Program-made: the position numbers and the translations under genes
DNA from: a virus
Reading direction: 5' to 3' (one strand)
Length of the DNA stretch: 47,572 bases
Virus record (IMG/VR): IMGVR_UViG_3300028908_000015
Location: 1-47,572 of that record
Shown: positions 1 to 47,572 of the stretch, piece by piece
Position numbering within the stretch: position 1 is the stretch's first letter
Layout of the letters: each line of letters starts with the position of its first letter
Notes under the pieces: generated by a model
The model's database searches: none
Told to the model about the DNA's origin: nothing
What the model saw: the letters and a program-made list of their open reading frames with translations, nothing else

Positions 1-118
1 AGCTCCGGCCGCTAAGGAAGCTCCGGCCGCTAAGGAAGCTCCGGCCGCTAAGGAAGCTCCGGCCGCTAAGGAAGCTCCGGCCGCTAAGGAAGCTCCGGCT
101 CCCGCCGCAACGGAGGTC
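1..118. repeat. Terminal redundancy, left copy
   Basis: These bases match the last 118 bases of the window (47455-47572) except for one position, T at 100 against C at 47554. Five exact 18-bp repeats (2-91) plus a unique segment (92-118) make up the match. The same reading frame enters from the right end and leaves here, so the sequence is circular or circularly permuted. Because the shared segment lies inside a tandem repeat, the true copy number at the join is uncertain. Confidence 0.85.
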
Positions 119-271
119 ACCTACGAATCCCTGACCGCCATGGTCCGGGACAAGTTCAAGGACAACATTCAGCCGGTGGTTGACATGCTCGCCAAGATGG
201 GTGTCAGCAAGCTGTCCGAGTTGCCGCCGGAAAAGCTGCAGGAAGCCCATTCGATCCTGGCAACGGCGTAA
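2..271 (+). CDS. Junction-spanning AKEAPA-repeat protein, C-terminal part
   Basis: This is the 3' part of the gene that starts at 47321 at the other end. The frame reads APAAKE repeats (residues from bases 2-91), a short APAPAATEV linker, then a compact C-terminal domain of about 50 residues beginning VTYESLTAMVRDKF and ending SILATA, stop TAA at 269-271. The C-terminal domain has the look of a small helical domain seen at the ends of several phage proteins of unknown role. The gene ends 10 bases before the DUF2800 start, and the DUF2800 ribosome binding site overlaps its stop, so the two are probably co-translated. Function unknown; the position beside ssDNA-binding and nuclease genes suggests a replication or recombination accessory. 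Confidence 0.8.
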   Translation, partial: APAAKEAPAAKEAPAAKEAPAAKEAPAAKEAPAPAATEVTYESLTAMVRDKFKDNIQPVVDMLAKMGVSKLSELPPEKLQEAHSILATA

Positions 272-281
272 GGAGGTTATC

Positions 282-1460
282 ATGCCCACTCCAACTGAAC
301 ACGCGCCGTTCTCACCGTCCAGTATGGACAGAAAACTCAAATGCCCGGGTAGCCACCTGGCTACCTTGGGAATGGAGGACCCTTCCTCCTATGAAGGGGA
401 GCGGGGGACAGAATGTCACGTATGGGCGGAAGAATTGTTCTGCAATCCTGACAGCACCCCGCCTCAATTCATTGAAGACTGGCAGGAGAAGTGCACCCGA
501 GATATGGTGCAGATGGCTTGGGACATCCGGGACGAGTACGCCATTCGCGGAGATGTCCAGGTCTTCCAAGAAGAGCAGGTCTCCCTTGACTGGCTCAGCG
601 ACACCGAAGTTGACATGAGCCACTGCTGGGGGACCGCAGATCTTCTGTTCTGGGCGCCGGATGAGCGTACCCTGGTTGTTCTGGACTACAAGACAGGCAT
701 CGGAATCCCGGTGTCCCCGGACAGCACCCAGCTCAAGATTTATGGCCTGGGTGGACTCGGCAAGGTCGGTTACCCCAACGTTGACCGGGTGGAACTCGTC
801 ATCTTGCAGCCCCGGATTGATCCCATGCCCAAACGGTATATGCTGGCATCGGCTGATCTCCTTACCTGGGGAGAAGAGGTGCTGAAACCCGGCATCAAGC
901 AGATGCTGACACCGGGGGCGCCTTTCGTCCCGGGGGACCACTGCCAGTGGTGCCTGATCAAGGGAAAGTGCCCCGCCCGGGCAAAGCAGTACACTGACCT
1001 GTTCGATGAAAACCCGGAACCGGCAGAGCAGGCCGCCAACGATCTCCTCGGCCCGCTGGACATCAACAAGCTGCTGAAGCAGGTCAAGGGCTTCAGGAAA
1101 TGGTGCAGCGATGTAGAGGCAACAGCCATCGACATGATGAAGTCCGGTCAGGATCTGCCCGATTTCAAGCTCGTAGAGGGCAGATCCAATCGTCGCTGGA
1201 CAGACGTGGAAGCCGCCGAGAAGTTCCTGAAGAACCAACGGCTCAAGATGAACGAGCGTTACAAGATGACGCTCATCGGCCCGGCTCCGGCAGAAAAGCT
1301 CCTTGCAGACAAGCTGAAGAACACCCGAACCGCAAAACGGTTCTTCGAGCTCATCGAAAAACCCCCGGGAAAAATTACCTGGGCGCCGAAAACAGACAAA
1401 CGCAAAGCAGTGGATGTAAACCCGGTAAAGAAGTTCGTGAACATCGAAGACTTAATCTAA
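282..1460 (+). CDS. DUF2800 family nuclease (Cas4/RecB-like PD-(D/E)XK)
   Basis: A 392-residue protein of the DUF2800 family, Cas4/AddB-like nucleases found next to DUF2815 and a phage DNA polymerase. The visible nuclease core is H46 in GTECHVWAEE, D120 in GTAD and D135/K137 in VVLDYKTG. Cys at 221, 224 and 230 (CxxCx5C), with an early Cys at 21, matches the iron-sulfur staple of Cas4/AddB enzymes, so a 4Fe-4S cluster is likely. The start at 282 has AGGAGG at 271-276; a longer open frame from 180 only overlaps the previous gene. It probably resects or processes DNA ends with the neighbouring ssDNA-binding protein. The last six residues, NIEDLI, recur in other proteins of this genome. Confidence 0.9.
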   Translation: MPTPTEHAPFSPSSMDRKLKCPGSHLATLGMEDPSSYEGERGTECHVWAEELFCNPDSTPPQFIEDWQEKCTRDMVQMAWDIRDEYAIRGDVQVFQEEQVSLDWLSDTEVDMSHCWGTADLLFWAPDERTLVVLDYKTGIGIPVSPDSTQLKIYGLGGLGKVGYPNVDRVELVILQPRIDPMPKRYMLASADLLTWGEEVLKPGIKQMLTPGAPFVPGDHCQWCLIKGKCPARAKQYTDLFDENPEPAEQAANDLLGPLDINKLLKQVKGFRKWCSDVEATAIDMMKSGQDLPDFKLVEGRSNRRWTDVEAAEKFLKNQRLKMNERYKMTLIGPAPAEKLLADKLKNTRTAKRFFELIEKPPGKITWAPKTDKRKAVDVNPVKKFVNIEDLI

Positions 1461-1486
1461 CGCAACGAAAACAAAGGAGAAAGATC

Positions 1487-2095
1487 ATGGCAAGCAGAAC
1501 CATTCTAACCCCCGAAGGACGATGTGCTTTCATGCACGTGTTCGAACCTTCAACCGATCCTTTTGGCGGTGTCAGTTATTCGGTACGACTGATGTTCCCC
1601 AAAACCATGAACATGGCCTGGATCGAAGATGCCTGGAAAGCTGTGTGTATTGAAGAATTCAAAACCGCGACACCTCCCGGACTTCGCCCCCTGTACAGCA
1701 AAGATCCGGAACAGGATAAAGGTTTCATTCAGGACGGTGACTTGCGGTACCAAACCGCACCGATTGAGAAGAAACCGCTGTACGAGGCGTATCGTGAAAA
1801 TTGGATCGTGCCGCTGAAGACCAGTCCTGAGGCCCCGCCAGCGGTAGTGGGACCTGACAAAGTGGAAATTGTTGATCGGTCCGCCTTTGCCTCCGGTGAT
1901 TACGCTCGAGCAGTAATTGAAGTTAGTGCGTACACCATGAAACGACTCAGCAAACCGATGGTTAGCGTTCGCCTCCGGGCGATCCAGAAGACCCGAGACG
2001 GTGAACGGTTCTCCGGCGGTGTCTCAGCCAGTCAGGCTGTCGAAATGTTGGATGAAGTCGCTGTTGGTCCGACAAATATTGAAGATGTATTCTAA
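1487..2095 (+). CDS. DUF2815 ssDNA-binding-like protein
   Basis: A 202-residue DUF2815 protein. Members of this family sit between DUF2800 and a family A polymerase in many phages and are thought to be OB-fold single-strand-binding proteins. The N-terminus MASRTILTPEGRCAFMHVFE and the basic-aromatic body fit the family. The start at 1487 follows AAAGGAGAAAG; the frame is open further upstream but only as a shadow of DUF2800. The protein ends TNIEDVF, an acidic tip followed by a hydrophobic residue that resembles the interaction tail of bacterial SSB (DDDIPF). A strong terminator follows at once, so this gene closes the transcript that starts at the promoter near 46.9 kb, unless there is read-through into the polymerase. 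Confidence 0.87.
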   Translation: MASRTILTPEGRCAFMHVFEPSTDPFGGVSYSVRLMFPKTMNMAWIEDAWKAVCIEEFKTATPPGLRPLYSKDPEQDKGFIQDGDLRYQTAPIEKKPLYEAYRENWIVPLKTSPEAPPAVVGPDKVEIVDRSAFASGDYARAVIEVSAYTMKRLSKPMVSVRLRAIQKTRDGERFSGGVSASQAVEMLDEVAVGPTNIEDVF

Positions 2096-2102
2096 ACCCA
2101 AG

Positions 2103-2130
2103 GCCCCCGGGAGACCGGGGGCAATTTTTA
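2103..2130 (+). terminator. Rho-independent terminator after DUF2815
   Basis: A perfect 8-bp GC stem (GCCCCCGG / CCGGGGGC, 2103-2110 and 2115-2122) with a GAGA loop is followed by AATTTTTA. It sits 7 bases after the DUF2815 stop and just before the ribosome binding site of the next gene. It may be partial, since no clear promoter is seen between it and the polymerase gene. Confidence 0.85.
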
Positions 2131-2141
2131 CGGAGCTTAAA

Positions 2142-2396
2142 ATGCCTGACGACTACTCAACCCCCGATTGGCAAGAGCTAAGAGAAGAGGTTGAAAGCGC
2201 TCGTTATGCTTTCAATGGTGCGACGCTCCGGGAAGGCATGCAGGAGTATTGCCGGGTTGCGCTCATCCAGGAGCACGTTGAGTACCTCCATGAAAACCGG
2301 GATGCCTGGGAGATCTTCGCTAACGTGATCGGCTACAATGACGTCACCATGATCCGCAAGATCGTTGGGGCTTACCGGTACGAGCGGGGCGTGTGA
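2142..2396 (+). CDS. Small acidic hypothetical protein before the DNA polymerase
   Basis: An 84-residue protein starting MPDDYSTPDWQELREEVESA, helical and charged, with no recognised domain. CGGAG lies 6 bases before the chosen ATG; upstream in-frame codons run back through the terminator hairpin and are not credible. Its TGA overlaps the polymerase ATG in a TGATG arrangement, which implies translational coupling to the polymerase. It may be a polymerase accessory, but that is inference from position only. Confidence 0.75.
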   Translation: MPDDYSTPDWQELREEVESARYAFNGATLREGMQEYCRVALIQEHVEYLHENRDAWEIFANVIGYNDVTMIRKIVGAYRYERGV

Positions 2397-4375
2397 TGAG
2401 AGTCCATCTCGATTTTGAAACGCGTAGCCGGGTTGACATCAAAAAGTCCGGTGTCACCCGGTACGCCGAAGATCCAAGCACCGATGTGATCTGCCTTGCC
2501 TGGGCCATCGATGATGACGAGCCCTCCCTGTGGCTTCCGGGGCAACCGATGCCCTCCCGGCTGCACAAGGCGGTCCTTTACGAGGCGGACTTCTGGGCAT
2601 GGAACGCCCCGTTTGAGATCGCTATCTGGCAGCACGTCATGGTCCGGAGATACCAGTGGCCGATCATACCGCTGTACCAATGGCAGGACACGGCGGCCCT
2701 GGCCCTGACCTGCGGGTACCCGGGGCAACTTGGCAAGTGCGCCAAGGCGCTCAAGGTGAAAATGCAAAAGAGCGTGACCGGCACCAGGCTCATTAACATG
2801 TTGTCCAAGCCCAAGAAGGACGGCACCTTCAGGGGGTTTGCGGACAACAAGGACTTGTTCCTTCAGATGTACGCATATTGCAAGCAGGACGTCCGGACGG
2901 AGCGGGATATATACCATGCCCTGCCTATCAAGGAGATCACGCCGCAGGAGCGGCGTGTGCAGCTACAGACGTGGATCATGAACCGTCGGGGCCTGCCTAT
3001 TGATGTCGTCAGCGTGGACGCCATCCAGGACACCATCCGTCGGTACGTTAAGCACCTTGATCAGATCACCAGTCTGCTGACCGATGGGCGCCTCATTTCA
3101 ACCCGGCAACGGGACGCCCTGCTTGAAGAGCTCGAAGTGAACCTGCCGGATCTTCAAAACGCCACGGTGAAAAAAGCCCTGGAAGGGGAGCTCTCCGAAA
3201 AGGACCGGAAGCTGCTGGAGATCCGGAAACAGATCAACCACGGCTCGATTGCCAAGTTTGCCCGGCTGCAGCAGATGATCTGCAGGGACGGAACGGTCAA
3301 AGACAACATCCAGTACCATGGCGCCAGGACCGGCAGGGACGCTGGAAGAGGTTTTCAGATTCAGAATCTTCCCAGGCGGCATGTTGCGGACCCGGACCTG
3401 TTCATGGAATTGTATTCCAGATTTGGAATACGGAAACTGGACCTGATCTTTCCGATCCTGGAGACCGCTTCTGCCTTGATCCGCCCCTGTGTCATGGCCC
3501 CCCCGGGAAAGAAACTGATCGTGTCAGATTTTTCCCAGATCGAGGCCCGGGGTGTCGCGTGGACCACTCGGGAGATGGACATCCTAAAAGAGTTTGAAGC
3601 CGGGGTGGATCCGTACATCGCCCAGGCCAGCAAAATGTACGACAAACCCATGGAAGAAATCCAGAAAGGATCCATTGAGAGGCAGTATGGGAAAATGGCC
3701 GTCTTGCTCCTCGGGTACCAAGGGAGCCACAAGGCCATCACCCGTTTTGCCGAAGCGTACAAGCTTAACATCGAGCGGAAAGAGGCGGCCGAGGTGGTCA
3801 AGAAGTTCCGGGGATCCCGGCCGCGCCTGGTGAACGCATGGTACAGTTTTGCACAGGCGGCCATGGCCGCAGTAGAAGCCCCGGGAACCCAGCAGATCGT
3901 GCCGGATTGCGCCCCTGCCGTGTTTCAAATGCGCGGACCTCACCTTACCATGCGTCTGCCTTCAAAGCGGCTCGTGTGGTATCCTGAGGCGCGGGTGGAA
4001 GAGGTTACGGTGCGCTACGAGGATGCTGAAACCGGGAAGATGAAAACTTTCACCGCGAACGCCGTTACCTGCATGGTGATCGATTCCATGACTAATTACA
4101 AATGGGTTCGAAAGGGTATGAGCGGCGGGAACCTTTTTCAGAATTACGTCCAGGCCATCTGTCGGGACATCCTGATGGAAGCCGTGCTGCGTTGTGAGGC
4201 TGCCGAGTATCCGGTAATCGGTCGCGTTCACGATGAGGTGATCACCCTGGTGCCGGATAGTGTCATGTATTCCCTGGTGCAGCTTAATCAGATCATGTCA
4301 ATTCGACCCAAGTGGGCCTTGGATTTTCCGATCAAGGCCGATGGATATGAGAGTAAAAGATATAAGAAAGATTAA
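2396..4375 (+). CDS. Family A DNA polymerase with 3'-5' exonuclease domain
   Basis: A 659-residue replicative polymerase. The proofreading exonuclease comes first: D6 and E8 in HLDFETRS, then the YCKQD segment around residue 165. Polymerase motif A is SDFSQIEARG with D378, motif B is RQYGKMAVLLLGYQG, and motif C is VHDE with D613. The size is typical of phage family A enzymes of the DUF2800/DUF2815 cluster. A GTG three bases upstream could also serve as start, but the ATG at 2396 overlaps the previous stop in TGATG and leaves the exonuclease DxE at its usual distance. It should copy the phage genome together with the primase-helicase at 44-47 kb and the SNF2-like protein just downstream. No thumb or palm segment appears to be missing. 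Confidence 0.96.
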   Translation: MRVHLDFETRSRVDIKKSGVTRYAEDPSTDVICLAWAIDDDEPSLWLPGQPMPSRLHKAVLYEADFWAWNAPFEIAIWQHVMVRRYQWPIIPLYQWQDTAALALTCGYPGQLGKCAKALKVKMQKSVTGTRLINMLSKPKKDGTFRGFADNKDLFLQMYAYCKQDVRTERDIYHALPIKEITPQERRVQLQTWIMNRRGLPIDVVSVDAIQDTIRRYVKHLDQITSLLTDGRLISTRQRDALLEELEVNLPDLQNATVKKALEGELSEKDRKLLEIRKQINHGSIAKFARLQQMICRDGTVKDNIQYHGARTGRDAGRGFQIQNLPRRHVADPDLFMELYSRFGIRKLDLIFPILETASALIRPCVMAPPGKKLIVSDFSQIEARGVAWTTREMDILKEFEAGVDPYIAQASKMYDKPMEEIQKGSIERQYGKMAVLLLGYQGSHKAITRFAEAYKLNIERKEAAEVVKKFRGSRPRLVNAWYSFAQAAMAAVEAPGTQQIVPDCAPAVFQMRGPHLTMRLPSKRLVWYPEARVEEVTVRYEDAETGKMKTFTANAVTCMVIDSMTNYKWVRKGMSGGNLFQNYVQAICRDILMEAVLRCEAAEYPVIGRVHDEVITLVPDSVMYSLVQLNQIMSIRPKWALDFPIKADGYESKRYKKD

Positions 4376-4377
4376 AC

Positions 4378-5754
4378 ATGGAATGGAAGCCTTACAAGTA
4401 CCAAAAAAGAATGGTACAATACCTTATAGATAACCCACAATATGGTTTATTTGCCGATATGGGCCTCGGAAAGAGCTGTTGTGTGTTGACAGCCTTTGAC
4501 CAATTAAAGTATGACTGCTTCAAGGTAAGGGCTATGTTGGTTGTAGCCCCACTAAGAGTTATCAAAACTGTGTGGCCTGAAGAGATACAAAAATGGAATC
4601 ATGTTAAGCATTTAAGGATAGCTATCTTGCACGGCCCACATAAAAAAGCTATCATGAAACAGCGAGCGGATATATATGCAATCAATTATGATGGACTTAA
4701 CTGGTTGTATAATGAACTGAAACACAAAAACACTTTTGCCAGTCCTGTAGACATGATCGTATTTGACGAGTCCACTTACATCAAAAACGTTTCAGCCCAA
4801 AGATCCAAGGTCGCTCGGACTTTGGCGAAGATAATACCGCATCGTGTGATTCTTACCGGCACCCCGACGCCCAACAACATGTTGGATCTTTGGCACCAAA
4901 TTTTCGTACTGGATTTTGGAGAGCGTCTTGGAAACTCTCTTTACGCATACAAGAACCGATATTTTTATCAAGGAGATTACAATGGCTACCGCTGGGAACT
5001 TCGCCGTGGTTCAAAAAAGAAAATCGAAAACAAGATTCGGGATATTGTCGTTACGCTCTCCTCCGAGGATTACCTGGATCTTCCGCCGGTGACGAAAAAT
5101 ATCATAAAGACAGAGATGGATGAGATTCAGTTTCGCAACTACAAAAAACTGGAACGAGAATTTTTCCTGCAGCTCGATGAAGGGGAAATCGAGGTCTTCA
5201 ACGCCGCCACGTTGTCCATTAAGCTGCGTCAGTACGTCCAGGGCTTCATGTATGGTGAGGGGGGTGTCTATGATATTCATCACGTAAAAACGGACGCCCT
5301 GCGCGAAATCAGGGAACATACAGCGGATAATATCCTGGTCGGGATCCAGTTCAAGTATGAAGTCGACATGATCCGGAAAGAGTTCGGGGATGTCCCGGTA
5401 ATCAACAGCGAAACCAAGACCTCGGACACCATTTGGTACATCCAGCAATGGAATGAAGGCAAGATCCCGATGCTCGTGGGCCACCCGGCATCTATGGGCC
5501 ACGGGCTCAATCTTCAATCCGGCGGCCACACCCTGGTGTGGTTCGGATTGGGCTTCAATCTTGAGCATTATCTGCAGATGAACAAACGGATTCACCGGCC
5601 CGGGCAAACCCATCCGGTAATCATTCATCACATCCTGATGAAAAACACCATCGATGAGGCCGTCATGGGCGCCATCAACAACAAAGCCCGGAGCATGCGC
5701 GGCCTGCTCAAGGCATTGAAGGAGTGGAAACATGAGGCCGGAAGAGAAAGTTGA
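4378..5754 (+). CDS. SNF2-like DEAD-box ATPase/helicase
   Basis: A 458-residue SF2 ATPase. Walker A is MGLGKS at 28-33 (in FADMGLGKSCCVL), Walker B is VFDEST with D130/E131, and ILTGTPTPN is motif III. The C-terminal lobe has GHGLNLQSGGHTLVWF and the arginine-finger region NKRIHRPGQ. This compact SNF2 form is a standard partner of DUF2800, DUF2815, family A polymerase and VRR-NUC genes in phage replication blocks. It starts 2 bases after the polymerase stop. Base composition changes inside the gene: the first ~400 bases are about 40% GC, while the rest is well above 50%. The reading frame is intact, so the protein should be functional, probably remodelling forks or displacing proteins from DNA. 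Confidence 0.94.
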   Translation: MEWKPYKYQKRMVQYLIDNPQYGLFADMGLGKSCCVLTAFDQLKYDCFKVRAMLVVAPLRVIKTVWPEEIQKWNHVKHLRIAILHGPHKKAIMKQRADIYAINYDGLNWLYNELKHKNTFASPVDMIVFDESTYIKNVSAQRSKVARTLAKIIPHRVILTGTPTPNNMLDLWHQIFVLDFGERLGNSLYAYKNRYFYQGDYNGYRWELRRGSKKKIENKIRDIVVTLSSEDYLDLPPVTKNIIKTEMDEIQFRNYKKLEREFFLQLDEGEIEVFNAATLSIKLRQYVQGFMYGEGGVYDIHHVKTDALREIREHTADNILVGIQFKYEVDMIRKEFGDVPVINSETKTSDTIWYIQQWNEGKIPMLVGHPASMGHGLNLQSGGHTLVWFGLGFNLEHYLQMNKRIHRPGQTHPVIIHHILMKNTIDEAVMGAINNKARSMRGLLKALKEWKHEAGRES

Positions 5755-6025
5755 AGCCTATCTCAAGAAACGTTGTGTTGAAAAGGGATGGATGTGTGAA
5801 AAATTCGTATCCCCTGGAAAGTTTGGCGTGCCAGATCGGTTGATTACATTGCCAGGTAATCGAATGTATTTAGTCGAAGCGAAGTCCGAAAAAGGAAAGC
5901 TTACTGCTCACCAAAAAAGGGACCACGCTCGTAGAAAAAAATACGGGGTGCATGTGTTCGTCGTTTACAGCAAAAAAGATGTGGACAGGGTGGTTAACAC
6001 ATTAAACTTTATAGTTAAGGGGTAG
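5732..6025 (+). CDS. VRR-NUC domain nuclease
   Basis: A 97-residue stand-alone VRR-NUC protein. The catalytic PD-(D/E)XK-like residues are D35 in GVPDRL, E49 and K51 in LVEAKSEKG, and Q61. Such small nucleases form tetramers that cut branched DNA such as Holliday junctions in the related phage family. The start overlaps the end of the SNF2-like gene by 23 bases, the usual coupling of these two genes. Composition drops to AT-rich here, unlike the end of the SNF2-like gene. Confidence 0.92.
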   Translation: MRPEEKVEAYLKKRCVEKGWMCEKFVSPGKFGVPDRLITLPGNRMYLVEAKSEKGKLTAHQKRDHARRKKYGVHVFVVYSKKDVDRVVNTLNFIVKG

Positions 6026-6029
6026 CGTT

Positions 6030-6248
6030 ATGAAACATTACACTTGTTCCGGTTGCCGTTTCAACAAGGTGTTACATTACTTAGAACCACCAAGTCTCTA
6101 CACTAAAACACGAATGGTTGAAGGCGGTAGTTGCGTACATCCTTTAATGGCCTTTACCGGTGAGAGGTACGTTTACTGCCACTTGTGTTATGATTGGGAA
6201 AACCCCATGATGGAAAGGGAGAACTATGAGCCTAGACCCGAAGTCTGA
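6030..6248 (+). CDS. Small Cys-rich (zinc-ribbon-like) protein
   Basis: A 72-residue protein with CSGC near the N-terminus, a middle Cys/His (SCVHP) and CHLC near the C-terminus, the spacing of a zinc ribbon or a treble-clef-like fold. AAGGGGT precedes the ATG. Not recognised beyond that; small zinc proteins of this kind are common in early regions of phages and may bind nucleic acid or host proteins. It overlaps the next gene by 23 bases. Confidence 0.75.
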   Translation: MKHYTCSGCRFNKVLHYLEPPSLYTKTRMVEGGSCVHPLMAFTGERYVYCHLCYDWENPMMERENYEPRPEV

Positions 6249-6552
6249 ATACTATGACGTAGGTGGAATTGAAACTATTAACATTATTAAGGCCAAGCTC
6301 ACGGAGGAACAATACATTGGATATCTTCTTGGGTGTATTATTAAGTATGGGTGTCGTCTTAACTGGAAAGGAAAGGCCATCAGAGACACTGAAAAAATCG
6401 GAACATATCAAAAAGAACTTCACCGAGCGTTGCAGGCATATAAAGAAAAAGATGCTACAGCCGTTCGAATGGAAGTACATCTGCAACCACCCGTACCTAA
6501 GCACGAGACGTTTAAGCGAGGTATTGGGTCATCCAGCACAACTGATAAGTGA
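6226..6552 (+). CDS. DUF3310 protein
   Basis: A 108-residue protein with the DUF3310 core in residues ~9-70: YYDVGGIETINIIKAKLTEE, then a YLLGCIIKYGCRLNWKGK segment and an EKIGTYQKEL helix. DUF3310 proteins are common in phages next to nucleotide-metabolism or replication genes; their role is not settled. The start overlaps the upstream gene, with AAGGGAGAAC before the ATG. The last ~35 residues (from KDATAV) do not look like the family and are rich in Pro, His and Ser; in the same stretch another frame reads a more natural protein (see the entry at 6452). Confidence 0.85.
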   Translation: MSLDPKSEYYDVGGIETINIIKAKLTEEQYIGYLLGCIIKYGCRLNWKGKAIRDTEKIGTYQKELHRALQAYKEKDATAVRMEVHLQPPVPKHETFKRGIGSSSTTDK

Positions 6553-6676
6553 GGTTAAGAACTGACTGAACTTACCAACCGTTCAGTCTGAATGGACCTA
6601 CAAATGGGAAGTAACTGATTTCATTGACTCAACAAGGGAGATATGGGAATATGGATTTAGATATCAGAAACGATAG
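6452..6676 (+). pseudogene. Possible small HTH protein interrupted by an in-frame TGA
   Basis: In the frame that overlaps the DUF3310 tail, an ATG at 6452 opens 37 residues (MLQPFEWKYICNHPYLSTRR, then LSEVLGHPAQLISEVKN) to a TGA at 6563-6565. The same frame continues for 36 more residues (LNLPTVQSEWTYKWEVTDFI, then DSTREIWEYGFRYQKR) to a TAG at 6674-6676, overlapping the next gene by 26 bases. Together this reads like one 73-residue DNA-binding protein: helix-turn-helix, then an LP..Y.W..TDFI beta-wing or helix. The single TGA falls where a turn residue is expected. It could be a decayed gene, a sequence error, or two chance fragments. Confidence 0.4.
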
Positions 6677-7004
6677 AGTGGTAAATGTTGGAGACAATGT
6701 ATGGGTAGATAGATATGGCCATCCTCATCATATTGAATCTATGACAGACTCTCATCTGTATTATACTCTTAGAATGATCTGGAATCATTCAGCCCCGGAA
6801 GAATTTAAGTTTCGTCCGTATATCAAATACTGCTTCTATAAGGAGTATTATAGCCCGAAGCGTCTTAAAAAACTAATACCGATTATGATTAACGAAGCCT
6901 TATCACGGGCATCAATGAAACCTGAATGGAAAAAAGATATTGAGTACATGGTAGCTGTCGCTCAGAAAGATAATGTAAAAGACATGAAAGTATTACAGGG
7001 GTAA
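6651..7004 (+). CDS. Hypothetical protein, AT-rich early region
   Basis: A 117-residue protein starting MDLDIRNDRVVNVGDNVWVD, rich in Tyr, Arg and Lys, with no signal peptide or membrane segment. The ATG at 6651 follows AAGGGAGATATGG; an in-frame TTG 27 bases earlier is less likely. Function unknown. It belongs to the tight run of small same-strand genes between the VRR-NUC gene and 9155. Confidence 0.7.
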   Translation: MDLDIRNDRVVNVGDNVWVDRYGHPHHIESMTDSHLYYTLRMIWNHSAPEEFKFRPYIKYCFYKEYYSPKRLKKLIPIMINEALSRASMKPEWKKDIEYMVAVAQKDNVKDMKVLQG

Positions 7005-7005
7005 T

Positions 7006-7368
7006 ATGAACACTACCACAGTAAACCCAATTTTTAAATTACTTAATTTTAAAGAGACTGACTTACCATATACCGTTATCATGCATAATAAACTGGAGGC
7101 TCAAATGGAAAATGAAAAACTGATGGAAGAGACGGTGGAACATTGGGAGGATATTATTGATGAAATTAAGCACCTTCCTATCCTTAATACCAAGAACCCA
7201 TTATGCACCAAATACTTCCACACTGTCCGATGTTCGGATAACTGCCCCATCAAAAAAGACACTGGTGTAGATTTTTGTGGCGGTACTTCTTGGAGCGTGG
7301 TGGACAAAGCCAGAAGGAATTTAGTAGACGCCGCCGAAGACTTTAGGAACTACTTGAATAAACTCTGA
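7006..7368 (+). CDS. Hypothetical Cys-containing protein
   Basis: A 120-residue protein if it starts at 7006, immediately after the previous stop. A second ATG at 7105 has a better ribosome binding site (CTGGAGGCTCAA) and would give 87 residues starting MENEKLMEETVEHWEDIIDE. The C-terminal half has four Cys in CTKYFHTVRCSDNCP and DFCGGTSW, which could bind zinc. Function unknown; the true start is undecided. Confidence 0.68.
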   Translation: MNTTTVNPIFKLLNFKETDLPYTVIMHNKLEAQMENEKLMEETVEHWEDIIDEIKHLPILNTKNPLCTKYFHTVRCSDNCPIKKDTGVDFCGGTSWSVVDKARRNLVDAAEDFRNYLNKL

Positions 7369-7374
7369 AAGAAG

Positions 7375-7566
7375 ATGGGAGTTCAACACAAAGCAAGACT
7401 AATCGAAGCAGAGTTTAAAGGGGAGTACTGCCACATCACATGCCCGCATTTACATCTGGGGAAAATTAGCTGTACCTTGTTTAACCACGGCTTAGTAAAA
7501 GAAACAGATAGGAAAGTAAAGCGTTGTGAATACTGCACTCATATATTCGGAGGTAATAATGGATAA
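7375..7566 (+). CDS. Small Cys/His-rich protein
   Basis: A 63-residue basic protein with CHITCPHLH in the middle and CEYCTHIF at the end, a likely two-part zinc site. GAAAGAAG precedes the ATG. Its C-terminus overlaps the next gene by 8 bases. No family recognised. Confidence 0.68.
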   Translation: MGVQHKARLIEAEFKGEYCHITCPHLHLGKISCTLFNHGLVKETDRKVKRCEYCTHIFGGNNG

Positions 7567-7759
7567 CCATCGTATAGTAAACATCAATGGTGAGAGGTTT
7601 GAAGTACAAATCAAACCGGAAATAGCCGAGGACTGGGTGGACTACGACTATTTAGGCCATGAGCTACTTGGTTCTATCTTCAGTGAAACACTACGTGACT
7701 TGTTCTGGAACCGATACATCGGCGCTGTTAGAGCGCAGTTAAGGGAGGGGGAGAAATGA
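7559..7759 (+). CDS. Hypothetical small acidic protein
   Basis: A 66-residue protein starting MDNHRIVNINGERFEVQIKP. The ATG at 7559 has CGGAGG 5 bases upstream; an ATG 33 bases earlier lies inside the previous gene and has no such site. Its stop overlaps the start of the membrane protein that follows. Function unknown. Confidence 0.72.
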   Translation: MDNHRIVNINGERFEVQIKPEIAEDWVDYDYLGHELLGSIFSETLRDLFWNRYIGAVRAQLREGEK

Positions 7760-8103
7760 ATTCATACATTATATACGTTATTCTCATTCTGGATAACGTT
7801 CGAACACTGTTCTTTATATGTTCTATGATTTCTGTAGTAATACTTGTAGCCATTAGTATAGGGTTACTTGATACAGACTTAGGAATAGCAGCTGAAATAA
7901 AGGCTAAAAAGGCCCTTAAAAAAGCCTTTATTGGAGCCTGTATCTTTATTATTTTACTTACTTTTACACCAAGCACTAAACAGGCAATAATTATGATGGC
8001 GACGCCTAAAGTAATTAACAATGAGCAGATCCAAACTATATCTAAAGACGCCCTGGACCTATTGGAACAATACATAAAGAAAGCTAAAGAAAAAGATGAA
8101 TGA
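7756..8103 (+). CDS. Two-helix membrane protein
   Basis: A 115-residue protein with two hydrophobic segments (about 5-37 and 56-70), separated by a charged stretch KAKKALKK, and a soluble helical C-terminus ending KKAKEKDE. GGGGGAG lies before the ATG. The topology resembles small phage membrane proteins with a C-terminal helical tail of unknown role; holin activity is possible but the early-region position argues against it. It overlaps both neighbours by a few bases. Confidence 0.72.
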   Translation: MNSYIIYVILILDNVRTLFFICSMISVVILVAISIGLLDTDLGIAAEIKAKKALKKAFIGACIFIILLTFTPSTKQAIIMMATPKVINNEQIQTISKDALDLLEQYIKKAKEKDE

Positions 8104-8344
8104 TATTAAAAACATAAGATGTTGGTATTGTCAAGCAATAATACCAATTGAAGGCTCTCGTAAAACAATAATAACAAAAGAGGGTCATACTGCAAGAGTG
8201 TGTAAAAGGCGTTATTGTAACGAAGTTGCAGATAGAAACGAAAGGAAATTTAAAAAGGCCATCAATAACCAACACCCGTCTGAGGGGTTAGTCAGCCCCG
8301 AGGGTACAAACCAAAAAGGGAGGCCGCCAAGAAGTAAAGGCTAA
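8096..8344 (+). CDS. Small zinc-finger-like protein
   Basis: An 82-residue basic protein with CWYC at 9-12 and a CKRRYC pair at 36-41, a four-Cys arrangement suited to one zinc ion, followed by a Lys/Arg-rich tail ending RPPRSKG. It overlaps the end of the membrane protein gene. Likely nucleic-acid-binding by composition; family not recognised. Confidence 0.7.
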   Translation: MNDIKNIRCWYCQAIIPIEGSRKTIITKEGHTARVCKRRYCNEVADRNERKFKKAINNQHPSEGLVSPEGTNQKGRPPRSKG

Positions 8345-8368
8345 CGAGTACGAGTCGAAACGGGATCA

Positions 8369-8401
8369 GTGCCGCCGGATCTAATGGCCGCCCGGCGGCA
8401 C
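8369..8401 (+). promoter_or_regulatory. Strong hairpin without U-tract
   Basis: A perfect 10-bp stem, GTGCCGCCGG (8369-8378) and CCGGCGGCAC (8392-8401), encloses a 13-base loop in otherwise AT-rich DNA. It ends 18 bases before the start at 8420. There is no run of T after it, so it is not a standard terminator; an RNA stability or processing element, or a barrier to translation, is possible. Confidence 0.6.
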
Positions 8402-8419
8402 AACTTACAGGAGAAAATT

Positions 8420-8572
8420 ATGGATTTAGAAAGTTTTGTGATGACCTTATTTTTAATGCTAATTGCTCTAGTACTAATTGGAGCACTGATAGGAGTAATT
8501 AGTCTATTCATTTCTTGTGGTCTGGATATTTTTAGAGACTACTCTACTAATCAGCAAAGGAACAAGAGATGA
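8420..8572 (+). CDS. Single-span membrane peptide
   Basis: A 50-residue peptide starting MDLESFVMTLFLMLIALVLI: nearly all of residues 6-32 is hydrophobic, followed by a polar basic tail ending QQRNKR. ACAGGAG precedes the ATG. The stop overlaps the next start in ATGA fashion. Function unknown; with the next gene it forms a pair of small inner-membrane proteins at the end of the early arm. Confidence 0.68.
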   Translation: MDLESFVMTLFLMLIALVLIGALIGVISLFISCGLDIFRDYSTNQQRNKR

Positions 8573-8751
8573 AATATGTTCTGTTAATAGCTTTGTCCCC
8601 ATTATTCCTTGTATTAGCGAAGGTATTTTTTGGGATAGTTGGTAGGCTTGTTTCTCTCGGTATTGAATTTGCTAAAGCTATCCTATACATCCTACAGCGT
8701 AAGTGGAGAGAATCATGGGAAAACTCACTGAAAAAGAAGCTAAAATCGTAA
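8569..8751 (+). CDS. Small membrane protein with basic tail
   Basis: A 60-residue protein starting MKYVLLIALSPLFLVLAKVF, hydrophobic over residues 3-45 and then basic (RKWRESWENSLKKKLKS). The start overlaps the previous stop, and the tail overlaps the start of the next gene by 37 bases. Function unknown. Confidence 0.68.
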   Translation: MKYVLLIALSPLFLVLAKVFFGIVGRLVSLGIEFAKAILYILQRKWRESWENSLKKKLKS

Positions 8752-9155
8752 GACTACACATGGAGTTTCCATCACAGGATCCGGTGACTTGGTTCGAGGA
8801 GGTCCTTCTTATTGCGGTGATTGTCCTCTCTATCATCGCCACCTTCGTAGTCTATGCTTATGGCGGTCAAGATGACCCGTGGACTACCAGTATCAATGAA
8901 GGTGCTGTTGGAGTCTATGACGATTCGTGGACACAGGGCGTGAATGAAGGAGCGGTGGGAAAGTACGACGATCCGTGGACCAGTGGTATCAATGAGGGTG
9001 CTGTGGGCCACCACGACGACCCGTGGACTACCAACATCAATGAAGGGGCGGTGGGAAAGTACGATGATCCTTGGACTACCGAAATAAACGAAGGGGCCGT
9101 CGGTCACTACGACGACCCCTTCACGCCCAATGTTAATGAGGGGGCTATTTATTAA
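8715..9155 (+). CDS. Membrane-anchored protein with six 16-residue repeats
   Basis: A 146-residue protein: about 28 N-terminal polar residues, one membrane span (about 29-50, LLIAVIVLSIIATFVVYAY), then six tandem repeats to the end. Each repeat reads roughly DDPWTTxINEGAVGxY; the last is shortened and ends NEGAIY. The ATG at 8715 follows GGAGAGA; an upstream in-frame GTG is less likely. The positive-inside rule would place the acidic repeats in the periplasm, though this is a prediction. It is the last gene of the rightward arm and meets the end of the leftward arm at a hairpin. Possible roles are host-surface change or exclusion of other phages; none is shown. Confidence 0.8.
   Translation: MGKLTEKEAKIVRLHMEFPSQDPVTWFEEVLLIAVIVLSIIATFVVYAYGGQDDPWTTSINEGAVGVYDDSWTQGVNEGAVGKYDDPWTSGINEGAVGHHDDPWTTNINEGAVGKYDDPWTTEINEGAVGHYDDPFTPNVNEGAIY
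8871..9152 (+). repeat. 48-bp in-frame tandem repeats
   Basis: Six head-to-tail units of 48 bp (8871, 8919, 8967, 9015, 9063; the last, 9111-9152, is 42 bp). The units differ mostly at third codon positions while the core residues DD-W-NEGAVG are kept, so the repeat is old and maintained by protein-level selection. Confidence 0.9.
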
Positions 9156-9163
9156 TGACAGAT

Positions 9164-9192
9164 AGAAAGGCGTTGTTGGCCAGCGCCTTTCT
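9164..9192. terminator. Hairpin between converging arms
   Basis: AGAAAGGCG (9164-9172) and CGCCTTTCT (9184-9192) form a perfect 9-bp stem with an 11-base loop. It lies just after the last + strand gene and touches the stop of the last minus-strand gene, so it is placed to stop transcription from both sides. A true U-tract is lacking on both strands, which lowers certainty. Confidence 0.65.
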
Positions 9193-10945
9193 AATTCAAA
9201 TTGAAAGCCCCTGATACCGCACCAACAGAAGTTGGTGCTTCTTTATACTTCTCAAGGTCAAACCCGGCCCTGATCCAGTCATTGACAACGGCAGCAGTGA
9301 ATCTTGAATCCCAACTAAACCTATCCTGTTCCCGACATTTAGCGATAAACCCATCAATAGTCGCTGGTGTCTCTCCGATATAAGTCATGTAGGTGTCTAT
9401 ATCTCTCGTGGGATCAGTGAATGTCTGTTGTGCCCATGACGATCCTGTTTCACCGATCCACGATACCCATCCTGCATAATCTGTGCTTACACCGTTAGTG
9501 TAAAATAAATCGTTCCCAGCATAGTATTTATTTCCGCTAAAAGAGTATTCGCTTCGACAGTCCCAACCTGCGTAAGCCACCCCTGATGTGATTGTTATTC
9601 CTGGAAGTTGAATAAGGTTATCTTTGAATACAATATTCTGCGAATCTATAGCTCCATAACTTATATTTATTGGTCTTTTCTTCCCTGCGTTATAAACTAC
9701 ATTACTTTGCCAGATTACATCTTGAGATGTCCGATAACCTGTAGTTAAACATTCCGCTCCATTTACATTACCATAGTTCATTATTAAATTGTTTGATATT
9801 AACCCATTCTGAACCAACCCGCCAAGCGTAATGCCGTTACAAGAATCAATATCTAAATAATCCGTATCAGCCCCGTTGGTAAACACAGTATTTATATAAT
9901 GGAAGTCTGGCAAGTGATCGTCATACCCATCGTCAGGAAAATTTCCTCCCGCCTGAATAGAATCAAAACCACCTATATGCAGATCATTATTAAACCTATG
10001 CTGGATTGTCATCTCTTTTCGAGAAACTTTTATGTTTGAAGCTGACGGATAAACTGAAACATTTTCATCTGAATCAACTATTTTGTTTGACGATAAATAC
10101 ATGGAATGGTTAAAGATTGTTGCTTGACCATCAGTGGCGTCCTCTCCAGCATTGGTACTTGGTATCCTCCATCCACAATGAATAAAATAATTCTGATAAA
10201 GTTTAAGACGTGTAATGTGGTGTGCATAAATGCCTTGTGAATGAGCGTCGGTGTCATAAGAATCGGCAAACGTATTTCGTCTTAATTCGATAGAAACATC
10301 AGAGGTTTCAGCACAATCTAAATTAGCTCCGATGGTGTACCATCGGAACTTGCACCCTTCAATCAAAATACCATCAATATTTTCTGTAGGAGCATAGATA
10401 AAAATGCCTTCTTTTCCACTAATAACCGTTCCTCCATCATCAGGGTTGCGACTTTTGCAATAAAAATCAAGCCCGAACAGAGCGATATAATTCCTGTTTT
10501 GTCCTATATAAACGGCTTCGCTCGACAAGTCTGTGGTATTAAGAATCGGACAATCACCACTTCCTCCATAAGCCCCAACAACCAACGGCTCTGTAAGTGA
10601 TCTTCCAGACTTGTTGATACTTATAGAAGAACTTACTATCCATGTTTCTCCGCGCTTAAACAGAACCCAGTCCGGGAAACCGTCCCTTACATTAGCAAAC
10701 GCCGCCGCAAAAGTAGCATAAGGCTTTATCGTACCTGTTGGATTAAACGGGTCGGATCCGATTTCTGGATCGCTCGGTAGGTAATATTGCGCGGTAGAAT
10801 CATCTCCAGAAGAAGAGACATATATAAGGCGCGTGTCATTCGATGCCGTGAATATTGTCCACCCGTTTACATCTCTTGGTAGATTCAGGAAAGCAGACCA
10901 TACAACAGACGGGCAAAGCAGTATTAAAAAAAGAATGATCCTCAT
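9191..10945 (-). CDS. Sec-exported right-handed beta-helix protein
   Basis: A 584-residue protein with a Sec signal peptide (MRIILFLILLCPSVVWSA) followed by a pectate-lyase-like parallel beta-helix: repeated short segments of the type NYIALFGLDFYC, NISYGAIDSQNIVFKDN and GLISNNLIMNYG. Such folds bind or cut polysaccharides. The start at 10945 overlaps the previous stop in ATGA; an ATG 15 bases upstream is also possible. Tail spikes usually lack signal peptides, so this one is either secreted to the periplasm or cell surface, or the hydrophobic N-terminus serves another purpose. A depolymerase role is inference; catalytic residues were not identified. It is the last gene of the late arm and the partner of the protein at 15965-17704. 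Confidence 0.78.
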   Translation of the reverse strand: MRIILFLILLCPSVVWSAFLNLPRDVNGWTIFTASNDTRLIYVSSSGDDSTAQYYLPSDPEIGSDPFNPTGTIKPYATFAAAFANVRDGFPDWVLFKRGETWIVSSSISINKSGRSLTEPLVVGAYGGSGDCPILNTTDLSSEAVYIGQNRNYIALFGLDFYCKSRNPDDGGTVISGKEGIFIYAPTENIDGILIEGCKFRWYTIGANLDCAETSDVSIELRRNTFADSYDTDAHSQGIYAHHITRLKLYQNYFIHCGWRIPSTNAGEDATDGQATIFNHSMYLSSNKIVDSDENVSVYPSASNIKVSRKEMTIQHRFNNDLHIGGFDSIQAGGNFPDDGYDDHLPDFHYINTVFTNGADTDYLDIDSCNGITLGGLVQNGLISNNLIMNYGNVNGAECLTTGYRTSQDVIWQSNVVYNAGKKRPINISYGAIDSQNIVFKDNLIQLPGITITSGVAYAGWDCRSEYSFSGNKYYAGNDLFYTNGVSTDYAGWVSWIGETGSSWAQQTFTDPTRDIDTYMTYIGETPATIDGFIAKCREQDRFSWDSRFTAAVVNDWIRAGFDLEKYKEAPTSVGAVSGAFNLN

Positions 10946-11814
10946 TTTGATCCGCTCCACAATGGGTTGGTAGAATAAACATGAAAATTGTCAAACGTAA
11001 CAGTGTTGATTTGAGATCCAAAAGCGGCAATGTTTATTCCGAGTTCAAGCCTATATAAAGTAGTAAATGGGTTTGTTGTTATATCTGACATAACACAGTT
11101 ACCATAGCCGACAATCTCCCCCTCTATTAATCCATCAGGCGTCACGTCATCGGTAGAACCCTTAAAGTGGTAGTGGACCGTATATACAGTTCCGGCAACA
11201 GGGGTGAAAGGCTGGTCACCGGAGCAAATTGGTTCGCTTTTAGATCCATTCACATAACCCCTAAACATGTAAGACGCAATGTTGCCGGCACTATTGATGT
11301 TAAATTGCAGTATGTCGCTCTGCCCACTACCTGTATAAGAGTATCTTCCAATGTACATAGTATTAGAAGGCTGCCACCCTGTATCTGACGAAAATGATAT
11401 GTCAAACTCTATCCAAAACTCTGTTAAATTTCCGGAGACACCTTCCAATACCAAATAGGCAGTCTCTGTATCTGCTTCCAATGCTACATCTAATGCGTTA
11501 TTATTTACAGACATTCGTCCGGCAGAATCTACTAACACTCCCCATTCATCCGGACACCCTCCAACCCCTTGGCAGGTAACATCCGTAGGATCGGTGACAT
11601 TATCCCAGTTTGTAGCGAAAGCATCTGTTGCTGAGGGCTCTTCAATCTTTTCGAATGCGGTACCATTATGCAGATACTTAGAGGCAGGTTTAAAGCTTGT
11701 GCCATCATGCACATAAGCTGTATCCGGCACGAACGTTGTCCCGTTATGCTGAAACCCCCAAGCCGATGAAACCAGTAGGAAAAGAACACTAATTAATCTG
11801 AAAGCAAAGATCAT
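10942..11814 (-). CDS. Sec-exported protein with LamG-like domain
   Basis: A 290-residue protein with a signal peptide (MIFAFRLISVLFLLVSSAWG), then three short repeats of the form HNGT-F-P--Y (QHNGTTFVPDTAYVHDGTSF, followed by YLHNGTAFEK), then a jelly-roll region of LamG/concanavalin type ending VTFDNFHVYSTNP. The C-terminal half resembles that of the protein at 17706-18893. It overlaps the upstream gene by 26 bases and the downstream gene by 4. Carbohydrate binding at the cell surface or on the virion is a reasonable inference. Confidence 0.72.
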   Translation of the reverse strand: MIFAFRLISVLFLLVSSAWGFQHNGTTFVPDTAYVHDGTSFKPASKYLHNGTAFEKIEEPSATDAFATNWDNVTDPTDVTCQGVGGCPDEWGVLVDSAGRMSVNNNALDVALEADTETAYLVLEGVSGNLTEFWIEFDISFSSDTGWQPSNTMYIGRYSYTGSGQSDILQFNINSAGNIASYMFRGYVNGSKSEPICSGDQPFTPVAGTVYTVHYHFKGSTDDVTPDGLIEGEIVGYGNCVMSDITTNPFTTLYRLELGINIAAFGSQINTVTFDNFHVYSTNPLWSGSK

Positions 11815-12607
11815 TTTGTACCCCCGTTTCAGATGCGCAGTCTGAACTTACGATGATATTACCTACCTGACTTGAAGCAGGTGCACCCACCTGAGCCGCC
11901 GTCACTTGATGAGGGTTGCTCGTATCGCTCACATGACTGGCTGGCGCGTACCCACTGCCATCAATACCGATGATCGGGTTGGCCGGATCAGAATTGTCAA
12001 CGGTAATGGGAGCCGTGCCCGTTACACCCTCAACCCCGCCTCCACCAGCGCCGGGGACATCGACGTTCTGCGTGCCGTCGAAATAGCGCCAAGTCTTGTC
12101 AGTGCTATTGTACCACATATCGCCCTCAGATGGCGTGGTTTTGTCGGTAGTGTTGAAGGCCCCTACCGAACGATCACCGTCGGCGGCCGTAGTCTGAATC
12201 TCCCCAGTCCGCACGATAGGAGCATCGAAGATACCCGTGGCGGGATCGTATTTCAGATTGGTATCACCACCGAACCCACCGGCGCCGTCGTTGTACTGAA
12301 CACTTCCGGTCTCACCACCGGGGGAACTTCCGGCACCGCCTTCATCAGCCGCCCACTGGGTATCATAATCGGCATCAGATACCTTTTTAAGCACTTGGTT
12401 TGTCGTTCCACCAGCGGGGATTAAACGGCTCCTCGGTTGTGCGGTAATGTTCCCAGCCCCGTCGGAGTCTATAATGCCGTCAGCGGCCCGCACATCAAGC
12501 GCAGTGGTATGAGCCTGTTCTATCTGCTGTTCAGAGTGGGAAAAATCCGCATAAGCCCATGCGGGAAACAGTAGAACAATCACCAAAATAAAAAATATCC
12601 GTTTCAT
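11789..12607 (-). CDS. Sec-exported tail-fibre-like protein
   Basis: A 272-residue protein with a signal peptide (MKRIFFILVIVLLFPAWAYA) directly followed by tail-fibre-type sequence: SRLIPAGGTTNQVLKKVSDA, DYDTQW, then GDMWYNSTDKTWRYFDG, VEGVTGTAPITV and SDTSNPHQVTAAQVGA. The SNPHxVTAAQVGA stretch is a common tail-fibre repeat. The GGTTxQVL module also follows the signal peptide in the protein at 17706-18893. The start overlaps the previous stop (ATGA). A fibre module behind an export signal is unusual; it may be a secreted adhesin or the hydrophobic tip may be an assembly anchor. Confidence 0.75.
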   Translation of the reverse strand: MKRIFFILVIVLLFPAWAYADFSHSEQQIEQAHTTALDVRAADGIIDSDGAGNITAQPRSRLIPAGGTTNQVLKKVSDADYDTQWAADEGGAGSSPGGETGSVQYNDGAGGFGGDTNLKYDPATGIFDAPIVRTGEIQTTAADGDRSVGAFNTTDKTTPSEGDMWYNSTDKTWRYFDGTQNVDVPGAGGGGVEGVTGTAPITVDNSDPANPIIGIDGSGYAPASHVSDTSNPHQVTAAQVGAPASSQVGNIIVSSDCASETGVQNDLCFQIN

Positions 12608-12777
12608 TCGTCATCCTCCGTTTTAAAAAGCCACGTCACCGCCGTGGTCGTTAGGGTCATCATCGCCGTGGCCGCGTCTTGAATCTGCATAATATAAAGT
12701 ACCATCGTGGCGACAATCAGGATCACTGTCACCACCACTCGTACCTTAAGCAATTGGTACATTTGATCGCGCATCAT
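12604..12777 (-). CDS. Small one-span membrane protein, holin candidate
   Basis: A 57-residue protein beginning MMRDQMYQLLKVRVVVTVIL, with a hydrophobic segment at about 12-31 and an amphipathic, then acidic tail (FKTEDDE). The start overlaps the previous stop by ATGATG; ATG at 12774 is an alternative. It is coupled to the next gene by ATGA. Size and location two kilobases from the endolysin make it one of three holin or spanin candidates in this region. Confidence 0.68.
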   Translation of the reverse strand: MMRDQMYQLLKVRVVVTVILIVATMVLYIMQIQDAATAMMTLTTTAVTWLFKTEDDE

Positions 12778-13844
12778 GACTCCGTACTGTAAAGGGGCTG
12801 GCCCGTGTTGTCGTACAGTCGCACACCGTCACTATCATAGAGCGGCAAGTGCGTACCCGTTGAAGGCTTAATCGAAATACGATCAACGATGGCATTGCAT
12901 ACGTTTCTAATGCTGAAGATGCCAAGTGTCCCAGTTCCGGGATAGGTCAAATACAAGTAAAAATCCCCCGCGCTATGGAGATATTCCTCCACCACACCAC
13001 CTTGCCCGAAACCAATTGTTCCCGACATCGGAGACCGTAGGGTCACGTCCACTCGATACTCCCCAGCGGCTGGGATAATATCCTGCGATTGCCAAAGCGA
13101 TACTGAGCCATCAGCCACAAGGTGCAGACCGTTGTTGACATTCTCGAAATAGTTGTTGGCATCAATCGTTCCGCCTTGATACCATGACGTAGGTTGTACA
13201 TCACTATCCCAGTAATAAAAGCCACCATTGGTAAGCAGGTTATTGGGGTCAGGCATAATGCGGAAATTCTGTAGCGCCTTTCCATCCGGCACCAGCCAAT
13301 CACGGGCGATGATCCCCACTCGGCCTTCGTCCAGCACCGTTGTCGTCCCGGACCATTCGCCCAGACCGTCCACCCGAACCTTCGCGGTATTACCCACCAC
13401 AGTAAACTCACACAACTTGCCCACTACGTTGGCCACTGCGGGGCCGGTAAATACATTGGTCCAATTCGGGCTACGCTCCCAGCAGGTCAGGTTGCCATTA
13501 TACATGGTCACGCCAACCCAATAGTCGAAGCTCGTCATACGAGCCACTAACTCGTAAGGCTGGTATTGATTAGTATCACCTGGCGCCAGCAGGATAGCCG
13601 ACACCCCAACGTCAACCTCGGTCAGATTGGTGTAAGCGATGCACTGATCGGGGACGTCACCCTGATTCAAAAACCAAATGGCCCCATCTTGATCCAGCCG
13701 GGTGTTACTATCCCCTGCTCCGGTAAGGTTCGTCCACAATGGGTGCCGTTCGATTGGCTCATAATCCTGTGGCACTTGTGGGATGAACTCCTTGATAAGC
13801 ACCGGCTGGATAACCGGCTGTATTATGCTCTGTATAATATTCAT
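12774..13844 (-). CDS. Beta-rich virion-associated carbohydrate-binding-like protein
   Basis: A 356-residue protein without a signal peptide. The middle (about 60-200) looks like a LamG/keto-disaccharide-hydrolase-like beta sandwich (VRVDGLGEWSG, EGRVGIIARDW, LQNFRIMPD), followed by a carbohydrate-binding-like jelly roll (LLTNGGFYYWDSDVQPTSWY). The end repeats a short motif: LYDSDGVRLYDNTGQPLYS. It begins 2 bases after the preceding stop. It is probably a tail-associated or secreted sugar-binding protein; no catalytic residues recognised. Confidence 0.72.
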   Translation of the reverse strand: MNIIQSIIQPVIQPVLIKEFIPQVPQDYEPIERHPLWTNLTGAGDSNTRLDQDGAIWFLNQGDVPDQCIAYTNLTEVDVGVSAILLAPGDTNQYQPYELVARMTSFDYWVGVTMYNGNLTCWERSPNWTNVFTGPAVANVVGKLCEFTVVGNTAKVRVDGLGEWSGTTTVLDEGRVGIIARDWLVPDGKALQNFRIMPDPNNLLTNGGFYYWDSDVQPTSWYQGGTIDANNYFENVNNGLHLVADGSVSLWQSQDIIPAAGEYRVDVTLRSPMSGTIGFGQGGVVEEYLHSAGDFYLYLTYPGTGTLGIFSIRNVCNAIVDRISIKPSTGTHLPLYDSDGVRLYDNTGQPLYSTES

Positions 13845-13845
13845 A

Positions 13846-14103
13846 TTAAGGCCCCAAATAAACTCTCACGTCTTCCTCAATATTCACCGCCCTGAATCGA
13901 AGTGCCACTGTGACGTCCGGAGTAGAGATGGTGAAGGCCCCGACTTGACTGTTAATAGGAACCCACTTACCCGATGCCACTTGCATCTCGGTAAAAATAT
14001 GCCCCTTGCCATTCCCCTCCACCATCGCGGTAGTCACCGTAGACGCGGGGTTGTACGTTGCCGATATTAAACTGCTTGGTGTAAGAACCTCATTCAGCGC
14101 CAT
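13846..14103 (-). CDS. Small hypothetical beta-strand protein
   Basis: An 85-residue protein starting MALNEVLTPSSLISATYNPA and ending VNIEEDVRVYLGP. The ATG at 14103 follows AGGAGG and overlaps the preceding stop in TAATG; upstream in-frame sequence belongs to the basic peptide gene. Composition suggests a small beta structure, perhaps virion-associated. Function unknown. Confidence 0.75.
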   Translation of the reverse strand: MALNEVLTPSSLISATYNPASTVTTAMVEGNGKGHIFTEMQVASGKWVPINSQVGAFTISTPDVTVALRFRAVNIEEDVRVYLGP

Positions 14104-14234
14104 TACTTTTTCCTCCTTCTGTTGTTTGCTACGGGACAAAGACCCGCTCTCGCCCTCGGTCCCGTACCGTTTCGGGGACCGCGCCTGGGCCTCCGCGTTG
14201 TTCGTCGTATCACAACTGCCTTTTTCTTAGCCAT
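14103..14234 (-). CDS. Very basic 43-residue peptide
   Basis: A short gene that starts MAKKKAVVIRRTTRRPRRGP and ends NNRRRKK; over 40% of residues are Arg or Lys. It is joined to both neighbours by TAATG overlaps and has GGAGG before its ATG (AACGGAGGAAAAAATA), so translation is well supported despite its size. It may bind nucleic acid or membranes. It resembles arginine-rich peptides but no family is recognised. Confidence 0.65.
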   Translation of the reverse strand: MAKKKAVVIRRTTRRPRRGPRNGTGPRARAGLCPVANNRRRKK

Positions 14235-14374
14235 TATTTTTTCCTCCGTTTGCTCTTCCCCTTGTACCCGTTAGCGTAAGCGGCGCGGCCCTGCCTTTCT
14301 GCCTGTGCCTTCGTCGGATAAACCTTGCCTTTACTCCCCCACTTCCAACCGCCTTTCACCTTTCTGACTGGCAT
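14234..14374 (-). CDS. Small basic phage protein (KVYPTKAQAE type)
   Basis: A 46-residue basic protein starting MPVRKVKGGWKWGSKGKVYP and continuing TKAQAERQGRAAYANGYKGK. This pattern (W.WG..GK.YPTK..A..QG.AA) is a recurrent small phage protein usually near lysis or tail genes, function unknown. GGGAGGAGG lies before the ATG. It overlaps the end of the preceding gene by 44 bases and is followed by a TAATG join. Confidence 0.75.
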   Translation of the reverse strand: MPVRKVKGGWKWGSKGKVYPTKAQAERQGRAAYANGYKGKSKRRKK

Positions 14375-14591
14375 AAGCACCTCCTCCCTCTGAGAAGTAT
14401 TGACCGCCCAGCACTTTCTGGGTCTCCGTTCTATTTATTTCCTCACAACAAAACTTAATCACATTGTTCACTCTATCTTCAAGCGCGTTTAAACGAGCAT
14501 TCATTGTTGTAATGTAAATCACCGCTCCGAACAGCATGCTCAAAACGCTCAGTCCGATGGTAATCCAAACCGAGGGGTGGGTCTTAGTCAT
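14331..14591 (-). CDS. Membrane-anchored coiled-coil protein, spanin/holin candidate
   Basis: An 86-residue protein with one membrane span (about 8-30, VWITIGLSVLSMLFGAVIYI) followed by a helical segment (NARLNALEDRVNNVIKFCCE). This N-in layout with a periplasmic helix is what an inner-membrane spanin or a small accessory lysis protein looks like. It starts in a TAATG overlap with the endolysin stop, the usual place for such genes. Confidence 0.68.
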   Translation of the reverse strand: MTKTHPSVWITIGLSVLSMLFGAVIYITTMNARLNALEDRVNNVIKFCCEEINRTETQKVLGGQYFSEGGGAYASQKGERRLEVGE

Positions 14592-14956
14592 TATTTAAAC
14601 CATACCACGTTAGGGTCCTTATTAGGGTCTACATCAATATGGATTAAGTGCGGTAAATGTGGGTATAAGCCGATACGTGTTACCCCAAAATGTAATGCTG
14701 AATCGATTATCTTAAATCTTGCTCGTGATCCAGAAACCTTAAGGTCAACCGCATACCCCCTTAAATGTGCAGAATTTTTAACACCGCCCACTTCAGCATT
14801 ATGCCGCTTACACCGCATGGCACTACGTATAATGAAAGGGATATCTGCGTATTCACGCATCTCGTCTAAAAGCCGTAAAAAATCCCTATCCATAGCCTTG
14901 AATCCAAGACCGCAACCACAACGTCAATTAAAGTCAGAGGGTTTGAAATATCGCAT
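14591..14956 (-). CDS. M15-type D,D/L,D-peptidase endolysin with UGA at codon 11
   Basis: The zinc peptidase core is clear: SAMRCKRHNAEVGGVKNSAH with the ligands H64 and D71 (HLRGYAVD) and H106 (IHIDVD), numbering from the ATG at 14956. That ATG overlaps the stop of the preceding gene (TGATG) and reads MRYFKPSDFN, then TGA at 14924-14926, then RCGCGLGFKAMDRD. The family normally has a Cys at exactly that codon (EFxCxCGCG), so the UGA replaces a conserved Cys. An internal ATG at 14893 would give a 100-residue form that keeps the zinc site but loses the N-terminal segment. It should cut peptidoglycan cross-bridges for lysis. The UGA may be a mutation, an error or a recoded position. Confidence 0.8.
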
Positions 14957-15267
14957 CAATTTAATACCTTAGATTCAACATACCTTAATCGTTGATCCAA
15001 CGAATTTAATCGGGCTTCTTCTTTCTCTTCCATTCGAAGGATATACTCTTTTAACCAATCTTGACTCGATTCAATCCGTTTTAAACTTTCCAGAACCACC
15101 GCAGTTGCTTGTTTACTCTCATTCGCTGAAACCTCACAAGCTAATAATCGGCTTTGGCTTGTTGCATATACTGCTCCAATTACACCACCCATTAGTCCCA
15201 AACCAGTAAGCACTATAGCTATGAATTGCCATAAAGTAGGTATCTTAGCAATACGATCTTCGTCCAT
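14956..15267 (-). CDS. One-span membrane protein with coiled coil, lysis cassette
   Basis: A 103-residue protein starting MDEDRIAKIPTLWQFIAIVL with a membrane span at about 12-35 and a long helical tail (QDWLKEYILRMEEKEEARLN, then SLDQRLRYVE). AGAAAGGCG precedes the ATG. The stop overlaps the endolysin ATG. It resembles a spanin inner-membrane subunit or an atypical holin; which cannot be decided from sequence. Confidence 0.72.
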   Translation of the reverse strand: MDEDRIAKIPTLWQFIAIVLTGLGLMGGVIGAVYATSQSRLLACEVSANESKQATAVVLESLKRIESSQDWLKEYILRMEEKEEARLNSLDQRLRYVESKVLN

Positions 15268-15278
15268 GTAACGCCTTT

Positions 15279-15968
15279 CTATGGAATTACGACTGGAATG
15301 TTATAAGGTGCTTGATAACCAGTGCTTCTCATCGCAGCATTATCGGCAGAAAAATCTTGGGATTGTCCGATAACGCCCACATTCCCTTGATTATGAGAGT
15401 TAGAAGTATCACGTCCACCACCACCAGACCCACCAGAAGTGCTACTATTACTTTGCCCCATGTTAGCTTCTTGCGAATTGTATGAATTAACATTATAATG
15501 CTCGTTCGTAGTCGAGTTATTAACTGTTGTTGGCGCATTCGCCACAGCCGTAGCCGCTCCATACTCTCCCGCTTTTTCGATAAGATAGCCCCCATAAGCA
15601 GCCCCGGCAATACCCAAAGCCACAGGTAGAATACGGAAAGTACCATCAGCGATACGCTCACCAATAGTAGGAGCAGGGGATTTGACTTCGCGTAATGCTC
15701 TTGATAGGGCATAGGGATCCTCCCGGTCGTTGAACAGCATCATCATTGCCATAACCTTAACAAGCTGATTGGTTGGTGTATCCGGTACCTGATACCCCGT
15801 TACTACAGCTTTTAAAAACTCCATCTTCAACTGCAGTTCGGCCTGCCGTTCTTGCGCTCGTTCCTTGGCAATCTCTTTCATCGACTGGTAATACAGATCG
15901 TGCCGGTCTGTGGATGAAGCACAACCCGCCATTGCCAGTACCAAGGCCAACAAAAGAAGTTTTCTCAT
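15279..15968 (-). CDS. Predicted lipoprotein upstream of the lysis genes
   Basis: A 229-residue protein with a lipoprotein signal and lipobox (MRKLLLLALVLAMAGC, lipidated Cys at 16), a charged helix (KEIAKERAQERQAELQLKME), a Gly/Ala-rich hydrophobic stretch near 117-135 and a Gly/Ser/Asn-rich end. It should be anchored in the inner or outer membrane. It could pair with the neighbouring one-span proteins as an outer-membrane spanin, though it is longer than most. It overlaps the previous stop by ATGA. Confidence 0.72.
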   Translation of the reverse strand: MRKLLLLALVLAMAGCASSTDRHDLYYQSMKEIAKERAQERQAELQLKMEFLKAVVTGYQVPDTPTNQLVKVMAMMMLFNDREDPYALSRALREVKSPAPTIGERIADGTFRILPVALGIAGAAYGGYLIEKAGEYGAATAVANAPTTVNNSTTNEHYNVNSYNSQEANMGQSNSSTSGGSGGGGRDTSNSHNQGNVGVIGQSQDFSADNAAMRSTGYQAPYNIPVVIP

Positions 15969-17704
15969 CTCGGTTCCCCCACTAAGGTGCCGTTATAAGT
16001 TACCAGACTCCCGTTGTAAGTGTAAACTTGCATCCCTGTAGGAGCCTGCCCTTCCTCAGCAATAGTGAATTGCACCACATAAGATGTAGTGTTCGCGTTA
16101 CCATTCTGGTCCTGACACCGTACATAGAAAGTATGCTCTTGACCGCAGGCCAAATCAGCTATCGGCGTTGAATGACCAATACCGCCCGTAGTGGCAAAGG
16201 TGTGAGTCATAGACGCATAGTCTATATCCAGTTGGTCCCATTTGCAGGAGGCAAACTCGTTTGTGTCAACGGAGATAATGACATCTTCTGGATTTGACGT
16301 ACAGCTAACCGTACCAGTAGGCTTACCATTGCTGATAGTCGGCGGCAATACATCTTCACCAGAAGCGTATTCATAGGGTCCTATATCCCATGCGGACCCC
16401 TGCGGACGTGCAACACCATCGAAGTCAAATGCGAAATCAGGTCGGGTAACACCCTTATCCACGAAGGGACTCTGGTCTGTATAATGGAAATCGGCGTTTG
16501 CCTCATCAACAAAATAAGGCTGACCGCCGTTCACACCATTAGGCTCATTAAACTCCAGCTTACCCTCATAGTTATAATCCGGCCCTTTGGAAACATAGTT
16601 ATAATCAGCGGTGAAATTGATGTTCGGCGTGGTCGCGTCTATGCCATCCGTCCATGAATAATAACCGGTATCCTCTTGCCCTGGGTAAGAAGCACAACCA
16701 ATAAAAATGTTGTTCAGAATGGTGACATCGTGTGACCACCCATAGTCATGAGTGTCCAAATCAATAGCTTCGGCTCGGAGCAAAATAGGGCCATCGGTGT
16801 TGTGCCCTGTGTCATAGAACAGGTTATTCTCCCATATCACATAGGGCATAGAAGCCTGAGCTACTTGTCCTACACGGACGAACAGGTTATTCCTCCATGT
16901 CCAATGTGAATGATTTACCACACCCTCACGGTTCTGGAGCATGGAAATCGAACCGCTTGAATCATGGACGTAATTACCTTCAATCAAGACGTTATAAGAT
17001 TGCTCACCATTGCTGTCATATATCTGGGTGAAATCCGCGTGAAACCCCCCTTCGTCCATCCCTACAATTTCGTTCCCACGGATAATGAGGTCATGTCCAA
17101 AGGGCCTGAAAATATCGCAATTAGAATTATGATCGAAGAGGTTGTTTTCATAAAGCACGTTATAGGTTTTCGTACCCGTTTGCGTTATGACTATACCACC
17201 ATCGGTGCCATCATAGATAAAGCGATTACTCCGAATAATGACATCATGGGCACCACCATCCGCACCACTATTAGCGGCTATAGCAAGATTGCGACCAAAA
17301 GTATTATTGATGAACTCCCACCAGCTTCCGTAATGGCCGTACACCTCACCGGTAATGGTAAGCCCCTCAACACGGATATAACTTGCCTGTGCGCTATCCC
17401 AGCTACCAAGAGTGAAGGTGCCATCTATAACAACGGTATCTCCGGGATTGGCCTTGAATGTAAACCACGCATCGGCAGTGCCATTCTGGGATGTATAGAC
17501 ATTCTCGGTATACGTACCAGACTTAATGATGAGCACATCACCAGCAGCCATCTGGTTTTTACCATAGGTGATGGTAAGATATGGATTACCAATAGTACCA
17601 TCGCCCGTGTCATCACTACCATCTTTCGCAACGTAGATATCCCGTGCTAAGACAGGCGCCGCAAAGATAGCCAAAATAATAAAAACGATAAATAACTTTT
17701 TCAT
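15965..17704 (-). CDS. Sec-exported right-handed beta-helix protein
   Basis: A 579-residue protein with a signal peptide (MKKLFIVFIILAIFAAPVLA) followed by a DUF1565-like start (IYVAKDGSDDTGDGTIGNPY) and a parallel beta-helix with many NNLFxxxG and RGNEIVG turns (about 25-445). An Ig-like region follows (about 450-550, PPTISNGKPTGTVSCTSNPE), and the end repeats YNGSLVTYNGTLVG. The start is taken at 17704, two bases after the preceding stop; sequence upstream in frame overlaps that gene and lacks a signal. It probably binds or cleaves polysaccharide at the cell surface. The signal peptide is unusual for a phage spike. It pairs with the protein at 9191-10945. Confidence 0.78.
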   Translation of the reverse strand: MKKLFIVFIILAIFAAPVLARDIYVAKDGSDDTGDGTIGNPYLTITYGKNQMAAGDVLIIKSGTYTENVYTSQNGTADAWFTFKANPGDTVVIDGTFTLGSWDSAQASYIRVEGLTITGEVYGHYGSWWEFINNTFGRNLAIAANSGADGGAHDVIIRSNRFIYDGTDGGIVITQTGTKTYNVLYENNLFDHNSNCDIFRPFGHDLIIRGNEIVGMDEGGFHADFTQIYDSNGEQSYNVLIEGNYVHDSSGSISMLQNREGVVNHSHWTWRNNLFVRVGQVAQASMPYVIWENNLFYDTGHNTDGPILLRAEAIDLDTHDYGWSHDVTILNNIFIGCASYPGQEDTGYYSWTDGIDATTPNINFTADYNYVSKGPDYNYEGKLEFNEPNGVNGGQPYFVDEANADFHYTDQSPFVDKGVTRPDFAFDFDGVARPQGSAWDIGPYEYASGEDVLPPTISNGKPTGTVSCTSNPEDVIISVDTNEFASCKWDQLDIDYASMTHTFATTGGIGHSTPIADLACGQEHTFYVRCQDQNGNANTTSYVVQFTIAEEGQAPTGMQVYTYNGSLVTYNGTLVGEPR

Positions 17705-17705
17705 C

Positions 17706-18893
17706 TTAATTACCTGTGGTTGTATTAAAGCCACGGAAGTTATCATAAAATACCGTACCACCAGCAAAAGCCCCCATATTAATTGAGTCTATAACGGCGC
17801 TGTCAACAGCTACGTTAAGCCACTCTTCCGTTGGCGTTACCCCATCAAAATCGGTGATGGTATCCGAGTACCAATACTGAATAACACCATCCCCAGCGCC
17901 CGATGTACTTTCACGCTTAACCCTCACTCGTATATGATACCACGTGCCTTCTGTAACTACAAAAGTAGTGGTTGTACGAGTTACCGTACCAAAGCTAAAG
18001 TCTATTCTATTCGTCGGAAGATACACATACATATAACCTATTTGTGCATCTGCATTATCATAAAATCGAACCGGAGTTCCACTTGACTGGGGCACGTCAA
18101 AATTCCACCACCAGTCAAAAGTAACATCATCCACTCCACTAAAACGCTTTTTCGCCGTTGCAGTAGTATCAGTACCATAGGTGTGTAATGAATAAACCCC
18201 TGCATATGGCTTCGTATTGTCTTGCGGGCACACATCCCCATCTTTAGTAGCGGGGCAAACGATAGTCCCGGAAACCAACTCAAGCCCCGGATCAGTTTCA
18301 AAATCCATGTAAAACAAATCCCCAGTAGGTGCAACTGGAGGCGTACCCGTCTCGTATAATCCACTGGCATCCATAAGAATATTAGTTGCCGTGGGTGTGC
18401 CTACTGTAGCAAGGACCACGCGTTGATTAGCGTTAATCCCGTCATAAACTAAAGAGAGTGTCTGTTCTGTAGTGGTTAAAGTAACCGGAGAGGATAAAAA
18501 AGAGGCGCAATTTGTAAGATCTACATCACAAAGTTGAATATCAACAACAGCTTCTCCTGTATTCACTTTCCCCACAATATTTGTAAAACGCCACGGCTCA
18601 AAAGGGCGCATCCACTCATAAACCGTATCAGCCGCAGGAGACGAAACTGCTTTTTGCTCATACCATTTACCACCGGGAGGAATAGACCATTTGGTATCAT
18701 AATCCGTATCGGAATTTTTAATTAGTACCTGACCTGTCGTACCACCACCAGGGATCAAACGTCCCTCGGGCAAGGGCTGCGCGGCCTGTACATCATCAAC
18801 CGCCTGATCCACTTCCTGCCAAGTATTCTGTAATTTATAGGCGTGGCTGTTAACAGCGAATAGCAGTATCAAAAGCGCAATCAGTTTTTTCAT
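17706..18893 (-). CDS. Sec-exported tail-fibre-module plus LamG-like protein
   Basis: A 395-residue protein: signal peptide MKKLIALLILLFAVNSHA, then a fibre module (GRLIPGGGTTGQVLIKNSDT, DYDTKW) nearly identical in layout to that at 11789-12607, then a LamG/concanavalin-like domain (about 195-395, FYMDFETDPGLELVSG to FYDNFRGF). This is the joined form of what the second cassette encodes as two genes (11789-12607 and 10942-11814). The role is likely surface sugar binding or adhesion. Confidence 0.75.
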   Translation of the reverse strand: MKKLIALLILLFAVNSHAYKLQNTWQEVDQAVDDVQAAQPLPEGRLIPGGGTTGQVLIKNSDTDYDTKWSIPPGGKWYEQKAVSSPAADTVYEWMRPFEPWRFTNIVGKVNTGEAVVDIQLCDVDLTNCASFLSSPVTLTTTEQTLSLVYDGINANQRVVLATVGTPTATNILMDASGLYETGTPPVAPTGDLFYMDFETDPGLELVSGTIVCPATKDGDVCPQDNTKPYAGVYSLHTYGTDTTATAKKRFSGVDDVTFDWWWNFDVPQSSGTPVRFYDNADAQIGYMYVYLPTNRIDFSFGTVTRTTTTFVVTEGTWYHIRVRVKRESTSGAGDGVIQYWYSDTITDFDGVTPTEEWLNVAVDSAVIDSINMGAFAGGTVFYDNFRGFNTTTGN

Positions 18894-18901
18894 TTTTCCT
18901 C

Positions 18902-19108
18902 CTAAGCTGGCGCAAGACCCACAGAAAGTAAAGTACCGTTCTCATCCTTATATTTCAAGCCATTATCTGCGGCGTCGACAAATAGTGTTAGGTTCGGAAC
19001 AGTGGCCGCGTCTTGTGGGACAAAGGTGATATAGTCTCCACTGCTCTCACCAATTTGGTCTAACTTGGCGTCAACCTCACTCCCTTTATACTTACTCTGA
19101 TAGGCCAT
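18902..19108 (-). CDS. Small tail-associated hypothetical protein
   Basis: A 68-residue protein starting MAYQSKYKGSEVDAKLDQIG. The start SKYKGSEVDAKLD resembles the short attachment segments at the N-termini of some tail-fibre proteins. It lies between the fibre gene block and the exported proteins. Function unknown; probably virion-associated. Confidence 0.7.
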   Translation of the reverse strand: MAYQSKYKGSEVDAKLDQIGESSGDYITFVPQDAATVPNLTLFVDAADNGLKYKDENGTLLSVGLAPA

Positions 19109-19110
19109 TT

Positions 19111-19347
19111 CTATCTCCTGTTCATTGGTATTGACTGCCCGGCCTCTGTTTCCATCCGCTGTTTAATCGACAAGAACCGCTCCTTACTGTATTTAAAAGC
19201 GTATTTGTTCAGGGGAAAATGGTACTGTGTTTCATCCTCAAGAATGATGATTTTAAAACCCTCAGCACCAGTATCCCCTTTAACGTTCTTGATCTTCCGC
19301 CATCTAAACCAAGAATGGTGCTTGTACCAAACCGTGTACGTTATCAT
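19111..19347 (-). CDS. Small basic hypothetical protein after the tail fibre
   Basis: A 78-residue basic protein starting MITYTVWYKHHSWFRWRKIK and ending AGQSIPMNRR. The ATG at 19347 comes directly after the tail-fibre stop with CCGGAGGCG upstream; an in-frame start at 19395 would lie inside the fibre gene. The sequence resembles small phage proteins rich in Trp and Lys; role unknown. Confidence 0.7.
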   Translation of the reverse strand: MITYTVWYKHHSWFRWRKIKNVKGDTGAEGFKIIILEDETQYHFPLNKYAFKYSKERFLSIKQRMETEAGQSIPMNRR

Positions 19348-19348
19348 C

Positions 19349-20668
19349 TTACGCCTCCGGTTGAACCAGAAATACCTCAACATCTGGACCAGCACCGTAT
19401 TCAGTTTTCATGGCGAAAATAACCGATAAGTATCGTGGAACGTTATCAAGGATAATTTCAGTTTCCCCAGTATCACCATGATTATGGGGGAGATCCCCAC
19501 CACGAGAACCAGAAGTAGCGTAATTAGCCAAAGCGTAATAGGCTCCACCATACTGACTCCCCGGATCAATCGTAATATATGTTCCACCACCTTTCAAATT
19601 ACTAAGAGGGTGATGGTGGTTCGGCATTTCATCCACCGTCAAAGTATGATCCTGAGTAGTATGTGAATGCAGGGTTGACATAGTGTTTGCCCCGCCCGGT
19701 TGGCCCTGAATGTTAGACCCCATTAAAAAACGGTCATCAGTAAGATTAGGGAGGAATCTGCCTGGCTGATTAAAAATGGGGGAGGCCGCATTTTCATATT
19801 CTGAACCATCGCATACCCTGTATCCAAAAGGCGCGAGATACGCTTGTGGGTTCCCAAGCACATCAGTAAAATTACCATTAGAACTGTCAGTAAAATAACC
19901 CCCTAACCATGCCATAATATGACCTACCGGAACTGTACTAAGAGACTGAGCCACTTGTGTAGCCCAATATTCAGCCCTATCAGCATCATTAGCGGCGGCC
20001 TGTGCAGACTGTAACGCCTGCTGTTCAGAGTTGGACGCATTAGTTTCTGAGGTTTTAGCGTTAGTCTCCGATACTGCCGCCGCATTAGCCGCATCAATGG
20101 CATTCTGTTCTGCGTCCTTAATGTTGGATACATCAAGAGTTAGCGCCCAATAACCTGCGGCGAGGTCATCTGAAAAAGAAGCCCCCGATATGTGCTCTAC
20201 TTTACATATGTATATGTTTCCCGTATTAGGTTCTGTTATGTTATCCCCGGTATAATATTGAACCCCTGAAATCCACTCACCCCGCCATGAAGATGTCTGC
20301 GTCCCTTCTTCAACCGTAACTTCGAGCTGTTGCATCATCATGGTAAGCCTATCCATGTCCTGCTCTAACAGCTCTACGTTGAAAGCATCATTATTAACCC
20401 AATCGGTCTGATTCTCAATAGGAAGGACGCGACGAACTTCAAGCGCTCCTTCCGTGGCGGCATAAGTCAAATGACAAGTGCCCCCTTGATAATCAGAATT
20501 TAATGTAACCGTATAATCGATTCCAAGCTGTAATGGTGTAACCAGCCCAGAAGTATCCTGATGAGTTACAACGAGGTCCTCTTCTTTATATACCTTATAG
20601 CTGTACGAATAATCCCCAGGGCCGGAATACTGAAATCGTATATACGGAACTTCTACGCCAATAGTCAT
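19349..20668 (-). CDS. Tail fibre with T7-type N-terminal and collar-like C-terminal domain
   Basis: A 439-residue fibre. The N-terminal ~150 residues match the T7 gp17 attachment domain (PYIRFQYSGPGDYSYSYKVY, the LEVRRVLPIENQTDW strand and NVELLEQDMDRL). A helical/coiled stretch rich in Ala and Asn follows (about 180-225). The C-terminal part is a phage tail-collar fold with GRFLPNLTDDRFLMG, then HSHTTQDHTLTVDEMPNHHH and PHNHGDTGE, which carries a His-rich metal site. It should sit on the tail and contact the host surface. Its start overlaps the preceding stop as TAATG. Confidence 0.88.
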   Translation of the reverse strand: MTIGVEVPYIRFQYSGPGDYSYSYKVYKEEDLVVTHQDTSGLVTPLQLGIDYTVTLNSDYQGGTCHLTYAATEGALEVRRVLPIENQTDWVNNDAFNVELLEQDMDRLTMMMQQLEVTVEEGTQTSSWRGEWISGVQYYTGDNITEPNTGNIYICKVEHISGASFSDDLAAGYWALTLDVSNIKDAEQNAIDAANAAAVSETNAKTSETNASNSEQQALQSAQAAANDADRAEYWATQVAQSLSTVPVGHIMAWLGGYFTDSSNGNFTDVLGNPQAYLAPFGYRVCDGSEYENAASPIFNQPGRFLPNLTDDRFLMGSNIQGQPGGANTMSTLHSHTTQDHTLTVDEMPNHHHPLSNLKGGGTYITIDPGSQYGGAYYALANYATSGSRGGDLPHNHGDTGETEIILDNVPRYLSVIFAMKTEYGAGPDVEVFLVQPEA

Positions 20669-23600
20669 TACTTAACCCTCCTCGCCGCTGAATATGGGGA
20701 GACGCCCCCTAATTCGAGCGCTCCTCTTGCCGCTTCCCCTTGTCCGATATCACTCAAGCCTATGGCTACGTTCACCGCCTGGCGACCCGGAATACCCGCG
20801 TATTCCGTAAACGCGGCGACCTGCCTCAGCGCCCGCATGATGTCCTCATAACTGATATCATCCTTGGTGAGCTTCTTCAATCCTTTCGCTGTTTCCCCGG
20901 CGGGTGAAAAAATAGGAATGTCCCCCATTGATCGCCCGTAGTCTGTCTTTTCGATGATCAACGATCCCAGAAAGTCCGCCATTTGCCCCACAAGCGGAAT
21001 CATTTTCAAAGGCGAGGTAAGTATTGCCTTGAGGTACGAACGCAGCGCCTCGTCGTCCGTTGACCCCACCTGGGACGCGATCTGAAAAAGAACCGGAAGT
21101 GCAACGGCGTACACGATGAATTGCTTGGCGGCTTCTTGGGGGGTCATGCGTTTGTTGATCGCAGCTTCCAAGGCCAGCATGGTCTTTTGAGCATACTGAC
21201 GTGGAGATGTCGTGAACATTGTAAAAAGCTGCAAAAACTCGGGACCCTGCTGCGCCATGGACAGGTTTGTGAGGTCAGAAGATTGCTGAGTCTGCCGGGT
21301 CACGATTTCCATTTTGCGAATCGCTTCTGCCTTGGACATCCCGTTTTTCACAAGATAACGATAATATGAATAGCCCCCGGCATAAATAGCGCCCACGTCG
21401 CCCGCTTTTACAAACATCATCACTACGTTATTAAAACTCGAGGGAAGCCTCTTTGAAATGATCCCACCAAATTCCGAAGTCTTATAAAGCGCGGCAATAT
21501 CTCGATCTATTGTTTCTCCGCGAGTCTTGATAAAATCCGACAGCTCATAAAGTTCCTGCATATGTTTCTTCGGATCCTTCAAGAACTCTGCCAGGCCGTC
21601 CATGAAATCCGTTACCGGCATTTCAGAAACGTAACCCACTGCCGAAGTAAGCTGCTTTACCATTGCCAAAGGTTTCATGCCAACCATGCCCCGAGCAAGG
21701 TTTGCTCTTATCGTTCTCGCCGCCCTGTTTAGCCAATTCTCATAATCAACTGACGTTCCACCCTTGATAATGTTCCCCAGGAGCTTATCCAGAACTGTGT
21801 AAAATTCGTCTCCATAGGTGTTCTTGATGGCCTTCTGAATCTCTTTATCCCGAAACACCATGTTGACTTCACGCATCTTGGGAGCAAACGCCTTGAAGTG
21901 CTCCATCTGCCGTACATAGAAATTGAATTTTCCTATGTCACTTCTTGGCTGTGTAACCGCTGTAGAACTTACCCGCGATTTTAAAGAACCCGCCCCTACC
22001 CCGCGATACTCTACCGGACGTAACTGCGCTAACAGATCATCGACCACGTTTTCTGCCGACAGCTTAGTGATGTCTCTTAATATCGGAGAATAGTTCTTGC
22101 GGCGTTCAAGGTTAGTACCGTAAATATATCGGTACACTTCGTTGATCTCATCGTAATATTGATCGTATATCGAAAGCTGTGTCTTTATGAACTCCAAGTC
22201 TTTCTCGTTAAGGTGTCCTAAGATAACCCGCTTATGTTCTTCTGTAAGGCCAATATCTTTCCACACCTTTTCAACTTCCGGGTCCTGCAATTCCATCCAA
22301 AGGTTTCTGAGCTCCGCATGCGTAAGATTGAGCGTGATCCGTTCTCCCGTAGCGTTGCCTTCCTTATCGATCACGTCCACAGTCAGGATCTGCTTTTTCC
22401 CGGCACGCTCCTCTTTCCAGAAATACCGCTTGGCAAGTCCGATTCGAGTTTCTTCATCCTTGCCCGCAAAACCATAGATCTTGGCCGCCTCAAGCATGAT
22501 CTGACGGCTTTTATCCCTCATACCCTTACGAGACCCTACCTGGGCATCGATAAGCTCTGTAAACGTGCGTGCGGCCCCCTCGCCAATCGCGTCACGAAGT
22601 CCCATGTCGATTTTTTCCATGAGACCTGTGAAATCGTACAGGGTGTTCAAAAGCAGTTTGTCCCAAGCCTTACGAAAGGCGTTCACCCGGTTCTCATAGG
22701 CCCCACGTTCCCTTGGATCCAGCCCTTTTCTCCGGGCTACACTATCCAGGGACGCCTTGATTTTTCGCTTGGCGTCCTCGATACGCCGCATGGAATCCGC
22801 CAATTCCTGCGCGCGAAGTTCCTGACCGTAATCGAAAAACGTCTGCAGATCATCGTGCAGCGCCCTTAAAGCGGTTTCATCCATGTTCGGCATGTTGGCC
22901 CTGGTTTCCAACACCTGGCGTTCAAGCTTATCGTACCAGGTACCGTAATCCAATGGGATTTCAGCCGCCATTTTTTTGGCAAGCGCCTTGGCCTCTTTCA
23001 CCGGCATGTTCATTATGCGAATGAGGTTATCTGCCTGTTCCTGAAAAGAAGCCGTGAACTTACCCTTGGGCTTACCGGACTGCTTTTTGACCTTCTGCCG
23101 CTTGACCAGTTTCGTTATACGGTCGCGCATCTTCGCTCTGGATTTGGTCTGTGCAGAGCGGTTACGAGCGCGTCTGACCATGGCTTTGTACTCGGCCTTA
23201 GCCTTGGCATAGCCTTCCTTGTTTCCGGCCCTCATAGCGGCTCTTGCGTCCGCTGCACGCCGTTTTAGCCCTTCCTTGAAGGCCACATACTCATCTACGT
23301 ATTTTCCCGCCCTCGTAGGCGTTTGCCCAGTCGCTTCCCTGCTTTGGGTTTTAACCGACTTCTTGCGCGGGGCATATAAGGTCTGTTCCGTTTCCGCCTG
23401 CGCCTGTGCGATAACATGCTGATACGCTTTATCCCTTTGATTCGTGAGCATTTCGGCATAGAACTGTTCCATCTCCGGGCTTAAAGGAATACGCTCCCCT
23501 TTGAGCGCTGTGACCACATTGCCCAACCATGTCTTCAGCTTCTCAAATACCGTTCGCAGCCCCTTCGTTGGTGCGTCCCCGGTCGCCAAATACTCCGTAA

Positions 23601-25521
23601 AGCCATTCGCAAACTGTTCCTCCTTTTGCGTTGTCCAATTTCCGTCCTCTACCCCAATGGCTTTCTCAGCCGCTGTCAGCTCAGCCTCACTCAAGTCTTT
23701 TCGAAAAACGTGACCAAGCTCATGAACCACATCTGAAAGCGCCGTGTTCTGAAACGCCCGAATGATGGTCTCTCCATCTTTCACAAATTCAATCGCGCCC
23801 CCTTCCCCTTTTTCCCCGGGGCGCATGACAAGCTTGTGATCCTTGGCAAACTGCTCTTTGGTCCGATTGGTCGCCCTGGCCCGAGCTTCCAGGATCTTAT
23901 CAACCGCTTTAGCCTGCTTCTTCGGTAGCACCGAACGCACCGATGCCATAAAATCCCCGTAGTATTCACCCTCCTCTCGGGCCACCGTAAGATCCCGATC
24001 GACCATTTCATCGATGCTTTCCTCGGACCCCGATGCCACTACCTGATCAAACTCCTGATCGTTTATGGGAGACTCTTCCCAATCCAGCTCCTGCTTTGCG
24101 CGTTCCACGGGGGTGATAGGGACAGCGGGTTGCTGTGTCCCGGTATCATCCACAACACCCGCTGCCCCTTGAGGTGGGGAAGGAGCCGCCGATTCCACAT
24201 CCACCTCTGCCCCGGTAGCGTCCCGTAATTCCGTTTCCACAGGCGCCTGTTCCGTTTCCGAAATCGTCGCTTGCATCTGTGCCGTTTCTGAAACTTGTCT
24301 CTCCGCAGCTTTTCGCACCATCGTTTTAGCAGTCGCCCCAACGGTGTGCCCCGCCAAGCCGATACCCCGAGTAGCCCCGCCCATGATAATCATGGATGGT
24401 AAGATATGCTGCGCCTGTTGTAGCGTTTCTTTTCCAATCTGCTCTATGGTTTTGACATCCAGATTGGTATTCTCTCGAAGCTCGTTCGTAAGTTCCCGGG
24501 CATAATTTGCGCCCAGTTCCTGGGCAAAATTTTGGGTGAGTTCAACCGCTGTCTCCTCCACGCCGGTCTTAACCGCTCCGGCGCCAAGTTGAACAAGTTT
24601 TCCCATCAGCGTTTTCTCAAGATACTTCTTCGTAAAACCTTCCAGTACCTTGTTCGCCCCGGGTATCGCTTTAGCGAAGGTCCCCATCTGTAACTGCTCC
24701 AGCAACGCTTCAAGCGACCCGGTTACAATAGCAACCTTGTCTGCAGTCTCTGGATCTACCCCCTGTGCCTGCATGCTAAGAGAATGTACGCCTATCGCGG
24801 CTGTGCCATAAGTGGTTAAAAAACCAGTCCCAATCGCGGCTACCGCAGCCCCGATTGGTCCAGATATCATGGCACCGCCCAAAGCCCCTGTCGCCGCCCC
24901 TATCGCGGCTTCCTGGGACCCCGCCTGCCCATACGTATATCCTAAAGAACCAAGAATACTTCCCAGTCCTTCGGAGATATCTGTCATCCAGCCTTTTTTT
25001 ACGTTCTCGGGTACTTTTTCAGACCCTTCCATCGGCGCCTGTGACGCGATAAAAGCCTGCAATGCCTCCTGTTTTGCCTTGTTATCCCCTGAAGCCATTG
25101 CATAAGTGTAGGCCCTGCCCGCTTCCAACATCTTGATATTGGAGTTAATTGAGTGCTTAAAATTCTTCGCGTGATACTCAACTGCTTCAAGGAGGGAATA
25201 GTCTTGTGGGGCGTCCTCGGGCTTCAAGTCCATTAAAGGCCCGATCTTGGAAGGGTCCTTTTCCCCCGTAAGCGACATATACGCCAACGCTTTTGCGGCG
25301 TTGTTCTGCGCTTCTTCGGAGTTCCAACTGGTGTAAGTGCCCTTTGAAGTAGGCACTTGATCCGGCATTTTATCTTTAAGGGAAGTGTCTTGCCAGGCGA
25401 ACTGAGGCTCATCTTTAGGAATCTCTGCTATGAGAGAATCCAGATCATCCCCTTGTGGGGGTTCTTTCGGGATGTCGGCAATTACTGACCCGAGATCTTC
25501 TGTACTGTACGCGTCTTCCAT
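20668..25521 (-). CDS. Large ejection protein with HELGH metallopeptidase-like segment
   Basis: A 1617-residue protein in the place of T7 gp16. The N-terminus has two copies of a DLxSxIAxIPKxEP motif, then a Gly/Ala-rich hydrophobic stretch (about 195-245), long helices and Lys/Arg-rich parts. H600-E601-L-G-H604 within VVHELGHVFR, with a downstream ANGFTEYL segment near 640, forms a zincin-like zinc site. The rest is mostly helical. Such polyvalent large proteins enter the cell with the DNA in T7-like phages. The zinc motif may serve to open the cell wall, or may act inside the cell; that is inference. It overlaps the 793-residue gene by 40 bases. Confidence 0.82.
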   Translation of the reverse strand: MEDAYSTEDLGSVIADIPKEPPQGDDLDSLIAEIPKDEPQFAWQDTSLKDKMPDQVPTSKGTYTSWNSEEAQNNAAKALAYMSLTGEKDPSKIGPLMDLKPEDAPQDYSLLEAVEYHAKNFKHSINSNIKMLEAGRAYTYAMASGDNKAKQEALQAFIASQAPMEGSEKVPENVKKGWMTDISEGLGSILGSLGYTYGQAGSQEAAIGAATGALGGAMISGPIGAAVAAIGTGFLTTYGTAAIGVHSLSMQAQGVDPETADKVAIVTGSLEALLEQLQMGTFAKAIPGANKVLEGFTKKYLEKTLMGKLVQLGAGAVKTGVEETAVELTQNFAQELGANYARELTNELRENTNLDVKTIEQIGKETLQQAQHILPSMIIMGGATRGIGLAGHTVGATAKTMVRKAAERQVSETAQMQATISETEQAPVETELRDATGAEVDVESAAPSPPQGAAGVVDDTGTQQPAVPITPVERAKQELDWEESPINDQEFDQVVASGSEESIDEMVDRDLTVAREEGEYYGDFMASVRSVLPKKQAKAVDKILEARARATNRTKEQFAKDHKLVMRPGEKGEGGAIEFVKDGETIIRAFQNTALSDVVHELGHVFRKDLSEAELTAAEKAIGVEDGNWTTQKEEQFANGFTEYLATGDAPTKGLRTVFEKLKTWLGNVVTALKGERIPLSPEMEQFYAEMLTNQRDKAYQHVIAQAQAETEQTLYAPRKKSVKTQSREATGQTPTRAGKYVDEYVAFKEGLKRRAADARAAMRAGNKEGYAKAKAEYKAMVRRARNRSAQTKSRAKMRDRITKLVKRQKVKKQSGKPKGKFTASFQEQADNLIRIMNMPVKEAKALAKKMAAEIPLDYGTWYDKLERQVLETRANMPNMDETALRALHDDLQTFFDYGQELRAQELADSMRRIEDAKRKIKASLDSVARRKGLDPRERGAYENRVNAFRKAWDKLLLNTLYDFTGLMEKIDMGLRDAIGEGAARTFTELIDAQVGSRKGMRDKSRQIMLEAAKIYGFAGKDEETRIGLAKRYFWKEERAGKKQILTVDVIDKEGNATGERITLNLTHAELRNLWMELQDPEVEKVWKDIGLTEEHKRVILGHLNEKDLEFIKTQLSIYDQYYDEINEVYRYIYGTNLERRKNYSPILRDITKLSAENVVDDLLAQLRPVEYRGVGAGSLKSRVSSTAVTQPRSDIGKFNFYVRQMEHFKAFAPKMREVNMVFRDKEIQKAIKNTYGDEFYTVLDKLLGNIIKGGTSVDYENWLNRAARTIRANLARGMVGMKPLAMVKQLTSAVGYVSEMPVTDFMDGLAEFLKDPKKHMQELYELSDFIKTRGETIDRDIAALYKTSEFGGIISKRLPSSFNNVVMMFVKAGDVGAIYAGGYSYYRYLVKNGMSKAEAIRKMEIVTRQTQQSSDLTNLSMAQQGPEFLQLFTMFTTSPRQYAQKTMLALEAAINKRMTPQEAAKQFIVYAVALPVLFQIASQVGSTDDEALRSYLKAILTSPLKMIPLVGQMADFLGSLIIEKTDYGRSMGDIPIFSPAGETAKGLKKLTKDDISYEDIMRALRQVAAFTEYAGIPGRQAVNVAIGLSDIGQGEAARGALELGGVSPYSAARRVK

Positions 25522-27863
25522 TCGGAAAAGCCCTTTGCTTTCATGGCTCTGTTAATGAGCCTCATCCGGTCTGCTTCCGGCATCTTATCGATATTAGGGT
25601 TGCCTTCTCTTAACGCCTGCCAAGCTAATAGCTGATCTGTATTAAGCTTGCTGCCGAACGTTTTAAGACCTTCAGGCACCGTATTTAACGCCCATTCCTC
25701 AACCGTTTTTGGGGCGCCTTTGGCTATGGGGGATTGTGCAGGCCCCGGCTTTGTCGTTTTCATAACTCCTGACACCCCCGGCGCATTTACCGGCTCAGCC
25801 CCTTTAGGCACCCACTGATATCCACTTTGCTGTTCCGGCGTCTCCGTGAATTTTTTTATAGCCTGCACCCCTCTAAAAAGTTGTGTGATAGGTAATGGGG
25901 ATATCGCCGTACCAGGGCTTTGAGAGAACAAATAGCTCTTTACCGCATCTACATACCTTCCAAACAGCCCTTGTTTTACATCCTGTCTTTGCAAGAAATA
26001 TTCCTTATACCAATCGAGGCTTGTCTTATTTTTATTCTCTGGCAGTGCTAACCACGTTCTTGCTTGCTCAACCAGCGATTGAACAAGCAGTTCATTTTTG
26101 CCCTTATCCGGGATCTGCTGCCATCTCGGATCTTTTTCTATCCGTTCTCTGACATCATCCGGGGCTAAATTCTTAAAATACACCTGCCCTTCTTCAGACG
26201 ACGGATCATAGATAAAATCTTTTGAAGTAACAAACTTACCCAACATGGTTTTAAGCTCTTTTAACTTACGCGGGTCTTGCTTTGTTACCCCTCCCCAAGC
26301 GTTCTTTCTTATCTTCTCCCACTGCCCGATATTTATTTTTCCAGCCGCCAAGTCCTCATAGACCTGGTTTTTAAATTGTTCTGTATTACCCATCGTCTCT
26401 GCCATAGACATAAGCTGAGTATAGCGCAGGTTTTGTTCGAGCTTTTGCTGTTTCGTTTCAATACCTTCGAGTTTTGCGTGTACCGTATTCCCAATTCCAT
26501 ACGCAAATTTAATTCTATCCGCGTCCCCTGACTTCATAGCTTCGTTTACCAAAGCGTCAAGCTCCTCGGTTGATTTTGCTTGCGTTGCTTTTGCTATAAA
26601 GTCTCCTTTCCATTTATTATTCATCAAGGTGTCTTTATTCTTAGACAGCGAAAGTAACTCTCCGTCTACAAAATCTCGCACTTCTGTAAGCGTCTCAAAA
26701 GATTTTACCCCTATCTTCCTTTCTCCGACGCCGAGCTGTAACGTGTCAAACATCGCTTTTGCTGAGTCATACCCTTTTCGGTACATCTCCCCTTTCAGCG
26801 CGTCCTTGATATTATCGATCACAACGGATCGCGCCTTGACAGGATCATCCGGGAACGCCTGATACACTTGGCCAATGTACGCATTGATGTCACCGAACCC
26901 GGCTCGACCGGCAATCAGCCCCTGCAAAATAACGGAAGACCCGGCAAACTCCAATCGCTTCTGATACGCAGCAAGCGCCTTCTTTTGCTCTGTCTCCTGC
27001 TCTTTCGCCAGGGCCTTATGGCTCTGCTGCAATTTGGAAGATAACGCAACCTCGGCTGTTTCTGGCAGGCTATCGCGCCGTTCCTGAAAATATCCGTTCG
27101 CCGCCTCCCACGCCTCCATTGGGGTTTTTCCCTGCATTCTGGACATGTCGATTATCTTGTCCAAGGCAAACCCCATTCCTTCCGTGAGAACCTTCGCCCG
27201 CTGCACCGGGTCTTGAAAAGAGTTGGCGTGATTGACCCATTCTCCCCAGGCGGTATTAGGGTCTTTTTCAAACCCCTTCAACAGCATCTGCCCTTCTACA
27301 GCTTTTGCCTGCTGCTCAGCCACCTTCATCTGCTTTGCGCGGTGCAAGGAAGCTCGACCAAGCTCATTACTGTAGGCTTTTTCAATCCGCAGCATCGCTT
27401 TTTGCCGCGCCCGAGGACTGAGATTGGCTAAGACTTCTGTCTTTTTCCGATACAGCGCCTTCTGATAATCGTCAAAACCATCTACCGCCTCCTTTCCTTC
27501 GGTCTGAAAATAGCCTTTTACCGGTTTACCCTGCGGGTCTTTTGTACCGAACGAGAGCTTATCTGCCTCATTCCCGAAAGCCGCAACCGCGTAAGTGCTA
27601 TCTACCTGAGCTTGACGATCCTGAAAATCAAAAGCCGCTTTAGCAAACACCGCCGCAAACTGAGACGCGGATTTAATCGTCGTATCAACCGGTTGCTGAG
27701 GAACCGGAGTAGGCGTGTATCTTACATCCGCTCCCCTGATATTAAGTCGAGGCGCCTGAAAGCCCCTCGCAGCGCCGGAAGAAACTGTTATAGGCCGGAC
27801 CCCGCCACCAATTCCTCCGGTATTTACCCCTTGCGAGGCCAGCTTGAAATTTAACTTGGGCAT
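25482..27863 (-). CDS. Ejection (internal virion) protein, gp15-like
   Basis: A 793-residue mostly helical protein with no enzymatic motif, rich in Lys, Glu, Ala and Gln (RARQKAMLRIEKAYSNELGR, KALAKEQETEQKKALAAYQK). Position between a gp14-like and a gp16-like protein points to a T7 gp15-type core protein that forms part of the ejection tube. The N-terminus starts MPKLNFKLASQGVNTGGIGG. It begins 3 bases after the gp14-like stop. Confidence 0.8.
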   Translation of the reverse strand: MPKLNFKLASQGVNTGGIGGGVRPITVSSGAARGFQAPRLNIRGADVRYTPTPVPQQPVDTTIKSASQFAAVFAKAAFDFQDRQAQVDSTYAVAAFGNEADKLSFGTKDPQGKPVKGYFQTEGKEAVDGFDDYQKALYRKKTEVLANLSPRARQKAMLRIEKAYSNELGRASLHRAKQMKVAEQQAKAVEGQMLLKGFEKDPNTAWGEWVNHANSFQDPVQRAKVLTEGMGFALDKIIDMSRMQGKTPMEAWEAANGYFQERRDSLPETAEVALSSKLQQSHKALAKEQETEQKKALAAYQKRLEFAGSSVILQGLIAGRAGFGDINAYIGQVYQAFPDDPVKARSVVIDNIKDALKGEMYRKGYDSAKAMFDTLQLGVGERKIGVKSFETLTEVRDFVDGELLSLSKNKDTLMNNKWKGDFIAKATQAKSTEELDALVNEAMKSGDADRIKFAYGIGNTVHAKLEGIETKQQKLEQNLRYTQLMSMAETMGNTEQFKNQVYEDLAAGKINIGQWEKIRKNAWGGVTKQDPRKLKELKTMLGKFVTSKDFIYDPSSEEGQVYFKNLAPDDVRERIEKDPRWQQIPDKGKNELLVQSLVEQARTWLALPENKNKTSLDWYKEYFLQRQDVKQGLFGRYVDAVKSYLFSQSPGTAISPLPITQLFRGVQAIKKFTETPEQQSGYQWVPKGAEPVNAPGVSGVMKTTKPGPAQSPIAKGAPKTVEEWALNTVPEGLKTFGSKLNTDQLLAWQALREGNPNIDKMPEADRMRLINRAMKAKGFSEWKTRTVQKISGQ

Positions 27864-27866
27864 TTT

Positions 27867-28772
27867 TTACCTCGGTGTATTGTAACCCACATAGCTCGGA
27901 TCATACATGGTTCCCTGATCTGAGGCTAACAGACTTGTCCCAGGCTGTGTTACACTCGGAACTTTATTAGCGTAATACGCGCTCACGGCTTGCCCCATAG
28001 AACTGAACAACCCCTGAGTAAGCGCATTTGTATTTTGCTGCTGTGCCGCGCTTAAACCAAACTTGGCCCCATACAAATCCGACTGAAGCTTATAAAGCGC
28101 GGATGTCGTTTCGGCTCTCCCTGATATGAAAGCGTTAGACAACTGCCCTATCGCTGAAAGCTGTGCATTGGCCGACGCTACCGCTGCCCCAAGCTGTCCC
28201 TCGTAGATATACTTTTGCGCTGTAACTTCTCCCTCCCAGAGATTTTGAGCACGTTTGTTCATAATATCCGCAGCACGAATATCAGCGTTATGCCGCACAA
28301 CAAACGCATCAAGCTCTTCCTGTGTCTTCTGAGAAACAAGCACATCGTAATTCGAGCCTTCGTTTATCACCGTACCCGAAGCCGCCTGATTCGCTATGAT
28401 GGCGCCCCTCTCTTGCTCACGCTGCTGCTCAAGAAGCTTAAGATCGAGATCCATCGCTTCCCAATTAAGCGCGAGATCTTCCTCCAACAGAAGATCGTTA
28501 TACGCTGTAGCGGCTTGCACGATCTGCGCGTTATATTCCGCCGCTCCAGCGATAGCCGAAGATTGCACTTTTCCAGCCGCGAGCGCCATCTGAGCATTTA
28601 CCATAGCAAGCTCATTACGGGCCGCTATGTTACCCAGGGTAGTATTAAACCCCATGTTGGCATTATACGTTGCCCACTGAGATTGCTGCCCTATAGAGGC
28701 ATTTCTCTGTGAATACTCGCTTATAGAACTTATCAGCGAAATCGCCGCAGGTATCGCCATCCACCAACCCAT
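27867..28772 (-). CDS. Ejection protein, gp14-like
   Basis: A 301-residue protein with a hydrophobic start (MGWWMAIPAAISLISSISEY) followed by long Ala/Gln/Asn-rich helices. This layout matches the T7 gp14 type, which inserts in the outer membrane to begin DNA passage. It follows the nozzle gene by 9 bases and precedes the two larger ejection proteins. Confidence 0.78.
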   Translation of the reverse strand: MGWWMAIPAAISLISSISEYSQRNASIGQQSQWATYNANMGFNTTLGNIAARNELAMVNAQMALAAGKVQSSAIAGAAEYNAQIVQAATAYNDLLLEEDLALNWEAMDLDLKLLEQQREQERGAIIANQAASGTVINEGSNYDVLVSQKTQEELDAFVVRHNADIRAADIMNKRAQNLWEGEVTAQKYIYEGQLGAAVASANAQLSAIGQLSNAFISGRAETTSALYKLQSDLYGAKFGLSAAQQQNTNALTQGLFSSMGQAVSAYYANKVPSVTQPGTSLLASDQGTMYDPSYVGYNTPR

Positions 28773-28781
28773 AATGACTCC

Positions 28782-30623
28782 TTACTCGTTTACTTCTATG
28801 ATGTCTACAACCCCGCGAACGGTTAATGGCAACGGTTGTTTCTGCCTTATAAAATACCTTATCTCCCTATCGTAGCCCCTTGGGAAATCATAAGATACAA
28901 CTCCGGTATACAAAGGTACCGGTTGTCCCGTTAAATCACTGGGGACCCGGAAAGCTCTTTCTTCTTCGTACTCTCCATCTTCACTATCGTACCGGCCAAT
29001 AAAAACGCCAAGACTATTATAAAAATCGATGTTCAAATACAATATCCGTTGCTCTCTTGTTACCGAAACCCCATCATTACTCGGCACCATATCAAGCAAA
29101 GGCCAAACTTCAGAAACGTAGCCCAAGCCAACAATAACATGCGAATATTCAGCGTTTAGCGCTATCTCTCCATTATTCACCAGCTTTTGTGGGTGTACGG
29201 TTCCGTCCGCAAGCACATCCACAAGCATCCCTTCCAAATAATCCAAGCCTGAAAGCTTTGTTATCGGGGGACCATTATATTCCGAAAAGGCGTCCATGAA
29301 GTATCCATCGGCGGCTTCATTTCCGTAAAAAGTGGTCTCCATCTTTTCGACGTAAAACTTGGTCTCTACCCCAATATTTCGCTGAACAATGAACCACACT
29401 TCATCTTCGCGTGTATCTCCCGGAATAACCGCTACGCTCCTGAAGCTCCCTACCGTCGTGTGCTGATGCCAACCTACAACCTTGTGCTGCCGCTGATAGG
29501 TCAAAGCGATTATCGCCCCATCCTCTCTAACGCACCACACTATATTGTCCGGCGTCTGCTGAAAGGCCCAGTCTACAATCGAATAGTCGTCTGTCATGTG
29601 CGGCGCAAGTACCGTCAAATCATTAGACTTGAACCCATCGTACGCATAATCATACACGAACTCGTTCACGCTTCTGCCGTGCGCCGCAAGAAACAACGTG
29701 GTGAAATTGATAACCTGCGGCTTCAACCGCTCCGAACCAATGTTGGTCTGCCGTTGGGCGAGGATATTCTTGGGCGTCAATGCAGGTTGAGTGGAACCAG
29801 TAACTGTCCATTCGTCTCCAAGAGTCCCCACATATAGCGCCCTTCCAGAAGCGATCCACTGGATCTTGTTCTGGGTCCCGGAATCGAGGGTGAACGTGAC
29901 CGCCATATCGTCTGTGAGATTAGCGTTGTCCACATGGAACGAGGAAAAATCCCCGGCCATCGACATCCATATTGTCTGGCGCCGGATCCGGTTCGCACCA
30001 AACACAAGGCGCTGCTGGTGAAATGTAACAACCTCCGGCCAGCCGTTTTCATCACTCCAATCATCCGGCTGATCTGTGAAAGTCACCGAAATCAACTCCC
30101 AGCAGTCGTGTGAATGCCGCTTGATAATGTGCGGGTTCAGACCCGATTGCGCGAAATACATCTCATCTGCAGATTGCGCCCAATCAAAATTTTTAATGTC
30201 CCACTCAGCCGGAAGCTTCAAAGAAACAATATCCCCCGCCGCTGGCGGAGGATCTATCGTAATCCCCTCGGGACACTCCGTGGGAGGCGGGTCAGGATAA
30301 ACCACAAGCCCATTATTCGCCCCGAACACCACCCTGGCAGAGCCGTCGATGTGCCGATAAAACACCATCACATAAGCCTGTGTCTCATCAAAAATGAAAG
30401 GCACAAGCCGTACCTCACCCGTCATGGTGTCCATGCCAATAGAGTTAAGATCGTAGATAAACCGGGTTCCCGATCTTCTGGCTACCGGCCCCTGAGTCTT
30501 GCACACCATATTCCGTAACTTATAGCACCCGTTACGATAACGGTTCAAATCAACGCGCATGTTCATACTGGGGCTCAGTTCCCCAGAAGTGAACGAGTGC
30601 TTAAGTCTGTATATTGCTGGCAT
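28782..30623 (-). CDS. Tail nozzle / stabilisation protein (tail tubular B-like)
   Basis: A 613-residue protein starting MPAIYRLKHSFTSGELSPSM and continuing DLNRYRNGCYKLRNM, then QGPVARRSGTRFIYD. This SGELSP...RY..G...L.N....P.G...R.GT.F pattern is the hallmark of podovirus tail nozzle/stabilisation proteins. It forms the tube below the adaptor ring. It follows the adaptor gene by 10 bases. Confidence 0.88.
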   Translation of the reverse strand: MPAIYRLKHSFTSGELSPSMNMRVDLNRYRNGCYKLRNMVCKTQGPVARRSGTRFIYDLNSIGMDTMTGEVRLVPFIFDETQAYVMVFYRHIDGSARVVFGANNGLVVYPDPPPTECPEGITIDPPPAAGDIVSLKLPAEWDIKNFDWAQSADEMYFAQSGLNPHIIKRHSHDCWELISVTFTDQPDDWSDENGWPEVVTFHQQRLVFGANRIRRQTIWMSMAGDFSSFHVDNANLTDDMAVTFTLDSGTQNKIQWIASGRALYVGTLGDEWTVTGSTQPALTPKNILAQRQTNIGSERLKPQVINFTTLFLAAHGRSVNEFVYDYAYDGFKSNDLTVLAPHMTDDYSIVDWAFQQTPDNIVWCVREDGAIIALTYQRQHKVVGWHQHTTVGSFRSVAVIPGDTREDEVWFIVQRNIGVETKFYVEKMETTFYGNEAADGYFMDAFSEYNGPPITKLSGLDYLEGMLVDVLADGTVHPQKLVNNGEIALNAEYSHVIVGLGYVSEVWPLLDMVPSNDGVSVTREQRILYLNIDFYNSLGVFIGRYDSEDGEYEEERAFRVPSDLTGQPVPLYTGVVSYDFPRGYDREIRYFIRQKQPLPLTVRGVVDIIEVNE

Positions 30624-30633
30624 AAAAATCCTG

Positions 30634-31242
30634 CTATGACCGCAAATTAGTGATTAAATCGAAATCGGGGAACACAAAAGTATCCCTTTCAGGATCTTCG
30701 TCCGCAGGCCTGTAATCGTTGCTCTGAGACGCATCGGCTTCCCATGCGTCCACTTCTTCTCGCATGTACTGTTCATAAAGCGCTTTTGTAGTAGACGAGC
30801 TTCTCGCAATAGAAGGCGCAAGCTTCACCGCAAGCAAGAGAGATAACAGGTAGGCAAAAGCGTCTGAAAACTGAGTGGGGGTTTCTACATTACGGGTATA
30901 ATATATCTGCGCCCCTTCTGTCACGCGACATATAAAGGCCCCGTTTAAAATATCCCACCATTGCTTACTACCACGGGGATACAAATCCCGAACGATCTTA
31001 CAATCGGCCGGGAGACCGAAGGCATAAGTGCCTTCTGGGGTGTCGATATCTTCAAGACGCTGAAGCTTCTTAAAGCCCCTCGCAAAACCCCAATCAAACT
31101 TGAAAAGCAAATAGTCTCTTACCAAGTCATAAAAAATTTCACATTGCTTTGCGCGTTTGTTGGATTCGCTAAAAGACCGGATAGGATCCGCACCCAAAGC
31201 CGCCAGCGCCATATTACAGATGTTGATTTTGCTATAAGCCAT
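30634..31242 (-). CDS. Tail adaptor (tail tubular A / gp11-like)
   Basis: A 202-residue protein with the adaptor pattern: INICNMALAALGADPIRSFS, then KRAKQCEIFYDLVRDYLLFK and W.FARGFKKL. This N-terminal NxALxxLG and the CxxxYDxxRD segment are typical of T7 gp11-like head-tail connector rings. It lies directly before the nozzle gene. Confidence 0.9.
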   Translation of the reverse strand: MAYSKINICNMALAALGADPIRSFSESNKRAKQCEIFYDLVRDYLLFKFDWGFARGFKKLQRLEDIDTPEGTYAFGLPADCKIVRDLYPRGSKQWWDILNGAFICRVTEGAQIYYTRNVETPTQFSDAFAYLLSLLLAVKLAPSIARSSSTTKALYEQYMREEVDAWEADASQSNDYRPADEDPERDTFVFPDFDLITNLRS

Positions 31243-31574
31243 CAGATCACCTGATCGAGTTTCTGCTTGGCTACCGCTTCCGTGGCCTCATCCAAGGCCC
31301 TGTAGCGGCAATCAAGCAGCATAGCAATTGTTTTTTCCTTGCCCCGGTTACGCGGATTCTTCCCGTACACATCACGAATATAATCTTTGAGCTCATCCAG
31401 ATCAAACTCTGCTTCAAGCAGCTCCTCTTCCCCGGCGGTGGCGAAATCGAGCTTATCCCCAACCTTACGAAAAAGAGGATGCTCTGCCTCCAGCTCCATA
31501 ACAGCTCCTTTGTCTACCGTGATGATCCGCCCGCCTTTTCGGATTTGACATGTTCTTTCACATACGTATTTCAT
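31242..31574 (-). CDS. Hypothetical virion-region protein
   Basis: A 110-residue protein starting MKYVCERTCQIRKGGRIITV and ending AKQKLDQVI, with an acidic middle (EEELLEAEFDLDELKDYI). It lies between the second cement protein and the tail adaptor, so it may be a head-completion or minor virion protein. Family not recognised. It overlaps the adaptor start by one base. Confidence 0.7.
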   Translation of the reverse strand: MKYVCERTCQIRKGGRIITVDKGAVMELEAEHPLFRKVGDKLDFATAGEEELLEAEFDLDELKDYIRDVYGKNPRNRGKEKTIAMLLDCRYRALDEATEAVAKQKLDQVI

Positions 31575-31583
31575 CAGAAGCTC

Positions 31584-31949
31584 CTATTCCAAAACTGCAA
31601 ATAGCGTGTACGCGCCCCCGGTAATATCCCCCACCAAACGGGCCTTTATGTACCGCGAAACATTACTTGGAAGCGTAAATTTTATCCCCTTCGCTGTGAT
31701 AGCGTTGGTACCAATGCCAATAGATACCGTGTGCCCTGAAAATGTGGCCCCATCAGGGGAATCCTGGATCTCCAAGTACCACCCGACTGTTGGTCCGAAC
31801 TCCAATCCCGCTCCCTGGACCAACATGGTAATCAGTTTCCCTCTCCCCACTCCGGGAGACCCTACAACCCAGTCATACCCGGCAAGATCCAACACTGGTG
31901 TCTCCTGATCGTAGGGAATGTCCTCAAAAAGAACCTCTTGATCTAACAT
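31584..31949 (-). CDS. Second Bbp16-like capsid cement protein
   Basis: A 121-residue protein related to its upstream neighbour at 32013-32360: both start with an MxxDxxxLFxD-type segment and both end in a strand ARYL-LAGNVTGG or SRYIKARLVGDITGG followed by a hydrophobic beta strand. This is the Bbp16 capsid-decoration pattern. The copies have diverged strongly, so the duplication is old. It sits behind a perfect hairpin at 31964-31995. Confidence 0.72.
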   Translation of the reverse strand: MLDQEVLFEDIPYDQETPVLDLAGYDWVVGSPGVGRGKLITMLVQGAGLEFGPTVGWYLEIQDSPDGATFSGHTVSIGIGTNAITAKGIKFTLPSNVSRYIKARLVGDITGGAYTLFAVLE

Positions 31950-31963
31950 GGTTTTCCCCTTGT

Positions 31964-31995
31964 TTCGGGGCGAAAGCCTCTGCTCTCGCCCCGAA
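31964..31995 (-). promoter_or_regulatory. Perfect hairpin between the two cement genes
   Basis: TTCGGGGCGA (31964-31973) and TCGCCCCGAA (31986-31995) form a 10-bp stem with a 12-base loop. On the minus-strand message it lies between the two cement genes, with no U-run after it. It may be an mRNA-stabilising or attenuating element that keeps capsid and cement message high. Confidence 0.65.
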
Positions 31996-32012
31996 TTTCA
32001 TGAACCGCTGTT

Positions 32013-32360
32013 TTATTTCGCGGACTGCGTTCCGGGCATCACAATACCCGCCGTCCAGGTCCCGCCGGTTACATTCCCTGCAAGATTCAGCCGCAGATAC
32101 CGCGCCACGTCCTGCGGAACCGTGAACTCCTGAGTCTTTCCAGCGAGGTCCCCAGTCCAGGTCCACAAAGCGCTGAAAGACGAACCGTCCGCGCTATCCG
32201 TAAGGGACAACCCAGTCATTCCGGTGGTGCCTTCGCTCACCGTAACCGAAATACGAAGGATCTCCCCCGGTCCGGCCCCAACAGCTTCCAGGTCCACATC
32301 GTTCGGAGTGCCTGCAACATCCAGGCCATCCGCAAACATTACAGCCTTATCGAAGATCAT
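32013..32360 (-). CDS. Bbp16-family capsid cement protein
   Basis: A 115-residue protein starting MIFDKAVMFADGLDVAGTPN and ending GGTWTAGIVMPGTQSAK, with PQDVARYLRLNLAGNVTGGT. This fits the Bbp16 capsid decoration family of Bordetella phage BPP-1, which follows the major capsid gene there as here. It should bind the outside of the capsid. It begins 25 bases after the capsid stop. Confidence 0.85.
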   Translation of the reverse strand: MIFDKAVMFADGLDVAGTPNDVDLEAVGAGPGEILRISVTVSEGTTGMTGLSLTDSADGSSFSALWTWTGDLAGKTQEFTVPQDVARYLRLNLAGNVTGGTWTAGIVMPGTQSAK

Positions 32361-32385
32361 CTCGAACTCCTTCTTGTTCTTTGGT

Positions 32386-33417
32386 TTAGGTCAACTGCGC
32401 TTCCGTTTCCAGGATCGCGTTACAAGGCTTGATCGGGGTTCCACGGAAGGTCATAACGTCCTTGCCGAACACATTGGCATACCCCAGAGCCGCGTTGGAT
32501 TTTTCCGTGGCAGCGATATCCAACATCGCATGGACACCGGCACTGGCATAGAAAATACCCCTTCCCGCATTGGTCTGCGGAATGGTGTAACGCGCCTTAA
32601 TCATGGCCCGATACAGGTTCTGCTGCGCCGCCTGATCGTCCATCATGGACAGGTCCACGTTGGCAATACGAACAATGTACCTCCAATCCTTCACGCACAA
32701 ACCCATTTTCCACTGGTAATGGGTCTGGTAGCCCCGGAACCGGCCGCCATCGTTATCGTACAGAGTAACCAGTCCGAGATCTTCGGACAGAAGCCCAACC
32801 TGAGACCCCTTGGGGTAAATGCCAAATACCGTGCGCTCTCCCCAAACGATGTACCACACCGAAGTAAGGGCGCCATCATTGGTCCCCCCAGCATCGATGA
32901 CATGGTGGAGGTAATCAGACTGCAGAATCGCGGTAGGCTTATCAGCAGGCTGGCCGATCTTATCATAACGCGGCGCCAGTCCGAGGAACCGATCCGGGTA
33001 CACAGAAGTGTCCCCATAAAAGATCGTCTGCGCCATGGCATTGGACATCCCTTCAATATGAGGCGCATCCTCAGAGAGCCGAAACTCTGCCGTATTACCA
33101 TTGAGGTCCGCCACATCCTTGTCCACTTCGCCCCAGTCTTCCAGCATTCCGATGGTATCCTCGACCTGAGCGGTCTTACTTTTGGTCGGACGGACACCGT
33201 AATTGAGGCGCCGCCAAGTAGGTTCGGGAATATCCGAACGAACCGTCACCCTGTGACCAGTGGGAAGATTTGCTTCAATGATCGGAACATCCTCAAGAAT
33301 CGGATTGGACTGGGCCAGAAGCTCTGCGATAGCTGCAATAGAGCCATCCGGGTCCATTCGTTTCGTAACGTTGACAATATTGGGAAGTTCATTTCCCAAA
33401 TAAGGTTCATACGCCAT
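32386..33417 (-). CDS. Major capsid protein
   Basis: A 343-residue protein with the layout of BPP-1-type (Bbp17-like) HK97-fold capsid subunits: an N-terminal arm (NELPNIVNVTKRMDPDGSIA), ANLPTGHRVTVRSDIPEPTW, RLNYGVRPTKS, and a C-terminal part with FRGTPIKPCNAIL. It follows a scaffold gene and precedes cement genes, the classic order. The start at 33417 comes 12 bases after the scaffold stop. Confidence 0.9.
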   Translation of the reverse strand: MAYEPYLGNELPNIVNVTKRMDPDGSIAAIAELLAQSNPILEDVPIIEANLPTGHRVTVRSDIPEPTWRRLNYGVRPTKSKTAQVEDTIGMLEDWGEVDKDVADLNGNTAEFRLSEDAPHIEGMSNAMAQTIFYGDTSVYPDRFLGLAPRYDKIGQPADKPTAILQSDYLHHVIDAGGTNDGALTSVWYIVWGERTVFGIYPKGSQVGLLSEDLGLVTLYDNDGGRFRGYQTHYQWKMGLCVKDWRYIVRIANVDLSMMDDQAAQQNLYRAMIKARYTIPQTNAGRGIFYASAGVHAMLDIAATEKSNAALGYANVFGKDVMTFRGTPIKPCNAILETEAQLT

Positions 33418-33429
33418 TGTTTTTACTCC

Positions 33430-34128
33430 TTATTTGTGATTTGGAAACAACCGCTCCGCAAGCGATTTCTTTCCTGGTTTTGCATTTACGGCTGATTTAA
33501 GAAACCCTCCCTCTTTCATCGATTTCCCGATGTTGTAGAGAAAATCCAAAACCGCCGGGTGGTTTCCATAACCTGTCTGTTTCAGCGCCTCTGCCATTTT
33601 TCCGTCAGGATCATTCTGCTGCAATGCGCGTTTTGCAAGAGCCAGTTTATACTTGGCGTCGTCACCCCAATTTTTTACATGCGCTTCCCCCATTTTCCGC
33701 AATGCGATTGCGCTCGCCTGCTCCTGGGCCTGAGTGAAAGCTCCAAAGGTGCGAATCGTCTTATCCAACTGCTCCTGCGTCAGCCCTGCTTCACTTGCAA
33801 AACTCCCCAACTCTTTCGGCAGCCCCTCCGGAATTTTATAATCCTCCGGCTTCAGTACCTTCTGCTCCCCCCCTTTTTTCTCGGGGGTCTCCGGTTCTTT
33901 CGTCTCTTTCGGCGGCTCCGTATCTTTTGGAGCCTCCGAAGTCTCCGGAGCTTCCTGTGTCGCCGGAGCTTCCGCTTCTTTTTGTGGCCCAGGCGCTGCT
34001 GGTGCTTCCTGCTCCTGGGAAACGTCAGGCGCTGCCTGCTCCGTGTTCGACGCTTCCGGCGAGGGGTTACCTTCCTGCTCTCCCTGAGTGCCTTGTGGAG
34101 TGTTTTCAGGGGTGTTCTCATCCGTCAT
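33430..34128 (-). CDS. Scaffold protein
   Basis: A 232-residue protein. The first ~85 residues are low-complexity Glu/Pro/Thr/Ala (for example APETSEAPKDTEPPKETKEP), the second half is helical and ends in a basic patch (KPGKKSLAERLFPNHK), as capsid-binding ends of scaffolds do. Placement between the Bbp19-like gene and the capsid gene supports a scaffolding role. The start overlaps the upstream gene by 11 bases. Confidence 0.82.
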   Translation of the reverse strand: MTDENTPENTPQGTQGEQEGNPSPEASNTEQAAPDVSQEQEAPAAPGPQKEAEAPATQEAPETSEAPKDTEPPKETKEPETPEKKGGEQKVLKPEDYKIPEGLPKELGSFASEAGLTQEQLDKTIRTFGAFTQAQEQASAIALRKMGEAHVKNWGDDAKYKLALAKRALQQNDPDGKMAEALKQTGYGNHPAVLDFLYNIGKSMKEGGFLKSAVNAKPGKKSLAERLFPNHK

Positions 34129-34408
34129 TGTTATCTACCTCCTTAAATTTTTTTGCTTCTTCCAACAGCATCTTCGGGTAGAAAGTGGGGTCTACATCTT
34201 CGAGGAACCCCAACATCTCCAACCCCACCGCTCTTTTACCCTCCTCATAAAATGTGCGCGAATTCCCACTAAACGTATCCGAATACAGCGGACACATCGA
34301 CAAAAAATGCCATATCAAAGCTCTTCCCTGCGGGGTCTTTATGACATCCCTCGTGTTATTCACGAGATTCAGATATTCCTGCTCTTCCGGAGTTCTTTTC
34401 TTTGTCAT
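34118..34408 (-). CDS. Bbp19-like protein
   Basis: A 96-residue protein with TPQGRALIWHFLSMCPLYSD and YEEGKRAVGLEMLGFLEDVD, the pattern of the Bbp19 family of BPP-1-like phages, which sits between portal and scaffold. Its biochemical role is not known; a small head-assembly factor is likely. It overlaps the portal stop and the scaffold start. Confidence 0.83.
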   Translation of the reverse strand: MTKKRTPEEQEYLNLVNNTRDVIKTPQGRALIWHFLSMCPLYSDTFSGNSRTFYEEGKRAVGLEMLGFLEDVDPTFYPKMLLEEAKKFKEVDNNDG

Positions 34409-36135
34409 AGCATCCCTAATTCAGCGCGTCCCTGTTGGCTTTCAACCAAACTATCTGCTGCATCCGCTTGAGCTTTCGCCGCTTGTGCCTGCTGCAGATC
34501 CAGTTGCCCCTGAAGCTGTGCCTGCGCCATGGCTTCCTGCTTCTGTCTTTCCGCCGCCATTGCCCTGGCCCTGTCTTGCCGGATCTTGTCTACCTGCTCC
34601 TGTGGTCTTAGTATCCCGATATTGACCCCCGTAATGTCCGCATACTCTCGTGCGGCGGCATCGATATCTACGTTGTCCATGATCTGCTGATCAAACTGCG
34701 CCGCCTGCCCAATAAAGGCCATGAAGCTGTTGATCCCCTGCAGCGCCACGGCCCTTTGCGCCGTGGCCAACGGGCTGATGAGGGTTATCTTGTATCCGTC
34801 ATCCCCGATAAGTTCTGCAAGCGCCGGATCAAGCGGTGGCAGCATTTCTTTCCTGAGCATGATATTGAAACATCGCTCGATCATGGGGGACAGAAACTCG
34901 TACTGAAGTCTCTCAATAACCGGCCCCAACCGAAGCATTTTTTCTTGCTCCCTGACCGTGACTTCAGTCGCTTTGTACGGCGTCGCATTGGGGTCCCGAT
35001 TGGCCGTCAAGAAAATGTCGTTGAAAAAATTCCGCCGTATTCTGTTCTCCACTCGCTCTACAGCACTGCCAACGCCCATGTAGTCAAACTTGATGTTATA
35101 CATCTCTGTGACTACTTCCTGGGGGTTTCGGTAATAGTTATGCCCACCGGGCAAAGTGTTTAACTTTCCCTTCAATCTCCCCGGCACATTGAGCGGTGGG
35201 TTGATAGCTTTGTGCGTCGCCATCAAAAACGCCTTTTCCATCTCCTGCAACCGGCGAATATCCGATAGCGCTCTTGACCCTGGCCCAAGCCCGTACACAT
35301 CCGCTCCTATCGTTCCCCATCTTGCCGTGGGATATGGAAACTCATAGAACCCTTCTACCTTCAGTGGTTTCTTTTTGGCGTCCTCCGTATACCTCGGAGA
35401 AGTGGTTGTGAGCTCATAGAAAACCTGCGTCCAGGGCTTATCCGTGAAGTAGCTGTATTTAGTCACATATTCAAGCACTGAGAGCCGGGGGATGTCAATA
35501 CCAGTTTTGTTCTTCTCCACCCGATCTTTTACCTGAGAAGACACGTTATCCCCGAACTGCTCATAAAGCTGCCGCTCCGTCATGAAAATGGTGCGAATGA
35601 ACTGGTCCGGAAGACCATTCACTCCCATGGAAAGGTAATATTCCCCAGCGGTAAGAATGTGAAACTTGAACGGAATATCGTCACTTCCCGTGTCCTCCCC
35701 CACATAAACAGAGCCGATGCCGAACGCTGCGTACTCAACATAGAAGCTGTTAATAACACTGTAAAAATTAGACGCATGCAGCGCCCTGTGAAGCAGCTTG
35801 GTGTTCTGCTCCATCCATGCCTTGAGCGGTTCTATATCTTCCAATTTTGGATCGAGCCATTCAACCTTAAACCACTCCCGCGATGGGCTTGTGAGACCTC
35901 CGTGCATGCCGGATGTCAATACGTACAGTGCGTCCTCGGCGATGTTATTAACCACCTTCGGCGTGGTGAGCTTTCTCTTGGGCGGTTTTGCGTAAGTCTG
36001 GTATATCCCCCGCCCGGGCACCAAAAAATCTGATATGCTTCGCCACTCCGCTTCCCACTCGGACCGCTCCGTTCGAAGCTCCTCGAACGTAGAAGTGACA
36101 TTCGTAAAACTGAGCTGTTCCGGTATTTTTTTCAT
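34405..36135 (-). CDS. Portal (head-tail connector) protein
   Basis: A 576-residue portal of the T7 gp8-like head-to-tail joining family: EWEAEWRSISDFLVPGRGIY at the start, then DALYVLTSGMHGGLTSPSRE, and NATPYKATEVTVREQEKMLR with LGPVIERLQYEFLSPMIERC near 385-430. The end is Gln/Ala-rich helix (MAQAQLQGQLDLQQAQAAKA). It forms the dodecameric ring at the packaging vertex. Overlaps with both neighbours are only a few bases. Confidence 0.93.
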   Translation of the reverse strand: MKKIPEQLSFTNVTSTFEELRTERSEWEAEWRSISDFLVPGRGIYQTYAKPPKRKLTTPKVVNNIAEDALYVLTSGMHGGLTSPSREWFKVEWLDPKLEDIEPLKAWMEQNTKLLHRALHASNFYSVINSFYVEYAAFGIGSVYVGEDTGSDDIPFKFHILTAGEYYLSMGVNGLPDQFIRTIFMTERQLYEQFGDNVSSQVKDRVEKNKTGIDIPRLSVLEYVTKYSYFTDKPWTQVFYELTTTSPRYTEDAKKKPLKVEGFYEFPYPTARWGTIGADVYGLGPGSRALSDIRRLQEMEKAFLMATHKAINPPLNVPGRLKGKLNTLPGGHNYYRNPQEVVTEMYNIKFDYMGVGSAVERVENRIRRNFFNDIFLTANRDPNATPYKATEVTVREQEKMLRLGPVIERLQYEFLSPMIERCFNIMLRKEMLPPLDPALAELIGDDGYKITLISPLATAQRAVALQGINSFMAFIGQAAQFDQQIMDNVDIDAAAREYADITGVNIGILRPQEQVDKIRQDRARAMAAERQKQEAMAQAQLQGQLDLQQAQAAKAQADAADSLVESQQGRAELGML

Positions 36136-36485
36136 GCGCTACCAACCAATACGGACATTTCCGTCGTTGTAGGCTCTTCGTCCGTCAGCAAAGACCCGCC
36201 GCTTATGGTGTCCAGCACACCCTTTTTTCGCGCCCTTTCAAGTGCTGTCTCCCCCTGGGCTTTCGCGTTCAGCCTTGCGATCTCGTCTTCCCAATTTATC
36301 TCAGGAGTCTCATACACCGTCGGCAAGGCAGGCGTCGGAGGGGGTTGAGCTGCAGCAGCAACCATGGCCGACTGCGCCATCATCGCTTGCATCAACTGTG
36401 CCATCATCTCATCGTTGGCCCCCGAGTCCACGGTACCCGTAGTGACCGGAGGGGGCATCGTTTCGCCCGATGTTTTTCCGCCCAT
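36132..36485 (-). CDS. Gly-start protein 1, upstream of portal
   Basis: A 117-residue protein starting MGGKTSGETMPPPVTTGTVD, with a Met/Ala-rich patch (MMAQLMQAMMAQSAM) and an end reading SLLTDEEPTTTEMSVLVG. The end resembles that of the protein at 36487-37200, and all three genes in this block begin MGG. It overlaps the portal ATG by 4 bases. Probably a minor virion or head-tail protein; not recognised. Confidence 0.72.
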   Translation of the reverse strand: MGGKTSGETMPPPVTTGTVDSGANDEMMAQLMQAMMAQSAMVAAAAQPPPTPALPTVYETPEINWEDEIARLNAKAQGETALERARKKGVLDTISGGSLLTDEEPTTTEMSVLVGSA

Positions 36486-36486
36486 A

Positions 36487-37200
36487 TCAGACCCCCAATA
36501 CTGTCGTCGTGCCGCCTAAAGTGTCATCTTCCTCTGTCAACAGTGTATCCGGTTTTAGCGGCTTTAACGGTTTTGACGTAGCCACGGACTTTTCTTTGCC
36601 TTCTGCTCCAGCGGTTAAATACGCGGACGGGTCCCCACGAACGACCGTCCACTCTGTAAATCCTTCCGGTTTTCCATACTCCGATATGAGGTTTTCCAAC
36701 TGCGCCTGCTGCCCTTCGCCCCATATAGAAGCGAAATAATTGTTGATCCTCTGCTGACGCTGCTCGTCTGTAATCTCATAATCCACGCCTGTAAGCTTCG
36801 CCTGCGCCATTTCATCCTGAATCTCGGCATTCACATAGTCGGCGGCGGCAGTGGCCGCATCAAGATAGCTTGCAAACAGCTCGTCCCTCTGCTGAATCCC
36901 ATACTGCTCCTGCTGCATTGCAAGTTGCTCTTCATACGTCGGGCCTTCATATGTGGGCAGCTCCGGCATGGCAAAAGCCGAAGTCATTGACGACATTTGC
37001 TTTTGTAACTGCGTGTCCCGAAGACCCGTTTGATAACCTTCTGCCGCGTACTGCTGATATTGAGGTGGAAGGTTTTCTCCTTCAGGGTTATATTTCCATC
37101 CTTGCGCGCCCCGTTCGTACCATCGCTGGTACACATCCCTTGCCGCGTTCGGATCTATTTGCGTTCCACCGCCGCCGCCTTTTCCACTGCCTCCGCCCAT
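36487..37200 (-). CDS. Gly-start protein 2
   Basis: A 237-residue protein with MGGGSGKGGGGGTQIDPNAA at the start, a Tyr/Gln-rich helical middle (YEEQLAMQQEQYGIQQRDEL) and an end LLTEEDDTLGGTTTVLGV that resembles the end of the downstream neighbour. Gly-rich starts may act as flexible anchors or be packed inside the head. Function unknown. Confidence 0.72.
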   Translation of the reverse strand: MGGGSGKGGGGGTQIDPNAARDVYQRWYERGAQGWKYNPEGENLPPQYQQYAAEGYQTGLRDTQLQKQMSSMTSAFAMPELPTYEGPTYEEQLAMQQEQYGIQQRDELFASYLDAATAAADYVNAEIQDEMAQAKLTGVDYEITDEQRQQRINNYFASIWGEGQQAQLENLISEYGKPEGFTEWTVVRGDPSAYLTAGAEGKEKSVATSKPLKPLKPDTLLTEEDDTLGGTTTVLGV

Positions 37201-37202
37201 GA

Positions 37203-37637
37203 CTATTTCCCCTTATCTTCTAAAAGCGAAGTATACTCATCTTCAGTTAAGTCCGTTAATATCAACGAGGGAGCTACCATACCCGCAGTTTCCTGTGGCT
37301 TGGGAGGGCCTTTAGAGGGCTTGATCCCGCTCTTCTTCTGAAGCTCTTCTACCTGTCTGCGATATGCTTCCTGCTGCGCCTTATAATAATCCGCCCACGC
37401 GTCACTGGTCTTCTTGGCTGTCCGTTCAGCGGATGTCGTATATCCGGGACCTCCGGCATAAGTCGGCTTGTACCCGGAGGTGTCTTCACCAAAAGCTTTC
37501 CCTGTCACGTATGCGAACCCGGAAGAGATCGGATCCCAGTCCCGAATACCTCCAATCTCAGGAATAACTGCTTGCACCGGGTTTGACGCGAGCATGGCCC
37601 AATCACCAAACCCTTTTCCGCCGCTACCGCCCCCCAT
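37203..37637 (-). CDS. Gly-start protein 3
   Basis: A 144-residue protein starting MGGGSGGKGFGDWAMLASNP, with a central helix (SAERTAKKTSDAWADYYKAQ) and an end LTDLTEDEYTSLLEDKGK. It shares the glycine start with the two genes that follow. It may be a minor virion protein; no family is recognised. Its start overlaps the GNAT-like gene stop by one base. Confidence 0.7.
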   Translation of the reverse strand: MGGGSGGKGFGDWAMLASNPVQAVIPEIGGIRDWDPISSGFAYVTGKAFGEDTSGYKPTYAGGPGYTTSAERTAKKTSDAWADYYKAQQEAYRRQVEELQKKSGIKPSKGPPKPQETAGMVAPSLILTDLTEDEYTSLLEDKGK

Positions 37638-38188
37638 TACACGTCCTTCCTTGTCAGTGTCGTAACGAGGGCATCTACTGTACGCCCCATATAATTCATT
37701 CCAGACGGGAGAACAAACTGCTTTTTAAAACCTACCTTGGTGATATAGAGCCGCGCCGCCCTGTTATCCATAGGGGTTAAACCGAACAGGGTGTTAAGGT
37801 AATAGCGCTGTTCATTGTGAGACTCTTTCCAGTGAAGTATGCGCTTTACCGTCTCTTTTACAAGTGGAATGCCTTGCTTGATGTGGAGATCAGGGTGGGT
37901 TGAAAAATGGATCTGGGCGGCACGGCCCGTAAAGTTGGTTAGTGTAAACTCTCCAGCGATATTATCGCCCCATTGTATGAGGTACATGTTCTTCGCGTGT
38001 TGGTGCATTAACCGGTACGCATCTTCCATTTTGGGGGAAGGTACATCGCATAACCGGTAATCCATGTACCCCGCTTTTTTGAGATCTTCCCAGTACCCGC
38101 GAACCGTATCGAAATTTACCGCCAAAAGCGGAAAAATCCGTGAATCCTTTACGGGCAGGCTCTCAAATCTTGAAATCGGGGCTCTCAT
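37637..38188 (-). CDS. GNAT-fold acetyltransferase-like protein, T7 gp13-like place
   Basis: A 183-residue protein with the layout of GNAT-like phage morphogenesis proteins: YLIQWGDNIAGEFTLTNFTG (strands 3-4), KQGIPLVKETVKRILHWKES and AARLYITKVGFKKQF near the end. T7 gp13 and relatives hold the same fold and are needed for core assembly. Acetyl-CoA binding cannot be confirmed by eye. It is preceded by a predicted promoter in the 73-base gap after the large terminase. Confidence 0.75.
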   Translation of the reverse strand: MRAPISRFESLPVKDSRIFPLLAVNFDTVRGYWEDLKKAGYMDYRLCDVPSPKMEDAYRLMHQHAKNMYLIQWGDNIAGEFTLTNFTGRAAQIHFSTHPDLHIKQGIPLVKETVKRILHWKESHNEQRYYLNTLFGLTPMDNRAARLYITKVGFKKQFVLPSGMNYMGRTVDALVTTLTRKDV

Positions 38189-38231
38189 TTGACTCCCTCA
38201 AAATCTAATGAAAAAACAATTAGATAAAGCC

Positions 38232-38260
38232 CGTATAACAAACACAGCATATATTGTCAA
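38232..38260 (-). promoter_or_regulatory. Predicted late promoter before the GNAT-like gene
   Basis: On the minus strand a perfect TTGACA (38255-38260) is followed after 17 bases by TATACG (38232-38237). It lies in the only sizeable gap in the late arm, immediately after the large terminase stop. A 7-bp inverted repeat (ATCTAAT / ATTAGAT, 38203-38225) lies between it and the gene start. Confidence 0.6.
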
Positions 38261-38261
38261 G

Positions 38262-39783
38262 TTATTTTATAACCTCCGGGCTCATGTTATCCAAGATGTC
38301 CATCCCGGCGCCTTCGATCAACCCTTCCATGTACGCAAGCGGGTCATATCGCCCCTGCCTTCCGTGCGTGGCAACGCCGCTTGCCTCCAGGACGCGCTGG
38401 ATCGCTTCTCGCTTGACTTCTTCCGGGTCTGGTACCTCATCTACCGATTCGTCCGCAAAAGTCAACACAGCGGCATCTGCTTCGTTTGGCGACCCTCCTA
38501 TGCGGGCCTTGATGAGCTTTTTAGGCGCGAGCTTCACCCGGTTGTTCGGATCATCGGCCAGCTCCTGGTTCACAAGCTCTTTCAGCAGGTCCGGGTCCTC
38601 GGGGATAACGCCGTGGGCCAGAAACTGCTTCATGCGGTAATACATCGCCGCCCGCATGTTCACCGCAGCCTTTTCCGGGCTCTCGGCGTTAAAGTGCACC
38701 TCGACGACCACATCTTCGTGCCCCAGCCGATAGAGCCGGTCAATAACGCCCTGGCCCTGCCCGGCATCGATGAACACCGTAACCGGCTTTTCAACCTTGA
38801 TCAGCCTCGAGATCTTGTCGGCGACGCTCATGTTGTCCGGGTCGTACGTGGACAAGAGCTTCGTGAGTATCAGCCCCTGCCGCTTGTAGACCACCGAAGG
38901 GTCTCCCGTCCGGCCGATATCGCATCCGAACACCGGCCGCATCCGCAATGATGATTGCCGCTGTGCGTGCGTAAGCCACCTCTGCTGCGCCTCCCGGACT
39001 TCCCGTGGTGTGATGAGCACCTCGGGGTTTTCGGCGAAAAAGTTACACTCAAGCTCCCGCTCATAGGCTTCCTCGATCATGGAGTGCTTGAGCTCGGCAA
39101 GCTCCTTTGCCGGTATAATCCCGGTGATCGACGCCGGAAGCTTCACCGAATCGAAATCATCATCGATGGCCTTCTGTGACAGCCCGCGAATGTAAAACTC
39201 GTATAGCAGGTCCAGGCCCTTGACCGTCCCGATGATCATCCCTTTGCCGGGGCGGTCAGCAAGCGCCGGTCGCAGGACCTCGAACCATGCGTACCGGGAG
39301 TCTGTCCACGAGGCAAGCTCATCTGCCACAATCCGGTCGATATAGATCCCCCGGTAAAACTCAATGTTCTCGGAGCCTGCAAGGGTGATCGTCCCGCCGT
39401 TGGGCAGCACAACTTCCAGTTCCGTCTCCCTGTAGTCCACCAGCCCGGCCTGCTTTAAAGGGGCGCACATCTTCTTGAAATAATGCCATGCGACCTTCTT
39501 GGCGGCCTTCTGCGTCGCTCCAAAATAATACCCCCTGTAGTCGTCTATGCCGTACAGGGGGTACGCCGCCAGACCTTCCTTGACGAGGTAATAGACCGCC
39601 AGCAGTGTCTTTCCGAGGCGGTCACCGCCGGTGGCACACAGCCGTCAGGAACCGAGCCTTATCGAGTCTGCTCATGATCACCTTCTGTGCGGCCCTGGGA
39701 GCGAATGGTATTTTATACGCACCATCAGTACTTTGGTTTTGTGCCACCGGCGGATCACCTCCCTTCAGTATGCTATGTGCCAT
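38262..39783 (-). CDS. Large terminase subunit, frame broken once near 39624-39645
   Basis: The packaging ATPase-nuclease. The N-terminal frame starts at 39783 (MAHSILKGGDPPVAQNQSTD) and reads KVIMSRLDKARFLTAV; the second frame then carries Walker A (ATGGDRLGKT), FGATQKAAKKV, Walker B (YIDRIVADEL) and the RNase H-like nuclease acidic residues (FGCDIGRTGDPSV, VFIDAGQGQG and EADAAVLTF). Neither frame covers both parts: one stops at 39622-39624, the other at 39645-39647, and a +1 change within TGTGTG (39635-39640) would join them. Without it the ATPase motif is not translated from the real start. Mutation, sequence error or frameshift decoding are possible. Confidence 0.88.
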
Positions 39784-39799
39784 AATCGCCTGTTATCCT

Positions 39800-40693
39800 T
39801 TAAATCAAGTCCTCTATGTTTATAGGCACTTGTTTTAAACCCGCTGTATCTTGCTTTATTTTACGGTCCTCATCTTCAAGCCTTGGCGTTGCTAAATCCA
39901 TAACATATTCCTCGTTTATTTCTATCCCCACAAAATTCCGGAAATGCTGAAGGGCTACAACACCCGTTGTACCTGATCCTGCAAAAGGGTCCAACACTGT
40001 GCCGCCTTTCGGGCAACCCGCAAGAATACACGGTTCTATTAGTTTCGGAGGAAATGTTGCAAAGTGGGCTTTTTTATACCTGGCTGTTGTTACTGTCCAT
40101 ACCGATCGTTTGTTTCGTCCATTTATTTTAACCGCTTCTTTGATGGCATCCGCGTCGTAATAATATCTTGCAGACTTACTCATCAAAAAAATATATTCAT
40201 GGGCTTTCGTACATCGATCCTTAACACTTTCCGGCATTGGATTCGGTTTGTGCCAGATGATGTCCTGCCTTAGATACCACCCATCGGCCTGCAAGGCGAA
40301 AGCCACCCGCCAGGGTATTCCGATCAGGTCTTTCGGTTTAAAAGACGCTTTTTTAAAATCCGGGCTTCTCTTGTTTGGCGGGGTTGTTTCATCTGGGTCT
40401 CTATTCGCTCCAAACGGTTTATGGGCATACTTCTTACCCCAATACCCTGCATAAACATCCCCAAGATTAAGCCACAACGTTCCATCATCCCTCAATACCC
40501 GCTTAACCTCCCGGAACACCTTGACCATATTTTCGACATAATCTTCTACTGTAGCTTCGAGGCCCATTTGCCCATCAACCCCGTAATCGCGCAGCCCCCA
40601 GTATGGTGGCGATGTCACACAACAATGGACATACTGAGACGGCATCTCAGCTAACTTGTCATGCGCATCGCCAATGTGCAGTGTGAAACCCAC
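39800..40693 (-). CDS. DNA (adenine-N6 or cytosine-N4) methyltransferase, beta-type
   Basis: A 297-residue methyltransferase: catalytic TSPPYWGLRDYG (26-37) at the N-terminus and the AdoMet-binding motif DPFAGSGTTGVVAL near the C-terminus, followed by FVGIEINEEYV. This order is that of beta-type enzymes. SPPY is most often seen in N4-cytosine enzymes, but the base cannot be assigned. There is no partner restriction gene, so it probably protects phage DNA from host restriction. The start is GTG, 2 bases after the HTH gene stop. The protein ends VPINIEDLI, a tail shared with four other proteins here. Confidence 0.9.
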   Translation of the reverse strand: MGFTLHIGDAHDKLAEMPSQYVHCCVTSPPYWGLRDYGVDGQMGLEATVEDYVENMVKVFREVKRVLRDDGTLWLNLGDVYAGYWGKKYAHKPFGANRDPDETTPPNKRSPDFKKASFKPKDLIGIPWRVAFALQADGWYLRQDIIWHKPNPMPESVKDRCTKAHEYIFLMSKSARYYYDADAIKEAVKINGRNKRSVWTVTTARYKKAHFATFPPKLIEPCILAGCPKGGTVLDPFAGSGTTGVVALQHFRNFVGIEINEEYVMDLATPRLEDEDRKIKQDTAGLKQVPINIEDLI

Positions 40694-40695
40694 TC

Positions 40696-40962
40696 TTACT
40701 TCTTCGCTGCGACCCGCTTGGCGGCCCTGGCCTTGATCGCTGCCTTAGGTGTTGCGGCCTTCTTCCTGGCCTGCTGGGCGGAGACCCGGCGGCTCTCAAT
40801 GAACGCCATGAGGTCCTCGGGCTTGTACATGATCCCGTTTCCCACCTTGTAGTGGGCGATACCGTGCTTCTTCCGCCAGGCAGCAAGGGTCGTCGGGGCG
40901 ACGTTCAGCATCGCAGCGGCCTGCTTCTGGTCCAGCAGCTTAGGGGTGGTGGTGTCAGTCAT
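40696..40962 (-). CDS. MerR/excisionase-type HTH protein with Lys/Ala tail
   Basis: An 88-residue protein with a HTH_17-like DNA-binding domain (LLDQKQAAAMLNVAPTTLAA, then WRKKHGIAHYKVGNGIMYKP and EDLMAFIESRRV), followed by a basic Ala/Lys tail like a histone H1 end (KKAATPKAAIKARAAKRVAA). AAGGAGG lies before the ATG at 40962; a start at 41013 would overlap the small terminase. It sits between two packaging-operon genes, so it could act as a late regulator or aid terminase DNA recognition. Confidence 0.82.
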   Translation of the reverse strand: MTDTTTPKLLDQKQAAAMLNVAPTTLAAWRKKHGIAHYKVGNGIMYKPEDLMAFIESRRVSAQQARKKAATPKAAIKARAAKRVAAKK

Positions 40963-41009
40963 AATGCAACCTCCTTGTGTAATGAGAGTGATAGGTTGCC
41001 TTGATGGAA

Positions 41010-41543
41010 TCACAGGATATCTTCAATGTCAAGCGCTTTTTTGTTGGGGTCCTTCACATTTTTTCCTATACCACTTCCATCGATAGCCGCCAGCTCGGCC
41101 GCTGTCTGCTGTGTAAGGGCGGTTTCCAGCCGCAGGACTTCATCGAGCTCCACGGCATCAACGGGTTCCGAGGAGGCAGTGATAATCTTGATCGTCTTGT
41201 TCGAGTTTTCCGTTATGGTCGTCTCTCGTTTTTCGCTCATAGCGAGCCGGGCCGACAGGATAAACTTTGTCATCGCCACGTCTATTTGCTTTGCCAGCGC
41301 CCTTCTTGACATCTCATCTTCCAGCCGGGTTATGATCTGAGCAAGGACATGCCGGGAATAGTCGCTGATGGTTTTATCAACGAGGGAAAGCGCGTTTACC
41401 ATCACCTGGGCGGTTGAGAACCCAAGAGCGAGCGCAAGGCCAGCCGGTGTGGGTACCTCTTCAGTGCTGAAATAGACTTCGGCCAGCCGTTTCATCGTCT
41501 CCGGATCGGCCATGATGATTTTTGGGGCGATATAATCTTCCAT
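41010..41543 (-). CDS. Small terminase subunit (gp3-like)
   Basis: A 177-residue protein. The RLAEVYFSTEEVPTPAGLAL then ALGFSTAQVM segment fits the P22 gp3 / GP3_package small terminase family, which has GLALALGF in the same place. The rest is helical with an oligomerisation region. It is the first gene of the late arm and should recognise the packaging site. The ATG at 41543 is only a few bases after the predicted transcription start; a longer frame to 41582 runs into the promoter itself. It ends KALDIEDIL. Confidence 0.88.
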   Translation of the reverse strand: MEDYIAPKIIMADPETMKRLAEVYFSTEEVPTPAGLALALGFSTAQVMVNALSLVDKTISDYSRHVLAQIITRLEDEMSRRALAKQIDVAMTKFILSARLAMSEKRETTITENSNKTIKIITASSEPVDAVELDEVLRLETALTQQTAAELAAIDGSGIGKNVKDPNKKALDIEDIL

Positions 41544-41553
41544 AGTGCCTTCG

Positions 41554-41582
41554 ATTGTACGGGCGTTTTTAAGGGGTGTCAA
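41554..41582 (-). promoter_or_regulatory. Main late promoter (minus strand)
   Basis: On the minus strand TTGACA (41577-41582) and TACAAT (41554-41559) are separated by exactly 17 bases, a near-consensus sigma70 promoter. Transcription would start near 41547, about 4 bases before the small terminase ATG. It drives the whole leftward arm. Confidence 0.85.
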
Positions 41583-41671
41583 GAGAGAATATAGGGGGTT
41601 GGCATGGGTAGGGGCCTTATCACCCGTCTGAGGACTTCTCCGGGCGCCTGGTGGCGATTTGCGGGGTGGTA

Positions 41672-41751
41672 TGTTAAAAGAGTTTCGAACAGCAGAATCG
41701 GTTCGAATGTTAAAAGAGTTTCGAACGGCGCGAGCGTTAAAAGAGTTTACA
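41672..41751 (-). repeat. Three operator-like repeats near the late promoter
   Basis: GTTAAAAGAGTTT occurs at 41673, 41709 and 41736. The third continues as TTTACA, and read on the other strand it is TGTAAACTCTTTTAAC, the same as the repeats at 47257-47304 apart from the three middle bases. The first two continue as TTTCGAAC. The repeats lie about 90-170 bases upstream of the late promoter. Confidence 0.75.
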
Positions 41752-41989
41752 CCGTAAAAAACGTGAAAAATTTGTGCGCGTGTCTTTTGCTGCCACCGAT
41801 GCCGCCGTTTTTCCCCGACCCACCCCTCCCTAAGTCGGACAAAAAAACTCCGATTTATTTATGATACCACGATGTGTGACGCTACAATGTGAGTGTCTGC
41901 CCGGATCGGATGGCACGGTACAAACCTTTGAGGTTGTGCCTATGATTTGCTCGATTTCACTTCGATGCGCTTGCGGTGGCGGGGCGGCG

Positions 41990-42038
41990 TGTAAACCAAA
42001 ACGTGATGTAAATCAAAACGCGATGTAAACTAAATGCC
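41990..42038 (+). repeat. Three 17-bp TGTAAA direct repeats
   Basis: Units TGTAAACCAAAACGTGA (41990), TGTAAATCAAAACGCGA (42007) and TGTAAACTAAATGCCTT (42024) follow head to tail. The unit shares its core TGTAAAC-AAAACG with the repeats after the two early promoters. Confidence 0.8.
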
Positions 42039-42099
42039 TTCCCATCGGCCTGTATATTTCTTTTTTTCGAATCTTTTTATAGAAAATAATATTTGAATA

Positions 42100-42158
42100 T
42101 GTAAACTATTTTTTACACCTTGTAAACTATTTACATGTCAACTCTTTTTTAGTTTACA
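42100..42158. repeat. Dyad TGTAAA/TTTACA sites in AT-rich DNA
   Basis: TGTAAACTATTTTTTACA (42100-42117) and TGTAAACTATTTACA (42121-42135) are inverted repeats of TGTAAA, the second with a 3-base centre; a further TTTACA half follows at 42153-42158. More single TGTAAAC copies lie at 42307 and 42326. This is the form expected of a site for a dimeric HTH protein. Confidence 0.72.
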
Positions 42159-42363
42159 CTTGTCTAGTTGTCTATACTACTTTCTATATTTTTTTTTCAT
42201 ATAAAAGAGAAATTAGAAATATACACGCACATGGGAACGCACTTACTTTACAAAACGTCTACCATTTCGCCCTATCGACGCACTCTCAGATGTTTTCAAG
42301 TGGTTTTGTAAACAAAATTTTAAAATGTAAACCCTTTAGCTAAAAATTGGGTAGTTTATGTAA

Positions 42364-42416
42364 CTAGACAACTTTGGCACTTAGCTAGACAACTTCGGCC
42401 CATGACTAGACAACTT
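42364..42416 (+). repeat. Three CTAGACAACTT repeats in 21-bp phase
   Basis: CTAGACAACTT begins at 42364, 42385 and 42406, exactly 21 bases apart, that is two turns of the helix. Two copies of the reverse form TTGTCTA(G/T) lie at 42160 and 42168. Equal face spacing points to cooperative protein binding, as in iteron origins or operators. Confidence 0.78.
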
Positions 42417-42450
42417 GTATAGTCTTTTTATATAAACTTTGCAAAAACAC

Positions 42451-42479
42451 TTGACAAACCGACCCCAACGCGCTATCTT
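42451..42479 (+). promoter_or_regulatory. Early promoter P1
   Basis: TTGACA (42451-42456), 17 bases, TATCTT (42474-42479). It is followed 3 bases later by TGTAAACAAAACGAAAGC repeats (42483-42517), which would cover the transcription start. Confidence 0.8.
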
Positions 42480-42482
42480 ACA

Positions 42483-42517
42483 TGTAAACAAAACGAAAGC
42501 TGTAAACAAAACTAAAG
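42483..42517 (+). repeat. TGTAAACAAAAC repeats at P1 start
   Basis: Two 18-bp-spaced units, TGTAAACAAAACGAAAGC (42483) and TGTAAACAAAACTAAAG (42501), with a degenerate third. They overlap the predicted start of transcription and may be repressor sites. Confidence 0.75.
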
Positions 42518-42570
42518 TAAACCAAATGCCAACCGAAATAAAAAATTAGAGGCTTTTTAAAAAAAAACAC

Positions 42571-42599
42571 TTGACAGCCTCTTTTTAATTGACTATCTT
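42571..42599 (+). promoter_or_regulatory. Early promoter P2
   Basis: TTGACA (42571-42576), 17 bases, TATCTT (42594-42599). The arrangement, including the upstream ACAC and the TGTAAAC units 3 bases downstream, is a copy of P1 shifted by 120 bases. An AGAGGCT/AGCCTCT inverted repeat surrounds its -35 box. Confidence 0.82.
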
Positions 42600-42602
42600 G
42601 CC

Positions 42603-42672
42603 TGTAAACAAAACGAAGCATGTAAACAAAACGAAGCATGTAAACAAAACGAAGCATGTAAACAAAACGAAA
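42603..42672 (+). repeat. Four 18-bp TGTAAACAAAACGAAGCA repeats
   Basis: Units start at 42603, 42621, 42639 and 42657; the first three are identical and the last runs into the ribosome binding site (GAAAGGAGACAACGAA) of the first early gene. They lie in the transcribed leader of P2. Confidence 0.88.
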
Positions 42673-42684
42673 GGAGACAACGAA

Positions 42685-43082
42685 ATGAAAAACACAGAAG
42701 ACCGCGCAAAACAAAATGCCGCTGGACAGCTTGAATCCATTAAAAACTGATTCGAGATTATAATGTAGCTCAGGAGCTCGATGAAGACGAAGACCTTGAA
42801 GCTCTGGGAGACGAAATCTGTCAGTTTCCCTTGTCCATTGAAGTCCGGTCCGACTGGCATGCTCCAGGGGGAGACACAGACCCCAGCGAATACATGATAC
42901 TGCTTTCAACGGGCGGACCGGCCGCGAGGATCATCGGAAGGCTGAACGATTATAACGAGCCTGAAACGGCCACCCTGCAATATCAAGACTGGGGTACGCC
43001 ATGGACAACATATCCCACAACCGCAGAAAATGAATACACCCTTCTGCAATTCGCAGCCTTCTTTTATTATGGAGAAGAATGA
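42685..43082 (+). CDS. Conserved small phage protein, frame broken once near 42742
   Basis: The ATG at 42685 with GGAGAC reads MKNTEDRAKQNAAGQLESIK and stops at TGA 42748-42750. The next frame continues without a break as LIRDYNVAQELDEDEDLEAL, then EVRSDWHAPGGDTDPSEYMI, LLSTGGPAARIIGRL, LQYQDWGTPWTTYPTT and ends FFYYGEE. One extra A in the A5 run at 42742-42746 (or -1 slippage) joins both parts into a ~132-residue protein of a kind often seen in phages (CILLSTGGPAVRIxG...LQYQDWGTPWTEY), role unknown. First gene of the early operon. The break may be an error in a homopolymer or a real mutation. Confidence 0.78.
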
Positions 43083-43309
43083 TCATGGATTTTACAACCA
43101 TACCACAGTCTGCTCTATGGACAGCCCTTATCCACGAAGCTATCAGCTATGGTATTAAGGGAGCGCTGACAGCAGGGGCGTTCACATGCCCCTTGCTATT
43201 CTTCAATCGCTTCAAGCTCTGGACAAACATCATGGCTTGGGGATTTGAAATAGCGTCACTCGGCTATATCGGCATTGTCCTTATAGGCGCGGCAGCATTG
43301 GCAAGCTAA
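43079..43309 (+). CDS. Small membrane protein
   Basis: A 76-residue protein with two likely membrane spans (about 26-42 and 51-73, ending GIVLIGAAALAS). It overlaps the preceding TGA at its ATG. Part of the early operon; role unknown. Confidence 0.72.
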   Translation: MIMDFTTIPQSALWTALIHEAISYGIKGALTAGAFTCPLLFFNRFKLWTNIMAWGFEIASLGYIGIVLIGAAALAS

Positions 43310-43344
43310 CAATCGCAAACAAACCACGAAAGGAGACAAGACAA

Positions 43345-43629
43345 ATGACCACAAAAGAAGACATCCGTAAAGAATGTGAAGAAGCCGTTTCCAGGCCTGG
43401 AAAGTTTGAAGGGGAACATATCTATACACCGTATTTTTATGACGTCATACTAAATGGAGAACGGGAGATATTAGAGGAAAATATCACCACGATCGAAATC
43501 GAGCCGGAAGACCGGGAAATCTTTCCAGAAATCCCTTCCGATGCTACGCGTATCATTCTGGCGGAATCAGAGCAGGGTTTTGTACACTGCGAAACTGTTG
43601 ACGACAACTTTACACTATACCTTCATTAA
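43345..43629 (+). CDS. Hypothetical acidic early protein
   Basis: A 94-residue protein rich in Glu and Ile (EILEENITTIEIEPEDREIF), starting MTTKEDIRKECEEAVSRPGK. Its leader GAAAGGAGACAAG closely copies that of the first early gene. No family is recognised. Confidence 0.75.
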   Translation: MTTKEDIRKECEEAVSRPGKFEGEHIYTPYFYDVILNGEREILEENITTIEIEPEDREIFPEIPSDATRIILAESEQGFVHCETVDDNFTLYLH

Positions 43630-43668
43630 ACACTTTATAGCGACAAGCTACTTGGGAGGACTAAAACG

Positions 43669-43848
43669 ATGGAGGCTGCCACTAAAGAAGCACTACTGCA
43701 AGCCGGTGGCATAGCGCTGATAGTCGTACCACCGGCTCTGATCGGAACGTTCCTGAACGAAACCTGCGGGTTCCTGTTCGGCTTGGTGTGGCTGCCGCTG
43801 GTGTTCCTGGCGGCCGGGGGAAATAGTGCCGGGAAATTCCGAGCTTGA
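43669..43848 (+). CDS. Small hydrophobic protein, last of early operon
   Basis: A 59-residue protein starting MEAATKEALLQAGGIALIVV with two hydrophobic stretches (about 12-28 and 35-50) and a basic end GKFRA. GGGAGG precedes the ATG. A bidirectional terminator follows 15 bases after its stop. Role unknown; membrane location likely. Confidence 0.72.
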   Translation: MEAATKEALLQAGGIALIVVPPALIGTFLNETCGFLFGLVWLPLVFLAAGGNSAGKFRA

Positions 43849-43862
43849 CAGAGAATAAAAAA

Positions 43863-43905
43863 ACGGCTACTCTTCAAAAACCGTGTGAAGGGTAGCCGTC
43901 TTTTT
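43863..43905. terminator. Strong Rho-independent terminator
   Basis: A 13-bp stem with one G-T pair (ACGGCTACTCTTC 43863-43875, GAAGGGTAGCCGT 43887-43899), an 11-base loop and CTTTTTC after it. A run of A lies before it, so it can work on both strands. It ends the early operon before the primase-helicase gene. Confidence 0.93.
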
Positions 43906-43965
43906 CATCGGCCGTTACCAGCGACCGCCTGACCGGGTTAACGGCCACAACATATAGGGGAAAAA

Positions 43966-46920
43966 ATGCAAAGTCAAGTCCAATCTGCCCGGTCGGGTAG
44001 GCAAGACCCCTTTTCTTTAACTTTTTTACAGCCCACGCAGCGCTGGGCCACAACCGCTAAAACCTACAGCTCGCCGACACCTGAAGGACTTCAAGCCGGG
44101 TACCAGCTATCCAAATATTTTACCTGGGAGCGGATCAAGTTTGAAAGCCTCCAAGAGTTTGCGATCACCCTCACCCAGCTAAATCGTCATATAGCTATAT
44201 ATGGCGTGCCACATCCCACCTTGCCCCTTCTGTCCAACACAGCCGCCCGGACCACAGACAACTTTCCATACCCTGACGACCAAATCTTGCACGTGTTCGA
44301 TCTTGACGCCTGGCCCATACCAAAAGACGCCCGGGACCTGATCAAGCCTTCTCTGACCGATCCGCAGTCCATGGCGCAGCTTGTAAGACACCTATTGACA
44401 ACTGAAGGCTTCACGTACCTGTCAAACGCGGACCTGGTGATCGTGCTGACATCGAGCCAATGGACGCTGGAGAAGCTAAACTGCCACGTCTATGCTGTGT
44501 TTGACGCGCCTGTCCGTGTTGAGACCTTGCGAGAGTATGCCACGGCCCTGAGGAAGGTGGCCGGGCGGACCGTGATCGATCCAGCCATCTACAAGTCCGT
44601 GCAGCCGCAGTATTTCAATGCACCGGTCTGTCAGGGCTTCGAAGACCCCTTGCAAGGCAAGCGTGTGATCTATTCGCCGGGGCAGGAGGGCATGGTAAGT
44701 GCCGAGGCATTCCAGCAAGATTATGGACGGGTGTTGAAACTCGCAGGCTGGGAGCCGGGGCAGCGGTCAAACATCTTACCGCCCATAGCGGACACCTGGG
44801 CTGGAACACTGCAGCGATTCGTTGGACCGCACGGAATAAACGAGCCATCTTACCGGGCGGCCGCGCAGCTTGTGCAGTCCATCGGCGCCGAGAACGTCCG
44901 AGCCAACCTGGACCACTACGCAAAGAAGATGCACGATATTGTCTGGGAGCGGCTGCTTGACCCCGCGAACAAGTCAAGCCGGGGCGGACCGAAAGACAAG
45001 CAGACTTACACCGTGGCGCGGTTCAAACAGTACCTACAATCGGCGCTGCAAAAGAATTTTGGCTCAGAAGTGGATCAGCGGATTGCCCGGGTGCAGAAAG
45101 CCCTTGATAAGGCGCTCCAGGATCGCTCCCTTGCGCCACTCACTGATGCAGACACCGTGCAGGCCATGGTGGAGCTCGAAAGCCGGTGGTACAGCCGATG
45201 GCTGCCGGTAAGGCAGACCATCATCGACAGCGGGCTGATCAAGAGCCGGGAGCTTGGGCGGTTGATGAAGACCGTTTCCACCCAGGCGCAGCTTGAAGGG
45301 CCGGTGGACGCCCTGCCGCCCGTTAATGGTGATAACGCCAATGCAATAGAAAACGCGCTGATCGAAGCTATCCTGAGCCAGTACGAGAAGATCCAGGACC
45401 ACCACGGAAGCAAGTATCTGTCTGTGGCAGGTAACGGTGACGGCGGGTACAAGCTAAACCGGGTGTCCGGTGACCTGGTGAACCTGCTATATGCCCGAGG
45501 GCTTGCGCTGTCCGGGGGATCGGTCAGCCCCTTGTTCGGCAAAAAAGCGCTGTCCAAGCTGATCGGCGATGAGATGGCTGCAGTGGATTCAATCTTTCAG
45601 CCGTGTCTGATCGGCACTCGCGTTGTGACCGAGGGGGAGCTCCCCGGGGATCCGGTGTGGTGGAACTTGTCCAGGCAGGCTGACGGTGTGTACCGCTCGC
45701 TTCGCATTGACCCAGATAGCGTATCAATCCTAAAGCATGTTGAGAGCCGTCCCCGGTGGTTCGCGGGAACGGTGCCGCTGATCATTGCAACAGAGGAGCA
45801 GATCCAGAAACGGTTCGGGTCCCAGCCGGACCTTACGCGGTACCTGCTGGAGAAGTTCAAATATTTTTTCTCATTGAACACCGAGGAAGCCGTCAAGATG
45901 CTGACCTGGGCGGCCGCTGCCATGACCGGAAAGGGAGTGAGCTATCTGCTGGAGATCGTGGGCACACCGTCTTCCGGGAAATCAACAGCGGCGGACCTTC
46001 TAAAGGACCTCACCGATCCGTCACCGGCACAACTCGGAAGTGGCGGAGACCGGACAGCGTTTCACGGAGTGTCATCGGATTTTATCGCGGACATCGAGTC
46101 CCGGTGGGTGACGATCATCGACAACATATCGAGTCTCACGAAAAAAGAGCAGGACCTGCTGTGCCAGGTCGCCACCGGTTTGCGGCACAACGAACGGATC
46201 CTGTACACCCAGTCCCAGATGCAGCGGGTGATCAAGCGGCCGTTGATTTTCACGTGCCTGGCTCCCGTGGTGACCCGGCCGGATCTGTCGTCCCGAGTGC
46301 TCACCGTTACCATGAGCGAGGCCCCCTTCCGGCCGGAGTACATTAAGGAATGGGGCGAAGAAAAGCCGTTCATGGTGGCCGCCCTGGCACAGTTGGTCTC
46401 CAGATCACTCCGGTACCTGTCCGGGATCAAAAAAAAGCCCAAGCATATTCCGCATCGGGACGTGTACACTTCGTGCGTGTACTCAGCGATCCAAGGCACA
46501 GAAGAAGTTGACTTCAGCTTCATGGAGGCGATCAGACAACGGGAAGCTGTTGAATATCAGTATGATGTAGGGTTCGTAGGCATACTGTGCCGATATCTTG
46601 AAAGCGAATACGATCCAAATGAGCCGCTATCTTTTAGCACCAGGGGGCTGCATCACCGTTTACAAAACTGGGTCCAGGACCACATAGGCGATACCATCAA
46701 CGGCCGCTTGATTGAGCCATCCATGCTCCCAAGGACAGGCCGGGGAATGGGATGGGAAGTGGCAAAATACATCCACGTAATAAGCCGTTTGATCCCCTGG
46801 GAATACGATCACGTCGAAAGCTCAAACAACGGAAAACGCTACATATTCAAGCCAAAGAAAAAAAGTTTACAAAAAGACAAAAAAACTGTTGACACACCAG
46901 ATATAAACTGTTATCTTTAA
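43966..46920 (+). CDS. AEP-type primase fused to SF3 (D5-like) helicase
   Basis: A 984-residue replication initiator/primase. The archaeo-eukaryotic-type primase core is visible: D112 and D114 in HVFDLDAW, H174 in LNCHVYAVFD and D205 in VIDPAIYKSV followed by QPQYFNAP. A middle helical region follows. The helicase part has Walker A GTPSSGKST at 666-674, Walker B VTIIDN near 715-720, a sensor-like NERILYTQSQMQ and an arginine-finger region (SRVLTVTMSE). It primes and unwinds DNA for the family A polymerase at the other end of the same strand. GGGG lies before the ATG. It replaces the VapE-type helicase usual in the DUF2800 gene cluster. Confidence 0.92.
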   Translation: MQSQVQSARSGRQDPFSLTFLQPTQRWATTAKTYSSPTPEGLQAGYQLSKYFTWERIKFESLQEFAITLTQLNRHIAIYGVPHPTLPLLSNTAARTTDNFPYPDDQILHVFDLDAWPIPKDARDLIKPSLTDPQSMAQLVRHLLTTEGFTYLSNADLVIVLTSSQWTLEKLNCHVYAVFDAPVRVETLREYATALRKVAGRTVIDPAIYKSVQPQYFNAPVCQGFEDPLQGKRVIYSPGQEGMVSAEAFQQDYGRVLKLAGWEPGQRSNILPPIADTWAGTLQRFVGPHGINEPSYRAAAQLVQSIGAENVRANLDHYAKKMHDIVWERLLDPANKSSRGGPKDKQTYTVARFKQYLQSALQKNFGSEVDQRIARVQKALDKALQDRSLAPLTDADTVQAMVELESRWYSRWLPVRQTIIDSGLIKSRELGRLMKTVSTQAQLEGPVDALPPVNGDNANAIENALIEAILSQYEKIQDHHGSKYLSVAGNGDGGYKLNRVSGDLVNLLYARGLALSGGSVSPLFGKKALSKLIGDEMAAVDSIFQPCLIGTRVVTEGELPGDPVWWNLSRQADGVYRSLRIDPDSVSILKHVESRPRWFAGTVPLIIATEEQIQKRFGSQPDLTRYLLEKFKYFFSLNTEEAVKMLTWAAAAMTGKGVSYLLEIVGTPSSGKSTAADLLKDLTDPSPAQLGSGGDRTAFHGVSSDFIADIESRWVTIIDNISSLTKKEQDLLCQVATGLRHNERILYTQSQMQRVIKRPLIFTCLAPVVTRPDLSSRVLTVTMSEAPFRPEYIKEWGEEKPFMVAALAQLVSRSLRYLSGIKKKPKHIPHRDVYTSCVYSAIQGTEEVDFSFMEAIRQREAVEYQYDVGFVGILCRYLESEYDPNEPLSFSTRGLHHRLQNWVQDHIGDTINGRLIEPSMLPRTGRGMGWEVAKYIHVISRLIPWEYDHVESSNNGKRYIFKPKKKSLQKDKKTVDTPDINCYL
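46889..46917 (+). promoter_or_regulatory. Promoter P3
   Basis: TTGACA (46889-46894), 17 bases, TATCTT (46912-46917), the same pair of boxes and spacing as P1 and P2. It lies inside the last codons of the primase-helicase gene and reads toward the Cro-like gene and the junction gene. A GTTTACA half-site (46865-46871) lies 18 bases upstream of its -35 box. Confidence 0.82.
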
Positions 46921-46967
46921 CCACAACAACGCAGAAAAACTATCAACGAAAGGAGGTGAAAACTCGT

Positions 46968-47261
46968 ATGACTGATACTCCACGGGCGGCAAACGCCGCT
47001 GCACTCCGGTTTAAAAGCTTTATCGAAAAGCACCCGCCGGGGATAGCGGCGTTCGCTCAAAGGATCGGAACCACCAGGCAAGCAGTTTACAACTATGCCG
47101 AAGGTAAACAGTTTCCAACCTTGGAAAGAGCGTACCTCATCGAGCAGGCCACGGATGGTTACGTGACCATGCAGCAATGGGGGCAAGCCAAGTTGGAAAA
47201 CAAAAAAAGCGTCAAGAGAAAGCGTAAACAGAAACCGAACAAACTGGATGACATCTTGTAA
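46968..47261 (+). CDS. Cro/YdaS-like HTH protein
   Basis: A 97-residue protein with a lambda-Cro/YdaS-type helix-turn-helix (IAAFAQRIGTTRQAVYNYAE, then GKQFPTLERAYLIEQATDGY and VTMQQW) and a long basic tail (KKSVKRKRKQKPNK) ending KLDDIL. An AAAGGAGGT site precedes the ATG at 46968; an in-frame GTG at 46956 overlaps that site. Its gene is followed immediately by three operator-like repeats. It is the best candidate for the protein that binds the TGTAAA-type repeats. The end KLDDIL belongs to the shared tail family. Confidence 0.85.
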   Translation: MTDTPRAANAAALRFKSFIEKHPPGIAAFAQRIGTTRQAVYNYAEGKQFPTLERAYLIEQATDGYVTMQQWGQAKLENKKSVKRKRKQKPNKLDDIL

Positions 47262-47304
47262 AGCGTTTTAACTGTAAAGCGTTTTAACTGTAAACTGTTT
47301 TTAG
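47257..47304 (+). repeat. Three 16-bp TGTAAAnnnTTTTAAC repeats
   Basis: TGTAAAGCGTTTTAAC occurs twice exactly (47257-47272, 47273-47288) and once as TGTAAACTGTTTTTAG (47289-47304), head to tail. The first overlaps the stop of the Cro-like gene. The third repeat at 41736-41751 is the same site on the other strand. Confidence 0.88.
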
Positions 47305-47320
47305 AAAAGGAGTAAAGCAA

Positions 47321-47572
47321 ATGGAAATTCGTTTCGACATCAGCAAGAAAAAAGAGGCCGAAGCCGTGGCAAGCATGATTGCCGCTCTTTATCAGATCAA
47401 AACCGTTTCCCCTGCCCCGGCGCCCGCCGCTAAGGAAGCTCCGGCCGCTAAGGAAGCTCCGGCCGCTAAGGAAGCTCCGGCCGCTAAGGAAGCTCCGGCC
47501 GCTAAGGAAGCTCCGGCCGCTAAGGAAGCTCCGGCCGCTAAGGAAGCTCCGGCCCCCGCCGCAACGGAGGTC
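47321..47572 (+). CDS. Junction-spanning AKEAPA-repeat protein, N-terminal part
   Basis: The gene starts with AAAAGGAGT before the ATG at 47321 and reads MEIRFDISKKKEAEAVASMI, then AALYQIKTVSPAPAPAAKE and six exact AKEAPA-type repeats before running off the end of the window. It continues at base 2. The N-terminal ~30 residues look like a short beta-helix unit of a small phage protein; the middle is a flexible Ala/Pro/Lys/Glu linker. Repeat copies are identical at DNA level, so the number probably varies between phage copies. Confidence 0.82.
   Translation, partial: MEIRFDISKKKEAEAVASMIAALYQIKTVSPAPAPAAKEAPAAKEAPAAKEAPAAKEAPAAKEAPAAKEAPAAKEAPAPAATEV
47438..47545 (+). repeat. Six exact 18-bp minisatellite units
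   Basis: GCTCCGGCCGCTAAGGAA is repeated six times without change (47438-47545); five more copies stand at 2-91. Lack of any third-position change shows recent expansion or frequent homogenisation. Confidence 0.93.
47455..47572. repeat. Terminal redundancy, right copy
   Basis: This matches bases 1-118 with a single difference at 47554. See the left copy for meaning. Confidence 0.85.

Follow-up and report, generated by a model that had tools for sequence, protein, structure and literature searches.

Gene content of the window

The window, as we call the whole 47,572-base stretch of viral DNA analysed here, carries at its left end a replication cassette in the order DUF2800, SSB, PolA and SNF2. 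Five genes of the window, two of them in this cassette, code for proteins with similar C-terminal tails. They are listed below together with the polymerase gene, whose product lacks the tail and is considered later as a candidate receptor.

282..1460, + strand: DUF2800 RecB/Cas4-like PD-(D/E)XK exonuclease; tail NIEDLI at 1440-1457 (..FVNIEDLI)
1487..2095, + strand: T7 gp2.5/Enc34-type ssDNA-binding protein (DUF2815); tail NIEDVF at 2075-2092 (..TNIEDVF)
2393..4375, + strand: A-family DNA polymerase (PolA); without the tail, ends ..RYKKD
39800..40693, - strand: N6/N4 DNA methyltransferase; tail NIEDLI at 39820-39803 (..INIEDLI)
41010..41582, - strand: small terminase-like (GP3_package) protein; tail DIEDIL at 41030-41013 (..LDIEDIL)
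46956..47261, + strand: YdaS/Cro-like regulator; tail KLDDIL at 47241-47258 (..NKLDDIL)

The exonuclease was recognized by PF10926 (E=6e-69), PDDEXK_1 (2e-11) and the exonuclease family phrog_69, the methyltransferase by PF01555 (1e-54), and PolA by PF00476 (3e-17) and phrog_17 (7e-91). The product of 41010..41582 is plausibly a small terminase, judging from a weak match to PF16677 (1e-6), slightly under the curated cut-off, and a large terminase is encoded nearby. As a lone query against phages and viral contigs, this protein retrieved no relatives. The matches of the regulator to PF15943 (2e-6) and P22_Cro (2e-5) both lie under the curated cut-off. The SNF2 protein (ending HEAGRES) and a 984-aa protein (ending DINCYL) do not carry the shared tail. 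The sliding clamp profiles PF02768 and PF02916 found no match in the window record, and no PolB was seen in the window.

Both ends of the record consist of one 18-bp tandem repeat, coding for KEAPAA repeats (window 1-110 and 47429-47560), which suggests that the genome is circular and was opened inside the repeat gene. This gene would probably span the junction, from 47321 to about 270, and its repeat number may be collapsed.

A phage SSB by profile and predicted fold

The DUF2815 protein matches PF10991 (Enc34_ssDNA-bd) with E=3e-20 and 72.9 bits, against a cut-off of 26, and belongs to phrog_112. Its AlphaFold2 model has a pLDDT of 89.5, with the tail at low confidence (pLDDT ~60). Foldseek searches with this model retrieved Enc34 SSB (5odj, E 3e-11) and T7 gp2.5 (1je5, 3.5e-7), as well as 4klk and 4jg2. 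Hence, by profile and by its predicted fold, an OB fold of the T7 type, the protein is the phage's own SSB, of the T7 gp2.5/Enc34 type, and a member of the Enc34 SSB/DUF2815 family (PF10991; 5odj, 4klk, 4jg2). An earlier note on this DNA had remarked that the endings recall the SSB tail, and missed that one of their bearers is itself an SSB. The comparison with an SSB tail is therefore literal, and it is probably the SSB that anchors the tail system.

Endings shared within the window

The same note had reported the five endings and their differing codons, and both are confirmed in the sequence: NIEDLI, NIEDVF, NIEDLI, DIEDIL and KLDDIL all lie at the positions listed above. Between the two identical NIEDLI tails, four of the six codons differ synonymously. 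Moreover, over their final 87 coding bases the five genes resemble each other no more than shuffled DNA does. An ORF scan of the window down to 25 aa revealed no sixth tail-bearing protein. The single pattern that the note had proposed, [ND]IED[LIV][IFL], fits four endings but not KLDDIL, and the Cro-like protein is the weakest of the five members. The inclusion of a regulator in the set was not replicated, as the regulators of BPP-1, Enc34 and PMBT21 carry no shared tail.

For the statistics we used a strict motif, [ILVMF][DE]D[ILVM][ILVF]-COOH. It was found at the end of 5 of about 60 genes in the window, as against 1 among 5,128 phage proteins that do not belong to the tail families. Among all 5,605 phage proteins its frequency is 0.21%. 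The binomial P is 2e-12 against the background of 5,128 proteins and 3e-7 against all 5,605, for a pattern that was picked post hoc. For this reason, a pattern-free permutation was also run on the largest group of similar tails among 56 window genes, and it gave P = 0.004-0.007. The window by itself is suggestive, and the weight of the case rests on replication in other phages.

Matched tails in cultured phages and related loci

Related loci were taken from IMG/VR and GTDB, with ORF-based gene calls for the metagenomic ones, and reference phages from GenBank. Throughout this material, tails are unlike between phages and matched inside one phage, and they track the phage lineage, not the host. 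In Bordetella phage BPP-1, the nuclease ends in VEDLV, the SSB in AADLV and the methyltransferase in VADLI. The ending DEV is common to the primase, nuclease, SSB, small terminase and ORF17 of Enc34, and to the primase, DUF2800 nuclease, SSB and small terminase of Salmonella phage PMBT21. Burkholderia phage AH2 has the endings DDL, DGL, EGL and DEL. In Salmonella phage Jersey, the nuclease, the primase and a 77-aa protein share an EDLE/RDLE end and the SSB ends in RRERRRR, so that the role of anchor does not fall to the SSB in every phage. UAE_MI-01 likewise has tails common to other proteins and an SSB that ends in a basic run. In a Jersey-like locus (L421:10442-11068) and a Dhillonvirus (L423:10715-11500), the SSB has an acidic stretch followed by RRERRRR or RKRRRR, respectively. 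These basic SSB ends together with EDLE-type tails are possibly a rearranged receptor and ligand.

The related loci tell much the same story with other letters. Many BPP-1-like prophages and viral contigs have EDLV/DDLV tails, and their Sf6-type small terminases end in SDLV or DDLV. Coordinated changes were found in L294 (EGLV/EGLV, with DGLV on the small terminase) and L312 (EEFV/AEFA, with GEFA on a DnaN-like protein). The change is coordinated in L204 as well, where the nuclease ends in EFSDMI, the SSB in GTADMI and three methyltransferases in LFADMI, and the sharing is similar in L222, L238 and L255. One tail is common to nuclease, SSB, small terminase, methyltransferase and a DnaN-like protein in L352. 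The related pair L005/L008 combines EVSFF on the nuclease with EVNFF or TVNFF on SNF2 and EVSFF or DVSFF on the small terminase; their SSB ends, RPSFV/RPSFA, match EVSFF only in part. In L153, the nuclease (DDFSDL) and the primase (DDFGDL) have matching ends. In some phages, the primase-helicase, SNF2 helicase, DnaN-like protein, ligase or PolB also matches the SSB tail. In Firmicute phages, the common part, DDF, is internal and loose. A T7-type SSB was found in the divergent tail-sharing phages checked, L169 and L005 included. Three of the tail-sharing loci, L169, L005 and L008, have no PolA recognizable by Pfam, so the receptor may differ between lineages.

Several single observations accompany this survey. 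A portal-like protein of L153 (L410:5796-7172) ends in DDFSDI, a match to the nuclease and primase tails. Short DnaN-like proteins of 216-229 aa lie beside the PolA cassette at L352:15534-16223, L264:15878-16555 and L274:15753-16403, and bear the shared tail of their phage themselves; two of the three match the central beta-clamp domain PF02767, and the third was assigned by eye only. A phage clamp was considered as the receptor and rejected, given that DnaN-like proteins occur in few phages (L352, L264), carry the tail themselves and are missing from most.

Similarity and covariation with the SSB tail

We scored each tail against the SSB tail of its own phage as a percentile among all ORFs of the locus, for 92 loci dereplicated at 80% SSB identity. 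The rows for L005/L008 rest on their loose SSB-end match. The DUF2800 tail resembled the SSB tail (percentile 0.287, n=86, p=6e-11), and so did, in small samples, those of the methyltransferase (0.21, n=11, p=2e-3) and the small terminase (0.159, n=11, p=7e-5). The DnaN-like tails were in the top 4% in all three cases. Controls showed no resemblance: SNF2 and the large terminase scored 0.49 each, portal 0.53 and PolA 0.76, and the same was true of capsid and tail proteins (the latter at 0.66-0.74). Only about one in three DUF2800 proteins reached the top 5% in likeness to the SSB tail of the same phage.

The tails of DUF2800 proteins and SSBs also covary, to a degree that a common family consensus would not produce. 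True pairs scored 2.04 against -1.54 (sd 0.54) for permuted ones, and in the BPP-1-like subgroup 7.5 against 2.6; in both cases, none of 20,000 permutations reached the observed value. Because phylogenetic relatedness inflates such permutation p-values, the fairest test is the swap between sister pairs, which favoured the true DUF2800-SSB pairs by 17 to 6 (p=0.017). No covariation was seen at upstream offsets of -20 and -30, and offset -10 was borderline (p=0.042). PolA controls did not covary; the comparison of SNF2 with DUF2800 gave p = 0.011. Within the BPP-1-like group, information peaks in the last 3-4 residues of the SSB and is mildly raised in DUF2800, and the linkers are variable. The small terminases available from this group (n=7) also have high information in the terminal residues. 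Pattern-free clustering per genome, an underpowered analysis at one threshold, was significant in L169, L204 and L153 only.

The proposal that a peptide akin to an SSB tail is kept on unrelated replication, modification and packaging proteins is supported. In addition, the homologue comparison suggested in the earlier note found the tails together in the same genomes for the nuclease, SSB, methyltransferase and small terminase.

A probable docking tail and its possible receptors

Altogether, these sequence comparisons indicate a genuine C-terminal motif that recurs, covaries and has the phage SSB at its centre; its most likely use is in docking. We consider it very probable that the tail is a functional shared motif. 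Here, as in numerous relatives, the acidic and hydrophobic tail of the SSB is matched by the tails of the DUF2800 nuclease, the methyltransferase and the small terminase. One phage receptor may then read this tail, and end-processing, modification and packaging factors would thereby reach new replisome DNA. PMBT21 and Jersey share a host genus and have lineage-specific tails, and for this reason the receptor is probably encoded by the phage. On balance, we favour a phage-specific docking tail by which nuclease, modification and packaging proteins are brought to a replisome component that the phage itself encodes. By analogy, the tail would dock on a replisome protein that lacks it, most simply PolA and otherwise the groove of the SSB. 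A basic patch on the A-family polymerase is a tentative candidate, suggested by T7.

The DNA-binding groove of the SSB itself is possible, if rather unlikely; the nuclease, methyltransferase and terminase would then mimic the SSB tail and sit on SSB-coated DNA. In crystals of Enc34 SSB, of two DUF2815 proteins and of T7 gp2.5, contacts do place C-termini in the grooves of neighbours (PMC5686142), and a T7-type SSB is present in the divergent tail-sharing phages checked. However, Jersey and UAE_MI-01 share tails among other proteins while the SSB end is basic, and the SSB of L005/L008 (RPSFV/RPSFA) matches EVSFF only partially. A receptor supplied by the host, either a reader of SSB tails (PriA, RecO, ExoI, Pol III chi) or the host beta clamp, is improbable. 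The SSB ending DDDIPF and the VapE ending CDDVPF of L355, a prophage-like locus in a Thiodictyon MAG (VapE-type protein at L355:2246-4822), do resemble the bacterial SSB tail, but phages of one host genus differ in their tails (DEV in Salmonella PMBT21, DLE in Jersey), T7 has DxDF in E. coli, and the window tails lack both the Gln of clamp motifs and the Pro-Phe of SSB tails. A vague likeness to clamp-binding peptides is seen in endings of the kind of ADMI and EDLI. The likeness of ADMI prompted us to consider the host clamp, which was rejected on the missing Gln and because the tails track phage lineage. Of the single docking partner, phage or host, that the earlier note envisaged, a single reader is plausible and the host SSB partners it named (PriA, RecO, DnaG, ExoI) are unsupported, for the same two reasons of tails that differ within a host and of absent Pro-Phe.

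Another reading is an effect purely in cis, in which each tail mimics DNA through its acidic residues and so weakens non-specific DNA binding by its own protein. In agreement with this, tail bearers are mostly DNA-binding proteins and Enc34 SSB without its tail binds dsDNA (PMC5686142). This covers acidity, but neither the way in which the last hydrophobic residues match in sequence and covary from protein to protein, nor the absence of a tail from PolA and the large terminase, and we regard an action purely in cis as having a small likelihood. It is very unlikely that the tails are functionless and arose when a single DNA segment was copied onto several genes. In L169, some 129 bp are common to the 3' ends of a cytosine and an N6/N4 methyltransferase gene (L169:9287-9415 and 10884-11012); the frames partly differ, yet both proteins end in DDII. 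DNA copying was accepted for that pair and rejected for the window, where 3' ends are at the level of shuffled DNA and codons differ, and tails persist and covary over about 90 diverged loci. A degradation tag, the other role considered in the earlier note, or chance similarity is equally hard to credit. Chance draws on the pattern-free test, which gives just P ~0.005 for the window alone; the sharing is, however, replicated with covariation in many lineages. Unlike a signal for a host protease, the terminal residues change from lineage to lineage and do so in concert between proteins, and a degradation tag is therefore unsupported.

Returning to docking at a phage component, the data suggest that each phage has a private C-terminal tag that gathers its DNA-cutting, DNA-marking and DNA-packaging proteins, probably at the replication machinery. 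A stronger version, in which one phage receptor reads the lineage-specific tag and nuclease, modification and packaging initiation are assembled on the replisome of DUF2800-SSB phages, coupling replication to packaging, has in our view slightly less than an even chance. A curiosity of one contig would in this way become a testable rule for a large phage group that includes BPP-1, Enc34, chi-like and Jersey-like phages. If the rule holds, it accounts for the targeting of the nuclease and methyltransferase and for the way in which the small terminase locates replicated DNA, and new replisome partners could be found from the last five residues alone.

Relation to known tail systems

In T7, gp2.5 ends in ..DGDF and gp4 in ..DTDF, and the gp4 tails bind basic patches on the polymerase gp5 (PMC12593628). 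The window resembles T7 in having an acidic tail with a hydrophobic end on a T7-type SSB and on a second protein, with a tail-less A-family polymerase present. It differs in the sequence of the tail, in its putative docking on PolA and in the sharers, which are a nuclease, a methyltransferase, a small terminase and perhaps a regulator. Moreover, the SNF2 and 984-aa proteins of the window lack the tail, whereas the primases of PMBT21, Enc34 and L153 carry the shared tail of their own phage. The T4 proteins gp43, gp55 and gp33 have highly similar and interchangeable clamp-binding C-termini (PMC2988020), and T4 late factors have been linked to terminase (PMC9026906). Here too, a hydrophobic and acidic motif is found at the C-termini of unrelated proteins, with one hub tying replication to other DNA transactions, although docking in our case is putative, the motif differs in sequence and the window has neither a clamp match (PF02768, PF02916) nor a PolB. 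Most likely, the principle of tail docking seen in T7 and T4 extends to nuclease, methyltransferase and small terminase; if so, it reaches modification and packaging.

The C-terminal tail of bacterial SSB, DDDIPF, is a recruitment hub. In phage HK620, the SSB tail NDYPPF recruits Sak4 (PMC5928155). The tails described here share with these the acidic residues, the hydrophobic end and the SSB tail as hub. However, in those systems the partners read the tail, and here they bear it. The window tails end in LI, VF, LI, IL and IL, and a Pro-Phe end occurs in L355 only. Tails of Enc34-type SSBs occupy the DNA-binding grooves of neighbouring SSBs in crystals (PMC5686142). A partial, word-based literature search found no description of tail sharing between an SSB and other proteins.

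In a phage of another type, L212, the PolB (L212:11609-14188), an HNH protein (10834-11370) and a methyltransferase (9980-10837) share the endings SLESLFA, TLESLFV and TLEEIFE. The same record (L431) holds a weak gp45-like clamp candidate (E=7e-5, under the cut-off), so this shared ending may be a T4-type clamp motif.

Follow-up and report, generated by a model that had tools for sequence, protein, structure and literature searches.

Predicted Sec signal peptides on fibre-like, lectin-like and beta-helix proteins encoded in cassettes of tailed phages

Five open reading frames at positions 9191–18893 of a virus contig (the window, i.e. the whole stretch of DNA analysed, 47,572 bases) encode fibre-like, LamG-like and beta-helix proteins, and the number of predicted signal peptides (SPs) among them is far beyond chance. 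As an earlier note on this DNA had claimed, all five frames are present and each has a complete Sec SP, judged by our own heuristic. Trios with such signals recur in the same order in other phages, and some phages thus probably place fibre-like proteins outside the host cytoplasm, besides ordinary virion fibres. We give about an even chance to the reading that the proteins form an exported accessory set which acts on glycans and is additional to the virion fibres.

The five genes form two cassettes, A and B, which are listed with their neighbours in Table 1. The lysis genes (lipoprotein, transmembrane protein, M15 peptidase and holin-like protein) lie between the cassettes, in agreement with the earlier note. 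A positive n-region, a hydrophobic h-region and an AXA-type cleavage site were found in all five proteins. The predicted signals, with the cleavage site marked by ^, are MKKLIALLILLFAVNSHA^YK and MKKLFIVFIILAIFAAPVLA^RD for genes 1 and 2 of cassette A, and MKRIFFILVIVLLFPAWAYA^DF, MIFAFRLISVLFLLVSSAWG^FQ and MRIILFLILLCPSVVWS^AF for genes 1 to 3 of cassette B. For both beta-helix genes a better start codon was assigned, namely ATG 17704 in cassette A, where the ORF call had TTG 17767, and ATG 10945 in cassette B. Four of the five genes have a recognisable ribosome-binding site; that of ATG 17704, which is located one base past the stop codon of the preceding gene, is weak. The cassette genes and the tail and lysis genes around them are closely spaced on a single strand, with 0–170 bases between genes. 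Gene 1 of cassette A is located 8 bases downstream of the small fibre-motif gene, and the stop of gene 2 overlaps the start of the lysis lipoprotein gene. In cassette B, genes 1 and 2 overlap by 26 bases and genes 2 and 3 by 4 bases.

Table 1. Genes of the two cassettes and neighbouring genes in the window.
Feature	Position	Strand	Evidence and remarks
Cassette A gene 1: SP (18893-18840), fibre module (GGTTGQVL), middle domain, LamG-like C-terminal part, 395 aa	17706..18893	-	module homologous to 11789-12607; no Pfam match; AGGAGG ribosome-binding site
Cassette A gene 2: SP (17704-17645), right-handed beta-helix, Ig/FN3-like domain with 4 Cys, 579 aa	15965..17704	-	PF13229 E=1e-6; 3vst E=6e-10
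Cassette B gene 1: SP (12607-12548), fibre module (GGTTNQVL), 272 aa	11789..12607	-	PHROG virion structural and tail fibre families, weak matches
Cassette B gene 2: SP (11814-11755), HNGT-type repeats, LamG-like part, 290 aa	10942..11814	-	Laminin_G_3 in 4/18 positional counterparts
Cassette B gene 3: SP (10945-10895), probable beta-helix, 584 aa	9191..10945	-	fold weakly supported
Lysis-region lipoprotein, lipobox LAMAGC, possibly spanin-related	15279..15968	-	sequence
Small one-TM protein, lysis region	14956..15267	-	sequence; no convincing family match
Endolysin-type M15 peptidase	14591..14893	-	PF08291 E=2.8e-15
Holin-like one-TM protein	14331..14591	-	phrog_9876 holin E=0.006
97-aa protein between lysis genes and cassette B, without SP	13846..14139	-	sequence
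356-aa protein without SP, weak virion-structural similarity	12774..13844	-	phrog_2804 E=2e-4
68-aa fibre-motif protein without SP	18902..19108	-	sequence; no family match
Ordinary tail fibre without SP: T7 gp17-type N-terminal adaptor, collar-type C-terminus	19349..20668	-	phrog_1640 E=1.1e-18, phrog_5795

Background levels were determined with the same heuristic, which was used rather than SignalP and was calibrated on phage controls only. Of the 812 genes with 250 or more residues in 197 control loci, two scored as having an SP, both of them doubtful, and the chance of at least five among the seven genes of this size in the window stretch is about 2e-12. None of the 197 control loci had two or more consecutive SP genes. 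We further collected 80 GGTTGQVL ORFs from other viral contigs. Because not one of the 79 complete fibre ORFs has a convincing signal peptide, an SP ahead of this module is unusual. Hydrophobic N-termini arising by chance are excluded by the control loci and by these fibre ORFs.

Homologues without a signal give a second view of the cleavage sites. The SP-less beta-helix protein of locus L264 (MATYYIDYSSGSDANAG...) and the SP protein of L254 (...GAYA^ATYYIDYSGGADANAG...) are 50% identical over 416 residues, and their alignment begins exactly at the predicted cleavage point. The SP-less homologue likewise begins at the predicted cleavage point in the pairs L239/L233 and L213/L220, and mature residue 4 of the cassette A beta-helix protein is aligned to residue 5 of SP-less L233. 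Since the SP-less homologues begin there, the predicted cleavage sites are supported. The alignments show that the predicted signal is gained or lost as a unit, like a module placed in front of a tail-type protein. Cysteines make up 1.30% of the mature SP proteins, compared with 0.33% of the SP-less GGTT fibres and 1.02% of the SP-less neighbours. Even and odd Cys counts are distributed 38:21 in the mature SP proteins and 24:26 in the SP-less neighbours. Such an enrichment with a lean towards even counts is as expected if disulphides form in an oxidising compartment outside the cytoplasm.

The GGTTxQVL module occurs at 12332–12442 in cassette B and within gene 1 of cassette A. The fibre module proposed in the earlier note to be common to both cassettes was confirmed by a 37% match over the first ~106 residues, signal included. 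The proposal that cassette B is cassette A with its first protein split in two did not hold, as there is no detectable homology beyond the fibre N-termini: the lectin-like parts reach a BLASTP E-value of 0.07, and the beta-helix parts are without detectable homology. Cassettes A and B have an architecture in common, but only at the fibre N-terminus does sequence comparison reveal a relationship. The similarity of the SP proteins to tail fibre families consists of the GGTTxQVL module and weak PHROG matches (E 1e-5 to 0.03). No gp17-type virion-attachment domain was found in them; the only match to the phrog_1640 adaptor in the window is the ordinary SP-less fibre. Protein searches against phage records gave short motif matches only for the fibre gene and no matches for the first LamG-like and both beta-helix proteins. 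No matches were obtained when the first LamG-like and the second beta-helix protein were searched in IMG/VR.

The fold assignments of the earlier note stood in part. The beta-helix label is justified for the cassette A protein by its Pfam match, and it is weak for the cassette B protein (hhalign probability 8%). A PDB search with the beta-helix profile led to polysaccharide lyase family 6 (PL6), rhamnogalacturonan lyase and lacto-N-biosidase, and the cassette A protein matches the N-terminus of a GH120 xylosidase (3vst). The LamG-like label is weak: it finds no Pfam match in the window's own two proteins, and Laminin_G_3 is matched by four of the 18 proteins at the corresponding place in other phages. 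For the first LamG-like protein, the PDB gave nothing above chance level. Single-sequence AlphaFold models had a mean pLDDT of 39.5 for the second LamG-like and 29.6 for the second beta-helix protein, too low to support a fold. The cassette proteins are probably sugar-binding, or glycan-cleaving.

The portal (phrog_332), the major head protein (phrog_212) and the tail protein (phrog_376) place the virus among podoviruses of the epsilon15, BPP-1 and Pelagibacter-phage kind. Its nearest relatives by tail protein (~60% identity) are fragments only, which end before or near the fibre region, and the DNA of the region has no similarity to phage records. A 98-residue piece of the tail protein was found at the edge of a 7-kb contig in a Desulfomonile MAG, a weak hint at a host in the Desulfobacterota. 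The G+C content of the cassette genes is mostly 0.41–0.46 (0.54 in the first gene of cassette B), that of the head genes 0.52–0.54 and that of the whole contig 0.496.

A search for like cassettes, which the earlier note had suggested for other podoviruses, found the trio with its signals in the same order both in a syntenic relative, vir555 (BK063671), and in phage contigs that are unrelated. In vir555 there are four consecutive SP genes soon after its gp17-type fibre, for a 768-aa fibre, a 241-aa lectin-like and a 526-aa beta-helix protein, followed by an incomplete fourth. A different phage (L004–L006) encodes an SP-fibre, an SP-LamG-like and an SP-beta-helix protein of 505, 230 and 736 residues. 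Viral contigs, which were metagenomic and mostly incomplete, were scanned for the beta-helix end motif WDIG[AP]YE[YF], and many had the ordered trio of SP-fibre, SP-lectin-like and SP-beta-helix genes. Runs of two or more consecutive SP genes occur on 24 distinct contigs and runs of three or more on 18, both figures including the window and vir555; the scan favours one kind of beta-helix, and these counts are not an estimate of prevalence. An SP on the beta-helix gene goes together with SPs on the upstream genes (37/51 versus 6/26, Fisher p=7e-5, the genes being partly non-independent), as for a cassette that behaves as a unit.

The phrog_376 tail protein of the window was found again in vir555 and in the L228 and L291 phages, but in none of the other carriers searched. 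The cassette is located between the major head protein and the tail protein in L291, next to the tail-completion gene in L253, next to the major head protein in L250 and next to endolysins in L228 and L229. Because of this location among head, tail and endolysin genes, we regard the cassettes as phage operons and not as stray bacterial DNA. Four carriers, the window phage, vir555 and the phages of L228 and L241, encode an ordinary SP-less tail fibre alongside the cassette. The L253 siphovirus has a 586-aa SP fibre after the tape measure gene, the usual place of the receptor-binding protein, and no other fibre was seen on its incomplete contig. A 1911-aa fibre of the L246 phage has a good ribosome-binding site and the lipobox SFVGC, from which it is predicted to be lipid-anchored to a membrane. 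In the L219 phage, a tyrosine-recombinase-like gene directly follows the trio. Within the open-licence literature, no paper describing fibre cassettes with Sec signals in tailed phages was found, so that their novelty is unproven. Phage DGR target proteins are stated to lack signal peptides (PMC6199706).

On the accessory reading, the cassette proteins would be made late in infection together with the tail and lysis proteins. The host Sec system would push each protein through the inner membrane, and the signal peptide would then be removed. Outside the cytoplasm, the fibre-type, LamG-like and beta-helix proteins may act as a set on envelope or extracellular polysaccharide, in addition to the canonical tail fibre. 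Masking or trimming of receptor glycans could reduce the loss of progeny on debris and superinfection; alternatively, the capsule or matrix might be loosened. In diderm hosts, Sec leads only to the periplasm, which tells against this reading, as action further out needs lysis or another pathway. We favour it because, in the four carriers named above, among them the window phage, the cassette comes in addition to an ordinary tail fibre without SP. More broadly, and with a confidence just short of even, we propose a widespread unnamed system in which late genes for fibre, lectin-like and beta-helix proteins form a mobile cassette and have gained Sec signals, once a lipoprotein signal. By means of it, tailed phages of different types may put a fibre complex that acts on glycans into the host envelope, or beyond it, during infection, apart from the virion fibres.

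The main competing explanation is that the proteins are receptor-binding fibres of the virion, which are exported, form disulphides or calcium-dependent folds in the periplasm and join the tails when lysis mixes the compartments. Their tail-fibre architecture with the GGTTxQVL module and the existence of homologous tail-type beta-helix proteins without an SP are in line with it. The position of cassettes amid structural genes (L291, L253, L250) fits virion parts equally well as accessory proteins, and the SP fibre of the L253 phage at the receptor-binding-protein place favours a virion role. We nevertheless consider this explanation rather unlikely, given the separate canonical fibre in four carriers, the SP proteins in which no virion-attachment domain was recognised and the lipoprotein-like SP fibre of the L246 phage. 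The earlier note had proposed a secreted auxiliary system rather than virion parts; the signals, the recurrence in the same order and the separate SP-less fibres speak for the auxiliary system, while the exclusion of virion parts goes too far in view of a possible periplasmic maturation. The secreted depolymerases, exclusion of other phages and decoys named in that note are hypothetical roles of such a system.

It is improbable that the cassettes are lysogenic-conversion or cargo genes for surface or secreted adhesins which benefit the infected or lysogenic host, e.g. in attachment or biofilm. The recombinase-like gene behind the L219 trio would suit such genes, and PblB is a precedent for a phage tail-type protein as surface adhesin (PMC4508584), but the window genes are tightly packed among tail and lysis genes, no integrase was recognised in the window, and promoter and terminator scans of the window stayed at chance level. 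Least probable by far are hydrophobic N-termini that do not work as signals, with proteins that remain cytoplasmic and enter virions with uncut N-termini. In favour of this is the heuristic nature of the SP prediction, but it conflicts with the complete n-, h- and c-regions and Ala-X-Ala-type cleavage sites in all five proteins, the control loci without consecutive SP genes, the homologues that begin at the cleavage site, and the enrichment and parity of Cys in the mature SP proteins.

Tail fibres are usually viewed as cytoplasmic virion parts, and annotation pipelines call such genes receptor-binding proteins. Should export of fibre, lectin-like and beta-helix proteins be common among environmental phages, a host range predicted from such genes would be wrong in their case. 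Phages would then either act on the host envelope or matrix in a way that is new, or mature their fibres by an unfamiliar route.

Tailspike depolymerases and T7 gp17-type fibres resemble the cassette proteins in beta-helix and fibre modules and in carbohydrate-active fold matches, but they are assembled in the cytoplasm onto virions and have no signal peptides. T5 Llp and lambdoid Cor are exported phage proteins which block the phage receptor and protect progeny, much as the cassette proteins may do; unlike these, they are small and target a protein receptor. The T4 protein Spackle (gp61.3) is exported to the periplasm during infection and its N-terminal signal is cleaved (PMC7650644). It shares with the cassettes phage-encoded periplasmic export by an N-terminal signal, which here is predicted from sequence, but it is a 97-aa lysozyme inhibitor, not fibre-like and not part of a cassette. 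Phage induction releases the tail-type protein PblB of S. mitis, which comes to the surface once the phage has made the cell permeable and binds other cells; a signal peptide is predicted for pneumococcal PblB (PMC4508584). PblA and PblB of streptococcal prophages, tail-type proteins that bind glycans outside the producing cell (PMC4508584), resemble the cassette proteins, for which export is predicted and glycan binding is probable; they differ in their Gram-positive hosts and in having no trio of fibre, lectin and beta-helix proteins.

In the phage of L219, the trio of genes for fibre, lectin-like and beta-helix proteins, each with a predicted Sec signal peptide, is followed immediately by a tyrosine-recombinase-like gene. 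The presence of this gene suggests that the phage is a temperate carrier. The signal peptides of the trio in vir555, a syntenic relative of the window phage, are bacterial-type, yet its host is annotated as Methanomicrobiales; this host assignment may be questionable.

Features in the window and in other carriers
Feature	Location	Strand	Note
Tyrosine-recombinase-like gene	L308 10186-11028	+	phage of L219
Trio with signal peptides	L130 18539-23781		BK063671 (vir555)
One-TM protein, 150 aa	window 8703-9155	+	convergent with cassette B
DNA methyltransferase	window 39800-40693	-	N6_N4_Mtase, PF01555, E=1.3e-54
ORF, 984 aa	window 43966-46920	+	no match in Pfam or PHROG
Fibre-like protein, 1911 aa, lipoprotein signal MKRLIAAIVALTFLSFVGC	L315 10911-16646	-	phage of L246
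Signal-peptide-bearing fibre-like gene, 497 aa	L312 13263-14756	-	phage of L254
Signal-peptide-bearing fibre, 586 aa	L303 10393-12153	+	phage of L253

In the window, the end of cassette B is convergent with the gene for the one-TM protein, which contains about five 48-base repeats (unit DDPWTTxINEGAVGxY) and gave no match in family searches. A terminase gene lies near the methyltransferase.

The lipoprotein signal marks the 1911-residue protein as a possible membrane-anchored phage fibre. The L254 phage carries its fibre-like gene in addition to the trio and apart from it, adjoining the likely major head protein gene. The fibre of the L253 phage is located downstream of the tape measure, the usual place of a receptor-binding protein.
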